49,900 bases of DNA. Source: Bacteroidales bacterium. Its GTDB lineage: Bacteria > Bacteroidota > Bacteroidia > Bacteroidales > UBA932. Every line of letters begins with the position of its first letter. Position 1 is the first letter of the stretch. The DNA lies in NCBI GenBank assembly GCA_024398095.1, contig JAKSJK010000009.1, positions 1 to 49,900 on the forward strand, written 5' to 3'. Below are positions 1 to 49,900 of the stretch, one piece after another. The notes under the pieces were generated by a model, which was not told the origin of the DNA, made no database searches, and saw nothing but the letters and a program-made list of their open reading frames with translations. Both the position numbers and the translations under genes were made by a program.

Positions 1-97
1 TTTTCGGTACTTGCTTGTACTTGTTCTTCCAGTCTTTTCAATGAACTTTTTGTGCCCTCCGAGCGGGTTTTGAACCCCTTGTCTCGTTTGGGGATTG
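1..97 (-). other. 5' leader of an RNA transcribed off the left edge, possibly an rRNA operon leader
   Basis: This stretch lies directly downstream of a strong minus-strand promoter and has no credible reading frame. Read on the minus strand it ends with TTCATTGAAAAGACTGGAAG and a short repeat of the form AAGTAC..AAGTACC, which resembles from memory the leader upstream of 16S rRNA in Bacteroidales. A small hairpin (GGGTT/AACCC, 65-77) lies within it. The rRNA itself would be outside the window, so the assignment is inference. A different untranslated leader is possible. Confidence 0.35.
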
Positions 98-127
98 CAA
101 AGGTAGACAATATTTTTTAATCACAAA
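98..127 (-). promoter_or_regulatory. Bacteroidetes-type promoter directed to the left edge
   Basis: On the minus strand TTTG (124-127) is followed after 18 nt by TACCTTTG (98-105). Both boxes match the known Bacteroidetes -33/-7 consensus exactly, with good spacing. The surrounding DNA is strongly AT-rich (110-190), as in upstream regions of highly expressed genes. It points away from groEL, so it serves a transcript leaving the window. Confidence 0.7.
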
Positions 128-205
128 ACTTTTTCAAACATTTTTTCAAAATATTTTTTCGTTCAAGAGTGTATACCTATATATAATAAACGTGGTTTCA
201 CCAAA

Positions 206-299
206 TTCCTGGCTACTCACCCCTCCCCAGGAGCGAGTAGCCCCAAAAACGCATAAAACAAGACTACTCGCCCCAAAGAAGGAGCGAGTAGCCAGGAAT
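206..299. repeat. Nested inverted/direct repeats behind groEL; likely terminator region
   Basis: A 14-bp perfect inverted repeat (206-219 with 286-299) encloses two local hairpins: GGCTACTC/GAGTAGCC (211-218 with 235-242) and CTACTCGC/GCGAGTAG (264-271 with 284-291). The block GAGCGAGTAG occurs twice directly (231-240, 282-291). On the minus strand the second hairpin is followed by TCTTGTTTT, so it may end the groESL transcript. The layout also resembles a duplicated intergenic repeat unit. Confidence 0.6.
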
Positions 300-316
300 A
301 TCTATGATAGGGACGA

Positions 317-1948
<1,632 letters not shown>

Positions 1949-1955
1949 TTAATTT

Positions 1956-2222
1956 TTAGAATTTTGCGAGAATTTCAGACTGCTTGAGAATGAGGTATTT
2001 CTTACCCTCGAACTCGATCTCGGTACCCGCATATTTACCGTAGACCACAACGTCTCCGACTGCAAGCTCCATAGGTTCGTCCTTCTTGCCCGGGCCGGCC
2101 GCTGCGACCACGCCCTGCTGTGGTTTTTCCTTCGCTGAATCAGGAATGAAAAGTCCTGATGCTGTCTTGGTCTCAGCCTCCTTAGGCTCAACCAGAACTC
2201 TGTCTGCCAATGGTTTGATCAT
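1956..2222 (-). CDS. groES: Co-chaperonin GroES (Hsp10)
   Basis: This is the 88-aa lid of the GroEL folding chamber. It begins [13 protein letters not shown], which is diagnostic, and the mobile loop that docks on GroEL corresponds to about residues 20-34 ([12 protein letters not shown]). The family length is 90-100 aa, so it is complete. It is the first gene of a two-gene operon with groL, and its own upstream region holds a minus-strand -7 box (2307-2314). Identification is secure. Confidence 0.97.
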
Positions 2223-2306
2223 ATATCTAAAATTTTAAAAATCTGTCTCGAGCGGCCTTGTGGTCGTGCCGCGACGGCATGAGCAAAGTCAAAGTGCGTG
2301 CCAGTA

Positions 2307-2326
2307 CAAATTTACGACAAAATGTC
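2307..2326 (-). promoter_or_regulatory. Probable groESL -7 element with adjoining small palindrome
   Basis: On the minus strand TAAATTTG (2307-2314) fits the TAnnTTTG box about 85 nt before groES. No good TTTG lies at the expected -33 distance. Directly upstream is the palindrome GACAAAATGTC (2316-2326), inside the spacer where a regulator could bind. This is inference; no CIRCE is present. Confidence 0.4.
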
Positions 2327-2340
2327 ATACCGTCAGCCAT

Positions 2341-2370
2341 TTTGATATCAAGATAGTTTTACTATCTTTG
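2341..2370 (+). promoter_or_regulatory. Promoter of the alpha-2-macroglobulin/pbpC operon
   Basis: TTTG (2341-2344), an 18-nt spacer and TATCTTTG (2363-2370) match the Bacteroidetes consensus at both boxes. It lies about 90 nt upstream of the start codon at 2460, giving a 5' leader of roughly 80 nt. Confidence 0.7.
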
Positions 2371-2459
2371 TGAGATTGTATGCCATACCATGCAAGAATT
2401 TGCCTGCATCCGCATACATATAGACAGATATTTTTCAAAAACACTGATAAATCACTTAG

Positions 2460-5400
2460 ATGATGAAAACACTTTCAAAATGGATCCGTATGGCGGCAGC
2501 CCTGATGCTGGGTGCCCTCATGTTCGCCTGCACAGGCAACAAACAGCCATCGACGGAATTTTCGGCCTATATCAAGGCCTACACAGGCGGAGTTGTGCCA
2601 GGGAACGCAACCATCCGCATTGAGTTCCTCAGCAGTCTCGGTGCAAACCAGAATGCGGAAGGGCTGCTCAGCTTCACCCCATCCATCAAGGGACAGGCAC
2701 GCTGGGCGAGCAACAATCTCCTTGAATTCATTCCAGAAGAGGGAGAGCTTAAGCCAGGCAAGGCCTACAACGCATGCCTCAGGCTCGACAAGCTCACCAA
2801 GGTCAGCTCAGAACTGAAGAAATTCGAATTCAGCTTTGCAGTTGCCCCGAAGCAGCTTGATCTCACGGCCGAAAACATAAGGATAACCGCAGCAGATCCG
2901 GACATGGCAGCCGTCAGCGGTACCCTGAGGTTCAGTTCTGACATTCCGTCTGACAAGGTGTCAGAAGTAATCAAGTGGGAATACCCTGCCAGCGCAGGCG
3001 AGCTCAAGGTCAACCCTTCTACCGAGGCCAACGCCTACAGTTTCGAGATCTCCGGGCTCAAGAGGACAGACACCGGCAACACCCTCAAGATCACCGCAGA
3101 CGCAAAGCACTTCGGATACTCAAAGACAGACAAGGAAGAAGTTGCCATCCCTGAAAAGGGCAGCTTCGGAATCATTGCCGCAAAGCTCAACGAAGATGCC
3201 GAGCCATCCGTGGACATCATCTTCAGCCAGCCTCTCGACCCTAACCAGTCCCCTGACGGTCTCTTCACCCTTACCAATGTCGGCAGGTACTTCTACCAGA
3301 AGGACGCCAACAGGATGAGGATATTCTTCGAGAGCCTCGGCAGCGGGGATCTTTCCGTGATCGTCAACAAGGCAGTCAAGAGCATCGACGGGGACGTTCT
3401 CGGAGAGAATATGGAGTTCAGCAGCAAGCGCGACGAGGCCGTACCTTCGGTCAAAATCAAGCTGGACGGCAACATCATGCCTGACCCATCCAACCTCGTC
3501 CTCCCATTCACGGCGCAGAACCTCAACGCCGTAGATATCAGGATCATCAAGGTCTATGAGAGCAATGTCCTCGGCTTCATGCAGGAGAACTGGTCATTCA
3601 ACGGCGACTCTGAAATCCGCAGGAGCGGACGACTTGTCTACAAGAATACCATCCGCCTCGACGGTGACCCAAGCATTGACCTTCATCAGGCAAACCTCTT
3701 CGGCATCGACCTCAGCGGCATCATGAAGGAAGAACAGGGTGCCATCTACAAGGTCCGCTTGACCTTCCGTCAGGAATACTCTCTCTACGGAAAGGGAGGC
3801 ATCACCACGGATGGCGGTTCAAGTTCAATGATCACACTCAACGCCGACAGGGGTCTCACTCCTGAAGACGAAGCAATCTGGGACGAGGCTTATTCATACT
3901 ACTATGAGAGCTTCACCGACTGGATGGAGTACGACTGGGAAGAAAGGGACGATCCTACGAAACCGTCATTCTATATGGACGGCAGCAGGTTCCCTTCAGT
4001 CAGCCTCGTATGCTCGAACATCGGCCTGATCGTCAAGTCTGCCGGCAATGGCAGAGTATGGGTGGCAACCAACGACATCATGAGCACCGACCCTATCAAG
4101 GGTGCGGAGGTCAATGTATACAACTTCCAGCTCCAGAAGATAGGCAGCGGCAAGACTGACGGCAGCGGACTCGCAGAGATCGAAGTCAGCGGCAAGCCTT
4201 GGGCTGTGACCGCACGCAGTGGAAAGACCATCTCATACCTCAAGGTAGAGGACGGACTCGAGAACTCACTCAGCCGCTTCGAGACCGGAGGAAAGACCGT
4301 GAGCAAGGGCCTCAAGGGCTATGTTTACGGCGAGCGCGGCGTCTGGAGACCTGGCGACACCCTGCATGTAACCCTCGTTGTGGAGGACATCGAGAACAGG
4401 CTTCCGGAGAACCATCCTGTGGCAATGGAGGTCTACACCCCACAGGGCCAGTTCTACGACAAGCAGGTCAAGACTGACGGTGTGGACGGCTTCTACGCTT
4501 TTGAGATTGCAACTTCACCAGACGATCCTACCGGAACCTGGAACGCATACTTCAAGGTCGGCGGCGCAAGCTTCTACAAGGCCCTCCATGTAGAGACAGT
4601 GAAGCCTAACCGCCTCAAGATCAAACTCACCACCCCTGACGAGGTGATGTACTCAGGCAAGTCATACACCTTTGCAATCAACTCCAACTGGCTCACCGGT
4701 CCTGCAGCCGCAGGCCTGAAGGCAAATGTGGAAATGACTCTCAGCAAGTCCTGGACAAGCTTCAAGGGCTGGGAGAAATATGATTTCAACAACCCATCCG
4801 TAAACTACTATCCGCTGACATACACCATCGTCGAGAAGGAGCTCGATGCAAACGGTACAGCAGTCGCCAAGGTTAACATGCCGGCAGTGGGATCGGCTCC
4901 GGGCATGCTCAAGGCCAGCATCGTGACCAGAGTGTTCGAACAGGGCGGCGACGCAAGCATCAACACCTCTGAGGCAAGATTCTCTCCTTACCAGTCATAT
5001 GTCGGCATCTGCACGCCGGAAAGCGCAAGCGGATGGCTCGAGACCGACAAGGATTACAGTGTGGAAATCGCATCTGTAAGCCAGGACGGCAAGGCCCTCT
5101 CCGGCCAGGAACTCGAGTACAAGATCTACAAGATGAACTGGAGCTGGTGGTGGGACAATGACGCCGATTCATACGGTTCATATGTCAACAGCAGCTACGC
5201 CAAGCCGCTGGAGAGCGGAAAGGTCAAGAGCGAGAACGGCCGCGCAGAGGTCAAGTTCCGCGTCAACTATCCTGAATGGGGACGCTACCTCGTCTATGTC
5301 AAGGACCGCAAGAGCGGACACGCCGTTGCAGCCACCATGCTCGTGGACTGGCCAAGCTGGCAGGGACGCTCCGACAAGTCTGACCCAAGCAACGCCAGCA

Positions 5401-7946
5401 TGCTTGCATTCTCTACCGACAAGAAGTCATACAAGGTCGGTGAGACTGTAAATGTATACATCCCTGCAGCAGCAAAGGGACGCGCACTCATCTCATTCGA
5501 GAACGGCTCAAGCGTGATCGGACAGAAGTGGGTAAGCACCGGCAGTGAAGAGACTGTATACAAGTTCAAGGTAACTCCTCAGATGGCTCCTAACTTCTAC
5601 ATCCACATCACCCTCCTCCAGCCTCAGAGCAAGAGGGAGAATGACGCACCTATCCGCCTGTACGGCGTGCAGTCAATCAATGTGGAGAATGAAGGAACCC
5701 ACCTCAAGCCGGTCATCAACGCCCCTGAGGTGATCCGTCCGCAGGAGCAGTTCACACTCAAGGTCAAGGAAGAAAACGGCAAGCCGATGACCTACACCAT
5801 CGCTATCGTCGATGAGGGCCTGCTCGACCTGACCAACTTCAAGACACCTGATCCGTGGAAAGAGATGTATGCAAAACAGGCTCTCGGCGTAAGCACATGG
5901 GATCTCTACGACAATGTGATCGGAGCGTTTGCAAGCAAGCTTGCCCCGGTATTCAGCGTCGGCGGTGACGAGGATGTGAACGGAAGCAAGTCTCGCGAGA
6001 ACAGGTTCAACCCTGTCGTGAAGTTCATAGGTCCATTCACCCTCAAGAGCGGAAGCGCAAGCCATAAGATCACTCTTCCTATGTATGTGGGTTCAGTGAG
6101 GATCATGGTCGTAGCCGGCAAGAACGGCGCCTACGGCTGTGCCGAGAAGGCAGTTCCTGTACGCAATCCTCTGATGGTGGTTCCTACCCTCCCTCGCGTA
6201 ATGGGATGCACCGAGAAGGTCACACTCCCTGTCAACGTATTCGCCCTCGAGGACGACATCAAGGATGTTGAAGTCGGCGTGAAGGTTGAAGGACCTCTCA
6301 AGCTGGTTGACGGCGCAAGCCAGAATATCCGCTTCCACGGCACCGGAGACGAACTCGTAAGGTTCAGTCTTGCCGCCGGCAGCGACGAAGGCAAGGCCAA
6401 GGTTACCGTAACCGCCAGCGGCAATGGCAAGACAGCCAAGGAAGTGGTATATATCGATGTACGCAACCCTAACCCGGCAATCACCGTAGTGGAGAAGAAG
6501 GCCATTGCAAAGGGCAAGAGCGCCGAATTCAGCTGGACCGGTGCCAACGAGGCATCCCTCGAGCTTGCAGGCTTCCCTAGCATTGATGTGAACGGTACCT
6601 TCAGCTATGTGCGCAACTACTCATACTATTGCACCGAGCAGCTCTCATCACGCGGCCTGTCCCTCATCTACACCATGGACCTGCTCAACGACGAGAACGC
6701 AGCCAAGGCCAAGGAGATGATTCCTGAGATCCTCAAGCAGCTCTATTCACGCCAGCTCGCTGACGGTGGTTTCGCTTACTGGCCTGGCCAGAGCGCAGCC
6801 AACGAGTGGGCAAGCTCTATGGCGGGACAGTTCCTCAATGAGGCATCCAACAAGGGCTTCAAGGTTGAAGGCGGTGTGCTCAAGGCTTGGAAGAACTTCC
6901 AGAAGAAGTGCACCGTGAACTACCGCAAGTCACAGTCAAAGAACCTCGACGACCTCCAGCAGGCCTACAGGCTCTACACCCTGGCACTCGCCGGTGCGGC
7001 CGATGAGAGCGCAATGAACAGACTCAAGTCTGCAGAGGACCTCAGTGTCCAGGCTAAATGGAGACTGGCTGCGGCATATGCAATCCGCGGCAAGAAGGCC
7101 ATCGCCAAGGAAATGGTACAGGATCTCGAGACTTCCGTTGAGGAATACAGCGACAACCTCACCTTCGGCTCGTCATCACGTGACAAGGCAATGGTGCTCG
7201 AGGCTCTCGTTCTCATCGACGACCTCACCGCAGCAACCGCAATCGCCCAGGATGTGGCCGATGAAGTCACCGGAAGCTACTCTACCCAGACCGTGGCATT
7301 CGGTTCAGTAGCAATCGGACGCCTCGCAGCCAAGATGGACACAGGTGCCCTCCAGGCAGAGGTCAACGGCAACAAGGTCAAGACTGCCAACGCCCTCTAC
7401 AGCGAAGTCCTCAACCCTGGCTCAGGCAAGGTCAGCATCAAGAACACCTCCGATGGTGTAATCTATGCAGGTCTCACCACCAGCGCACAGGCTGGCTGCG
7501 GCACTGTGGTTCCTGCCAACGAGTCAGGCCTCAGCGTGAGCGTCAGCTTCACCGACACCAAGGGAGCGGCTCTCAACCCATCTTCTATCAGACAGGGCAC
7601 AGACTTCTACGAGAAGATCGTTGTTTCCAACCTCAGCGGCGCAGCTGCCAAGGATTATACCAACCTCGCACTCACCCAGATGATTCCATCGGGATGGGAG
7701 ATCTTCAACGAGCGTCTCTTCGGCGGCAGCAGCAAGACCGAGGCCGAGCACAGCTACAAGGACATCCGCGATGACCGCGTAGACTGGTTCTTCGACCTCC
7801 CTGCCGGCAGCAAGAAGACCTTCTGGATCCGACTCCAGGCAAGCTACGAGGGTCAGTTCATCCTTCCTGCGGCAAGCTGCAGCGCGATGTACGAGAACGG
7901 CATCGCGGGCAACAGCGCTTCAGGACAGGCAGTGGTGACCCGATAG
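2460..7946 (+). CDS. Alpha-2-macroglobulin family lipoprotein with intact thioester
   Basis: This large envelope protein (1828 aa) is thought, by analogy with E. coli ECAM, to trap proteases that breach the outer membrane. It has a lipoprotein signal: basic start, hydrophobic stretch and lipobox MFAC with Cys24, so it should be membrane-anchored. A series of macroglobulin-like beta domains follows, then the CTEQ thioester motif at residues 1391-1394 (codons from 6630), leading into an alpha-helical thioester domain with repeated Gly/Trp segments. The start is ATGATG; either Met is possible. It is followed after 20 nt by pbpC, the same pairing as in proteobacteria, suggesting protease defence coupled to peptidoglycan repair. 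A strong promoter lies upstream (2341-2370). Confidence 0.93.
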   Translation: MMKTLSKWIRMAAALMLGALMFACTGNKQPSTEFSAYIKAYTGGVVPGNATIRIEFLSSLGANQNAEGLLSFTPSIKGQARWASNNLLEFIPEEGELKPGKAYNACLRLDKLTKVSSELKKFEFSFAVAPKQLDLTAENIRITAADPDMAAVSGTLRFSSDIPSDKVSEVIKWEYPASAGELKVNPSTEANAYSFEISGLKRTDTGNTLKITADAKHFGYSKTDKEEVAIPEKGSFGIIAAKLNEDAEPSVDIIFSQPLDPNQSPDGLFTLTNVGRYFYQKDANRMRIFFESLGSGDLSVIVNKAVKSIDGDVLGENMEFSSKRDEAVPSVKIKLDGNIMPDPSNLVLPFTAQNLNAVDIRIIKVYESNVLGFMQENWSFNGDSEIRRSGRLVYKNTIRLDGDPSIDLHQANLFGIDLSGIMKEEQGAIYKVRLTFRQEYSLYGKGGITTDGGSSSMITLNADRGLTPEDEAIWDEAYSYYYESFTDWMEYDWEERDDPTKPSFYMDGSRFPSVSLVCSNIGLIVKSAGNGRVWVATNDIMSTDPIKGAEVNVYNFQLQKIGSGKTDGSGLAEIEVSGKPWAVTARSGKTISYLKVEDGLENSLSRFETGGKTVSKGLKGYVYGERGVWRPGDTLHVTLVVEDIENRLPENHPVAMEVYTPQGQFYDKQVKTDGVDGFYAFEIATSPDDPTGTWNAYFKVGGASFYKALHVETVKPNRLKIKLTTPDEVMYSGKSYTFAINSNWLTGPAAAGLKANVEMTLSKSWTSFKGWEKYDFNNPSVNYYPLTYTIVEKELDANGTAVAKVNMPAVGSAPGMLKASIVTRVFEQGGDASINTSEARFSPYQSYVGICTPESASGWLETDKDYSVEIASVSQDGKALSGQELEYKIYKMNWSWWWDNDADSYGSYVNSSYAKPLESGKVKSENGRAEVKFRVNYPEWGRYLVYVKDRKSGHAVAATMLVDWPSWQGRSDKSDPSNASMLAFSTDKKSYKVGETVNVYIPAAAKGRALISFENGSSVIGQKWVSTGSEETVYKFKVTPQMAPNFYIHITLLQPQSKRENDAPIRLYGVQSINVENEGTHLKPVINAPEVIRPQEQFTLKVKEENGKPMTYTIAIVDEGLLDLTNFKTPDPWKEMYAKQALGVSTWDLYDNVIGAFASKLAPVFSVGGDEDVNGSKSRENRFNPVVKFIGPFTLKSGSASHKITLPMYVGSVRIMVVAGKNGAYGCAEKAVPVRNPLMVVPTLPRVMGCTEKVTLPVNVFALEDDIKDVEVGVKVEGPLKLVDGASQNIRFHGTGDELVRFSLAAGSDEGKAKVTVTASGNGKTAKEVVYIDVRNPNPAITVVEKKAIAKGKSAEFSWTGANEASLELAGFPSIDVNGTFSYVRNYSYYCTEQLSSRGLSLIYTMDLLNDENAAKAKEMIPEILKQLYSRQLADGGFAYWPGQSAANEWASSMAGQFLNEASNKGFKVEGGVLKAWKNFQKKCTVNYRKSQSKNLDDLQQAYRLYTLALAGAADESAMNRLKSAEDLSVQAKWRLAAAYAIRGKKAIAKEMVQDLETSVEEYSDNLTFGSSSRDKAMVLEALVLIDDLTAATAIAQDVADEVTGSYSTQTVAFGSVAIGRLAAKMDTGALQAEVNGNKVKTANALYSEVLNPGSGKVSIKNTSDGVIYAGLTTSAQAGCGTVVPANESGLSVSVSFTDTKGAALNPSSIRQGTDFYEKIVVSNLSGAAAKDYTNLALTQMIPSGWEIFNERLFGGSSKTEAEHSYKDIRDDRVDWFFDLPAGSKKTFWIRLQASYEGQFILPAASCSAMYENGIAGNSASGQAVVTR

Positions 7947-7966
7947 ACATACGGCCACATAGGCAT

Positions 7967-10267
7967 ATGTCCTTCAAGGCATACATAAGACAGCACAAGA
8001 CAGCAACCACCCTGGTCGCTGTCTGTGTTGTCTTATTGCTATGCTGGCTTTTCTGTCTGCCACGCAACATATTCCGAGATACCGAATACAGCAGCGTCGT
8101 ACTGGACCGGAACGGAGATCTGCTCGGCGCCAGGATCGCCTCAGACGGACAGTGGCGTTTCCCTCCCTGCGAGAGCGTTCCCGACAGATACGCGTCCGCA
8201 CTCATCGAGTTCGAGGACCGTCATTTCCGCTGGCATCCGGGAGTGGACCCGATGGCACTCGGACGTGCCGTATGGCAGAATGTATCCAAGAAAAGAGTCG
8301 TCAGCGGCGGCAGCACCATCACCATGCAGGTGATACGCATGTCCCGCGGCAAGGACAGGACCATCGGGCAGAAAATAATCGAAGCCATACTTGCGACCAG
8401 GCTGGAACTGCGCTGCAGCAAGAAAGAAATCCTGGCGCTCTACGCTTCCCATGCCCCTTACGGCGGCAATGTAGTGGGCATTGAAGCGGCGTCGTGGAGA
8501 TATTTCGGACGATCTCCGGAAGACATGTCCTGGAGCGAGGCCTGCCTCCTGGCCGTGCTGCCGAATTCGCCGTCCAGCCTTCACATGTCCAAGAACAGGG
8601 ACAAGCTGCTGGAGAAGCGCAACAGGCTGCTCAAGCGGCTGTATGATAAAGGCAGGATGTCGACGGAGGATTACGAGCTGGCCTGCGAGGAGCCCCTCCC
8701 GGGCGAGCCGATGCCCCTGCCTTCCTATGCCTCACACTATGTCGAGATGATGGCCTGCGGTAACAAGAGGCTGAAGACTACGCTGGATCTGGGCATACAG
8801 AAACAGGTCGAGGAGATTACGGACCGCTGGTGTCACGAGTTCAGCCTCAGCGGAGTGAACGACATGGCTGCCGTAGTCATCGATGTACATTCCGGCGAAT
8901 TTCTCGCCTGGGTCGGCAATGCAGACATTGACAGGAGGCGTCCCGGAGTGATGGTCAACACCGCCATGGCTCCCCGCTCAACCGGAAGCATCCTGAAGCC
9001 TTTCCTTTACTGCGCAATGCTGCAGGATGGAGAGATGCTTCCGAACACCCTGCTGCATGACACTCCTCTCAACATCAACGGATTCACACCCCAGAATTTC
9101 GATATGCAGTATTCGGGAGCGGTTCCGGCCGGGGAGGCTCTTGCACGTTCGCTGAACATTCCTTCGGTACTGATGCTGCAGAAATATGGCGTTCAGAAGT
9201 TTGGAGATCTGCTTCGCAAGGGAGGGATGACTTCACTCAGACGCGCTGACGGCGACTACGGCCTGTCCCTTATCCTGGGCGGCGCAGAGGGACGTCTGGC
9301 CGAGATTGCAAAGATCTACGCCAATATGTCAGAATGGTATCAGCAGGATCAGAAGTCGATCAAGTCGGATCCCGGACTGAAGGCACGGTTCAAGGATTTC
9401 CCTTTCTACGACAGGACCGCAATGTGGCATACCTTCGAGGCTCTCAAGGAAGTCAACCGTCCGGATGAGATGGACTGGAAGATCATACATTCCGTACGCA
9501 AGGTGGCCTGGAAGACGGGCACCAGCTGGGGTTTCAGGGACGGCTGGGCAATCGGTGCGACTCCGGAGTATGTGGTCGGAGTCTGGTGCGGCAATGCCCA
9601 GGGCCAGGGTGCGAACGGACTCGTCGGCGGCAGGACTGCCGGTCCGGTGATGTTCGACATCTTCAACAGCCTGCCTAAAACCGGCTGGTTTCCCGAGCCT
9701 CCTTATGGCGAATACATCACGGCAGAGGTATGTCGGAAATCAGGTCACCTCAAGGGGCTCTATTGCGAGGAGTGCGATACCCTGAAGCTGCCGCTCAATG
9801 CCTTGCGTACGAGTCCGTGCCCATATCACAAGATTGTGAACCTGACGGATGGCGGCCGCTACAGAGTCGAGAGCCCGGTGAACGGTTCGTATGCGCAGAG
9901 CATGTTCCTGCTCCCTCCGTCGATGGAGTGGTACTACCGTCAGAGGCACAACGACTATGTCCCTCTTCCGCCACTGAAGCCGGGTACGCCTCAGAACGGC
10001 AATTTCATTCCGATGGAGTTTATCTATCCCCACAGCGGAACTTCTATTTCGATTCCGCGCCAGTTGGACGGTTCTGTCGTGGGAGCAGTCTTTTCTCTGG
10101 CGCATACCAATCCAGATACCGAGGTTCACTGGCATCTGGACCAGAAGTACATAGGGTCGACATCACATCTGCATCAGATGACTCTCAATCCTGAGCATGG
10201 GCGTCACTATCTGACTGTCGTGGATGCCGAGGGTAACAGCATCAGTATATATTTTGATGTCGAGTAG
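7967..10267 (+). CDS. pbpC: Penicillin-binding protein 1C (bifunctional peptidoglycan synthase)
   Basis: This inner-membrane peptidoglycan glycosyltransferase/transpeptidase has 766 aa, the normal size for PBP1C. A signal anchor spans about residues 12-30. The GT51 domain shows catalytic Glu in EDRHF (83-87) and GGSTITMQ (114-121). The transpeptidase domain shows SILK (341-344, nucleophile Ser341), SLN (395-397) and KTGTS (516-520). After about residue 580 comes the extra C-terminal beta domain typical of PBP1C. It is second in an operon with the alpha-2-macroglobulin gene and is probably dedicated to wall repair after envelope attack. No terminator separates it from the tRNA promoter downstream. 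Confidence 0.94.
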   Translation: MSFKAYIRQHKTATTLVAVCVVLLLCWLFCLPRNIFRDTEYSSVVLDRNGDLLGARIASDGQWRFPPCESVPDRYASALIEFEDRHFRWHPGVDPMALGRAVWQNVSKKRVVSGGSTITMQVIRMSRGKDRTIGQKIIEAILATRLELRCSKKEILALYASHAPYGGNVVGIEAASWRYFGRSPEDMSWSEACLLAVLPNSPSSLHMSKNRDKLLEKRNRLLKRLYDKGRMSTEDYELACEEPLPGEPMPLPSYASHYVEMMACGNKRLKTTLDLGIQKQVEEITDRWCHEFSLSGVNDMAAVVIDVHSGEFLAWVGNADIDRRRPGVMVNTAMAPRSTGSILKPFLYCAMLQDGEMLPNTLLHDTPLNINGFTPQNFDMQYSGAVPAGEALARSLNIPSVLMLQKYGVQKFGDLLRKGGMTSLRRADGDYGLSLILGGAEGRLAEIAKIYANMSEWYQQDQKSIKSDPGLKARFKDFPFYDRTAMWHTFEALKEVNRPDEMDWKIIHSVRKVAWKTGTSWGFRDGWAIGATPEYVVGVWCGNAQGQGANGLVGGRTAGPVMFDIFNSLPKTGWFPEPPYGEYITAEVCRKSGHLKGLYCEECDTLKLPLNALRTSPCPYHKIVNLTDGGRYRVESPVNGSYAQSMFLLPPSMEWYYRQRHNDYVPLPPLKPGTPQNGNFIPMEFIYPHSGTSISIPRQLDGSVVGAVFSLAHTNPDTEVHWHLDQKYIGSTSHLHQMTLNPEHGRHYLTVVDAEGNSISIYFDVE

Positions 10268-10296
10268 CTTATTTTTGAGAAAAAAGTCAAAAAAAG

Positions 10297-10327
10297 TTTG
10301 CAGATTGAGATTTTGTCCATATATTTG
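10297..10327 (+). promoter_or_regulatory. Promoter of tRNA-Val
   Basis: TTTG (10297-10300), 19 nt, then TATATTTG (10320-10327): a perfect match to the Bacteroidetes consensus, ending 16 nt before the tRNA. Confidence 0.75.
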
Positions 10328-10343
10328 CAATCCCAAAATGAAC

Positions 10344-10418
10344 GGGAGCTTAGCTCAGTTGGTTCAGAGCGTCTGCCTTACAAGCAGAGGGTCGGGGGTT
10401 CGACTCCCTCAGCTCCCA
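10344..10418 (+). tRNA. tRNA-Val (anticodon TAC)
   Basis: The 75-nt sequence folds as a full cloverleaf: acceptor GGGAGCT with AGCTCCC, D-arm GCTC/GAGC, anticodon stem TCTGC/GCAGA around CTTACAA (anticodon TAC, valine), and T-arm around TTCGACT. The discriminator base is A and CCA is not encoded. It has its own promoter and a terminator immediately behind. Confidence 0.96.
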
Positions 10419-10422
10419 CTTC

Positions 10423-10452
10423 AAAAGCCTGCGAAAAATCGCAGGCTTTTTT
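10423..10452 (+). terminator. Rho-independent terminator of tRNA-Val
   Basis: A 9-bp stem AGCCTGCGA/TCGCAGGCT (10426-10434 with 10439-10447) with an AAAA loop is followed by TTTTT, five nucleotides after the tRNA. Confidence 0.85.
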
Positions 10453-10680
10453 CGTGGGAGCCCTGCCTTTTCATTGGGGGACCGGCGGCTTCGGGTCGTG
10501 GCGGCGGTGCTGACAGTTTCGGCCAGTCTCGCTCCGCTCGACCCCTTTCTTCCGCTCGCCGAGGCTCGCGGAATTCATTCCCTCTTACGTTGCCGAGGGT
10601 GGCACGTGGCCGAAACTGTCACACCTCTGCCGCTCCCTGCCGCCTGTCGCTGCAGATTGTGGACGAAAATGAAAAACCGC
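10453..10680. repeat. GC-rich intergenic element with 15-bp terminal inverted repeats
   Basis: Between the tRNA terminator and the acyl-CoA synthetase terminator no gene is evident. The stretch contains a perfect 15-bp inverted repeat, TGACAGTTTCGGCCA (10511-10525) and its complement (10607-10621), around 81 bp that are rich in CTCG/CGAG words. Outside the repeat a shorter imperfect similarity continues (GGCGGCGGTG against GCAGAGGTG). It could be a non-autonomous repeat family of this genome or a structured RNA. Only copy number elsewhere would decide. Confidence 0.5.
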
Positions 10681-10707
10681 AAAAAAAGCCCCGCGATGAG
10701 GCGGGGC
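10681..10707 (-). terminator. Terminator of the acyl-CoA synthetase gene
   Basis: On the minus strand the stem GCCCCGC/GCGGGGC (10688-10694 with 10701-10707, 6-nt loop) is followed by seven T residues (10681-10687). It lies 66 nt behind the stop at 10773. Confidence 0.85.
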
Positions 10708-10772
10708 AGGGTATTGGACTGTTTATTTACCTATCCGAGAGGGAAAGCCTCGCGGATGAAGAAGGTCAAGAA

Positions 10773-12401
10773 TCAGATTGCCGGAGCAGTCTCGGCATAA
10801 AGGAATCTGCGGATCTTAAGGGTAGCGGTCTTGTTGAAAGGCTCGGTCATGAACTGGAGCATACCGATCTGGGAACTGCTCTTCACGCGCTGGTTGATGT
10901 AGGTGCGCATAGTCTCGCGAAGTTCCTCAATCTTCTCCTTGGTCTGAGCCTCTGAAATATGACCGAAATCAATGATATTGTCTACGGTCTTGACCAGAGC
11001 AACAAGCTTGCCGCCCCAGTTGACCACAATTGCATCCTCCACCTCCGGGATCTGCTTGATCACATTCTCAATCTCCTCCGGATAGATATTCTCTCCGGAA
11101 GCGCTGAGGATCATATTGTTGAGACGGCCCTTTATGTAGAAGCGCCCCTTTGCATCCATTGCGGCAAGGTCATTTGTACGGAACCATCCATCTGCGGTGA
11201 AAGCCTTGGCGGTACGCTCCGGATCCTTATAGTAGCCAGGCATGATGTTGGCGCCACGTGCCACGATCTCACCCTCTCCTGTCTCAGGATTGACATTATC
11301 CAAACGGAGTTCGACGCCCTTCGCCGGCCATCCGATCGAGCCAGGAACGGTAGTTTCCCAGCAGCTGAACGACAGCAGAGGCGCACATTCTGTAAGGCCG
11401 TAGCCGATACGGTACGGGATGTGGGCCTTCTTGAGGAAACGCTCCACATAGACATCAGGCTTGGCACCTCCGATACCGATGAATTCCATCCTGCCGCCGA
11501 AAGCCTTCATGACCTCGCGGCCAACCAGACGGCACATGATAGAATTGCAGTGCTGGTTCATCCAGGTGAGAACCTTGCTCTTGCGGATCTTTGGCATCAC
11601 CACACCGTTGTAGATCTTCTCGATGATCAGAGGCACGATCAGCATTGCGGTAGGCCTTATATCCTGGAAAACCTTCATGAGATAAGAAGGTACAGGAGCC
11701 TTGGTAAGGTAGCATACGCCGGCGCCGGCTGAGAATGGGTAGATCATGCCGAGGGAAAGCTCATACGCATGTGCCAGAGGGAGCATTGAAAGCATCAGGG
11801 CGTTCTTGTCGATAGAGAACACATCGTAGGCGGCATCCACATTTGCGACGATGTTTCTGTGAGTCAGCATCACGCCCTTTGCAGTGCCGGTGGTTCCGGA
11901 AGTGTAGATGAGCACAGCAAGGTCATCGGCAGATGGCTCACAGACAACAGCTGTCCCAGCCTCGGCGACAGACTGTGAATTTTCATAGATAAGTTCCAAG
12001 GTCTCGATGTCATAGATGGCAGCCAGACCGGCCCTGGCTTCCTCAGAAACCTTGGCAAGGCATCTCTTTGACACAAAGAGTACCTTGGTTTCTGAATGGC
12101 TCAATACATTGTTAACTTCGTTTGCGGAAAAATCAGGAAGGATAGGTACAGCCACACGTCCGAAAGCTACGGAGGCGAAGAACGCCGCTGACCAGTTCGG
12201 ATGGCCGGCAGAAAGGATTGCTACCTTGCTGCCGTAACCGACGCCCTGCGCCAGGAGTTTCTGTGAGAGTTCATCGACAACGGACCCGAATTCCCTGTAG
12301 GTACGGGAAAAGCTCCTGTCCGCCGTCATGTTCATCATATTGTCTCCATATGCAGCGACCGAAGACGCATACAGCTGGGAAAGTGTTTCAAAATTAACCA
12401 T
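10773..12401 (-). CDS. AMP-binding long-chain acyl-CoA synthetase
   Basis: This enzyme probably activates fatty acids to acyl-CoA (or acyl-ACP) through an acyl-adenylate, on the cytoplasmic membrane side. It has 542 aa. The P-loop signature of the ANL superfamily, YTSGTTGTAKG, is at residues 166-176, and the later core motifs GYGLTECAP, GWFRTNDLA and KGRLNNMILSASGENIYPEE are all present, so it should be active. It is a single gene with a minus-strand -7 box upstream and its own terminator. The divergent neighbour is an AraC regulator, which could control it (inference). Exact chain-length preference cannot be read from sequence. Confidence 0.9.
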   Translation of the reverse strand: MVNFETLSQLYASSVAAYGDNMMNMTADRSFSRTYREFGSVVDELSQKLLAQGVGYGSKVAILSAGHPNWSAAFFASVAFGRVAVPILPDFSANEVNNVLSHSETKVLFVSKRCLAKVSEEARAGLAAIYDIETLELIYENSQSVAEAGTAVVCEPSADDLAVLIYTSGTTGTAKGVMLTHRNIVANVDAAYDVFSIDKNALMLSMLPLAHAYELSLGMIYPFSAGAGVCYLTKAPVPSYLMKVFQDIRPTAMLIVPLIIEKIYNGVVMPKIRKSKVLTWMNQHCNSIMCRLVGREVMKAFGGRMEFIGIGGAKPDVYVERFLKKAHIPYRIGYGLTECAPLLSFSCWETTVPGSIGWPAKGVELRLDNVNPETGEGEIVARGANIMPGYYKDPERTAKAFTADGWFRTNDLAAMDAKGRFYIKGRLNNMILSASGENIYPEEIENVIKQIPEVEDAIVVNWGGKLVALVKTVDNIIDFGHISEAQTKEKIEELRETMRTYINQRVKSSSQIGMLQFMTEPFNKTATLKIRRFLYAETAPAI

Positions 12402-12422
12402 AAGTATACTTTGTCAGTGGTG

Positions 12423-12430
12423 CAAAGGTA
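12423..12430 (-). promoter_or_regulatory. -7 box of the acyl-CoA synthetase gene
   Basis: TACCTTTG on the minus strand, 22 nt before the start codon, is a perfect -7 element. The -33 region has only TTTT at 17 nt (12448-12451), so the upstream box is weak and could need an activator. Confidence 0.45.
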
Positions 12431-12514
12431 AAACAGCTTTTTTAACTAAAACGGAATAAAGTTCTTGTTTTTCTCCATATTTCACCTTTAATTTGCAGTC
12501 AAAAGCGAAAAAAG

Positions 12515-13381
12515 GTGGAAATTTTAAAAAAGAAAGACTATTTCCGCAACCTTGCGGACGACGCCGACAGGATCGGAAACGACATGGTTCTTCTTAAAGG
12601 AAGGGCCTTCTGGGAGAGCAGCGACGAACCATACATGGTAGATACAACCACTGCAATATTCCTCACCCGTGGAACAGCGGTTCTCCAGATAAATATGATC
12701 GAGCGTGAGATAGTTGCACCCAGCATGGTCATACTGATGGAAGGCATGGTGGTAAGACACCTCAGGCGCAGCCATGACTCCGCATTTGACGCACTCGTCA
12801 TATCCAGAAGACTCACCGACAGCATCCTCTCCGAAGGCAATGTCTCAGTGCAGCTTCGCTCCCTCATCCACCAGGACGCAGTCTTTCCGATTTCCGGCCA
12901 CGAGATAGTGCTCAGAACCTTCAACTACCTTCTGAAGGTACTGGTACGCATGCAGGACAACCCCTACAGGGTGGAGGCCCTGAAGCACATGACACTTACA
13001 CTTTTCTGCGGATTCGCCCTCAGCCGCCTGAAAACAGACCAGGACAAAGCTCTCTCCAGGAAAGACGAGGTCGCACAGAAATTCCTGGCGCTGGTACGCG
13101 ACAATTTCGAGCAGGAACGTTCCGTGGCATGGTACGCCGACCTGATGTGCCTTACTCCGAAATATCTCTCCCAGGTGGTGAAGGATGTAACCGGGAAACC
13201 GGCCCTGGACTGGATAGACGAATTCACAATCGTGGAGAGCAAGACCCTGCTCAAATCCACAGACCTGACCGTGGACCAGATCGCCACGAAACTCAACTTC
13301 CTATCCTCTTCCCTCTTCGGGAAATACTTCAAAAGGGTGACCGGAATGTCCCCTCGCGAGTATCGTATGTCACTGAAGTAA
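12515..13381 (+). CDS. AraC family transcriptional regulator
   Basis: This is a cytoplasmic DNA-binding regulator of 288 aa. The N-terminal half looks like the cupin-type sensing domain of the family (beta-rich, about residues 20-110). The C-terminal 100 residues form the double helix-turn-helix: WYADLMCLTPKYLSQVVKDV (helix-turn-helix 1) and the IATKLNF...FGKYFKRVTGMSPREYR signature (helix-turn-helix 2). The reading frame begins with GTG; the first in-frame ATG is at about residue 24, so the start is uncertain. It is divergent from the acyl-CoA synthetase, a common arrangement for a regulator and its target, and its stop lies one base from the convergent EamA gene. The effector is unknown. 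Confidence 0.88.
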   Translation: MEILKKKDYFRNLADDADRIGNDMVLLKGRAFWESSDEPYMVDTTTAIFLTRGTAVLQINMIEREIVAPSMVILMEGMVVRHLRRSHDSAFDALVISRRLTDSILSEGNVSVQLRSLIHQDAVFPISGHEIVLRTFNYLLKVLVRMQDNPYRVEALKHMTLTLFCGFALSRLKTDQDKALSRKDEVAQKFLALVRDNFEQERSVAWYADLMCLTPKYLSQVVKDVTGKPALDWIDEFTIVESKTLLKSTDLTVDQIATKLNFLSSSLFGKYFKRVTGMSPREYRMSLK

Positions 13382-13382
13382 A

Positions 13383-14306
13383 CTAGCGGCTGCCCAGCCA
13401 GATAAGTATCATTCCCAGCAGCGTGAGGCTGAGGTCGAAAGCCTTGGCCTTGAGGTTTTTCTCCTTGAACAGCAGGGCGCCGAAAAGGAAGGAAACCAGT
13501 ACTGAGCCGCGTCTGATGAGGGAAATCACAGCAATCATGGAACCCGGTTCCTTCAAGGCTGACAGGTAGGCTATATCTGCCATGGCGATGAAAACCGAGA
13601 TGGTCGGAATCCACCAGGACCAGCGGAAAGGAGTGTCGCTCTTCCGTCTTGGGTACCACACGGCAAGCAGTACCACAGTCATCATCAGCATCTGGTAGAT
13701 CACATACCAGCTCTGGACAAACATAGGCATCAGACGATTCATCAGGAAGCGGTCATAGAGGCCGCTGATGGCGCCGAATACGGTCGACACAGCCACGAAA
13801 AGTATCCACCTGTTGCTCTTGAACTCGATCTTTTCCTTCTTGGATGAACGGCTGAGAAGGAATATGGACAGGAAGGCGACCAGTATACCGGCCCACTGCA
13901 GCAGGTTCGGACGCTCGCCGAAGATGAATATGGCACCCAGCAGAACCATCACCGGGCGGGTTGCATTGATCGGACCTACGATTGTAATCGGAAGATGCTT
14001 CAGTCCGTAATAGCCGAAGATCCACGAAGACAGGACGATGACAGACTTGAGCACCAGCAGCAGATGCGCATGAAGGAGGGAAATGTGGTTCTCAGGGTCC
14101 TGGAACGGGTATGTGTCGAAAGGCGTGCCGGAAAACAGATGCCATCCGCATGCGAAGTCGAGACTGAACGGAAGGAAAATCAGGGTGGATATCACCGTGT
14201 TCAGAACCAGCACGGGAATCACGGCATTATCCTTCAATGCCGCCTTCTTCGAGACGTCATAGACACCCAGCAGGGCGGCGGATATGAATGCCAGCAGCAG
14301 CCACAT
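13383..14306 (-). CDS. EamA/DMT superfamily transporter
   Basis: This is a predicted inner-membrane transporter of the drug/metabolite superfamily: 307 aa with about ten hydrophobic helices in two homologous EamA halves. Typical elements are the N-terminal LLLAFISAALLGVYDVSKKA, the end of the first half around VGPINATRPVMVLLGAIFIFGE, and the second half ending SVLVSFLFGALLFKEKN with a final helix. The substrate cannot be deduced. It converges with the AraC gene with one base between the stop codons and no terminator. A minus-strand TAAATTTG (14335-14342) about 30 nt upstream is a possible promoter box. Confidence 0.87.
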   Translation of the reverse strand: MWLLLAFISAALLGVYDVSKKAALKDNAVIPVLVLNTVISTLIFLPFSLDFACGWHLFSGTPFDTYPFQDPENHISLLHAHLLLVLKSVIVLSSWIFGYYGLKHLPITIVGPINATRPVMVLLGAIFIFGERPNLLQWAGILVAFLSIFLLSRSSKKEKIEFKSNRWILFVAVSTVFGAISGLYDRFLMNRLMPMFVQSWYVIYQMLMMTVVLLAVWYPRRKSDTPFRWSWWIPTISVFIAMADIAYLSALKEPGSMIAVISLIRRGSVLVSFLFGALLFKEKNLKAKAFDLSLTLLGMILIWLGSR

Positions 14307-14364
14307 GATTCCTATAATTTTAGAATTGAGGTCGCAAATTTACAAATATTCGCACAACTTTACC

Positions 14365-14372
14365 TATATTTG
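14365..14372 (+). promoter_or_regulatory. -7 box for the EF-hand membrane protein
   Basis: TATATTTG, a perfect -7 element, lies 67 nt before the chosen start at 14440. The -33 box is poor (TTTA at 22 nt). An 18-bp palindrome follows at 14385-14402, in the early transcribed region. Confidence 0.5.
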
Positions 14373-14384
14373 TCCGTTCGTGCA

Positions 14385-14402
14385 CAGCGTGTGCACACGC
14401 TG
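14385..14402. promoter_or_regulatory. Perfect 18-bp palindrome, candidate operator
   Basis: CAGCGTGTGCACACGCTG equals its own reverse complement. It is embedded in a run with three TGCAC words (14381, 14392, 14401). It lies 12 nt after the -7 box of the following gene, where a dimeric repressor could block transcription. No regulator is identified. Confidence 0.5.
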
Positions 14403-14439
14403 CACACACGCAAAACAAGACAACAAACACTCAAACCAT

Positions 14440-16734
14440 ATGGCAAAGTTAAAGATCAAGAACAAAGATCAGAAGTACGAATGGAAGTATAGTTCCATCG
14501 GTGGAATGACCCGTGTCAACATCCAGAGCGGCGAGGATATCAAACACCTCGGAGAGCTTGACCAGAAGCTTTGGACAGTGCTCAGCTGCCCTGTGACCGG
14601 ACTCGAGTTCCCTGAGAAGACTCTCAAGTTCATAGACTCGGATGGCGACGGCAAGATCCGTGTGAACGAAGTTGTTGCAACCGCAAACTGGCTTACCTCC
14701 GTCCTCAATGACGCAGACCTCCTGCTCAAGAGGGAGGATTCGCTTCCTCTCTCAGCCATCAACCAGGAGAACGAAGATGGCAAGAAACTCTATGAATCAG
14801 CCAAGAAGGTGCTTGAGAACCTCGGCCTTGAAAAGGACAGCATCAGTGTGGCTGACACATCCGACAGCGTGGCCATCTTCTCCAAGACCCGCTTCAACGG
14901 CGACGGCATCATCACTGTCAATTCCAGCGACGATGAGGCTGTAAAGGCTGTCATCCAGAACATCATTGATACCATCGGCAGCGTTTCAGACCGCAGCGGC
15001 GACGCAGGTGTGAATGCTGACCAGATCGCCGCTTTCTACGCAGCCTGCGCAGATTACTCAGCATGGAAGGCAGCAGCCGAGGCTGACAAAGAGAACATAT
15101 TCCCTTACGGAGACGGCACCGAGGCCGCACTCGCAGCTTGCGAGGCTGTAAAGGCAAAGGTCAGCGACTGGTTCATCCGCTGCAAGCTCGCAGCATTCAA
15201 TGGTGACAGCACCGCTGCCCTCGATGTATCCAGCGCAAAGATCGCGGAGATCGCAGACCTGGACCTCAACGCATGCAACGACCAGATTTCAGCATATCCG
15301 GTGTCCCACATCAATCCGGAAGGCGTGCTTTCCTTCGAGGGTGTCAACCCGGCATGGAAGGCTGCGATGGATACCCTCCACACACTTATCTTCCCAGAAA
15401 AGGACAGCATCACCGAAGCTGACTGGAACGAGGCTCTCGGCAAGTTCGCCGCATATACCGCATGGACCGGAGCGAAGGCTGGCGCCGCTGTCGAGGCTCT
15501 CGGCCTGGACAGAATCAAGGATGTGCTCGAGGCGGACCTCAAGCCGGTTCTCGACTCCCTCGTAGACCAGGACAAGGCTCTCGAGGGCGAGGCTAACGCA
15601 ATCGATTCAGTGGACAAGCTCCTCTGGCTCTACCGCGACTTCTACACCCTCCTTTGCAACTATGTGGCAATGCCTGATTTCTACCAGAGCTACAAGGGCA
15701 AGATCAAGGCTGTGTTCCAGGCAGGAACTCTCTACATCGACCAGCGCGCCCTCGATCTCTGCATCAAGGTCAGCGACATGGGCAAGCAGGCTGAGGTCGC
15801 AAGCTTCAGCGGCATGTACATTCTCTACTGCAACTGCACTTCCAAGAAGCTCGGCAAATCCATGACTATCGCCGCCGTTCTCACAAACGGAGACATCGAC
15901 GACCTCCGCGTGGGACAGAATGCAGTCTTCTACGACCGCGACGGTCTCGACTGGGACGCAGTTGTCACCAAGATTGTAGACAACCCTACCTCCGTACGAC
16001 AGGCATTCTGGTCTCCTTACCGCAAGATGGCCAACACCATCCAGGACCGTATCAACAAATCCGCAGCAGAAAAGGATAAGGCTGCGACCGCAAACCTCAC
16101 CGACAAGGCAAACACTGCAACCATTCCTGAAAAGGGCGATGAGAAGGCTGCTCCGAAGGCACCGTTCGACATTGCCAAGTTCGCCGGCATCTTTGCGGCT
16201 TTCGGCATGGCTGCTGCGTTCATCGGCACCGCTCTCGCTGCCCTTGTTCATCCATGGTACATGCCTCTGATCGTGATTCTCGGTCTCGTGCTTGTCATCT
16301 CAGGCCCTTCAATGTTCCTGGCATGGCTCAAGCTCCGCAAGAGAAATCTCGGTCCTGTGCTCAATGCCAACGGATGGGCTGTCAACAGCAAGATTATCGT
16401 GAACATCAAGTTCGGCGCTACCCTCACCCACCTTGCGAAGTATCCTAAGGTCGTTGCAGACGATCCGTTCGCAAAGAAGAAGATGCCTTGGTGGCAGAAG
16501 GCCCTCATCTGGCTTGCAGTCATCGTGGTAGTGCTCGGTGGCATCTTCTGCTTCAACTACAAGACCGGAAAGCTTTGCACGAAGTGCCCTGTCAGCAAGG
16601 AAGTCAGAGCTCGACTCGACTCCACCGCCCACGCTGACAGCATAGCAAAGGGACTCCTCCCGATCGCTGCTCCTGTAGAGGAGGCTCCGGAGGCAGAAGC
16701 CGAGGCTCCCGCAGAAGAGGCTCAGGCAGAATAA
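14440..16734 (+). CDS. EF-hand-containing membrane protein of unknown function
   Basis: I do not recognise a characterised family. The start ATG at 14440 is chosen because it gives MAKLKIKNKD behind the promoter box; the frame is open further upstream but through promoter DNA. The 764-aa protein has no signal peptide. Residues 66-77 form a perfect EF-hand calcium loop (D66, D68, D70, I73, E77). A weaker NGDGIITVNSSDDE stretch near residue 150 may be a second loop. A long alanine-rich soluble part follows, then two TM helices at about 580-640, a third at about 684-706, and an Ala/Glu/Pro tail. The bulk therefore probably lies on the cytoplasmic side with C-terminal membrane anchoring. Its codon usage resembles that of well-expressed neighbours. 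Confidence 0.8.
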   Translation: MAKLKIKNKDQKYEWKYSSIGGMTRVNIQSGEDIKHLGELDQKLWTVLSCPVTGLEFPEKTLKFIDSDGDGKIRVNEVVATANWLTSVLNDADLLLKREDSLPLSAINQENEDGKKLYESAKKVLENLGLEKDSISVADTSDSVAIFSKTRFNGDGIITVNSSDDEAVKAVIQNIIDTIGSVSDRSGDAGVNADQIAAFYAACADYSAWKAAAEADKENIFPYGDGTEAALAACEAVKAKVSDWFIRCKLAAFNGDSTAALDVSSAKIAEIADLDLNACNDQISAYPVSHINPEGVLSFEGVNPAWKAAMDTLHTLIFPEKDSITEADWNEALGKFAAYTAWTGAKAGAAVEALGLDRIKDVLEADLKPVLDSLVDQDKALEGEANAIDSVDKLLWLYRDFYTLLCNYVAMPDFYQSYKGKIKAVFQAGTLYIDQRALDLCIKVSDMGKQAEVASFSGMYILYCNCTSKKLGKSMTIAAVLTNGDIDDLRVGQNAVFYDRDGLDWDAVVTKIVDNPTSVRQAFWSPYRKMANTIQDRINKSAAEKDKAATANLTDKANTATIPEKGDEKAAPKAPFDIAKFAGIFAAFGMAAAFIGTALAALVHPWYMPLIVILGLVLVISGPSMFLAWLKLRKRNLGPVLNANGWAVNSKIIVNIKFGATLTHLAKYPKVVADDPFAKKKMPWWQKALIWLAVIVVVLGGIFCFNYKTGKLCTKCPVSKEVRARLDSTAHADSIAKGLLPIAAPVEEAPEAEAEAPAEEAQAE

Positions 16735-16752
16735 TCTCCTGATTATCAACAA

Positions 16753-16793
16753 TTAAAAGGCGTCACCCGTAATGGATGACGCCTTTGTTTTTT
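16753..16793. terminator. Bidirectional terminator between convergent genes
   Basis: Stem AAAGGCGTCA/TGACGCCTTT (16756-16765 with 16777-16786) has T-rich sequence on both sides (GTTTTTTATTT on plus, TTTTAATT on minus). It serves the EF-hand gene and the second alpha-2-macroglobulin gene, whose stop codon lies next to it. Confidence 0.85.
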
Positions 16794-19700
16794 ATTTCAC
16801 CGTAGTCAGAGGTTTGCTGTATGCATCGTTGGCCCGGTAGTGAGGAGCGTAGAGAGACTCGATCTCGGTCACAGGAGAAGTAAAGGTTCCTTCCTGGGTG
16901 ACGAAGAAGACCTCGGTCACGGAAGACTTCTCCTCCGGGTAGGAATCGAACCAGTACTCGGTGTGATCCTCACGTACCCAGCGGTAGCCCTGAGGCGAGA
17001 AGGTATACCAGCCGTCCACGCAGATAGGCCTCAACCACCAGCCGTAGCGGCCGGAAAGCTGGTCTACAGGGCGCAGGCAGGCAGGTCTGGTTGCATTCAG
17101 ACGCACGAAACTGCGGTTCTCCTCATTCCAGATAGAGTAGGTCGCAACCACCCTGTCGCCCACATGGAGTACATCACCGTCTGCAAGAGCAGAAGTATTG
17201 CCCTCCTTGTCCATTACGGCATATTTCCTAGCGACTGTGAAGCCGTTGCCGGCTGCCTTTATCTCCTCGAAAGGCTTGCGGTAGGTCTTCGAAAGCACTA
17301 TCACTCTGGTGTCCAGGACCGCCTGAGAGGCATCGAGAATGCTGGCGAGAGCCTCCACGAAGCCCGGGTCGGACTCCCACTTCTGAGTCTCCTTCTGGAG
17401 CATCAGCCACAGACGCAGATCATCAGCGAGGCGGGCATATTCGGCAGCATTGTCGGCAGTCACGCAGGCGAGATTGCGCCTGGACGGTGCAGAGAAGAGG
17501 TCACAGATGAGAGAATGGGCATAAGCCTCGCTCTCCAACAGGCCACGGAACGGCATTACCGCATTAGGGAAATAGCGACCGTAGCCCTTATGAGGCTGGG
17601 CATATTCGAAGAGGGAAGCATAGTCCGCCTTCAATGATGCATTCAGTTTCTTGTCCGCAGCCAGCTTGACGCCAAGTCCGGAAGCCAGAGACTTTCCGCT
17701 CTCGGAAGAACAGAGATTCACGAGGATGAGAAGTCTGCGCGCCTTAGGGAATACCTGTCCCTGGAGGCCGCGGTTCTTCTTCGGAGTAAGGTAGTTCGCA
17801 AACTCCTTGCGGGTCTTGCGGTCAGGCTTTGCAGCCAGCTTGACCTCCGGATACATGGATCTGGTGAGCAGGTACTGCTCGTCCGCGAGTCCGCCGCACC
17901 AGAAAGGACGCTTGCCCTTGGTGTCGAACTGTACCTTATCAAGATATGCGCACGCGTCCGCGCACACGCTCGCGAGGGAAGACATGTCAACCAGTCCCCT
18001 GTCGCGGAGACCGCCCAGACGCTGAAGCAGCATGGCAGTCATCAAAGGAGAAGAATCCATCTCCTTGAACCAGGCGAAACCTCCGTCCGAATTGCGCAGG
18101 TCGAGTATCTTCTTCATCAGGCTTGCCTGCACGGAATCATCCTTGGTTGCACCGCCGAGGCTTGCTGAGAGTGCATTGGCATAGTAGGCATCCAGCAGGC
18201 TCAGCAGATTCTCGCACTCCGGGTTCTGAAGTTCAGGAAGAGCCTCGCGAACCATATCGACGATGGAAATTTCCTTGCACTCAGCGCCTTCAGCCTGCAC
18301 ATTCACGAAGCTTCCTCGAAGCTCGGCAAGCAACTTCGAACGGTCAGCACCGGCGAGCAGCACAGCCGAGTGGGACTCGGTCAGAGTCTGTGCGGACTCG
18401 TATACCGGAATATTGAAATAGATGGCATCCGAATCCTCCCCTGCCGAGAAGGTAAGCTTCACACCCATTGTCTCGAGCAGCGGATTGAGTCCCTTTGCCT
18501 TGGCACCTGCCAGTGAGAGGAATTCATCCACGTCTATATCTACTCCGAAACTGAGATTTCCGCCAGCTGGCAGAGTGCCCGGATTGAGCGTCACGGTCTT
18601 GAGAGGCTGGGTAGACTTCACCTTCTCCCAGTCGCCGCCACGATAGAGCTGCATTTTTACACTTCCGCCCACAGACTTCTTCGCCATGCTGGAAACGGTG
18701 GCATTGAGCCTGTACCTGTCGCCCTTGAAGAGATAGAGGGGCTCCACGACAGAAAGCTTCACCGGCATGGTCACGAGCATCTCGCGGCGAAGGGCGTCGT
18801 TGTGCATGGCCTTGTCGTGGGAGAAAATCTGTACAATATAGGTAGACAGTTTGTCACTGGTAGTGAACTTCACGACAGAGTTGCCATCCGCATCGGAAAC
18901 CACATGAGGCTCGAAAGCCAGGGCAGCCTTGAAATCGCTGCGTACAGAAACCTCCTCTGCAGCCTCCGGTGCAGCACCATCCGCCGCCACTGTTTCCATC
19001 ATAGGCATAGACTCCTCTTCGAGGCAGATATCATCACTCAAGGCAACCGCACTGGAGCGGCTGTTCATCAATTTCGAAGACGCACCGAAGATGCCCTTGG
19101 TGAGATAATGGTGGTGCGCGCTATCGTCTCCCAGCCAAGTATTCACATAAGGCACATACGGGCTGGAAGTTGCGAGATTTATAGGGTACCAGCGGTTAGG
19201 CTGAATGGTCTCTGTGCTCTTGTCGAATATGGTCACAGCCGACTCAGCGGAAGGAGCGGTCAGGAAGGACAGTTCGTACTGCCTGCCAGGACGGGCCTCA
19301 TCGGTAAATGAACTGATGCTCAGAGGCAGCCTGTACTTGCTCACAGGACGGCTGTAAGTCATCTCCTTTCGGCAGGAACTTCCGTCGCGGAAATAGAACA
19401 CATACATGACGACCTCGTCCGGATATTCAGTCTTGAACTCCCAGTCTATAGTTTTCAAAGACCCCTTCTGCCCCTGTCTGCCATTGACCGATACCATTTC
19501 GCTGCGAAGAAGCTGTCCGTTCAGTCCCCAGAGCTGGACACTTGCCCAGATAGGCTGCATGGCGTCGCCCAGTTGGAGGGAAATGCCGTCAGAGTCCATC
19601 CTGCGCACGAAATCACGCACCGGTTCGTCCAGCACCTGTGCATCGCTTGCAACCTTCAGGAAGGTAGACTCGGACTCATCCTTGTACTCTTTTCCCTGCT

Positions 19701-22044
19701 GATCCTTCACCACGCACTCGCTCTCCAGAGTAAAATATCCGCTCTTCCACTTTGACAGATCCAGCACGGTCTCCGCATTGCTCCTGGCAGATCCGGAATC
19801 CACCACTTTGCCATCCTTGAGCAGGCGATAGGAAACCTTCACATCCACAGGCTGGCCGTCCGTATTCTTCACTGGGAACTTCAGAACTGCATTCCCTCCG
19901 ACGATGCCGAGTCCGTAAGTATTCATTCCGATGGCATTGCGGTAGGAGCCTTCAATCTCATTCAGCAGTTCAGGTCCATTGTAGAAATTCTCCCCAAGGC
20001 TGTAGGTCTTGCTGTAATCGCGGGTTTCACCGGTCGCATCCACAACTGTCAGGGCTACGGTTGTCCAGACATAGTGCCTGTCCTTTGCATCGGGACGGAA
20101 CTTGAAAGAGAACTTTCCGCCGGCACCGATCTCCAGGTCGCCGGACTTGTCGTCCGCATTCCAGTAGATCTTCGCACCGGCAAGGCTATGGCCGGAATAT
20201 GACTTCACGACACCGCTCACAGTCACCTCGTCGCCAGGGAAAAGAAGTCCCTGGAACCTGTCAAAGCTGAGGTCGAAGTTCGGCAGCACATATTCGTCCA
20301 CGGTCACATATTCATTTTCACCGGTGCTGTTGCCGGTCACGCACAGATTCCATCTGCCGCCGCGGCGTCCCACCGGAAGGGCGAATTCACCGGACACGGA
20401 ACCGTACTCATTGGAAGTCAGAGTCAGCTTGCCAACTTGCTTGCCCTCGGCATCGTCCAGGCGCACAGTAAGCTTCTTGCCAGCCTGCACCTTATATCCA
20501 TTGGCTGCATTGCCGCTGTAGCAGATTGCCTTGAACTTCAGAGTCTCACCCGGTCTGTAGGCACCGCAATCAGTGAAAACTGCAATGCTGTGACTCTCCC
20601 TGGAATCATCCAGATATCGGTTCCAATCGGTAGCGGCGCCGCTCTTATGAGACAGGCGAAGACGTCCCTGGGCATCCTTGTAACTCAGGGCAAAGTCGGT
20701 ACTCTTGCCTTCCAGAGCCTTGAGAACATCTTCCGGCAGGACTGTAAAGCCGTTCAGTCTTACACCATCGTGGCTCATCAGCCTGTCGTCCTTCCTATAG
20801 ACGATGATATCAGCCTTCTCTACAGGCTTGCCGGTCTGCCAGTCCGCCGCATATACATAGGTCTTTCCCTGAATATCCTGGGTGGCGAGTGAAATGCTGT
20901 GCCTGTTATAGGTCATCTCGCACTTCTCGCCATAATCGCAGATCAGTTCATACTCGCCGTCATCCAGAGTTTCAGGGATGCTGAGTTTCAAGGTATCCTG
21001 GCGGTAATAGCTGTTTTCGTCATTCTTCATGACGGCGGAGAACTTCTCCTTGCCATTCAGCTTCAAGCTCACACTTACTTTATGCACATTGCGGACTGTA
21101 GCCGTGAGAACGGACTTGTCCAGGTTGAAATCCGCCTGCTTTTCGTCCATCCTCTCAATCAGACCGGCCGGGAAGGTGCAGCAATCCGCTATCTTCTTCT
21201 CCTGCCCGCTGAAAGACTTCTGCAGCTTTACGAATTCCACACATTCGGCGCGCAGGGCGCTGAATTCCGCTGCGGTGGTTCCCTTTCGGTTGTCGAGGTC
21301 TGAAAACTTGTATCCTATCAGTTTCTGGCGTGCCAGGAGTGCAACTGCCTGTCCCTGATGCGCCTTTTCGTATTCGGCATATTTACCTTTTCGGACACTA
21401 TCAAGAGCTGTGAACCTGCTTATGTCGATATAATCCAGCAGGGCAGCCATCGGGTAGGCGTCGCCATACTCCTTTCCCAAAAGGTCGCGGGATTCCCTGT
21501 CACTGCTGCCGAGGTAGACTGACCAGAGGGCATACAGATAGTCATTTCCCAGGAAAGACCTGACCACAGGCTCCAGATTGTCCGGAGCCCACATGGCTGA
21601 ATGGTCATGCAGAATCGGGGTGCAGGACTTGCGCAGGGCCGCCTCATTCGCCTTTACGAAGTTCAAGGATGCGCTGGCAGAACCGTTTCTCATATGGAAG
21701 AAAGTCAGCACCGGCTCATTGTAAGCTTCGACCGCCTTATCGATTTCGACATTCATCGAATCGCGCAGTTTCCAATTCATGGAGGCGACCACATCGCGTG
21801 CCTTCACGGCCGCATCGTAGCAGTCCCAAGGCAGCCGCTGCCTGATAGCCTCAGCCTTGATCTCATTCAGGATCTGGAGCTCTTTCTTAGGCAGGTCGGA
21901 ATTTCGGGCAGATTCAAACTTCTTCCATTGTTCCTTCAATACATGGTCATCATCTTTCGGCATAATCGCATAGGTAATGAAAGTTGCGGAGAGCAGGACA
22001 GCAAGTACCGCAGCTCCGATCAAAAAAATTTTCTTCATAATCAT
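16792..22044 (-). CDS. Alpha-2-macroglobulin family membrane protein lacking the thioester
   Basis: This 1750-aa envelope protein belongs to the Bacteroidetes MG-domain family. It has an N-terminal TM/signal anchor (about residues 5-27) and no lipobox Cys, unlike its paralogue at 2460. A helical region, many beta macroglobulin domains (with phrases such as GAYRPGETLKFKAICY) and the C-terminal ending FSPQGYRWVREDHTEYWFDS are seen. Where the thioester CxEQ would fall, the sequence reads ECENLLSLL (Cys near residue 1277), so the reactive bond is apparently lost. Its start ATG overlaps the folC stop (ATGA), giving translational coupling. Its function may be scaffold or trap without covalent capture (inference). 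Confidence 0.88.
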   Translation of the reverse strand: MIMKKIFLIGAAVLAVLLSATFITYAIMPKDDDHVLKEQWKKFESARNSDLPKKELQILNEIKAEAIRQRLPWDCYDAAVKARDVVASMNWKLRDSMNVEIDKAVEAYNEPVLTFFHMRNGSASASLNFVKANEAALRKSCTPILHDHSAMWAPDNLEPVVRSFLGNDYLYALWSVYLGSSDRESRDLLGKEYGDAYPMAALLDYIDISRFTALDSVRKGKYAEYEKAHQGQAVALLARQKLIGYKFSDLDNRKGTTAAEFSALRAECVEFVKLQKSFSGQEKKIADCCTFPAGLIERMDEKQADFNLDKSVLTATVRNVHKVSVSLKLNGKEKFSAVMKNDENSYYRQDTLKLSIPETLDDGEYELICDYGEKCEMTYNRHSISLATQDIQGKTYVYAADWQTGKPVEKADIIVYRKDDRLMSHDGVRLNGFTVLPEDVLKALEGKSTDFALSYKDAQGRLRLSHKSGAATDWNRYLDDSRESHSIAVFTDCGAYRPGETLKFKAICYSGNAANGYKVQAGKKLTVRLDDAEGKQVGKLTLTSNEYGSVSGEFALPVGRRGGRWNLCVTGNSTGENEYVTVDEYVLPNFDLSFDRFQGLLFPGDEVTVSGVVKSYSGHSLAGAKIYWNADDKSGDLEIGAGGKFSFKFRPDAKDRHYVWTTVALTVVDATGETRDYSKTYSLGENFYNGPELLNEIEGSYRNAIGMNTYGLGIVGGNAVLKFPVKNTDGQPVDVKVSYRLLKDGKVVDSGSARSNAETVLDLSKWKSGYFTLESECVVKDQQGKEYKDESESTFLKVASDAQVLDEPVRDFVRRMDSDGISLQLGDAMQPIWASVQLWGLNGQLLRSEMVSVNGRQGQKGSLKTIDWEFKTEYPDEVVMYVFYFRDGSSCRKEMTYSRPVSKYRLPLSISSFTDEARPGRQYELSFLTAPSAESAVTIFDKSTETIQPNRWYPINLATSSPYVPYVNTWLGDDSAHHHYLTKGIFGASSKLMNSRSSAVALSDDICLEEESMPMMETVAADGAAPEAAEEVSVRSDFKAALAFEPHVVSDADGNSVVKFTTSDKLSTYIVQIFSHDKAMHNDALRREMLVTMPVKLSVVEPLYLFKGDRYRLNATVSSMAKKSVGGSVKMQLYRGGDWEKVKSTQPLKTVTLNPGTLPAGGNLSFGVDIDVDEFLSLAGAKAKGLNPLLETMGVKLTFSAGEDSDAIYFNIPVYESAQTLTESHSAVLLAGADRSKLLAELRGSFVNVQAEGAECKEISIVDMVREALPELQNPECENLLSLLDAYYANALSASLGGATKDDSVQASLMKKILDLRNSDGGFAWFKEMDSSPLMTAMLLQRLGGLRDRGLVDMSSLASVCADACAYLDKVQFDTKGKRPFWCGGLADEQYLLTRSMYPEVKLAAKPDRKTRKEFANYLTPKKNRGLQGQVFPKARRLLILVNLCSSESGKSLASGLGVKLAADKKLNASLKADYASLFEYAQPHKGYGRYFPNAVMPFRGLLESEAYAHSLICDLFSAPSRRNLACVTADNAAEYARLADDLRLWLMLQKETQKWESDPGFVEALASILDASQAVLDTRVIVLSKTYRKPFEEIKAAGNGFTVARKYAVMDKEGNTSALADGDVLHVGDRVVATYSIWNEENRSFVRLNATRPACLRPVDQLSGRYGWWLRPICVDGWYTFSPQGYRWVREDHTEYWFDSYPEEKSSVTEVFFVTQEGTFTSPVTEIESLYAPHYRANDAYSKPLTTVK

Positions 22045-23393
22045 TCACAGTCAGGGAAGCAGCGCACCGCCTCCGAAACGACATAAGTACTACCGCCGAT
22101 GTATATCAAAGTCCGTGCCTGCAATGCCTCTGCAAGGGCAGTCTCGACAGCGGATGCAACTGTTTGACACACAACATGTCTGCATGGTTCGCATCCGACC
22201 TCCGCACAATCTGCCTCATAGCGCTTGGCGGCCTCAGCGGCAGGCAGGGCGCGGTGGTTGTCGGCATTGGTGAAAATTACCAGTTCAGCCTCGCGCGGAA
22301 TCAGCCGCAGCACTGCATCCACATCCTTGTCGGATACAGATCCGTATACAATGACCAGCTTGGTCCCGCCTGCCGCAATCTCCGAGAGACGCGCAAAATT
22401 CAGACGCAGTCCGTGCTCGTTATGTCCTATATCGGCTATCACTTCGTAAGTATCGGCAACAGCCAGTCTCTCCCAGCGGCCGTGGAAATCCATCCGGGAT
22501 GCGGTATGCTCAACAGCTTCGAGGACAGGAGCATCCGGTGTCACCCCAAGCACCTGCAGAGCAGTCATCACAGTGCGCAGGTTCTTCACCTGGCAAGGTC
22601 CCTGGAGGTCCATTGCAGAAAGAATCCCGTCGGCGTGCTCCCAGCCGGCAGGCACGGTCTTGTCCGCAAATCTCAGCAGAGACATGATACGGCCGCGGTC
22701 GCCCATGAACTCCGCCTCTGGAAGGTTGGTATACAGGGTCTTGCGTTCGAAGACAGGATCTGTCTCGGGATGGGACTCTCCCACCACCACAGGGATCAGA
22801 GGCTTGATGATTCCCGCCTTCTCATACGCAATCTCGCCGAGAGTATTGCCCAGGATGTCGCAATGATCGTAGCCGATATTGGTTATGACCGATAGTTCCG
22901 GAGTGATGATGTTGGTACTGTCCATCCTGCCGCCGAGACCGGTCTCTATAACCGCCACATCCACGCCCTCGACGGCGAACCACTCGAAGGCGATGCAAGT
23001 GGTCACTTCAAAGAAAGACAGACCTATATTAATATATGTATCACCCCAGCGGGAAATTATCTCCCCGAGGGCATCGCGTCCTATCAGCCGCACACCGCCG
23101 GCGTCGATTACACGCGCACGCTCACGCACACCGAGAATGTGCGGAGAAGTATACAGCCCGACTTTGAGACCCGTTGCCGCCAGGGCGGAGGCCAGCATGT
23201 TGGACACGGAACCCTTGCCGTTGGTGCCCGCCACATGTACGGTACGGTATTTCCGATGAGGGTGTCCGGCCATCTGGTCCACGAACTCCATTCTCTCCAG
23301 CCCTGGCTTGAAAGCCATGCTTCCGGAGGTCTGGAAAGACTGGAATCGGCCGAAAAAGGACTCGATCATATCATCTGTAAAGGTGGATTTCAT
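22041..23393 (-). CDS. folC: Bifunctional folylpolyglutamate/dihydrofolate synthase
   Basis: This cytosolic ATP ligase joins glutamate to dihydropteroate and to reduced folates. It has 450 aa, the usual length. The P-loop GTNGKGS is at residues 56-62, GLGGRMDSTN follows, and the Mur-ligase-like core ITNIGYDHCDILGNTLGEIAYEKAGI is complete. The C-terminal domain shows ADIGHNEHG and FTNADNHRALP. The stop overlaps the start of the following macroglobulin gene by 4 nt, so both are probably expressed together although functionally unrelated. Upstream is a minus-strand promoter overlapping a palindrome (23417-23448). Confidence 0.94.
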   Translation of the reverse strand: MKSTFTDDMIESFFGRFQSFQTSGSMAFKPGLERMEFVDQMAGHPHRKYRTVHVAGTNGKGSVSNMLASALAATGLKVGLYTSPHILGVRERARVIDAGGVRLIGRDALGEIISRWGDTYINIGLSFFEVTTCIAFEWFAVEGVDVAVIETGLGGRMDSTNIITPELSVITNIGYDHCDILGNTLGEIAYEKAGIIKPLIPVVVGESHPETDPVFERKTLYTNLPEAEFMGDRGRIMSLLRFADKTVPAGWEHADGILSAMDLQGPCQVKNLRTVMTALQVLGVTPDAPVLEAVEHTASRMDFHGRWERLAVADTYEVIADIGHNEHGLRLNFARLSEIAAGGTKLVIVYGSVSDKDVDAVLRLIPREAELVIFTNADNHRALPAAEAAKRYEADCAEVGCEPCRHVVCQTVASAVETALAEALQARTLIYIGGSTYVVSEAVRCFPDCE

Positions 23394-23403
23394 CTCAAAA
23401 ATG

Positions 23404-23448
23404 TTTGTTCAGACACCAAAATTACTTAATTTTACGAAGTAATTGAAA
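23404..23448. promoter_or_regulatory. Overlapping divergent promoters with a shared inverted repeat
   Basis: Minus strand: TTTC (23445-23448), 20 nt, TAATTTTG (23417-23424) for folC. Plus strand: TTTG (23404-23407), 19 nt, TAATTTTA (23427-23434) for the gene at 23460. The inverted repeat AATTACT/AGTAATT (23420-23426 with 23438-23444) overlaps both -7 boxes. Each promoter has one mismatch, so only one of them may be used at a time. Confidence 0.45.
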
Positions 23449-23459
23449 CTTTATCCTGA

Positions 23460-24524
23460 ATGGAGAAGCACAAAGCCCTGAACTCAGAGTACATCATCGA
23501 CGGAACCAGGTTGGAAAGCACCCCGGCGGAACTGCTGGATGAATGCCTGGAAGAGGTCAGCCCGCGTCGCCGCAAAGATTGCCCAAAGGCGGGTGACATT
23601 GCCGATGAGAGTCTGGACAAGCCATTGAAAACCACCATCTTCCGTAAAGAAGAGATTGATCGCTATGCCGAGCTGGCAACAGGCGGCGGAGAGCGTGCTT
23701 TCGAGCTTGCCTACCCTGAGCAGTTTACCCGCCAGAGGATAGCCAAGGCCCTGCTGGACACAATCTGGAAAGCCGGCCACTTCACGCTAGGAGATCTCAG
23801 TCTCAGACTGGATTGGAAATGGAATTCCGGCAAGCTGGGAGCCATGGCGGCCTTCCGTCTGAGCGCGTCGGCAGCTGCGGACTATATCTTCGAACTGGAC
23901 TCCGCAATCAGTTCCTACTCTTTCGAGGACGGCTGCGGTGACTGCAGCCTCGAAGTGGGTGTGGAAGGCTGTGACATAGACGACAGCTGTCTCCACGACA
24001 TTGACGAAGGAGATACGGACGACTGGATCATATACATTCCGTTCGACACCTGCCCGCACCGTCTTGGAGCCTCAGTGCTCGCCAGGCAGCTTGGGTCAAA
24101 CGGCGATACAGCCCCGGAAATCAACGACCCGGACTGGTTCATGGACTGCTACGAAGTGGTGCGCGAGCTGGTCGAGGACGGCATCGTGACAGGCGGCGCC
24201 ACGGTATGTGACGGCGGCCTCATGGCTGCCCTGAAACACTGCTTCAGCGACGCCCAGGTTAACATCAGCGGCATCTCGCAGTCCTACGGCGAGAAAGACA
24301 GCATACGCATTCTCTTCGGAGAGGTGCCGGGAGTGCTGATCAGGATCAGGGATGTGGACTACGACTATGTAGACTCCCAGATGCTCCTGCAGGACATTGC
24401 CTACTACCCTCTCGGACACCCGTCAGCCCCGGGATCAGGGCTATCCATAACAGACCACAGCAAGCCGGCCATCAGCAGCATTCTGGACTCGCTCCTCAAT
24501 GTCGCTACGGAAGGCGAAGACTAA
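23460..24524 (+). CDS. AIR-synthase/PurL C-domain-like protein, function unknown
   Basis: This 354-aa cytosolic protein has no signal peptide. Its second half resembles the C-terminal ATP-grasp-like lobe of the PurM/PurL (AIR synthase) superfamily: HRLGASVLARQLG near 200-212, DPDWFMDCYEVVRELVEDG near 224-241, the DGGLMAAL signature at 251-258, and LFGEVPGVLIRI at 285-296. It is far shorter than PurL (about 1230 aa in this phylum), and the usual His-Asp-x-Ser before DGGL is changed to ATVC, so FGAM synthase activity is doubtful. The N-terminal half is not recognised. It is 6 nt upstream of the PIN-PhoH gene and probably co-transcribed with it. Confidence 0.7.
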   Translation: MEKHKALNSEYIIDGTRLESTPAELLDECLEEVSPRRRKDCPKAGDIADESLDKPLKTTIFRKEEIDRYAELATGGGERAFELAYPEQFTRQRIAKALLDTIWKAGHFTLGDLSLRLDWKWNSGKLGAMAAFRLSASAAADYIFELDSAISSYSFEDGCGDCSLEVGVEGCDIDDSCLHDIDEGDTDDWIIYIPFDTCPHRLGASVLARQLGSNGDTAPEINDPDWFMDCYEVVRELVEDGIVTGGATVCDGGLMAALKHCFSDAQVNISGISQSYGEKDSIRILFGEVPGVLIRIRDVDYDYVDSQMLLQDIAYYPLGHPSAPGSGLSITDHSKPAISSILDSLLNVATEGED

Positions 24525-24530
24525 GAAACC

Positions 24531-25874
24531 ATGCCAAAACCATCGAAAATCTTTGTGCTCGACACCAATGTGATCCTGCACGACTACAAGGCCATACGCA
24601 AATTCCAGGACAACGATGTCGTCATCCCGATGGCGGTCATCGAGGAACTGGACAAGTTCAAGAAAGGCAATGACGCCCTCTCCTTCAATTCCAGGGGCTT
24701 CGTCCGCGAACTGGACAAACTGACCGGAAACAAGCTCTTCGGCAAGTACGGAGTGCCTATCGGCAAGGGTATGGGCTGCATCAAGGTGGAGGTCAACCAC
24801 CCATTCCCTCCGGCTCTGCAGGCCTGCTTCAAGGACGACATCCAGGACCACAGGATCATTGCCACAGCGATGTGGGTGCGCGACAACAACCCGGACCGCT
24901 TTGTGGCCCTCGTGACCAAGGACATCAACATGAGAATGAAGGCGAAAGCCGTCGGAATGGAGGTGCAGGACTACATGACAGACCGCATCGAGGAAGCCAA
25001 GGTTGAGACCGCCCTCAAGGAGGTACAGGTCATTCCGGATTTCGATCCCCAGCTGCTCCAGGAGCTGAATTACGGCCCGACCTGCTCGATCGACTGGAAG
25101 TCCGTATCCGCCAAGGAACCGGCTGCAAACCAACTCTACAAATTCAACTGGAAAGGCAGTGACAGCGTGGTCTGCGCCCGTTACGACAAGAAAAAAGGAC
25201 GCATCGTCCTGGTCAAGGGCAATGAAGCCTACGGCATACGTCCGCGCAACGACGAGCAGAAGTTCGCCATCGATGCCTGCCTCAATCCTGACACCCAGCT
25301 GGTGAGCCTCACCGGAGGCGCAGGCACCGGCAAAACCCTTATAGCACTTGCTGCGGCACTCGAGCAGGAACACGATTTCGAGCAGATAATCCTCTCCCGC
25401 CCGGCAGTAATTCTCGGCAACCAGGACCTGGGATTCCTCCCTGGTGACCAGAAGAGCAAGATGAGTCCGTTCGTGCAGCCTCTGATGGACAACCTGAATG
25501 TTATCAGGAATGTCTTCAGACCGGGCAGCAAGCAGGCCCTCAGGATAGACGCCATGCTCAAGGACGAGAAACTGCTCATCTCCCCTCTCGCCTATATCAG
25601 GGGACGCAGCCTTGGCAAGGTCTTCTTCATCATCGACGAGGCCCAGAACCTCACTCCGCATGAGGTCAAGACCATTATCACACGTGCGGGAGAAGGCACC
25701 AAGATAGTCTTCACCGGTGACATCCATCAGATCGACCAGCCATACCTGGACCAGTGGTCCAACGGCGTCACCCACCTCTCCGACAAGATGGCCGGACAGG
25801 CACTTTTCCAGCACATAAACCTGCGTAAGGGAGAACGAAGCGAACTGTCGGAGATAGCGGCAAAGCTTCTGTAA
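24531..25874 (+). CDS. PIN domain-PhoH family ATPase (YlaK-like)
   Basis: This 447-aa protein couples a PIN ribonuclease domain to a PhoH-type ATPase/helicase. PhoH2-like proteins of this architecture unwind and cut RNA in some bacteria. The PIN part starts FVLDTNVILHD (Asp11), with later acidic residues in IEELDKF and DHRIIATA. The ATPase part has Walker A TGGAGTGKT (261-269), Walker B FFIIDEAQNL (Asp369, Glu370), and the sensor stretch KIVFTGDIHQID. It is complete. It follows the PurL-like gene by 6 nt. A strong hairpin (25911-25945) lies between it and ppdK. Confidence 0.93.
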   Translation: MPKPSKIFVLDTNVILHDYKAIRKFQDNDVVIPMAVIEELDKFKKGNDALSFNSRGFVRELDKLTGNKLFGKYGVPIGKGMGCIKVEVNHPFPPALQACFKDDIQDHRIIATAMWVRDNNPDRFVALVTKDINMRMKAKAVGMEVQDYMTDRIEEAKVETALKEVQVIPDFDPQLLQELNYGPTCSIDWKSVSAKEPAANQLYKFNWKGSDSVVCARYDKKKGRIVLVKGNEAYGIRPRNDEQKFAIDACLNPDTQLVSLTGGAGTGKTLIALAAALEQEHDFEQIILSRPAVILGNQDLGFLPGDQKSKMSPFVQPLMDNLNVIRNVFRPGSKQALRIDAMLKDEKLLISPLAYIRGRSLGKVFFIIDEAQNLTPHEVKTIITRAGEGTKIVFTGDIHQIDQPYLDQWSNGVTHLSDKMAGQALFQHINLRKGERSELSEIAAKLL

Positions 25875-25910
25875 AGAAAATTTCGGAAACCCGGATTTTT
25901 TCGTTAAATT

Positions 25911-25945
25911 CGCGGCGGTTATTATCATCAGTAATAACTGTCGCG
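25911..25945 (+). terminator. Long hairpin between phoH and ppdK
   Basis: A 14-bp stem with two G-U pairs (25911-25924 with 25932-25945, 7-nt loop) is followed by ATTTTTG. It starts 36 nt behind the PhoH stop, so termination is the simplest reading. A weak promoter box TAAATTCG (25905-25912) overlaps its left arm, so it could also sit at the 5' end of the ppdK mRNA. Confidence 0.6.
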
Positions 25946-25984
25946 ATTTTTGATTGTAATCATTAATTCAAAACTATAGAAAAA

Positions 25985-28711
25985 ATGGCAAACGAAAAGA
26001 AAAGAGTTTATCGCTTCGGTGCCGGTAAGGCAGAAGGAAACGGAGTGATGAGAGAGCTCCTCGGCGGCAAGGGTGCAAACCTCGCCGAGATGAACCTCCT
26101 CGGCATTCCGGTACCTGCTGGCTTCACCATCACTACCGAGTGCTGTACTGAGTACTATGAGCTCGGCGGTGGCTACACTGAAGAGCTTAAGAAGGATGTC
26201 GCAGCAGCCCTCAAGGCTACTGAGGAAATCATGGGCATGAAGTTCGGCGACGCTGAGAATCCGCTCCTCGTGAGCTGCCGCTCAGGCGCAAGAAGCTCAA
26301 TGCCTGGTATGATGGATACCATCCTCAACATCGGTCTCTGCTCAGCTACCATCCCTGGTATGATCAAGAAGACCAACAACCCACGTTTCGTATACGACGC
26401 ATACCGTCGTCTCATCATGATGTACTCTGACGTCGTAATGGAGAAGGCAGAGGGCATCGAGCCGGAGGATGGCAAGGCTATCCGCCAGCAGCTCGACAAG
26501 ATGATGGAAGATCTCAAGGAGTCAAAGGGCTACAAGTCCGACACCGAGATCACCGCTGACGAGCTCAAGGCTCTCGCAGAGGCTTTCAAGGTACGTATCA
26601 AGGAAGTTCTCGGCGTAGAGTTCCCTGATTCCGCAGAGGAGCAGCTCTGGGGTTCAATCGGTGGCGTCTTCAAGTCATGGAACGGCAAGCGCGCCATCAA
26701 GTACCGCCAGATCGAGGGTATTCCTGATGACTGGGGCACTGCAGTGAACGTTCAGTCAATGGTATTCGGCAACATGGGTGAGACTTCTGCAACAGGTGTT
26801 GCATTCTCACGTAACCCTGCCAACGGTGACAACAAGTTCTACGGCGAGTGGCTCATCAACGCACAGGGCGAGGATGTCGTTGCAGGTATCCGCACCCCTA
26901 ACCCGCTCAACAACGCAACCAAGAGCCCTCAGAACGCACACCTCGCTTCACTCGAGGAGGCAATGCCTGAGGTTTACAAGCAGCTCGACGAGATCCGCAC
27001 CAACCTTGAGAACCACTTCAACGACATGCAGGACATCGAGTTCACCATCCAGGAGAAGAAGCTCTGGATGCTCCAGTGCCGTATCGGCAAGAGAACCGGT
27101 CTCGCTGCCCTCAACATGGCAATGGATATGCTCGAGGAAGGTATGATCGACGAGAAGACCGCAGTAATGCGCGTTTCTCCTGCTCAGCTTGACGAGATCC
27201 TCCACCCAATCCTCGACCCTGCTTCAGAGAAGAAGGCTACTCCTGTAGCTCACGGTCTTCCTGCATCTCCAGGCGGTGCCGTAGGTACCATCGTATTCAC
27301 CAACGCTGACGCCGTTGCAGCAGCCGCTGCCAAGAAGGCTGTCATCCTCGTCCGCGAGGAGACCTCTCCAGAGGACGTTGAGGGTATGCGCGCTGCCGCT
27401 GGTATCCTTACCATGAAGGGCGGTATGACCTCACACGCTGCACTCGTTGCACGCGGCTGGGGCAAGTGCTGCATCGTTGGCTGCGAGGATATGAAGATCG
27501 ACCTCGAGAACAAGACCGTAAGCTTCAAGGGCTGCGACCAGGTTTTCAAGGAGGGTGACTCATTCTCACTCAACGGCGCAAAGGGCGCTGTATACGCAAC
27601 CGCAATCGAGACCATGGACGCTTCCGATAACCCTCGTTTCGTGAAGTTCATGGAGATCGCCGACAAGTTCCGCAAGCTCGGTGTACGCACCAACGCAGAT
27701 ACTCCTGAGGACGCAGCACGCGCACTCTCATTCGGCGCTGAGGGCATCGGCCTCTTCCGTATCGAGCATATGTTCTACGGCAAGAACTCCGAGACTCCGC
27801 TCAGCAAGCTCCGCAAGATGATCCTCTCTACCACTGACGAGGAGCGCCGCGCAGCACTCGCAGAGCTCGAGCCATTCATGAAGGCCGCAGTTAAGGGCAC
27901 CATGAAGATCATGGACGGCAGACATGTTACCTTCCGTCTCCTCGACCCACCTCTCCACGAGTTCGTTCCTACCACCGAGGACAAGAAGGCTGAGCTCGCA
28001 AATGAGCTTCACATCACCACCGGTGACATCGAGAAGCGTGGCGAATCACTCCACGAGGTCAACCCTATGATGGGTCACCGCGGAGTACGTCTCCACATCA
28101 CCTACCCTATGATCTCCGAGACTCAGTTCCGCGCAATCTTCACCGCAGCCGCTGAGCTTAGGAACGAAGGCCTGAACCCAATGCCTGAGATCATGGTTCC
28201 TGTAACCATCTCTGAGCGCGAGCTTCGCTTCCAGAAGGCTATCTGCGAGAAGATCAAGGCAGAAGTTGAGGCACAGATGAACACCAACATCGATTACAAG
28301 TTCGGTACTATGATCGAGATCCCACGCGCAGCCCTTACCGCTGACCGCATGGCGCGCACCGCTGAGTTCTTCTCATTCGGTACCAACGACCTCACCCAGA
28401 TGACCTTCGGCTTCTCACGTGACGACGTCAGCACCTTCATGGGTGACTACCTCGGCAACAAGATCCTCGATGCAGACCCATTCAAGACTCTCGACCAGAA
28501 GGCTGTCGGCGTTCTCGTAGACTACGCTGTATCACACGGCCGCGCAACCCGTCCTGAGCTCAAGTGCGGTATCTGCGGCGAGCACGGCGGCGATCCGGCA
28601 TCTGTCGAGTTCTGCCACAAGATCGGTCTCAACTACGTATCTTGCTCACCGTTCCGAGTTCCAATCGCAAGACTTGCAGCTGCCCAGGCAGCAATCAAGA
28701 ACGCGAAATAG
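25985..28711 (+). CDS. ppdK: Pyruvate, phosphate dikinase
   Basis: PPDK interconverts ATP, pyruvate and phosphate with AMP, phosphoenolpyruvate and pyrophosphate in the cytosol. In anaerobic Bacteroidales it serves pyrophosphate-linked glycolysis or gluconeogenesis. At 908 aa it is close to the usual length. The ATP-grasp domain is N-terminal (GGKGANLAEM, residues about 28-37). The swivelling domain carries the catalytic His484 in GGMTSHAALVARG, and the PEP-binding barrel ends with the active Cys864 in CGICGEHGG. Codon choice is very biased, suggesting high expression. It is transcribed alone, with structured 3' hairpins at 28717-28829. Confidence 0.97.
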   Translation: MANEKKRVYRFGAGKAEGNGVMRELLGGKGANLAEMNLLGIPVPAGFTITTECCTEYYELGGGYTEELKKDVAAALKATEEIMGMKFGDAENPLLVSCRSGARSSMPGMMDTILNIGLCSATIPGMIKKTNNPRFVYDAYRRLIMMYSDVVMEKAEGIEPEDGKAIRQQLDKMMEDLKESKGYKSDTEITADELKALAEAFKVRIKEVLGVEFPDSAEEQLWGSIGGVFKSWNGKRAIKYRQIEGIPDDWGTAVNVQSMVFGNMGETSATGVAFSRNPANGDNKFYGEWLINAQGEDVVAGIRTPNPLNNATKSPQNAHLASLEEAMPEVYKQLDEIRTNLENHFNDMQDIEFTIQEKKLWMLQCRIGKRTGLAALNMAMDMLEEGMIDEKTAVMRVSPAQLDEILHPILDPASEKKATPVAHGLPASPGGAVGTIVFTNADAVAAAAAKKAVILVREETSPEDVEGMRAAAGILTMKGGMTSHAALVARGWGKCCIVGCEDMKIDLENKTVSFKGCDQVFKEGDSFSLNGAKGAVYATAIETMDASDNPRFVKFMEIADKFRKLGVRTNADTPEDAARALSFGAEGIGLFRIEHMFYGKNSETPLSKLRKMILSTTDEERRAALAELEPFMKAAVKGTMKIMDGRHVTFRLLDPPLHEFVPTTEDKKAELANELHITTGDIEKRGESLHEVNPMMGHRGVRLHITYPMISETQFRAIFTAAAELRNEGLNPMPEIMVPVTISERELRFQKAICEKIKAEVEAQMNTNIDYKFGTMIEIPRAALTADRMARTAEFFSFGTNDLTQMTFGFSRDDVSTFMGDYLGNKILDADPFKTLDQKAVGVLVDYAVSHGRATRPELKCGICGEHGGDPASVEFCHKIGLNYVSCSPFRVPIARLAAAQAAIKNAK

Positions 28712-28716
28712 TTTCA

Positions 28717-28739
28717 CTCTCCCGCCTAGTGCGGGAGAG
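28717..28739 (+). other. Perfect hairpin directly behind ppdK
   Basis: CTCTCCCGC/GCGGGAGAG (28717-28725 with 28731-28739, 5-nt loop) begins 5 nt after the stop codon. It has no T-run, so it is more likely an mRNA 3'-end stabiliser or part of a composite terminator than a terminator on its own. Confidence 0.6.
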
Positions 28740-28750
28740 ATAAAACATAA

Positions 28751-28834
28751 AGCAAAAGCCCTCGCATCACTGCGCCAAGAATAATAAAAGCATATAGCAA
28801 AAGCCCTCGCAGTGATGCGAGGGCTTTTGTTTTC
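28751..28834 (+). terminator. ppdK terminator with 22-bp inverted repeat and alternative pairing
   Basis: The hairpin AGCCCTCGCA/TGCGAGGGCT (28802-28811 with 28816-28825, GTGA loop) followed by TTTTGTTTTC is a good terminator. Its 3' arm can instead pair with an upstream sequence as a perfect 22-bp inverted repeat (28753-28774 with 28808-28829). A 16-bp direct repeat (28751-28766 and 28796-28811) creates the two options. Confidence 0.75.
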
Positions 28835-28967
28835 TAACCTTACTGATCGGGCGGATGGCCGCCCACATTTCACTTTCATTTTCCGAATACAAATGTCGGA
28901 ATTTGTAGTTACAACATATTATACGCCCCACAAATTTTTCAGCAAAATATGTTCGCCTCTTCAATTT

Positions 28968-29000
28968 TTTGTTGAAACTACAAATATTTACCTATATTTG
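28968..29000 (+). promoter_or_regulatory. Promoter of the membrane AraC-type regulator gene
   Basis: TTTG (28968-28971), a 21-nt spacer and TATATTTG (28993-29000) match the Bacteroidetes consensus, 41 nt before the start codon. The region 28835-28967 before it holds a short GGGCGG/CCGCCC hairpin and AT-rich DNA; I see no gene in it. Confidence 0.65.
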
Positions 29001-29041
29001 CACATTGGTAAACAAATTAACAGACCAGGATGTGAGATAGG

Positions 29042-30220
29042 ATGCAGATGCTTTACAACATACTGATTTACCTGCCATTCTACGTATCGATTGCCGCCGC
29101 AGCAATATTCATGGTGATGAGAAGAAAGAAATACTCCACCACGAATATCGCAATCGTCTGCATGTTTGCCTCTGTCTATTTCTTTTGCGACGCTGCATTC
29201 GTCGGCGGCACGGACAGTTACGCCACCATCGTAACCTTGGAAGTAATGGCCAAGTACTCGGTGCTGTTCCTCCTTCCCTCCATCGTTGTGTACTACAAAA
29301 CAGAAGCCGACAGCATCGAGCCTCATCCGACAGCATATTTTTCATACGCGCCCGCGCTCACGGTAGGCACGACAAGTCTTGTCATCTACCTTAAGACAGG
29401 AATGAATAAGCTGGCAGACTTCCTGCACTCTGTAGACATGAATGGAGGAATGCTGCCTCCGAATTCTGAAACACTGCTGAAAGTCTACTGGGGAATAAAT
29501 GAATACATCACCGGAACGATACTCATCGTAGAAATTGTTGCCGTATTCATCCACCTCGCCATACTCTATTTAAGAAGGCGGAAGAGAGAAGGAAGGGACT
29601 ACAGGCTTTTCTTCATGATGTTATCCTACTTTCTGGCCCTGGGATTTGCAGCCACCAGAGTAGTACTGGGACGCGAATATCTGACAGACCACAGGGCAAT
29701 AAGCGGATTCATGTCCCTGTTCATGGCAATAGGCATGACAGGAGCGGCATACTTCCACACGGAGATGAAGAAGTCTGTCGGGGAAACTGCGCCGGAAGAG
29801 CCAGGCCAGCCAAAAGAAAAAGAAGACATACAGGAACCTGCTCCGATATTCCAGACGGAGGGGGAGATCACCCCGCAGATGGCCGCCCTCAAGGAGCAGA
29901 CAGGGAAGATCTCCGAATTCTTCAAGAAAGAAAAGCCATACCTGGATCCAGACCTCACGCTGGAGCAGTGCGCTGACATGATGGGCACGAACAGGACCTA
30001 CATCTCACTCAGCCTCAACAGCTACTACGGGAAGAGTTTCCGCGAATATGTGAACGAATACCGTATCGGCTATGCAAAAAAATACATCCTCGAGCATAGG
30101 AATTCCAAGCTCGAGGAAGTAGCGGAAGTAAGCGGATTCAAAAGCGGCGCTCAATTCAGCCGCAAATTCAAAGAGATCGAGGGAGTCACCCCACTCGTCT
30201 GGATCCGCAATCAGATCTGA
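29042..30220 (+). CDS. Membrane-embedded AraC family transcriptional regulator
   Basis: This is a regulator of 392 aa with about six to seven hydrophobic helices in residues 1-240 and a C-terminal AraC DNA-binding domain facing the cytoplasm (about 295-392). The helix-turn-helix pair is clear: LEQCADMMGTNRTYISLSLN and then LEEVAEVSGFKSGAQFSRKFKEIEGVTPLVW. The linker between contains many Pro/Glu residues. Such proteins presumably sense something in or at the membrane (inference). It has its own promoter. Its stop is two bases from the convergent glyA stop, with no terminator between. Confidence 0.88.
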   Translation: MQMLYNILIYLPFYVSIAAAAIFMVMRRKKYSTTNIAIVCMFASVYFFCDAAFVGGTDSYATIVTLEVMAKYSVLFLLPSIVVYYKTEADSIEPHPTAYFSYAPALTVGTTSLVIYLKTGMNKLADFLHSVDMNGGMLPPNSETLLKVYWGINEYITGTILIVEIVAVFIHLAILYLRRRKREGRDYRLFFMMLSYFLALGFAATRVVLGREYLTDHRAISGFMSLFMAIGMTGAAYFHTEMKKSVGETAPEEPGQPKEKEDIQEPAPIFQTEGEITPQMAALKEQTGKISEFFKKEKPYLDPDLTLEQCADMMGTNRTYISLSLNSYYGKSFREYVNEYRIGYAKKYILEHRNSKLEEVAEVSGFKSGAQFSRKFKEIEGVTPLVWIRNQI

Positions 30221-30222
30221 TT

Positions 30223-31551
30223 CTAATACCTGTTAAGCGGCTTGCCTGCTGTCATGGCATGCACCTTTTCGCGAACTGAAGCGAGGCATGCCTCGTACTC
30301 TGCGCGACCCTCTTCGGTATTGCCTGCGATGAGATCGAGGTGAGCCGCAGCATTTGCGAGAACCTCGTCGATAAGGTCGACGATGGCAGCCATGTCAGAC
30401 TCTACAAAACCACGTGAAGTAATAGCAGGAGTACCCACGCGGATACCGGAAGTCTGGAATGCAGAACGGCTGTCGAACGGAACCATGTTCTTGTTGACGG
30501 TAATGTCTGCCTTCACAAGCTCCTTCTCGGCGATCTTGCCGGAAACCTCAGCATACTTGGTGCGGAGGTCGATGAGCATGAGGTGGTTGTCGGTACCGCC
30601 TGACACAACATGGTAACCCTTGTCGACGAATACCTGCGCCATGGTAGCGGCATTGACCACAACCTGCTTCTGATACTCCTTGTACTCAGGCTGGAGAGCC
30701 TCCCAGAAAGCGACAGCCTTGCCGGCGATCACATGCTCGAGAGGACCGCCCTGGGTGCCTGGGAACACTGCCGAATTGAAAATCTGGGACATCTTCTTGA
30801 CAACACCCTTAGGAGTCTTGAGGCCCCATGGATTGTCGAAATCCTTGCCCAGGAGGATTGCACCGCCACGTGGACCGCGGAGGGTCTTGTGGGTGGTGGT
30901 AGTCACGATATGCGCGTACTTGAGAGGGTTCTTGAGGAGGCCTGCTGCAATAAGACCTGCAGTGTGGGCCATATCGATCATAAGGAGGGCGCCTACCTTG
31001 TCTGCAATCTCACGCATCCTCTCGTAATCCCACTCGCGGGAGTAAGCGGATGCACCTCCGATGATAAGCTTCGGCTTGCACTCGAGAGCCTTTCTCTCCA
31101 TCTCGTCGTAATCGATGCGTCCGGTGTTCTCATCGAGGCCGTATGCAACTGCATTGAAGATAAGACCTGAGACATTGACAGGTGAACCATGGGTAAGGTG
31201 GCCGCCGTGAGAGAGGTCGAGACCCATGAAGGTGTCGCCTGGCTTGAGGACAGCGATCTCCACTGCCATGTTTGCCTGTGCGCCTGAGTGAGGCTGCACG
31301 TTCACATACTCTGCACCGTAGATTTCCTTGAGACGGTCGATTGCAAGCTGCTCGATCTGGTCAACCACCTCGCATCCTCCGTAATAGCGTGCTCCAGGGT
31401 AACCTTCAGCATACTTGTTGGTGCAGACAGAACCCATCGCCTCCAGTACCTGGTTGCTTACGTAGTTCTCTGATGCAATGAGTTCCAGGCCATCTGCCTG
31501 GCGTTTTTCTTCCTTCTTGATAAGGTCGAAGATCTGTGGATCGCGTGTCAT
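30223..31551 (-). CDS. glyA: Serine hydroxymethyltransferase
   Basis: This PLP enzyme interconverts serine and glycine with tetrahydrofolate, feeding one-carbon metabolism in the cytosol. It has 442 aa, slightly longer than the E. coli protein (417). The PLP-binding Lys222 lies in [14 protein letters not shown], and the N-terminal [10 protein letters not shown] and YPGARYYGG signatures are intact. It is monocistronic, with a weak promoter upstream at 31579-31609. Confidence 0.97.
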
Positions 31552-31578
31552 TTCTGTTAAGTTTGAATTATAGGGCGG

Positions 31579-31609
31579 TAAATTTAGTAATTTTCACGGA
31601 TTCGGCAAT
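31579..31609 (-). promoter_or_regulatory. Possible glyA promoter
   Basis: On the minus strand ATTG (31606-31609), 19 nt, then TAAATTTA (31579-31586); each box has one mismatch. It lies in the short gap before glyA, just past the stop of the SpoU gene. Confidence 0.4.
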
Positions 31610-31611
31610 AC

Positions 31612-32136
31612 TTAGTGCCGATGAATATGCCACAGGACTATTCCGATGGAAACCGACACATTCAACGAATGCTTAGTGCCGTACTGAGGGATTTCGAGAG
31701 CGAAATCGGAAGCATCAACCACGGCCTGATCCACTCCGGCGACCTCATTGCCGAAGATCAGGGCGTATTTCACTGAAGGATCCGGGGTAAAAGCATCCAG
31801 TTTTACAGAATTTGCAGTCTGCTCCACGCTTACAATAGAGTATCCCTCACTGCGCAGCCTTTCGATCACGGGCAGAGTCTCGTCGGAATGCTCCCACTCC
31901 ACGCTGAACTCGGCCCCGAGGGCTGATTTGTGTATTTCGGCAGAAGGCGGCACGGCACAGATGCCACAGAGCCAGACCTTGTCCACCTTGAAAGAATCGC
32001 TGCTGCGGAAGGCGGAGCCGACATTATGGGCGCTTCGGATATTATCAAGCACCACGACGATTCCGGACTCAGGCAAGGCCTTGTACTCCTCGGCGGAGAC
32101 CCTTCCCAGCTCTATATTAAGCAGTTTCCTGTCCAT
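31612..32136 (-). CDS. SpoU/TrmH family RNA 2'-O-ribose methyltransferase
   Basis: This is a SAM-dependent knotted methyltransferase of 174 aa acting on tRNA or rRNA ribose. All three family motifs are visible: LDNIRSAHNVGSAFRSSDSF, LIFGNEVAGV and LEIPQYGTKHSLNVSVSIGI. The start at 32136 (MDRKLLNIEL) is chosen because residues before it are low-complexity translation of the pnuT 3' end. It therefore overlaps the pnuT gene by 20 nt and should be co-translated from the thiamine operon mRNA. A short variant without the N-terminal RNA-binding domain, its target nucleotide is not predictable. Confidence 0.88.
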   Translation of the reverse strand: MDRKLLNIELGRVSAEEYKALPESGIVVVLDNIRSAHNVGSAFRSSDSFKVDKVWLCGICAVPPSAEIHKSALGAEFSVEWEHSDETLPVIERLRSEGYSIVSVEQTANSVKLDAFTPDPSVKYALIFGNEVAGVDQAVVDASDFALEIPQYGTKHSLNVSVSIGIVLWHIHRH

Positions 32137-32713
32137 TCTGCAAAGATAGCATTTTCCGCCACTTGTAGAAGCCGTACACAGCGAGAACGGTGTAGAGCAG
32201 GTAGAGGCCGGCGTAGAAATATATACCTTTATATACATATAGGGCCGTACTGGCCGCATCCACGACAAACCACACCCACCACTGTTCGATCCACTTGCGG
32301 GCCAGCATCCAGAGTCCTATGATGCTCAGAGCCGTCGTGAAACTGTCGGACCATGGAACGGAACTGTCTGTAAAATTCACCAGCACCAGTCCTATGGCCA
32401 CGAAAAGCACGGCAAAAACACCCGCCAATACCGCCCAGAGCCTCACAGGAGTCGCGGAAATCGGCAGCGAAGGCTTCTTCACTCCCCCGCGCAGCCACAT
32501 CCAGAGACCATAGAAACCCACCAGAACATAGTAGATGTCGATGGAAAAGTCCGCATAGAGTCCGGCCTTGTAATAGACGAAGAGCGAATTTATCGGCATT
32601 ACGGCGCCCACCACCCACATCCACCAGCTGGCTTTCAGCTCGAGGAGCAGGTAGATGAGCCCCAGGACTACTCCCAGAATCTCCAGCGCGTGTGAACTCA
32701 GGAAATCAAGCAT
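32117..32713 (-). CDS. PnuC family transporter, probably thiamine (PnuT)
   Basis: This is an inner-membrane vitamin transporter of 198 aa with six or seven helices. The PnuC hallmarks are ASWWMWVVGAVMPINSLFVYY, YYVLVGFYGLWMWLRGG and the second-half QWWVWFVVDAASTALYVYKG. PnuC proteins carry nicotinamide riboside, but homologues behind TPP riboswitches in Bacteroidetes carry thiamine. This gene lies 6 nt behind a TPP-controlled TonB receptor, so thiamine is the better call. Facilitated uptake would be trapped by phosphorylation inside. Confidence 0.88.
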   Translation of the reverse strand: MLDFLSSHALEILGVVLGLIYLLLELKASWWMWVVGAVMPINSLFVYYKAGLYADFSIDIYYVLVGFYGLWMWLRGGVKKPSLPISATPVRLWAVLAGVFAVLFVAIGLVLVNFTDSSVPWSDSFTTALSIIGLWMLARKWIEQWWVWFVVDAASTALYVYKGIYFYAGLYLLYTVLAVYGFYKWRKMLSLQNGQETA

Positions 32714-32719
32714 GACGCA

Positions 32720-35119
32720 CTAGAATCTGATGGTGAAAGTACCCATCGCGGTGATACCTGCTGCAGGGAAATAGCCGATCTCGGTGTATCGGTTCCAATC
32801 CGGATGTCCGTAGCTCTCGGCGATGGCGGAATAAACCCATGCGCTGCATGCGTGATGGCTGTTGAAGATGTTGCCCAGGCGCAGTCCGAAGGTCATGTCC
32901 TTGATGCACTTCACTGAAGGCACGTAGGTATAGGACAGGTTCACATCAGTGGTGGTGTAGCCTGGCAGGCTGCGCTTGAGGCACTCGGTGTTGTCGATAT
33001 ACTGACGGGACACGTAAGAAGTCCTCCAATCGGCCTTGAAGCCTTTGTAATGGGCATTGAAGCCACCGCCTATGATGGCCGAAGGCGAGAATGCGAGGGT
33101 AGACGAACTGTAGTGGATGGTACGGTAGCCGGAAGCTGCGTCCCAGTCCTCCACAACCTCATTGAAATCCTTGATACGGTTGCGGCTGAGGGCTGCATCG
33201 GCATAGATATCCAGCCAGGAAGCAGCACGCACGTCGGCAGTAAGCTCCACGCCTACCCTGTAGGACTTGGCGATATTGGTGGTGAGAGCCTCTCCGATGT
33301 CGCTTACCGCACCGGTCTTCACGAACTGGTTGCGGTAGTCCATAAAGTAACCGTTCACACCCAGGCGCACAATCTGTCCGTTCCATGAGTAGCCCAGTTC
33401 ATAGTCAAGCAGGCTCTCAGGCTTCGGAGCAGGGTAATTGCCATTGTCGGTGAAGTTGTTGCGTTCAGGCTCGCGATGGCCCCAGGCTACGGAGAAATAA
33501 GCCTTGTTGCAGCCATAGGTGTAGTCGAGGCCGGCTTTCGGATTGAAGAAGTTATACAGCTGATTGATCTTCAGTTCCTGGTTAGTATAGGTACCGTCTT
33601 CGTTCTCAAGGAACTTGTCATTGATGCCATCGGTCACATAGCGAACCATGCGGTACTGCAGGTCGCCGAAGAGGCTGAGCCCTGGAGCAACCTCATAGCT
33701 GGCCTTTGCATAGACAGAAAAGTCAGTCTTGGTCGCATCGGAATCGTAGTACATATAGTCACCCTCCTTGTTGTCGAACTTTGCAGGAGACTGGGACTTG
33801 AGCCTGGAGAGCAATTCCTCATTGCCGATGTAGCTGAGGTAGCCATAGTGCCAGCCATTGAAATTCTGTGCGGACACACCGAAGCGCAGGTCCAGCCTGT
33901 CGGTCTTCCTCTGGGCATTGAGAACCACGCCGTATGCGTTCTGGTCCACACCCTTCTTGCGGATGAAATCGCTCTTCTTTACCTTGTTTCCATCCTTGTC
34001 GGTGAAGGATGCCAGACCGAACTTGGAAAGCTTGTTATTGTAGCGGAACTCGTCGTAGTAGCCGCTGCCGTAGGTGTAGTGGAGGGAAGCATTCAGATTC
34101 CAGTACTCCCCTGCCTTGTACGACATGGAGAGGATATTGTGGTCCTGCACGAAGTTGTCGGTAGTCCTCCAATCCTTGCCGTTGAACGGGTTCTTGTAGT
34201 TGGTGAACACATACTTGCCGTCGGCGTCCTGCTCCCAGTACTGGCTAAGGCTATTGTAGGTGCCGAGACCTGCCTTCCAGAGGTCTTTGTAACCATATAT
34301 GCCGGTATGCGCGCCGTAGGTGCCGTCGAGCAGATCACCGGTGTCCACGCCGTTCCACGCCTGGCCGGTCTTCTCGTAGTTACCTATATTATAGTAATGG
34401 AAGAGCAGATTCTTCCCGGCAAGGCAGGTCAGGCCGACCATCCAGCTGCCGGAATTGCCGGCCGTCCCGGCCATGAAGCCGTCGGTGCCGGTGTGATGGT
34501 AGCCCAGATCGAGCATCCAGCGGTCGGCGAGCAGGCCGGAAGAGGCGCTCACACCCACCTTGTATGTGTTATATGAGCCGTAGGCCACGTCGAACTGGCC
34601 GCCTGCCACCTTGGAAGGCTCCTTGGTAGTCAGGGCCACCGTGCCGCCGAACGCACCGTCGCCATTGGTGGACGAGCCGATGCCTCTCTGGATCTCAATG
34701 CCGCCCAGGAAGGAAGAATAGCTGTTCATGTTGGCCCAGAACACGCACTGGTCCTCAGGAGAATTCAACGGAACGCCGTCCAGGGTGATATTTATCCTGG
34801 AGTCGCCCGCACCTCGTATCCTCAGATAGGAGGTTCCGGTGCCCACGCCGTTGTCGCTCCAGGAGAGCACGCCAGGGGTGCGCGAAAGGAGGAACGGCAG
34901 TTCCTGTGCGCCCTGGGAGAACTCCGTGAGCTGTCTGGCGCTCACATTGGAGATTGCAAACGGAGCATTGCGCGGAGCCCTTGAGGACTCCACATAAATG
35001 CCGTAAAGTGTTTCATGGATGGTGGAGTCAGCAGGCTCCGCAGATGCTGTCTGCGCACTGGCAGATACAGCGGCCGCTGCCATTGTCAGGCAGACGGCAA
35101 AGATAGCTTTGCATTTCAT
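32720..35119 (-). CDS. TonB-dependent outer-membrane receptor for thiamine
   Basis: This is an outer-membrane beta-barrel receptor of 799 aa that takes up substrate using TonB energy. It has a signal peptide ending ASAQ, a plug domain with NVSARQLTEFSQGAQELPF and LRIRGAGDSRINITLDGVPLN (about 60-130), a long barrel, and the closing strand TFTIRF with terminal Phe. No carboxypeptidase-like N-terminal extension (SusC type) is present. Thiamine specificity is inferred from the TPP riboswitch directly in front of the start and the PnuT-like gene behind. The start codon lies 3 nt past the riboswitch, so control is probably at translation initiation. Confidence 0.92.
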   Translation of the reverse strand: MKCKAIFAVCLTMAAAAVSASAQTASAEPADSTIHETLYGIYVESSRAPRNAPFAISNVSARQLTEFSQGAQELPFLLSRTPGVLSWSDNGVGTGTSYLRIRGAGDSRINITLDGVPLNSPEDQCVFWANMNSYSSFLGGIEIQRGIGSSTNGDGAFGGTVALTTKEPSKVAGGQFDVAYGSYNTYKVGVSASSGLLADRWMLDLGYHHTGTDGFMAGTAGNSGSWMVGLTCLAGKNLLFHYYNIGNYEKTGQAWNGVDTGDLLDGTYGAHTGIYGYKDLWKAGLGTYNSLSQYWEQDADGKYVFTNYKNPFNGKDWRTTDNFVQDHNILSMSYKAGEYWNLNASLHYTYGSGYYDEFRYNNKLSKFGLASFTDKDGNKVKKSDFIRKKGVDQNAYGVVLNAQRKTDRLDLRFGVSAQNFNGWHYGYLSYIGNEELLSRLKSQSPAKFDNKEGDYMYYDSDATKTDFSVYAKASYEVAPGLSLFGDLQYRMVRYVTDGINDKFLENEDGTYTNQELKINQLYNFFNPKAGLDYTYGCNKAYFSVAWGHREPERNNFTDNGNYPAPKPESLLDYELGYSWNGQIVRLGVNGYFMDYRNQFVKTGAVSDIGEALTTNIAKSYRVGVELTADVRAASWLDIYADAALSRNRIKDFNEVVEDWDAASGYRTIHYSSSTLAFSPSAIIGGGFNAHYKGFKADWRTSYVSRQYIDNTECLKRSLPGYTTTDVNLSYTYVPSVKCIKDMTFGLRLGNIFNSHHACSAWVYSAIAESYGHPDWNRYTEIGYFPAAGITAMGTFTIRF

Positions 35120-35121
35120 TT

Positions 35122-35220
35122 TCCTACGCCGGTATTACCCGTATCAGGTTCCAGGGTATATTCTCAGCTCGTCCACGCAGCCCCGTCAAAAGGCCGCTAC
35201 CATGGGCGGGCACCCCTTTT
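35122..35220 (-). promoter_or_regulatory. TPP (THI-box) riboswitch
   Basis: Read on the minus strand, the element contains AAGGGGTGCCCGCCC, then CTGAGAATATACCC, then ACCTGATACGGGTAATACC and GCGTAGGAAA, the conserved pieces of the thiamine pyrophosphate aptamer in the right order. It ends at the receptor start codon at 35119. There is no room for a terminator, so TPP binding probably hides the translation start (inference). Confidence 0.93.
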
Positions 35221-35227
35221 TCGTGTG

Positions 35228-35235
35228 CAAAGATA
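35228..35235 (-). promoter_or_regulatory. -7 box of the thiamine uptake operon
   Basis: TATCTTTG on the minus strand, just upstream of the riboswitch, is a perfect -7 element. A good -33 box is not visible; that region overlaps the end of the HD hydrolase gene. Confidence 0.5.
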
Positions 35236-35249
35236 GATAAAATTTACGA

Positions 35250-35852
35250 CTATGCTTCGAGAATCGAAGAAGCAAGGCCGTCGGCAGCCATCAGGATGGA
35301 CAGCAGCGGAGACTTGTCGCGGGCAGCGTTCATATTGCCCTTGGCCTCGGCGCTCTGGAAAGGCATCTCCCACGCGCCCATATGCCAGCGGATGGCCACA
35401 ATCTCGTCGTCGGTCAGTTCCAGACCCCACTGAAGCAGGCGGATTACAGACTTCTCGCCATGGCCCAGAGGCATGCTGGTGTAGTCCACCTCGTAGGACT
35501 GGTAGCTCTCCCACCTGTTGTTTGCGTCTTTGCGCCACTTCTCCACACTCTTGTAGATCTCCGCCTTGCAGACATCGTGGAGCAGGGCTGCGATGATGAG
35601 CGAATCTGCCGGTACAGCGGCTTCTACGCCCGGTTTGAGCCTCTCCTGCATCTTTGCGATGAGAGCCGCCTCCTTGTAGACATTCAGGGAGTGCTGGGCA
35701 AGTCCGCCCGGCTCATGAAGGTGGAAGACGGTCGAAGCGGGAGCCTCGAAGAAACCCAGTTCCTCCAGATTGGTAATCACATTCTCGACGCCCTTGCGGC
35801 CGGTTGACCTGAGATAGCCCAGGAATTCATTCTTTATCTCGTTCTTATCCAT
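35250..35852 (-). CDS. HD domain metal-dependent hydrolase
   Basis: This is a predicted cytosolic phosphohydrolase of 200 aa. The HD signature is complete: His54 (GGLAQHSLNV), His92-Asp93 (AALLHDVCKAE), His131 (PLGHGEKSV) and His157 (IRWHMGAWE), the set that binds metal in HD-family enzymes. The closest familiar relatives are YhaM-type 3'-5' exoribonucleases, but the OB-fold those carry is missing, so the substrate (nucleotide or RNA) is open. It is followed, on the same strand, by the thiamine operon and preceded by the WG-repeat gene 25 nt upstream, so these may be co-transcribed. Confidence 0.82.
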   Translation of the reverse strand: MDKNEIKNEFLGYLRSTGRKGVENVITNLEELGFFEAPASTVFHLHEPGGLAQHSLNVYKEAALIAKMQERLKPGVEAAVPADSLIIAALLHDVCKAEIYKSVEKWRKDANNRWESYQSYEVDYTSMPLGHGEKSVIRLLQWGLELTDDEIVAIRWHMGAWEMPFQSAEAKGNMNAARDKSPLLSILMAADGLASSILEA

Positions 35853-35877
35853 AATCTATTGCGGATGCCAATACACA

Positions 35878-37635
35878 TCAGAGCAGGTACTCATAGGTTC
35901 CGTCAGGCTGATCCGGGGTCAGCACAAGCTTCTCGAAGCCCCACGAAATCACCAGCGAGTCATTCTCGAACTCCAGCTGCACCTCATCGCCGAAGATCTT
36001 CTGGCTCTCCATGCCGTGGCAAAGGCCCAGCACGCTGCCGTCAGAAGCCTCAACTGTGTAGCACACGAAATTCCGGTTGCCCCAGAGTTCGGAGGCCTTG
36101 CGCACCAGCAGATGACGTTCCGCATCCACGCCAATAATTACGGCATCGCGGCCGAAACCTTTCTTCAGAAGTGAAAAATCTCTCAGGGAATATGCACAGA
36201 CAAGCCGATCCACGCTGCCGTCACCCTCCTGGAAGTCGGAAATCAGGTACAGGGCACAGGCAGACTCACGGAACGCGGTGAACACAGCCTCCTGAGGGGC
36301 GAAAGTCCAAACAGTCCTGCCCTCTTCGTCGAATTTCACCAGCGGACGGTCCACATCGATGGTGTCCGGTACGCTGTACCACCCATGGTCAAAGACTACA
36401 GGTCTGATGCCCTCCCCTGCTACCAGAGCAAGGCTGTCCAGGCGCAGACGCACCAGCGAATCCGCCTCATCCAGCAGCCTCGGAGCAGTCCTGACCTCAA
36501 CCGAGGAACGGGTCATAGGCAGAGGCAGGAAGTCCTCCACGGACGGATATGAATCCTTGTCCGCCGGGTAAAGCAGGCTCACATGTCCGTCCACAGACTT
36601 CCAGGTGCGGTCCATCACAAAGCGGTCTGAGACCTCGTCGAAAAAGCGGCCGGAAAAACTGTTGCGGTCAATGCCGGAAGCCACCTTGGAGCCGTCATGC
36701 CCGGTCACGGAAATCTGTCCGCGTACGACAGTATAGATATATGAGCCGTTGAAACTCAGCTCGTCTGCCGGTCCGAAAAGCAACTGTCCGCCCGTAGAAA
36801 ACAGACGGCTGCTGCGCGGGGTGGAAAGTTCCGCCATCAGATAGTTTCCAGTCATGTATAGACGGTCATATTCACATGGGATCACCTCGCCGCCCTTGGA
36901 ATCCATGAGCCCCAGATGCGAGGTCAGGCGGTTGCGCACCACATACATGAGCGACTTGCCCATGTAGTAGCTGTCGCCGTCCAGCATGTATGCAGTCTCA
37001 TCGAAAACAGGCAGCCAGCGGTTGTCCAGCAGGACTTTGGATCCGTCGGCCATAGTCGCAGTCCAAAGGCTGTCGGTGCCTGCCTTGAAGGCATCATACA
37101 GCTTGATATCCTTGTAGTCGAGGCGCCTGCCCTCTCCGTTGAAATAGAGCATGACGCCCTCGGAGGTGCGGATGCTGAACTGGGCGTTCTTGTGGATGCT
37201 GAGGCCGGAGCCCGGAATCTCATGCAGCTGCTCTCCGGAATGGGAATAGATGGTATACAGCTCGGAATCCTCCTGGCGGTTTACCGTGATTATGCAGTCC
37301 GGACGCTTCCTGTCCGGGAAAATCACATCGTCGTTGACCGGAATCAGCAGATACTGCCCGGTGATGTCCACGACTCCCCACCACTGGTCATACATGACCT
37401 TGGCAACACCGTTTTCCGTAAAGGTTTCCGCAGCGTTGAACACATAGGGGATCACCTTCTTGCCCTCCGAGTTGACATAGCCCCAGAAACCGGACTTGTT
37501 CTGGGCCAGGGTGTAGAAGCTCTCCTGGCCGCTCTCACGGATCGGACGCAGTTTAGGATAGTTCTTCTGGGCATACGAAACCACGCCGCCGCACAGAAGG
37601 GCGGCAGAAAGAATCAATATGCGAAGAAACTTCAT
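35878..37635 (-). CDS. Secreted WG-repeat protein
   Basis: This 585-aa exported protein has a signal peptide (MKFLRILILSAALLCGGVVSYA). WG repeats are seen in KSGFWGYVNSEGKKVIPYVFNAAE, then QWWGVVDITGQYLLIP, and again LGLMDSKGGEVIPCEYDRLY. They alternate Gly-Leu/Trp-Gly-[VL] with 'G.vIP..YD' units and form a beta-propeller-like fold in the family. Function is unknown; such proteins are common in Bacteroidetes periplasm. The remaining C-terminal half has no recognised motif. It ends 25 nt before the HD hydrolase. Confidence 0.8.
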   Translation of the reverse strand: MKFLRILILSAALLCGGVVSYAQKNYPKLRPIRESGQESFYTLAQNKSGFWGYVNSEGKKVIPYVFNAAETFTENGVAKVMYDQWWGVVDITGQYLLIPVNDDVIFPDRKRPDCIITVNRQEDSELYTIYSHSGEQLHEIPGSGLSIHKNAQFSIRTSEGVMLYFNGEGRRLDYKDIKLYDAFKAGTDSLWTATMADGSKVLLDNRWLPVFDETAYMLDGDSYYMGKSLMYVVRNRLTSHLGLMDSKGGEVIPCEYDRLYMTGNYLMAELSTPRSSRLFSTGGQLLFGPADELSFNGSYIYTVVRGQISVTGHDGSKVASGIDRNSFSGRFFDEVSDRFVMDRTWKSVDGHVSLLYPADKDSYPSVEDFLPLPMTRSSVEVRTAPRLLDEADSLVRLRLDSLALVAGEGIRPVVFDHGWYSVPDTIDVDRPLVKFDEEGRTVWTFAPQEAVFTAFRESACALYLISDFQEGDGSVDRLVCAYSLRDFSLLKKGFGRDAVIIGVDAERHLLVRKASELWGNRNFVCYTVEASDGSVLGLCHGMESQKIFGDEVQLEFENDSLVISWGFEKLVLTPDQPDGTYEYLL

Positions 37636-37681
37636 GTCCTGCTTGCAACAGTGTTAAACGACAAATTTACAAATAAAATGT

Positions 37682-37689
37682 TACCTTTG
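37682..37689 (+). promoter_or_regulatory. -7 box for the small membrane protein/phosphatase operon
   Basis: TACCTTTG, a perfect -7 element, lies 27 nt upstream of the start at 37717. No TTTG occurs at the -33 position. A minus-strand TAAATTTG (37662-37669) nearby could serve the WG-repeat gene. Confidence 0.45.
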
Positions 37690-37716
37690 CCTTTGATTGA
37701 TAACAAAAAGCCTACC

Positions 37717-37938
37717 ATGTTTGCACTATACATAGTAATAATTATATACGGAGTGCTTTTCGTAGCACTGACAACCCCCTGGGCGATACGTAAATACAAG
37801 AAAGAGAAGAAGGTCTGGCCGTTCGTGATGATCGCCGTCACCGTTCTCATCCTCATAGCCTTCGAACTGCTCTACAGGTTCGATTGCTTCTCCTGTTTCG
37901 GATACCCATACGACAACCCGGGAGTTCCGCTGAACTAG
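37717..37938 (+). CDS. Small two-TM membrane protein
   Basis: This 73-aa protein (MFALYIVIIIYGVLFVALTT...) has two hydrophobic helices (about 3-20 and 36-53) separated by a basic loop (RKYKKEKK), and a Cys-containing C-terminus (FDCFSCFG). The start is set by the -7 box at 37682. A longer frame through this region is only antisense to the WG gene. It lies 7 nt before the first phosphatase gene, so the three genes form an operon. No family recognised. Confidence 0.7.
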   Translation: MFALYIVIIIYGVLFVALTTPWAIRKYKKEKKVWPFVMIAVTVLILIAFELLYRFDCFSCFGYPYDNPGVPLN

Positions 37939-37945
37939 AGATTTC

Positions 37946-39094
37946 GTGAAGCAGGTCCTTCTCATATGCAGTCAGATCCTGGCGGCCGTACTGTGCATTC
38001 TGCAGCCGGCATCAGCCCAGGAGCGTCCAGCCTGCAAACTGAGGGTTACCGAAAGCTGCGTGGAAAACAAACTTGTACACTCCTATCTCACCGAGGTATC
38101 CTACCGCGAGGGCGACTACAGCTACACCGGCATCACCCCCTACCACGCCAAGAGAACCATCTCTCCGGGCAGGAAGGACATACCGGCACCGGTAGTCCTC
38201 GAATGGCAGGCGGACAGCAGCCAGACCCATCTGCTGGTCGCAGACAGCAAAGGTTTCTCTAAAGAATACAGGCTCGACAGCCTAGCCTCCCGTCTTGAAG
38301 TCTGCAACCTGATTCCGGGACGCAGGTATGAAGCCCTGCTGCTTTCCCGCAGGGACAGCACCGGCAAGGCAGACACCGCACGCGCGGCAAAATCCGACAC
38401 CCTCGCCATTGCCAGGATAGTCCCGACCGGCCAGGTCAGGATGATCAACACCCCATCCATCAGGAATGTCCGCGACCTGGGAGGCTGGAAGTCAGAGCTG
38501 TTCCGGCGGTCCGACGGCAAGCCCAAGACCATCCGCTACGGACGCCTTTTCCGCGGCGCCGAGATGGACAGGGCCAACGACATCACGGATGAGGACCGCG
38601 ACATACTCCTGAACGACCTCAAGATAGGCGCAGACCTCGACCTCAGGGGCGAAAAAGAAAGCAAGAGGGTCATGGAATCCCCTCTCGGGCCCCACATCGA
38701 CTACTACCGCATCCCGAGTTCGGCCTACACCAGTTCCGCCAGGACCAACACCCAGGCCAGGAACTTCAGATGGATTCTGAACCGTCTGCGCGAGGGCAAG
38801 AATGTCTTTTTCCACTGCGCCCACGGGGCAGACCGCACCGGCACCCTCGGCTTCATCATCGAAGCCGTGCTGGGAGTGGCAGAGGGAGACATCGACAAGG
38901 ATTACGAACTGACCACTTTCTACGGCTGGCGTTCGCGCAAGGTCGACGACAAATACGATTACGGCAACATGGTGATATCCTACTACGAGGTCTTCAACGG
39001 CCAGAATATCACCGAGTGCGTCGAAGAGTACCTGAAATCATACGGGATAACCCAGTCCGAGATCGACGAATTCCGAAAGATAATGCTTGAATGA
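37946..39094 (+). CDS. Secreted tyrosine-phosphatase-like protein (Y_phosphatase3), copy 1
   Basis: This exported phosphatase has 382 aa. It starts with GTG and has a signal peptide ending ASAQ. Residues about 30-135 form a fibronectin-type-III-like beta domain (note NLIPGRRYEALLL). The phosphatase domain follows: NVRDLGGW (174-181), YGRLFRGAE, DLDLRGE (general-acid region) and the P-loop HCAHGADRTGT with nucleophile Cys291 and Arg297. The family acts on phosphotyrosine or phosphoinositide-like substrates; the substrate outside the cell is unknown. Its stop overlaps the start of the paralogue at 39091 (ATGA), so the two are coupled. Confidence 0.87.
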   Translation: MKQVLLICSQILAAVLCILQPASAQERPACKLRVTESCVENKLVHSYLTEVSYREGDYSYTGITPYHAKRTISPGRKDIPAPVVLEWQADSSQTHLLVADSKGFSKEYRLDSLASRLEVCNLIPGRRYEALLLSRRDSTGKADTARAAKSDTLAIARIVPTGQVRMINTPSIRNVRDLGGWKSELFRRSDGKPKTIRYGRLFRGAEMDRANDITDEDRDILLNDLKIGADLDLRGEKESKRVMESPLGPHIDYYRIPSSAYTSSARTNTQARNFRWILNRLREGKNVFFHCAHGADRTGTLGFIIEAVLGVAEGDIDKDYELTTFYGWRSRKVDDKYDYGNMVISYYEVFNGQNITECVEEYLKSYGITQSEIDEFRKIMLE

Positions 39095-40227
39095 TGAAAC
39101 ATCTGCACCTATTGACCGCCCTTATCTGCCTGCCGGCCATACTCTGCTGCACAAAGCCGGAACCGGCAGTCAGCTGCAACGCCAACCTGAGAGCCCAGCA
39201 GCTGCTGGTTGAAAACGAACTGGTACACGCCTACATGACAGAGGTCAACTACCCTGACGGAGACTACACCTTCAGTTCCATAAAGCCATACTACGACAAT
39301 CCTTCATTTTCGTCGCCGGCAAAGTTCGCACCACGCCCGATAACGATCAGCTGGGACTCGAACATGGAGCTTTACTCCAGTTACATACTGACTATCAAGG
39401 ACGAAGGCAACAAGATCGTCCAGAGCTACCGGCACACCCCGATCACACACAGCCACAAGATCTACAACCTGATCCCAGGCAGGCAGTACCGTGCGGTGCT
39501 CAGGGGCGTCAGCAAGAAGACCTATTCCACTGACTCGCTGGACTGCCTGCCCTTCGTTCCGGAGGGCCAGGTCCGCATGATCCATGTCCCATCCGTCAAC
39601 AATGTCAGGGATATGGGCGGCTGGAAATCCGCTGTCTACAAGCATCCTGACGGCAGTCCGAAGACTATCCGCTACGGCAGGCTCTACCGAGGCGGCGAGC
39701 TCAACCGCAAGGTCACTCTCAGCGACGAGGGCCGCAAGGTGCTCATGGAAGAACTCCAGATTGGAGCCGACGCCGACTTCAGGAATGACACCGAGTGCGC
39801 CGACATCACAACTTCCGCCCTAGAGGGTGTGGATTACCAGCGCATCTCCACTGCATCGTACTCCGCTTCCGCCACCAGCAGCACCCACGCCAAGGACTTC
39901 AAATGGATACTGGCACGTCTGCGCGAGGGCAAGAACGTCTACTACCACTGCGTAGCCGGAGCAGACCGCACAGGCACCATGGGATACCTTCTGGAGGGCA
40001 TACTCGGAGTCTGCGAGAACGACCAGTGCAAGGACTGGGAACTCACCTGCTTCTACAGCTGGCGTTCGCGTGTATACGGTGAGAAATACGATTTCGGCAC
40101 CATGATCAAGACCTATTTCGAGACTTTCAAGGGCAAGACCACGGCAGAAAACTGCGTTGCCTACTTCAAGAAATACGGCATCACAGACGAGGAACTGGAC
40201 GAGTTCCGCGAAATCATGCTGGAGTAA
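39091..40227 (+). CDS. Lipoprotein tyrosine-phosphatase-like protein (Y_phosphatase3), copy 2
   Basis: This 378-aa paralogue of the preceding protein has the same plan: Fn3-like beta domain, NVRDMGGW (171-178) and P-loop HCVAGADRTGT with Cys287 and Arg293. Here the export signal is a lipoprotein one (LPAILCC, Cys near 19-20), so this copy is membrane-anchored while copy 1 is soluble. Arrangement and similarity imply tandem duplication. It converges on the GH3 fusion gene with 15 nt between stops. Confidence 0.88.
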   Translation: MMKHLHLLTALICLPAILCCTKPEPAVSCNANLRAQQLLVENELVHAYMTEVNYPDGDYTFSSIKPYYDNPSFSSPAKFAPRPITISWDSNMELYSSYILTIKDEGNKIVQSYRHTPITHSHKIYNLIPGRQYRAVLRGVSKKTYSTDSLDCLPFVPEGQVRMIHVPSVNNVRDMGGWKSAVYKHPDGSPKTIRYGRLYRGGELNRKVTLSDEGRKVLMEELQIGADADFRNDTECADITTSALEGVDYQRISTASYSASATSSTHAKDFKWILARLREGKNVYYHCVAGADRTGTMGYLLEGILGVCENDQCKDWELTCFYSWRSRVYGEKYDFGTMIKTYFETFKGKTTAENCVAYFKKYGITDEELDEFREIMLE

Positions 40228-40242
40228 CTGTTCTGCCCGCTG

Positions 40243-43200
40243 CTACAGCAGCTCGAATTCCACATATTCTTCAACAGAAGAGTCGGGACCTATGAAGAGG
40301 CGGAAGGAACCCGGCTCCGAGCCGAAGGTCATATCGCCGCGCCAGAACTTCAGCATATCCTCGGTAACCTTGAATGTGACGGTCCTGCTTTCGCCGGGCT
40401 TCAGGCCTATCTTCTCGAAGCCGCGGAGCATCTTTACAGGACGGGTCACGGATCCGACCATATCGCGCAGATACAGCTGGACAACGGTCTCGCCGAAGAC
40501 CTTGCCGCTGTTAGTGACGGTTACGGACGCGTCTATCGTCCCATCGGCATCCATCGAAGCGGCGGAAAGCGTCACAGGCGAGTAGGTGAATTCCGTATAA
40601 CTGAGTCCGTAGCCGAAAGGATAGAGAGGGGTGTTCGGGCAGTCTATGTACCTGGAAGTATAGCGGCCCTGCTTCTTGTCTGTTGGCCTTCCGGTGCTCT
40701 TGCCGTAGTAGCAGAGAGGCACCTGTCCCAGATTGCGCGGGAATGACATCGTAAGGTGTCCCGATGGGTTGTACCTGCCGTAAAGTATGTCCAGCAGAGC
40801 CTGTGCGCCCATTGATCCGGGGAACCAGCACTCCAGCATCGCGTCCGCCAGCCCGCTCTCGCGGCTGAGGTCAAGCGGCCTGCCGTTCATCAGCACGGCC
40901 ACTACAGGCTTGCCGAGCTCGCACAGTTTCGCAAGCAGCTCGGTCTGGCAGCCCGGGATGCGTATGTCAGTCCTGGCGGCTGCCTCACCGCTCATGCCGG
41001 AGGATTCACCCATCATGAAGACAATCTTATCGGCCCCCTTCGCCGCCTCGATGGCCTCTTCAAACCCCTCGCATCCGTCTCCCTTGATGCTGCAGCCCTT
41101 AGCATATGCAACATTCTTCTTGCCGGCTTCCCTGGTGAAAACATCCAGTACGGATTCAGTGCGGGACGCCTCTCCCTTGCCGCGCCATGACCCGAGATAA
41201 TCGGTAGGGCTGGTCGCCAGAGATCCTATCAGCGCGACCTTCTCGCCCTTCTTGAGAGGCAGGATGCTGTTCTCGTTCTTGAGAAGCACCATGGAAGCGC
41301 GGGCTTCTTCGAGCGCAGTCTGCCTGTGCTCCTTTGTGTACAGAGTCTCCTTCTCGCGCTTCCTGTCTATATACCTGTAGGGATCGTCAAAGAGGCCCAG
41401 GTCGCATTTGACCTGGAGGATCCTGCGGACCGCATCGTTCACAAGGGCCATATCCACAGCACCGCTGCGCACGAGTTCAACGAGATGCAGGGCGTAGGAT
41501 GAACTGGCCATGTCCATGTCGACGCCGGCCTCAATAGCCTGTCCGGCCGCCATCTTCTTGTCGGTGCTGAATCCGTGGTTGACCATTTCCCCGAGAGAGC
41601 CGTAGTCGGTTACAACAAAGCCACGGAAGTCCATTTCGCCCTTGAGCACATCCCTGAGAAGGAATTTGGAGCCGGTTGCCGGAACTGCGTCATAGTCGTT
41701 GAACGAGGTCATCACACTGGCCACGCCCGCCTCGACGGCCGCCTTGTAGGTCGGGAGGTAATATTCCCGGAACTGGCGTTCGGACATGTCGACGGTATTG
41801 TATTCGCGGCCGGCCTGCGGTGCGCCGTAAGCCGCATAGTGCTTGACACAGGCAGCAATGGTAAGAGGGTCGGAAAGGTCATCCCCCTGGACGCCGTGCA
41901 CCCTTGCGCGGGCAATCGCCGCTCCCAGCCATGGGTCTTCGCCAGCACCTTCGCTGACGCGTCCCCAACGTGGTTCCCAGGAGATGTCGACCATAGGATT
42001 GTAGGTCCAGTTGAGACCGGTAGCTGCAGCCTCAGCGGCACCTATCCTGGCGCAGCGTTCGATGAGTGCAGGGTCCCAGGTACAGCTTTCGCCCAGGCAT
42101 ATCGGGAATATGGTCTTCATTCCGTGGATCTCGTCGTATCCGAAAAGCAGGGGAATACCGAGGCGGCTTTCTTCTACGGCAATCTTCTGGAGCTGCTCCA
42201 CGTAGTCGAGGCCCACGGCATTGAACACATTGCCGCAGAGGCCCTTGCGGATGTCCTCTCTCGGGTCCACTCCAGAGGTCGGACCGGTTACGTCGCCTTT
42301 GGTGGAAACCAGAACCAGCTGGCCCACTTTCTCTTCCAGGGTCATCTTCGCAAGCAGTTCCTCTACCCTCGGATCATATCTATGTTCGAGTATCCCGCGT
42401 ATCTTCGGACCGATGATGTCAACGGTTGCGAGAAAGGCATAGTCATTGGGGTGTGTGCCATCTGTTGTAGAGAAGCCGTATTCCGGCAGGAATCCCTCCG
42501 AACTGATGAAGTACATGTTCGGGTCTGACAGCATCCTCTCCCTCACCTTTTTCTCGGCTGCGGCTTGCTTGTCTGCCTCGAATTTCTCCTTCACCAGGTT
42601 GAAATTGCGTGTCTCGCGCGTTTCTGTCTGAAGGAATATGACAGGCGTGGTGGGATGGGCTTTTCTCAGGATGTCTACGAAGGTGTCGAACCTCGATTCT
42701 ATCTCTTCCGCACTGGGATTCGAGAAGGCGTCGAAGACGAAAGCGTCGATGTCGTCCAGACCGGCCATATATTCGGCGAATTCCTTCTGGAGCTTGGAGT
42801 TGCCGCTGAAGCCCATGTTCATGCAGTAGAGACCGTATTTCAAACCGAGCAGTCCCGTGTAGCTCATGCCCGCCCTTCCCGCGGCTGCACCGTGAGTGAT
42901 GCTGGATCCTTCGAATATGATCCTGTATTCGAACGGATTGGGCATGGATTCTATCATGGCGCCTTCTTCGATGCCGAGCATCAGGGAATCCACCCTGTCA
43001 TAGAGCGGGAGGTAGAGGAGACATTCCTTTTCCCCGTCCCTCATGTCCGAGATTATCGTGCACGAGTGCCTGGTGAACGGCTCTTTCATCGTCGGAGTCC
43101 CGACGCCTGCGAACAGCCACCGGCCTCCTTCTTTTATATATAGGTCAAGGCCTTTCTGGCCTATTGCTGTCATGTTTGTAGGACATGCGCTTCCTGTGAT

Positions 43201-43446
43201 CCAGTCGGCTTTGATGATGCGGCTGTCTGTCTTGAAGACGACTGCGAGGCCAGTGGAATGACGGCATTTGCCGTTTATCCCACTGTGATGGAAGTCAAAT
43301 CCGTCGATGCGGGTGAACGGCTTTTCCGTCGGTTTAGGTTTGCCGATGATGGTCAGAGTCGATGCGTCAACATATTTCAGTCCGTCCCCCGCAAATGCGG
43401 CAATGGCGGTAAATATGGCAAGGAGAGTCAGTATTGTTTTTTTCAT
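40243..43446 (-). CDS. SGNH esterase-GH3 beta-glycosidase fusion enzyme
   Basis: This secreted enzyme of 1067 aa has two catalytic modules. After a signal peptide (to about residue 19) comes a GxDLY-type N-domain (GLDLYIKEGGRW near 99-110), then an SGNH hydrolase: GSSITHG (180-186, catalytic Ser182), GFSGNSK (212-218) and DGTHPND (Asp329, His332). From about residue 357 follows a GH3 glycosidase: EEKVGQL, KHYAAYG, nucleophile Asp614 in VVTDYGS. The GH3 C-domain (GESSGMSGEAAARTDIRIPG with probable acid/base Glu) and a C-terminal Fn3-like domain complete it. It could remove acetyl or feruloyl groups and the adjoining sugar of plant glycans in one chain. Exact substrates are unknown. Confidence 0.92.
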   Translation of the reverse strand: MKKTILTLLAIFTAIAAFAGDGLKYVDASTLTIIGKPKPTEKPFTRIDGFDFHHSGINGKCRHSTGLAVVFKTDSRIIKADWITGSACPTNMTAIGQKGLDLYIKEGGRWLFAGVGTPTMKEPFTRHSCTIISDMRDGEKECLLYLPLYDRVDSLMLGIEEGAMIESMPNPFEYRIIFEGSSITHGAAAGRAGMSYTGLLGLKYGLYCMNMGFSGNSKLQKEFAEYMAGLDDIDAFVFDAFSNPSAEEIESRFDTFVDILRKAHPTTPVIFLQTETRETRNFNLVKEKFEADKQAAAEKKVRERMLSDPNMYFISSEGFLPEYGFSTTDGTHPNDYAFLATVDIIGPKIRGILEHRYDPRVEELLAKMTLEEKVGQLVLVSTKGDVTGPTSGVDPREDIRKGLCGNVFNAVGLDYVEQLQKIAVEESRLGIPLLFGYDEIHGMKTIFPICLGESCTWDPALIERCARIGAAEAAATGLNWTYNPMVDISWEPRWGRVSEGAGEDPWLGAAIARARVHGVQGDDLSDPLTIAACVKHYAAYGAPQAGREYNTVDMSERQFREYYLPTYKAAVEAGVASVMTSFNDYDAVPATGSKFLLRDVLKGEMDFRGFVVTDYGSLGEMVNHGFSTDKKMAAGQAIEAGVDMDMASSSYALHLVELVRSGAVDMALVNDAVRRILQVKCDLGLFDDPYRYIDRKREKETLYTKEHRQTALEEARASMVLLKNENSILPLKKGEKVALIGSLATSPTDYLGSWRGKGEASRTESVLDVFTREAGKKNVAYAKGCSIKGDGCEGFEEAIEAAKGADKIVFMMGESSGMSGEAAARTDIRIPGCQTELLAKLCELGKPVVAVLMNGRPLDLSRESGLADAMLECWFPGSMGAQALLDILYGRYNPSGHLTMSFPRNLGQVPLCYYGKSTGRPTDKKQGRYTSRYIDCPNTPLYPFGYGLSYTEFTYSPVTLSAASMDADGTIDASVTVTNSGKVFGETVVQLYLRDMVGSVTRPVKMLRGFEKIGLKPGESRTVTFKVTEDMLKFWRGDMTFGSEPGSFRLFIGPDSSVEEYVEFELL

Positions 43447-43462
43447 AGAGCCTGATACTAAT

Positions 43463-43494
43463 TTTCCACAAGATACAAAAAAAATGTATATTTG
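43463..43494 (+). promoter_or_regulatory. Promoter of the small lipoprotein gene
   Basis: TTTC (43463-43466, one mismatch to TTTG), 20 nt, then TATATTTG (43487-43494), a perfect -7 box, 22 nt before the start codon. Confidence 0.55.
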
Positions 43495-43516
43495 TGAGAG
43501 TCAAACAAATAGAACT

Positions 43517-44170
43517 ATGAAAGCAAAATCACTAATCTATTGCGTTGCAGCAATATCCATGGCTCTCGTAGCCTGCAAGAAGGACCCGAAGCCGGTCATC
43601 GAAGAACTTATACTTTCTGCCGACAAGGAGGAAGCTTATGCCGGAGAATTCATTACTGTTACATCAAACAATCCAATTGTAAGTTTTGAGGCAAAAGACA
43701 ACCTCGAGCTGTCAGATTATGAACTGAACGTCGTACAGGCTGATGAGCATACTCTTAAGGTATATCCCGGTTCCGGTTCTACGCACGTTTCAAATGGCAT
43801 CGCCCATATTGATTCAAAGATTACTTTGACAGTGACTGATGAGAATGACCAGACAAAGACAGTTGATCTTAATGGAAAATCCTGGTACTTTGATGTAAAA
43901 GCAGGCGACAGATACGGCATGGGCCTTGATAATGCTGATGTAAAAGCTGGGGACAAGATATATTTTATCGTGACAACCGCAGATGGAAGGTCACTTTCAT
44001 ATGACGATGGCTTTTCTGTCAGTTTCGAGGGAACCGCGTACAAGTCCATCGGCAAAGACGAGTCTTCCAACTACAGCATAATTGAAGTCAAGGGTGGTGC
44101 TGCCGACTATGAGATTCAGGCAATGCATAAGAGCAGGATTGTCAAGGTTGCTCCGAAGAGCGTCAAATAA
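43517..44170 (+). CDS. Small lipoprotein, function unknown
   Basis: This 217-aa lipoprotein (start 43517; the frame is open further upstream but through the antisense of the GH3 gene) has a signal ending SMALVACKK, so Cys about residue 20 is lipidated. The rest is a beta-rich sequence: VEAYAGEFITVTSNN and YFDVKAGDRYGMG-type strands, acidic and without catalytic motif. It could be a surface or binding protein. The codon usage is AT-richer than neighbours. It ends before the hairpin at 44225. Confidence 0.75.
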   Translation: MKAKSLIYCVAAISMALVACKKDPKPVIEELILSADKEEAYAGEFITVTSNNPIVSFEAKDNLELSDYELNVVQADEHTLKVYPGSGSTHVSNGIAHIDSKITLTVTDENDQTKTVDLNGKSWYFDVKAGDRYGMGLDNADVKAGDKIYFIVTTADGRSLSYDDGFSVSFEGTAYKSIGKDESSNYSIIEVKGGAADYEIQAMHKSRIVKVAPKSVK

Positions 44171-44224
44171 TGTCGCTGTTGCGCATGCCTACGGCTTCGC
44201 CTTCCAATAGCCGAATAAAACAGA

Positions 44225-44265
44225 AGAACCCGGTCACCGTGATTCTGTGATCGGGTTCTCTTTTT
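44225..44265 (+). terminator. Hairpin with T-run before the YdcZ-type transporter gene
   Basis: A 13-bp stem (44225-44237 with 44247-44259, one G-T pair, 9-nt loop) is followed by CTTTTT. It ends only 7 nt before the next start codon (44273). Termination of the lipoprotein transcript is the simplest reading; an attenuator for the next gene is possible. Confidence 0.7.
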
Positions 44266-44272
44266 CACTGCC

Positions 44273-45199
44273 ATGTATAAACAATTCGCACTTCTGCTGA
44301 TTCTGACCGCCGGCCTCCTGAATCCGATACAGACCGGCGTCAACTCCATGCTCCGGGAAAAGCTGAAGACACCTATTCTGTCAAGCACAATCTCCTTTCT
44401 CGTAGGCCTGACCAGCCTCGCCATCCTCACCCTGGCCACCTGCGGACGGCTTCTCCCCGAGACAGGAACACTGGACCAGATCCCCTGGTGGGCCTGGTGC
44501 GGAGGTATAATGGGTGCGATAGGCCTCACGGGAAACATTCTATTGTTCCCCAAGCTGGGAGGAGTGCTGACGGTACTCTTCCCTATGCTCGGACAGATAG
44601 TGATGTCTGTGCTGATAGACAGCTTCGGGTGGTTCGGGACGACTGCCATACCCCTGGATGCCGGCAGAATCACCGGCCTCTGCCTTGTCATCGGCGGACT
44701 GTTGCTGTATATGGGAGCAAAACGCAGCCAGAACGGGAAAACAGGCAGAGTCATACTCTGCTGGTCACTGGGCGGCATCCTGTCCGGGTTCACCTTCGCC
44801 ATACAGCCAGTCATGAATGGAAGACTCGCAATCGAGTTCTCGTCCTCCATCCAATCCGCATTCATCTCCTTCCTGACATCAACGGCAATCCTGGTCACAC
44901 TGGTCCTGCTGATCCCCTCGGAACGGAGGAACATCCCGCTCGTACGCAAAACCAAAGGACCATGGTGGCTCTGGACGGGAGGCCTTATCGGCGCCTATTA
45001 TGTCGCAAGCTTTGCCCTCGTCACACCCATGACCGGCGTGGGCCTGGTAACCCTCGTCGGCATACTGGGAATGATCTCATGCGGCGCCATCGTGGACAGC
45101 CACGGCTGGTTCGGCAGAGAAGCCCAGAAGATTCGGCCTCTCCAGTACCTGGGCCTGGCCCTTCTCCTCTCCGGCGTCGTACTCATCAAAGTCATCTGA
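44273..45199 (+). CDS. YdcZ-type (DUF606) DMT transporter, tandem-repeat form
   Basis: This is a predicted inner-membrane protein of 308 aa with about ten helices. It consists of two homologous halves: each has a helix bundle closing on an S[FH]GWFG segment (IDSFGWFGTTAIPLDAGRI and VDSHGWFGREAQKI) and a final hydrophobic helix (LCLVIGGLLLYMG / LGLALLLSGVVLIK). In many bacteria the halves are single genes; here they are fused. Substrate is unknown. Confidence 0.85.
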   Translation: MYKQFALLLILTAGLLNPIQTGVNSMLREKLKTPILSSTISFLVGLTSLAILTLATCGRLLPETGTLDQIPWWAWCGGIMGAIGLTGNILLFPKLGGVLTVLFPMLGQIVMSVLIDSFGWFGTTAIPLDAGRITGLCLVIGGLLLYMGAKRSQNGKTGRVILCWSLGGILSGFTFAIQPVMNGRLAIEFSSSIQSAFISFLTSTAILVTLVLLIPSERRNIPLVRKTKGPWWLWTGGLIGAYYVASFALVTPMTGVGLVTLVGILGMISCGAIVDSHGWFGREAQKIRPLQYLGLALLLSGVVLIKVI

Positions 45200-45396
45200 G
45201 ACGATCCGTCCGAGTCAACGTACACATGTTCCTCTATTTCGGCAAGGGAATCGCCTGGAGCCTCAATCGTTTGAAATTACCCGTGGGATAGTTGCACCGT
45301 CAACAATGAGCAATTGGAGTATAGTCAACAAGAATCAATACCTCTCGCATCAACGAGATTGACGTTGAATTCGGTGCAGGTGAATGGCAGAGGCTT
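45200..45396. other. Non-coding junction between the chromosomal genes and the AT-rich cassette
   Basis: I see no gene with a start codon here. A plus-strand frame without ATG opens at 45325 and runs to 45609, crossing the 3' half of the 144-aa gene on the other strand. Base composition begins to shift to AT-rich to the right. No terminal repeats or recombinase were found. Confidence 0.5.
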
Positions 45397-45831
45397 CTAC
45401 AGACTGGACTGAGCATCTTCGAAGGAGGCCGTGTCATTAACGTCCCTCCTACCATTTATGATGAGTTCCTGGTTGAAGCCGCCTTTACATTGATCAATTA
45501 CCCGAATGGACTGATAGCCACTTCGGTTCATGCAAGAGTTGACTTCTGCGTCAGTCTCGGATTCCTTATGGATCGGGTCAAGGTCCTCCGGAAGGAGGGG
45601 AAGATCTGAATATTTCTTTCGCTTTTCCTGAATCCAGCAGATCAGCAGTGTTACAGCCAGTACCAGGAAAAGTAATCCAACGACAACATAGCTCACCATT
45701 GCCCATCCGCTGGTCCACCAGGCCTTCCAGCCATCTTTTGCGATAATAATGATTGCTGGAATCATCTTAATGAGGTCGAAGATGAAGCATACAAAGAGCA
45801 GGAGAATCCATTCGAGTTTTATAGGTTTCAT
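45397..45831 (-). CDS. Membrane protein of unknown function in the AT-rich cassette
   Basis: This 144-aa protein has two hydrophobic segments (about 10-31 and 43-66), a basic patch (IQEKRKKYS) and an acidic, Cys-containing hydrophilic tail. I do not recognise it. It is last in a run of minus-strand genes, 15 nt behind the coiled-coil protein gene. The C-terminal 60 residues overlap an open plus-strand frame, so the true C-terminus may be a remnant of a rearrangement. Confidence 0.6.
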   Translation of the reverse strand: MKPIKLEWILLLFVCFIFDLIKMIPAIIIIAKDGWKAWWTSGWAMVSYVVVGLLFLVLAVTLLICWIQEKRKKYSDLPLLPEDLDPIHKESETDAEVNSCMNRSGYQSIRVIDQCKGGFNQELIINGRRDVNDTASFEDAQSSL

Positions 45832-45846
45832 TTTTTGCGTAGTATT

Positions 45847-46944
45847 TTAGCGATTTCCATCAAAGAAATCAATGGTTTCGTTCAGTATTCTTATATCATT
45901 GTCACAAGACTCAATTTCGCCTTGTAGATCTTCGATCTCATACTTGTTCCGCATTTTGTCTTTATAAACTAAATATGAGGACAGCATTTCCAAAACAACG
46001 TATAATGACAATAAAACGATTGTGAGAGTGGGAGGGAACTGGCCCTTGATAAACCATACGATACCAACAATAATAGCAGAGATGCCAAATGTTATTATCG
46101 ACTGATCAATGAACGGAAATACAATTCGTCTTTCTGCCCGCGGAATACGCAATTTTATGCTATTTATGGTTTCATTGTACTTCTCCATGTCGTAATAATA
46201 ATTGAGTAACAATTCCTTATACCTTTCGACAAGGCCGGACAGAAGCATCGACTGTCCCAGCAGTTCACGATGTTTGTGCAATTTCTTGAAGATTACCGCT
46301 AACGATTCCATGAAGTTAGACTCAGCCTCGGCAATGTCCTTATCTCTATACCACCAATCTATAAAATTGTTCCATAATGACGACTCGCCTTCTTTTTCAT
46401 CAAATACGATATTGATATCTAGATTGGTTGGGATTTCGTTGGCAAGTGCAATGATTTGAGAGACTATTTGGGCAAGCTGCGGACCAGCTTGTTTGAGCAA
46501 ATCTCGAGTGGTCTGTTCAAGTCTCTTGACTTTCATTTGATACTTGGCGTCCATAAAGAACACGTAATTCTGGATCATCAAAGCATATACCTCCCTGATT
46601 CTTTCCTTCTCATTATCGCCAACATTTTTTATCGACTTATCAAGGTTATATAGCAATGTGTCAAATGCCGTGTCTACTAGAGTGGGTGCCTGTATGTTAT
46701 TGAGCAATTGCCTTTGCGTCTCTATTGCATATTTAAGTGTAATATCTGTGTTCAGACATTGTTCCCCAACCCGGATCAAGCAGTTCTGGACTTCATCTAT
46801 TGATGATAGCGTTACTGGCTTTGATAGATCAATGGAGTTATTCTGTGTCCCTAAAAAATAAGAGTCAATGGTTTTTACCTCATCGCTAGAAAGTTTGTCG
46901 ATAACAGAACCGATTCCTGCTATTAAATCACCTAAGGTTCCCAT
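45847..46944 (-). CDS. Coiled-coil protein with C-terminal TM pair, unknown function
   Basis: This 365-aa protein has no signal peptide. Its first 240 residues are predicted long helices rich in Leu, Lys and Glu (for example FDTLLYNLDKSIKN and LKQAGPQLAQIVSQIIAL). Two TM helices follow at about 272-320 (ITFGISAIIVGIVWFI and TLTIVLLSLYVVLEML), then a final coiled-coil tail. Helical bundles near a hairpin of two TMs can be membrane-associated sensors or pore formers (inference). It is 11 nt behind the 73-aa gene and 15 nt before the 144-aa gene, so one operon. Confidence 0.7.
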   Translation of the reverse strand: MGTLGDLIAGIGSVIDKLSSDEVKTIDSYFLGTQNNSIDLSKPVTLSSIDEVQNCLIRVGEQCLNTDITLKYAIETQRQLLNNIQAPTLVDTAFDTLLYNLDKSIKNVGDNEKERIREVYALMIQNYVFFMDAKYQMKVKRLEQTTRDLLKQAGPQLAQIVSQIIALANEIPTNLDINIVFDEKEGESSLWNNFIDWWYRDKDIAEAESNFMESLAVIFKKLHKHRELLGQSMLLSGLVERYKELLLNYYYDMEKYNETINSIKLRIPRAERRIVFPFIDQSIITFGISAIIVGIVWFIKGQFPPTLTIVLLSLYVVLEMLSSYLVYKDKMRNKYEIEDLQGEIESCDNDIRILNETIDFFDGNR

Positions 46945-46955
46945 ATTAGTGGTTG

Positions 46956-47177
46956 TTACTGTATTTGTTTCACATCAAGATACACCATGTTTAGTGCACA
47001 CGCTTTGAGGAGAGAAATGCCATGGATTCTTATGAAAGCAGCTTCTACATCACGGCCGCCGTTTGTTATAACCGGATTTGTAAGATAACTCGTAGTGACC
47101 TCAACCTTCATTCCTGGCTCAATACGCACCCCATTAGAGTTTTTCATACACTTGGTGGTGATAAGATAGCGTGGCAT
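46956..47177 (-). CDS. Small protein resembling DUF6140
   Basis: This 73-aa protein (MPRYLITTKCMKNSNGVRIEPGMKVEV...) has no TM helix. The pattern of an N-terminal beta hairpin, GVRIEPGMKVEV, NPVITNGG, then a helix FIRIHGISLLKACALN and YLDVKQI recalls a family of small proteins from Bacteroidales accessory regions, DUF6140 by memory. The role is unknown. It is 11 nt upstream of the coiled-coil gene. Confidence 0.6.
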   Translation of the reverse strand: MPRYLITTKCMKNSNGVRIEPGMKVEVTTSYLTNPVITNGGRDVEAAFIRIHGISLLKACALNMVYLDVKQIQ

Positions 47178-47262
47178 AGTTTAGTATGTATTAACGATTG
47201 TGTATGTGAAGAAAAAATGATTCTAGATGAATTATGGTGTAAAAGAAGATAGCACCCATATT

Positions 47263-47730
47263 TCACGCCTTTTTTTGTGGTGGTTTTACCCGTCCGCCTG
47301 ATGCAAAGGTAATTACGATACCAACAAGAGCGGTAACACATACAAGGATTGTCTGAATGATATTTGAGTCTTTCTTTTTACGAAGCACCTCATAATTATA
47401 AAGATGTTTACCACAATCGGAAATTATATCAAGAGCTTTGATTTTTTCGGATTCGCTAAGTTCCCCGTCTTTTATTAGGACTAACAATGCATCGGATATA
47501 TTGGAAATTGTTTTGCGGAAATCTTCATTTCCTTGCTTGTCACTCGCAATTTCTTCCTTAAGTACATCTACGAAAGCAGAAATGAAATTTTCCGACAAGG
47601 GTATAATCTCTTTTAATTTTTCCTTTGACAGAGATCGGCTGGAATCTTTAAGAATGGCAAATAATTGATTCGCCATTTCTTTTGAAGTACCATGAAGAGG
47701 CTGGGGGTGATTCTTTTTCATATAATACAT
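47263..47730 (-). CDS. Single-pass membrane protein of unknown function
   Basis: This 155-aa protein (start 47730 or the inner Met at 47721) is soluble and helical through about residue 125, with a TM helix near the C-terminus (NIIQTILVCVTALVGIVITF) and a short basic tail (KPPQKKA), a tail-anchored layout. It lies directly behind the vWA-nuclease gene, the place where an immunity protein would be expected for a polymorphic toxin, but I recognise no immunity family. It has its own promoter box (47742-47749). Confidence 0.65.
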   Translation of the reverse strand: MYYMKKNHPQPLHGTSKEMANQLFAILKDSSRSLSKEKLKEIIPLSENFISAFVDVLKEEIASDKQGNEDFRKTISNISDALLVLIKDGELSESEKIKALDIISDCGKHLYNYEVLRKKKDSNIIQTILVCVTALVGIVITFASGGRVKPPQKKA

Positions 47731-47741
47731 TGGAATGTCTA

Positions 47742-47774
47742 CAAAGGTATTATGATTTCTCGTAACTTGTCAAT
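47742..47774 (-). promoter_or_regulatory. Promoter of the 155-aa gene
   Basis: On the minus strand ATTG (47771-47774, one mismatch), 21 nt, then TACCTTTG (47742-47749), perfect -7 box, about 12 nt before the start. It allows the 155-aa protein to be made independently of the vWA-nuclease gene. Confidence 0.5.
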
Positions 47775-47780
47775 ATAATT

Positions 47781-49880
47781 CTACCTATGATATATTTCGT
47801 AGAGTTCTTTTTTTGTGAAGAGTTTGTAACGGGCCTGCCAGTAGTTCGACTTTTCGTTATCGAAAAGACCACGGTCGATTTCGGACTCTTTTCCGGCCTT
47901 ATGTAGAATCGTGTTGTTTCCATTGCCCATATGCTCTTCCCAAGTCAGTTCCGCATAAGGCGAGCCCTGTTTCTGACCTATATGATGGAGTTCGTACGGG
48001 TCGCCGTTTACATCGCGTGGAGGATAACCTTCGCCGATTAGATCCGCATTATTATAGTCCTTCCAACGCTGCCAGTCACTGAGTTTATTCTTTAACCACT
48101 CCTTACGGCAATTGAATGCGGCCCAATCAATGTCCTGACGTATGAGTGCTGGACGACCATCAACTAACGCTTCCTTCAAATTGGCCTTCATATAAATCTT
48201 TGCCTCATCAATTGAGCCTATGTAGTCAAGAATATTGTTCGACCAACCTGTCTTTTTCCGTATATATGCTTTATCTTTTTCTGTAAGTCCTGTCGTTCTT
48301 TCAGACGAAGTTATTCTGCTATTTCCCGACTCAATGTGCATTCCTCTTCCCCAACTGGTAACCGGAAGAGAAAAGGAAGAGTGGAGGCTGGTGAGGGCAT
48401 AGATAAGCAGTTTTCCTAACCAGACCAGCAAATACAGAAGCAGTGCGGCGATTAGAAGCCACAAAGTCCATAGGAGCATTGGCCAAGGATGTTTCTCCTT
48501 GATGGTCAACTTCCCGATCTTGTATAATCCTGACGAAGATATCTCTCCATTGACCTCATCTATGTCAGATGCGCTCACAAATATGTTTCCGGTATACTTA
48601 CCACCTTTTATTGTCGGATCAACAGATATTTCCAGAACCTGTTTACCATTGTCAGACAAAGCATTGAACGTGCTCTTCGAACTTAAAGAACAGATAGGCA
48701 GAATGCCATTGTTTTCATCTCTGAAACTCAACGAAATCTGTGCGGACGAACGTATTGCTTCATCATTGAAATCCAATTTGACTGGGTATGTGTTCACTGT
48801 GGTGTCTGGGGCAAACCACTTGAAAGGATAATAATCCAGAGTTGGTTCAAAGATGCGTCGTCCCCATTTGAACGGTCCCCTGAATGGCTCCTTGAACTTT
48901 GATTTGATTTTTATTTCTGTAATAGGAAAAGCAAGGAAAGAGTCCTCTTTAATCTTGACGGTTCTTTTACCCTGATTGGCGACAATAAATGACAACTGCT
49001 CAGGAGTAAAGAAAACAAAGGGATAGTCAGAAGTGTTGTGTGTCAAACCAAGGGATATGGTATCGCACAGAGGGATAGACATCCTATCAACCTTTTCACT
49101 CACTGCCAGAGTAATCTTTGTCGAATCAATCCTATATACGCTGACATCGTAATAATCGTTCTTCTCGACATCAAGTCGGAAGCCGATTTCATCAAGATTA
49201 ATAGGTTCATTCGGTTCAATTTCAACATCCACCAAGTTGTTCTCAAAAACATTTGCCGAGATCACGCTAGAAACCTTGACCAGCGAAGCGTCAATATCCA
49301 TTGATTCGATCAACCACATATTCTGGGTTTCCTCCACAGTCTGGCAAATGGCAAGTTCATGTGCATTCGGAGTCAGCATGACATAAAATGCAAACATGTA
49401 TTTACCTTCGGAGAAGTTGGCCCAGTCTGATAGCCTTTCATAAAGGACATTTTTATCAGGCCCACAGTTATGAAGACCATCCGTCAAAAGGAACAGGTAG
49501 TTTATCTTGTTGGGGTCAAGCTTTGAGACACCTGCAGACCACGCATCAGCAATATTTGTATCGCCGCCGCAGACTTTCAAAGATTGCACGTAGGATATGA
49601 TGTCTTCCTTATTGGCGACAGTGTTGCTATATTCAGACAGGACCTTATTTGTAAAGGTTATGATCTCTACCTCTGTAGACAAGTCCGAGATGTTTGAGAT
49701 TGTCTTTTCCAGGTTGTTTTTTACTGTTGAGAAAATATCTGGAGTAGAAATGACACCTCTTCCTTCCATTGAGGCAGTAACATCTACAACATAAATCCTT
49801 TTCTCCTGAAGATTCACCTGTGCATTAAGTCCGAATGCAAAAAACAAGGCTACAAGGGACAGAATTAACTTATTTTTCAT
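47781..49880 (-). CDS. vWA sensor-like membrane protein with C-terminal LHH nuclease
   Basis: This 699-aa protein (start 49880, MKNKLIL; an ATG 12 nt earlier at 49892 is possible) has a signal peptide ending LNA, then a von Willebrand A domain: MIDAS DVTAS (33-37), Thr108 in GGDTNI and LLTDG (131-135). A beta-rich middle (about 210-460) follows, then one TM helix (about 467-495). The C-terminus (about 540-699) is a nuclease domain of the HNH/EndoVII LHH type: TGWSNNILDYIGS, DIDW, LHH at 631-633 (ELHHIGQKQGSPYAELTWEEH), NNTILH and KESEIDR with a Trp-rich end. By topology the vWA part is outside and the nuclease inside. LHH domains are known from polymorphic toxins; joining one to a membrane-anchored vWA is unusual. 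Confidence 0.85.
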   Translation of the reverse strand: MKNKLILSLVALFFAFGLNAQVNLQEKRIYVVDVTASMEGRGVISTPDIFSTVKNNLEKTISNISDLSTEVEIITFTNKVLSEYSNTVANKEDIISYVQSLKVCGGDTNIADAWSAGVSKLDPNKINYLFLLTDGLHNCGPDKNVLYERLSDWANFSEGKYMFAFYVMLTPNAHELAICQTVEETQNMWLIESMDIDASLVKVSSVISANVFENNLVDVEIEPNEPINLDEIGFRLDVEKNDYYDVSVYRIDSTKITLAVSEKVDRMSIPLCDTISLGLTHNTSDYPFVFFTPEQLSFIVANQGKRTVKIKEDSFLAFPITEIKIKSKFKEPFRGPFKWGRRIFEPTLDYYPFKWFAPDTTVNTYPVKLDFNDEAIRSSAQISLSFRDENNGILPICSLSSKSTFNALSDNGKQVLEISVDPTIKGGKYTGNIFVSASDIDEVNGEISSSGLYKIGKLTIKEKHPWPMLLWTLWLLIAALLLYLLVWLGKLLIYALTSLHSSFSLPVTSWGRGMHIESGNSRITSSERTTGLTEKDKAYIRKKTGWSNNILDYIGSIDEAKIYMKANLKEALVDGRPALIRQDIDWAAFNCRKEWLKNKLSDWQRWKDYNNADLIGEGYPPRDVNGDPYELHHIGQKQGSPYAELTWEEHMGNGNNTILHKAGKESEIDRGLFDNEKSNYWQARYKLFTKKELYEIYHR

Positions 49881-49900
49881 TTCGCTGAGCATTATTATGC

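What the first reader, a model, noticed from the sequence alone, without database searches (positions are those of the whole stretch)
45397..49892. Cassette of vWA-membrane-nuclease plus four small membrane/accessory proteins: candidate new defence or toxin system
Five same-strand genes in visibly AT-richer DNA share no housekeeping theme. The largest joins a periplasm-facing vWA domain with complete MIDAS residues, one TM helix and a cytoplasm-facing LHH nuclease (LHH at 631-633, GNNTILH, ESEIDR). In polymorphic toxins this nuclease sits at the tip of secreted proteins; here the topology puts it in the producing cell's own cytoplasm. The partners are a tail-anchored protein, a 73-aa protein, a coiled-coil two-TM protein and a two-TM protein. 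A membrane complex that senses envelope events (phage entry, contact) and triggers self-DNA cleavage would fit. The domains are seen and known; the system is inference.
Basis: partly seen in the sequence, partly recalled or inferred. Interest (0 to 1): 0.85.

Follow-up and report, generated by a model that had tools for sequence, protein, structure and literature searches.

The report
Membrane sensor fused to DNA-cutting domain
A bacterium carries a membrane protein that appears to join an outside-facing sensor to an inside-facing nuclease of a family best known from toxins that bacteria send into rivals, and relatives show this nuclease exchanged among several membrane-linked modules, which suggests an undescribed family of cell-suicide (perhaps anti-phage) systems.

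Summary
Five minus-strand genes at 45397-49892, in DNA at 40.7% GC (54.4% before it), are real. The largest (703 aa) joins a signal peptide, vWA domain, one TM helix and an intact LHH nuclease (Pfam E 1e-16). The contig ends 8 bases before its start, so the operon is cut. Residues 530-703 equal a complete stand-alone LHH protein of relatives (60-69% identical). The one orthologue of the vWA-TM scaffold carries a different nuclease, WHH. The same LHH/WHH exchange is seen on two other scaffolds: a coiled-coil/multi-TM pair and a dynamin pair. Many of these loci (not all) carry DUF6140, the 73-aa protein: it lies within 5 kb of LHH in 6 of 7 family genomes with a close LHH. Elsewhere DUF6140 borders GmrSD and IetA-like genes. 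None of the five proteins looks like a SUKH immunity protein. The other three partners are not conserved with the nuclease. Best reading: a membrane-tethered nuclease effector of a modular conflict (probably abortive anti-phage) system, working like Zorya II but not a member. I found no description of it in the papers searched.

The parts
47781..49892 (-). vWA-TM-LHH protein, 703 aa (or 699 aa from the second Met)
   Evidence: ORF; Pfam LHH and VWA; orthologue L002 43% identical over residues 2-508
49818..49892 (-). signal peptide, residues 1-25, ending ...FGLNA/Q
   Evidence: hydrophobic N-terminus; cleavage site judged by eye
49449..49790 (-). vWA domain, residues 35-148, MIDAS D37-T39-S41, T112, D138
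   Evidence: Pfam PF00092 4.3e-7; motif scan
48423..48479 (-). transmembrane helix, residues 472-490
   Evidence: Kyte-Doolittle mean 2.55
47784..48305 (-). LHH nuclease module, residues 530-703, equal to a full stand-alone LHH protein of relatives
   Evidence: alignment A2 with 13 relatives; LHH and two further His invariant; Pfam LHH at 614-690
47263..47730 (-). 155-aa protein with a C-terminal TM helix (tail-anchored type); no relative found
   Evidence: weak PADLOC PDC-S05 match, E 7e-4; no relative in 100 loci or in 80 other genus genomes
46956..47177 (-). DUF6140 protein, 73 aa, a recurrent neighbour of LHH/WHH nucleases
   Evidence: Pfam PF19637 6.6e-27; co-location
45847..46944 (-).
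45397..45831 (-). 144-aa protein with two TM helices; no relative in the loci compared

Best explanation
The 703-aa protein is a membrane-tethered nuclease effector of a modular, intracellular conflict system often marked by DUF6140. The vWA domain is exported and probably contacts an envelope partner or senses envelope disturbance; the single TM helix carries the signal; the LHH (HNH/EndoVII-fold) nuclease faces the producer's own cytoplasm and, once released or clustered, cuts DNA, most likely stopping growth of an infected cell. The small membrane proteins may hold it silent or assemble the complex. Shown here: domains, the fusion point, the LHH/WHH exchange on three scaffolds, the DUF6140 link, no SUKH match among the five proteins. 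Inferred: membrane topology, nuclease activity, trigger, cell-killing outcome, phage as enemy.
For: Fusion and swap: window residues 530-703 align end to end with stand-alone LHH proteins; the orthologous vWA-TM scaffold in L002 ends in WHH instead. The same exchange on a multi-TM pair (L063/L064 with LHH; L106 with WHH; partner proteins E 7e-82 and 7e-44) and on a dynamin pair (L021 with LHH, L105 with WHH; 49% and 38% identical). DUF6140 within 5 kb of LHH in 6 of 7 family genomes that have a 60-69% identical LHH or are the window's own, against 18 of 299 family genomes with DUF6140 (hypergeometric 1.3e-7; 3.6e-6 for 6 of 10 with the weaker LHHs added; genomes not independent). 11 of 30 DUF6140 loci carry LHH or WHH within 7 kb, all 11 on the same strand. 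WHH over the cut-off in 4 of 18 DUF6140 genomes and in 1 of 199 family genomes, that one also a DUF6140 genome. 9 LHH proteins examined have no signal peptide or TM, whereas 3 (L041, L114, L115) begin with signal sequences, two of these with SUKH downstream. DUF6140 genes abut GmrSD, a PDC-S26 candidate and an IetA-like AAA gene; an LHH-linked dynamin matches PADLOC LeoA at E 5.7e-18.
Against: No experiment. None of the five window proteins matches a PADLOC model well (best E 7e-4). The positive-inside rule does not favour an inside C-terminus in the window protein (4 K/R before the TM, 1 after, in 20 residues) or in L002 (3 and 1). The vWA-LHH fusion was found only in its own genome. The upstream operon is missing. 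The left flank is ordinary chromosome by reading. DUF6140 is neither necessary nor specific: 5 of 12 LHH loci scanned lack it (L019, L020, L021, L062, L066) and 19 of 30 DUF6140 loci lack LHH/WHH. One dynamin/LHH plasmid locus does have a SUKH gene (L040).
Confidence: 0.55

Rival explanations
1. A polymorphic toxin aimed at other cells: the signal peptide and vWA part are trafficking/adhesion parts, LHH is the tip, and a small neighbour (155 or 144 aa) is an unrecognised immunity protein.
For: LHH and WHH are described as largely restricted to polymorphic toxins (PMC3482391, passage). LHH proteins with signal sequences and SUKH downstream occur in other bacteria (L041, L114). The 155-aa gene follows the LHH gene directly, where immunity genes usually lie (recalled).
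Against: No SUKH or other known immunity match among the partners; the TM lies before LHH and would retain it; the closest LHH relatives are proteins with no signal sequence; the 155-aa neighbour is not seen with other LHH genes.
Confidence: 0.17
2. A membrane surveillance or stress protein, not anti-phage: vWA senses envelope damage or a competitor's attack and LHH triggers death or DNA processing.
For: vWA-TM relatives in the same bacterial family stand in tubulin-type systems, and one relative of the 365-aa protein lies beside an ion channel: membrane-sensing themes without a phage link.
Against: DUF6140 beside restriction-type and candidate defence genes and LHH with Leo-type dynamins.
Confidence: 0.18
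3. An accidental or decaying gene set: a chance fusion in laterally acquired AT-rich DNA, with unrelated neighbours and no joint function.
For: Fusion seen in one genome only; three of four partners are not conserved with it; contig end adjacent.
Against: Full-length open frame with invariant LHH, His and Trp residues kept; the orthologue L002 has the same vWA-TM-nuclease plan with another nuclease, with a shortened DUF6140 copy 394 bases away and an intact one 2.3 kb away.
Confidence: 0.1

Closest known systems
Zorya type II (ZorAB + ZorE)
   Same: Logic: an envelope complex plus an HNH-type nuclease that damages DNA in the infected cell (PMC11890865, abstract and passages).
   Different: No Zorya-type match among the five proteins; sensor and nuclease are one polypeptide; nuclease is of the LHH family; sensor is vWA.
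Tox-LHH / Tox-WHH polymorphic toxins
   Same: Same nuclease families; the published LHH signature N, LHH, E, H, H, W (PMC3482391, table passage) fits the invariant columns.
   Different: Those toxins are listed with export pathways and SUKH immunity; here LHH sits behind a TM helix, or in signal-less proteins in relatives, and none of the five window proteins is SUKH-like.
Eleos (LeoA/LeoBC dynamins; system name recalled)
   Same: One scaffold that pairs with LHH or WHH in relatives is a dynamin pair that matches PADLOC LeoA/LeoBC models.
   Different: No dynamin in the window; the published Eleos gene set was not read, and I recall no LHH/WHH in it.
vWA conflict systems of Kaur et al. 2020 (MoxR-vWA ternary; GAP1-N2 with tubulin and extracellular vWA)
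   Same: vWA component with variable effector domains fused to it or encoded beside it; a membrane vWA in an extracellular position in one class (PMC7159879, passages).
   Different: No MoxR, GTPase or tubulin gene in the part of the operon that is present; the paper's text holds the word HNH once, for NucA-type systems.

Membership tests
LHH nuclease (PF14411) | Profile match and N, LHH, E, H, H, W residues | tested here: met
   E 1.3e-16, 60.9 bits against a 23.3-bit cut-off; invariant N, LHH, E, two H, W in A2 against the list in PMC3482391
Polymorphic toxin system | Known immunity gene beside the toxin (SUKH for LHH) | tested here: not met
   none of the four neighbours has a SUKH or other immunity-family match; an unknown immunity family cannot be excluded
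Polymorphic toxin system | Toxin domain exported | tested here: inconclusive
   signal peptide present but a TM precedes LHH; topology not measured
Zorya | ZorA/ZorB membrane motor proteins | tested here: not met
   no such PADLOC or Pfam match among the five proteins
Eleos | LeoA/LeoBC dynamin genes in the locus | tested here: not met
   no dynamin match in the five proteins; present in LHH/WHH relatives L021, L105
MoxR-vWA ternary systems | MoxR AAA+ gene beside the vWA gene | tested here: inconclusive
   none in the five genes, but the contig ends upstream of the vWA gene
vWA-tubulin systems | Tubulin_2 partner | tested here: inconclusive
   none in the five genes; contig end; a vWA relative with a Tubulin_2 partner exists in the same family (L067)
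DUF6140-linked LHH/WHH cassettes (proposed here) | DUF6140 on the same strand within 7 kb of an LHH or WHH nuclease | tested here: met
   604 bases apart, same strand
Anti-phage defence system | Measured protection against phage | not testable with these tools
   -

The most novel reading that the evidence does not exclude
DUF6140 marks an undescribed class of modular immune cassettes in this bacterial family (probably Bacteroidales) in which unrelated membrane-linked sensors (exported vWA-TM, multi-TM coiled-coil pair, dynamin pair) are exchanged against two cytoplasmic HNH/EndoVII nucleases (LHH, WHH) recruited from the toxin arsenal; the window holds the version in which sensor and nuclease are fused into one transmembrane receptor-nuclease.
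Probability: 0.4. Interest if true: 0.85.

Novelty: new variant of a known kind. Interest (0 to 1): 0.68.

Why it matters
If right, it shows nucleases known from inter-bacterial weapons reused as internal suicide effectors under membrane control, gives a single-chain bacterial receptor-nuclease that is easy to test, and supplies a small marker gene (DUF6140) for finding more such loci. It also hints at a role for DUF6140, for which the paper search returned nothing.

Tried and rejected
Chance or artefact of the ORF: rejected; long open frame, strong domain matches, orthologue with the same plan. The five genes as one conserved system: rejected for three partners. Phage origin: no PHROG match for the five proteins, no phage-record match for the 703-aa protein, no IMG/VR relative of the 365-aa or 703-aa protein or of two DUF6140 proteins of relatives (peptide-pattern scans reach close relatives only; the window's own DUF6140 was not scanned); LHH alone gave 3 IMG/VR loci. 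Plasmids: LHH part matched in 2 of 72,556 records, window DUF6140 and 365-aa protein in none. Empty-site test: failed, because the left-flank transporter has matches in 4 of 81 genus genomes, its own included, the others at only 36-40% identity. Solved structures: none for the 703-aa protein or the LHH profile; only chance-level hits for the 365-aa protein and DUF6140. Papers: ten searches; the one on DUF1232, dynamin, nuclease and Bacteroidales gave none with three of the four terms.
Full report
1. Observation. The window is one complete contig of a 2.45-Mb, 82% complete assembly. Five minus-strand ORFs occupy 45397-49892, with GC 0.407 against 0.544 for bases 1-45300. The first gene starts 8 bases from the contig end, so upstream genes are unknown. 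Pfam finds LHH (1.3e-16) and vWA (4.3e-7) in the 703-aa protein and DUF6140 (6.6e-27) in the 73-aa protein; the other three have no match over a curated cut-off, and NCBIfam none for any of the five. PADLOC gives only a weak PDC-S05 match (7e-4) to the 155-aa protein; PHROGs gives nothing.

2. Topology. The 703-aa protein has an N-terminal hydrophobic segment ending FGLNA/Q (cleavage by eye) and one strong TM at 472-490. An exported vWA with one stop-transfer helix puts LHH in the cytoplasm. The charge rule does not add support: 4 K/R in the 20 residues before the helix, 1 after; in L002 3 and 1. Among seven related vWA-TM proteins and TM partners it is mixed: more charges after the helix in 4 of 7 (L022, L070, L071, L072), equal or fewer in 3 of 7 (two L023 proteins, L067). 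Topology stays an inference.

3. Who else has it. A peptide-pattern scan of the GTDB species-genome contigs gave one relative, L002 (Bacteroidales SUG646), 43% identical over residues 2-508 and not beyond. In 393 genomes of the order, 8 match somewhere, the own included; in 299 of the family, 21. In both, only the window's genome matches vWA and LHH in one protein; the others match either vWA or LHH. The two samples overlap.

4. The fusion point. Residues 530-703 align end to end with stand-alone LHH proteins of 158-200 aa; six family genomes have 60-69% identical copies. LHH, two further histidines and a tryptophan are invariant in 14 sequences, the most distant (L041) only 30% identical. So a whole LHH protein appears joined to a vWA-TM scaffold.

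5. Nuclease exchange. L002's scaffold ends in a different nuclease: WHH at residues 775-804, E 6.1e-5, 23.1 bits, slightly below Pfam's cut-off of 25.1, supported by matches of E about 1e-7 to WHH proteins of L105, L106 and L107; the L106 one is over the cut-off. The same exchange appears twice more. A multi-TM protein (495-531 aa) and its 135-148-aa partner precede LHH in L063 and L064, and WHH (with a 315-aa gene between) in L106. A dynamin pair lies upstream of LHH in L021 (three genes, 2.6 kb, between) and directly before WHH in L105; the two pairs are 49% and 38% identical. L063 and L064 are 95% identical over 7.8 kb and count as one.

6. DUF6140. In the family sample 18 of 299 genomes have DUF6140 (17 over the cut-off). 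Of the 7 genomes with a close LHH (window included), 6 have DUF6140 on the same contig at 10 to 4,726 bases; hypergeometric 1.3e-7, or 3.6e-6 for 6 of 10 when three weaker LHH genomes are added. The genomes are related and the 60% limit was set after seeing the list, so these figures overstate. I examined the 29 DUF6140 loci, plus L002: 11 of 30 carry LHH or WHH within 7 kb, all on the same strand; 19 do not, some on short contigs. Conversely, of 12 LHH loci scanned there, 7 have DUF6140 and 5 (L019, L020, L021, L062, L066) do not; of 6 WHH loci, 5 have it. WHH over the cut-off occurs in 4 of 18 DUF6140 genomes and in 1 of 199 family genomes, itself a DUF6140 genome (a second of the 199 matched below the cut-off). 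L105 and L106 share DUF6140 with its flank (86%) and WHH (95%) while the genes between differ; L061 and L063 share LHH, DUF6140 and the right flank while the genes upstream of LHH differ. In L060 two DUF6140 copies, 93% identical, flank LHH. In some loci, then, DUF6140 and the nuclease look like fixed ends with exchangeable modules between. The window differs: there the LHH gene comes first and DUF6140 third.

7. Defence context. Genes next to DUF6140 in other loci include GmrSD (L127), a PADLOC candidate PDC-S26 (L130) and an IetA-like AAA protein (L037); an AAA/MoxR-like and a DUF2201 gene lie 2 kb and more away in L113. Dynamins in L021 and L105 match LeoA/LeoBC. LHH also occurs with a HerA-like ATPase in L066 and with an annotated dynamin and a HerA-like ATPase on an E. 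coli plasmid. Other DUF6140 neighbours had no match in these libraries (for example L112 and L126 in both, L039 in PADLOC). The window's left flank is not a defence island by reading.

8. Not a classical toxin. Three LHH proteins with signal sequences (L041, L114, L115) contrast with the 9 others examined, which have none. SUKH follows LHH in L114, L040 and L076 (there the LHH is a 90-aa piece) by Pfam and in L041 by annotation. No SUKH was found among the window's partners or the tested neighbours in L060, L065, L066 and L018. Downstream genes of L061-L064 and L019-L021 were only read, not scanned.

9. Partners. The 155-aa and 144-aa proteins have no relatives in the 100 loci. Relatives of the 365-aa protein lie in the same genome (L017, next to an Ion_trans channel), in L025 (4.3 kb from a similar channel-like protein, by reading) and weakly in L026. 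So only DUF6140 is a recurrent neighbour.

10. Mechanism. I propose a receptor-nuclease: exported vWA senses an envelope event or binds a partner, LHH cuts DNA in the same cell. The nearest worked-out logic is Zorya II, where a membrane complex recruits the ZorE nuclease on infection and host DNA is damaged (passages of PMC11890865). It is not a Zorya. All steps from sensing to cutting are inference.

11. Literature. Zhang et al. 2012 (passages) list Tox-LHH and state that LHH and WHH remained largely restricted to polymorphic toxins. Kaur et al. 2020 (passages) describe vWA components with variable effectors and a membrane vWA in tubulin systems. DynA of Bacillus subtilis was reported to protect against phage (abstract in the search listing, PMC8844932). 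I found no paper on DUF6140 and, in the listings, none that names this combination in title or abstract start; only an open-licence library was searched and most listed papers were not opened.

Noticed in passing
L022, L067, L069, L070, L071, L072: vWA relatives of the window protein stand before a tubulin-like gene (by reading), mostly with a membrane partner and a very large protein behind it; in L067 Pfam gives Tubulin_2 (9.6e-50) and a papain-type peptidase (3.1e-19). The passage read in PMC7159879 ascribes one vWA-tubulin class to firmicutes and actinobacteria.
   Followed up: partly
L017:7748-10751 (own genome, contig 58) and L025:7388-14681: Relatives of the 365-aa protein: in L017 next to a 565-aa Ion_trans channel (4.7e-17), with mobilisation and integrase-like genes near; in L025 4.3 kb from a similar 565-aa protein.
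   Followed up: partly
L061, L062, L063, L064: Four genomes of one genus share the right flank and a terminal LHH gene while the genes upstream of LHH differ (L063 and L064 nearly alike): a variable site.
   Followed up: partly
L060:4527-5791: Two DUF6140 genes, 93% identical in DNA, flank an LHH gene; possible recombination ends for module exchange.
   Followed up: partly
L040 (NZ_CP035852.1): E. coli conjugative plasmid with an annotated dynamin, a hypothetical gene, a HerA-like ATPase, LHH nuclease and SUKH protein in a row.
   Followed up: partly
L066:4872-10246: A protein with a weak Hsp70 match (below cut-off), a HerA-like ATPase and an LHH nuclease in a row.
   Followed up: partly
L127:4364-6427, L130:9879-11434: DUF6140 directly before a GmrSD-type restriction gene and before a PADLOC PDC-S26 candidate.
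   Followed up: partly
L018:9763-12341: One DUF6140 gene lies between a WHH gene and an LHH gene, all on the same strand.
   Followed up: no
window 10344-10419: tRNA-Val (tac), the only tRNA gene that ARAGORN finds in the window.
   Followed up: no
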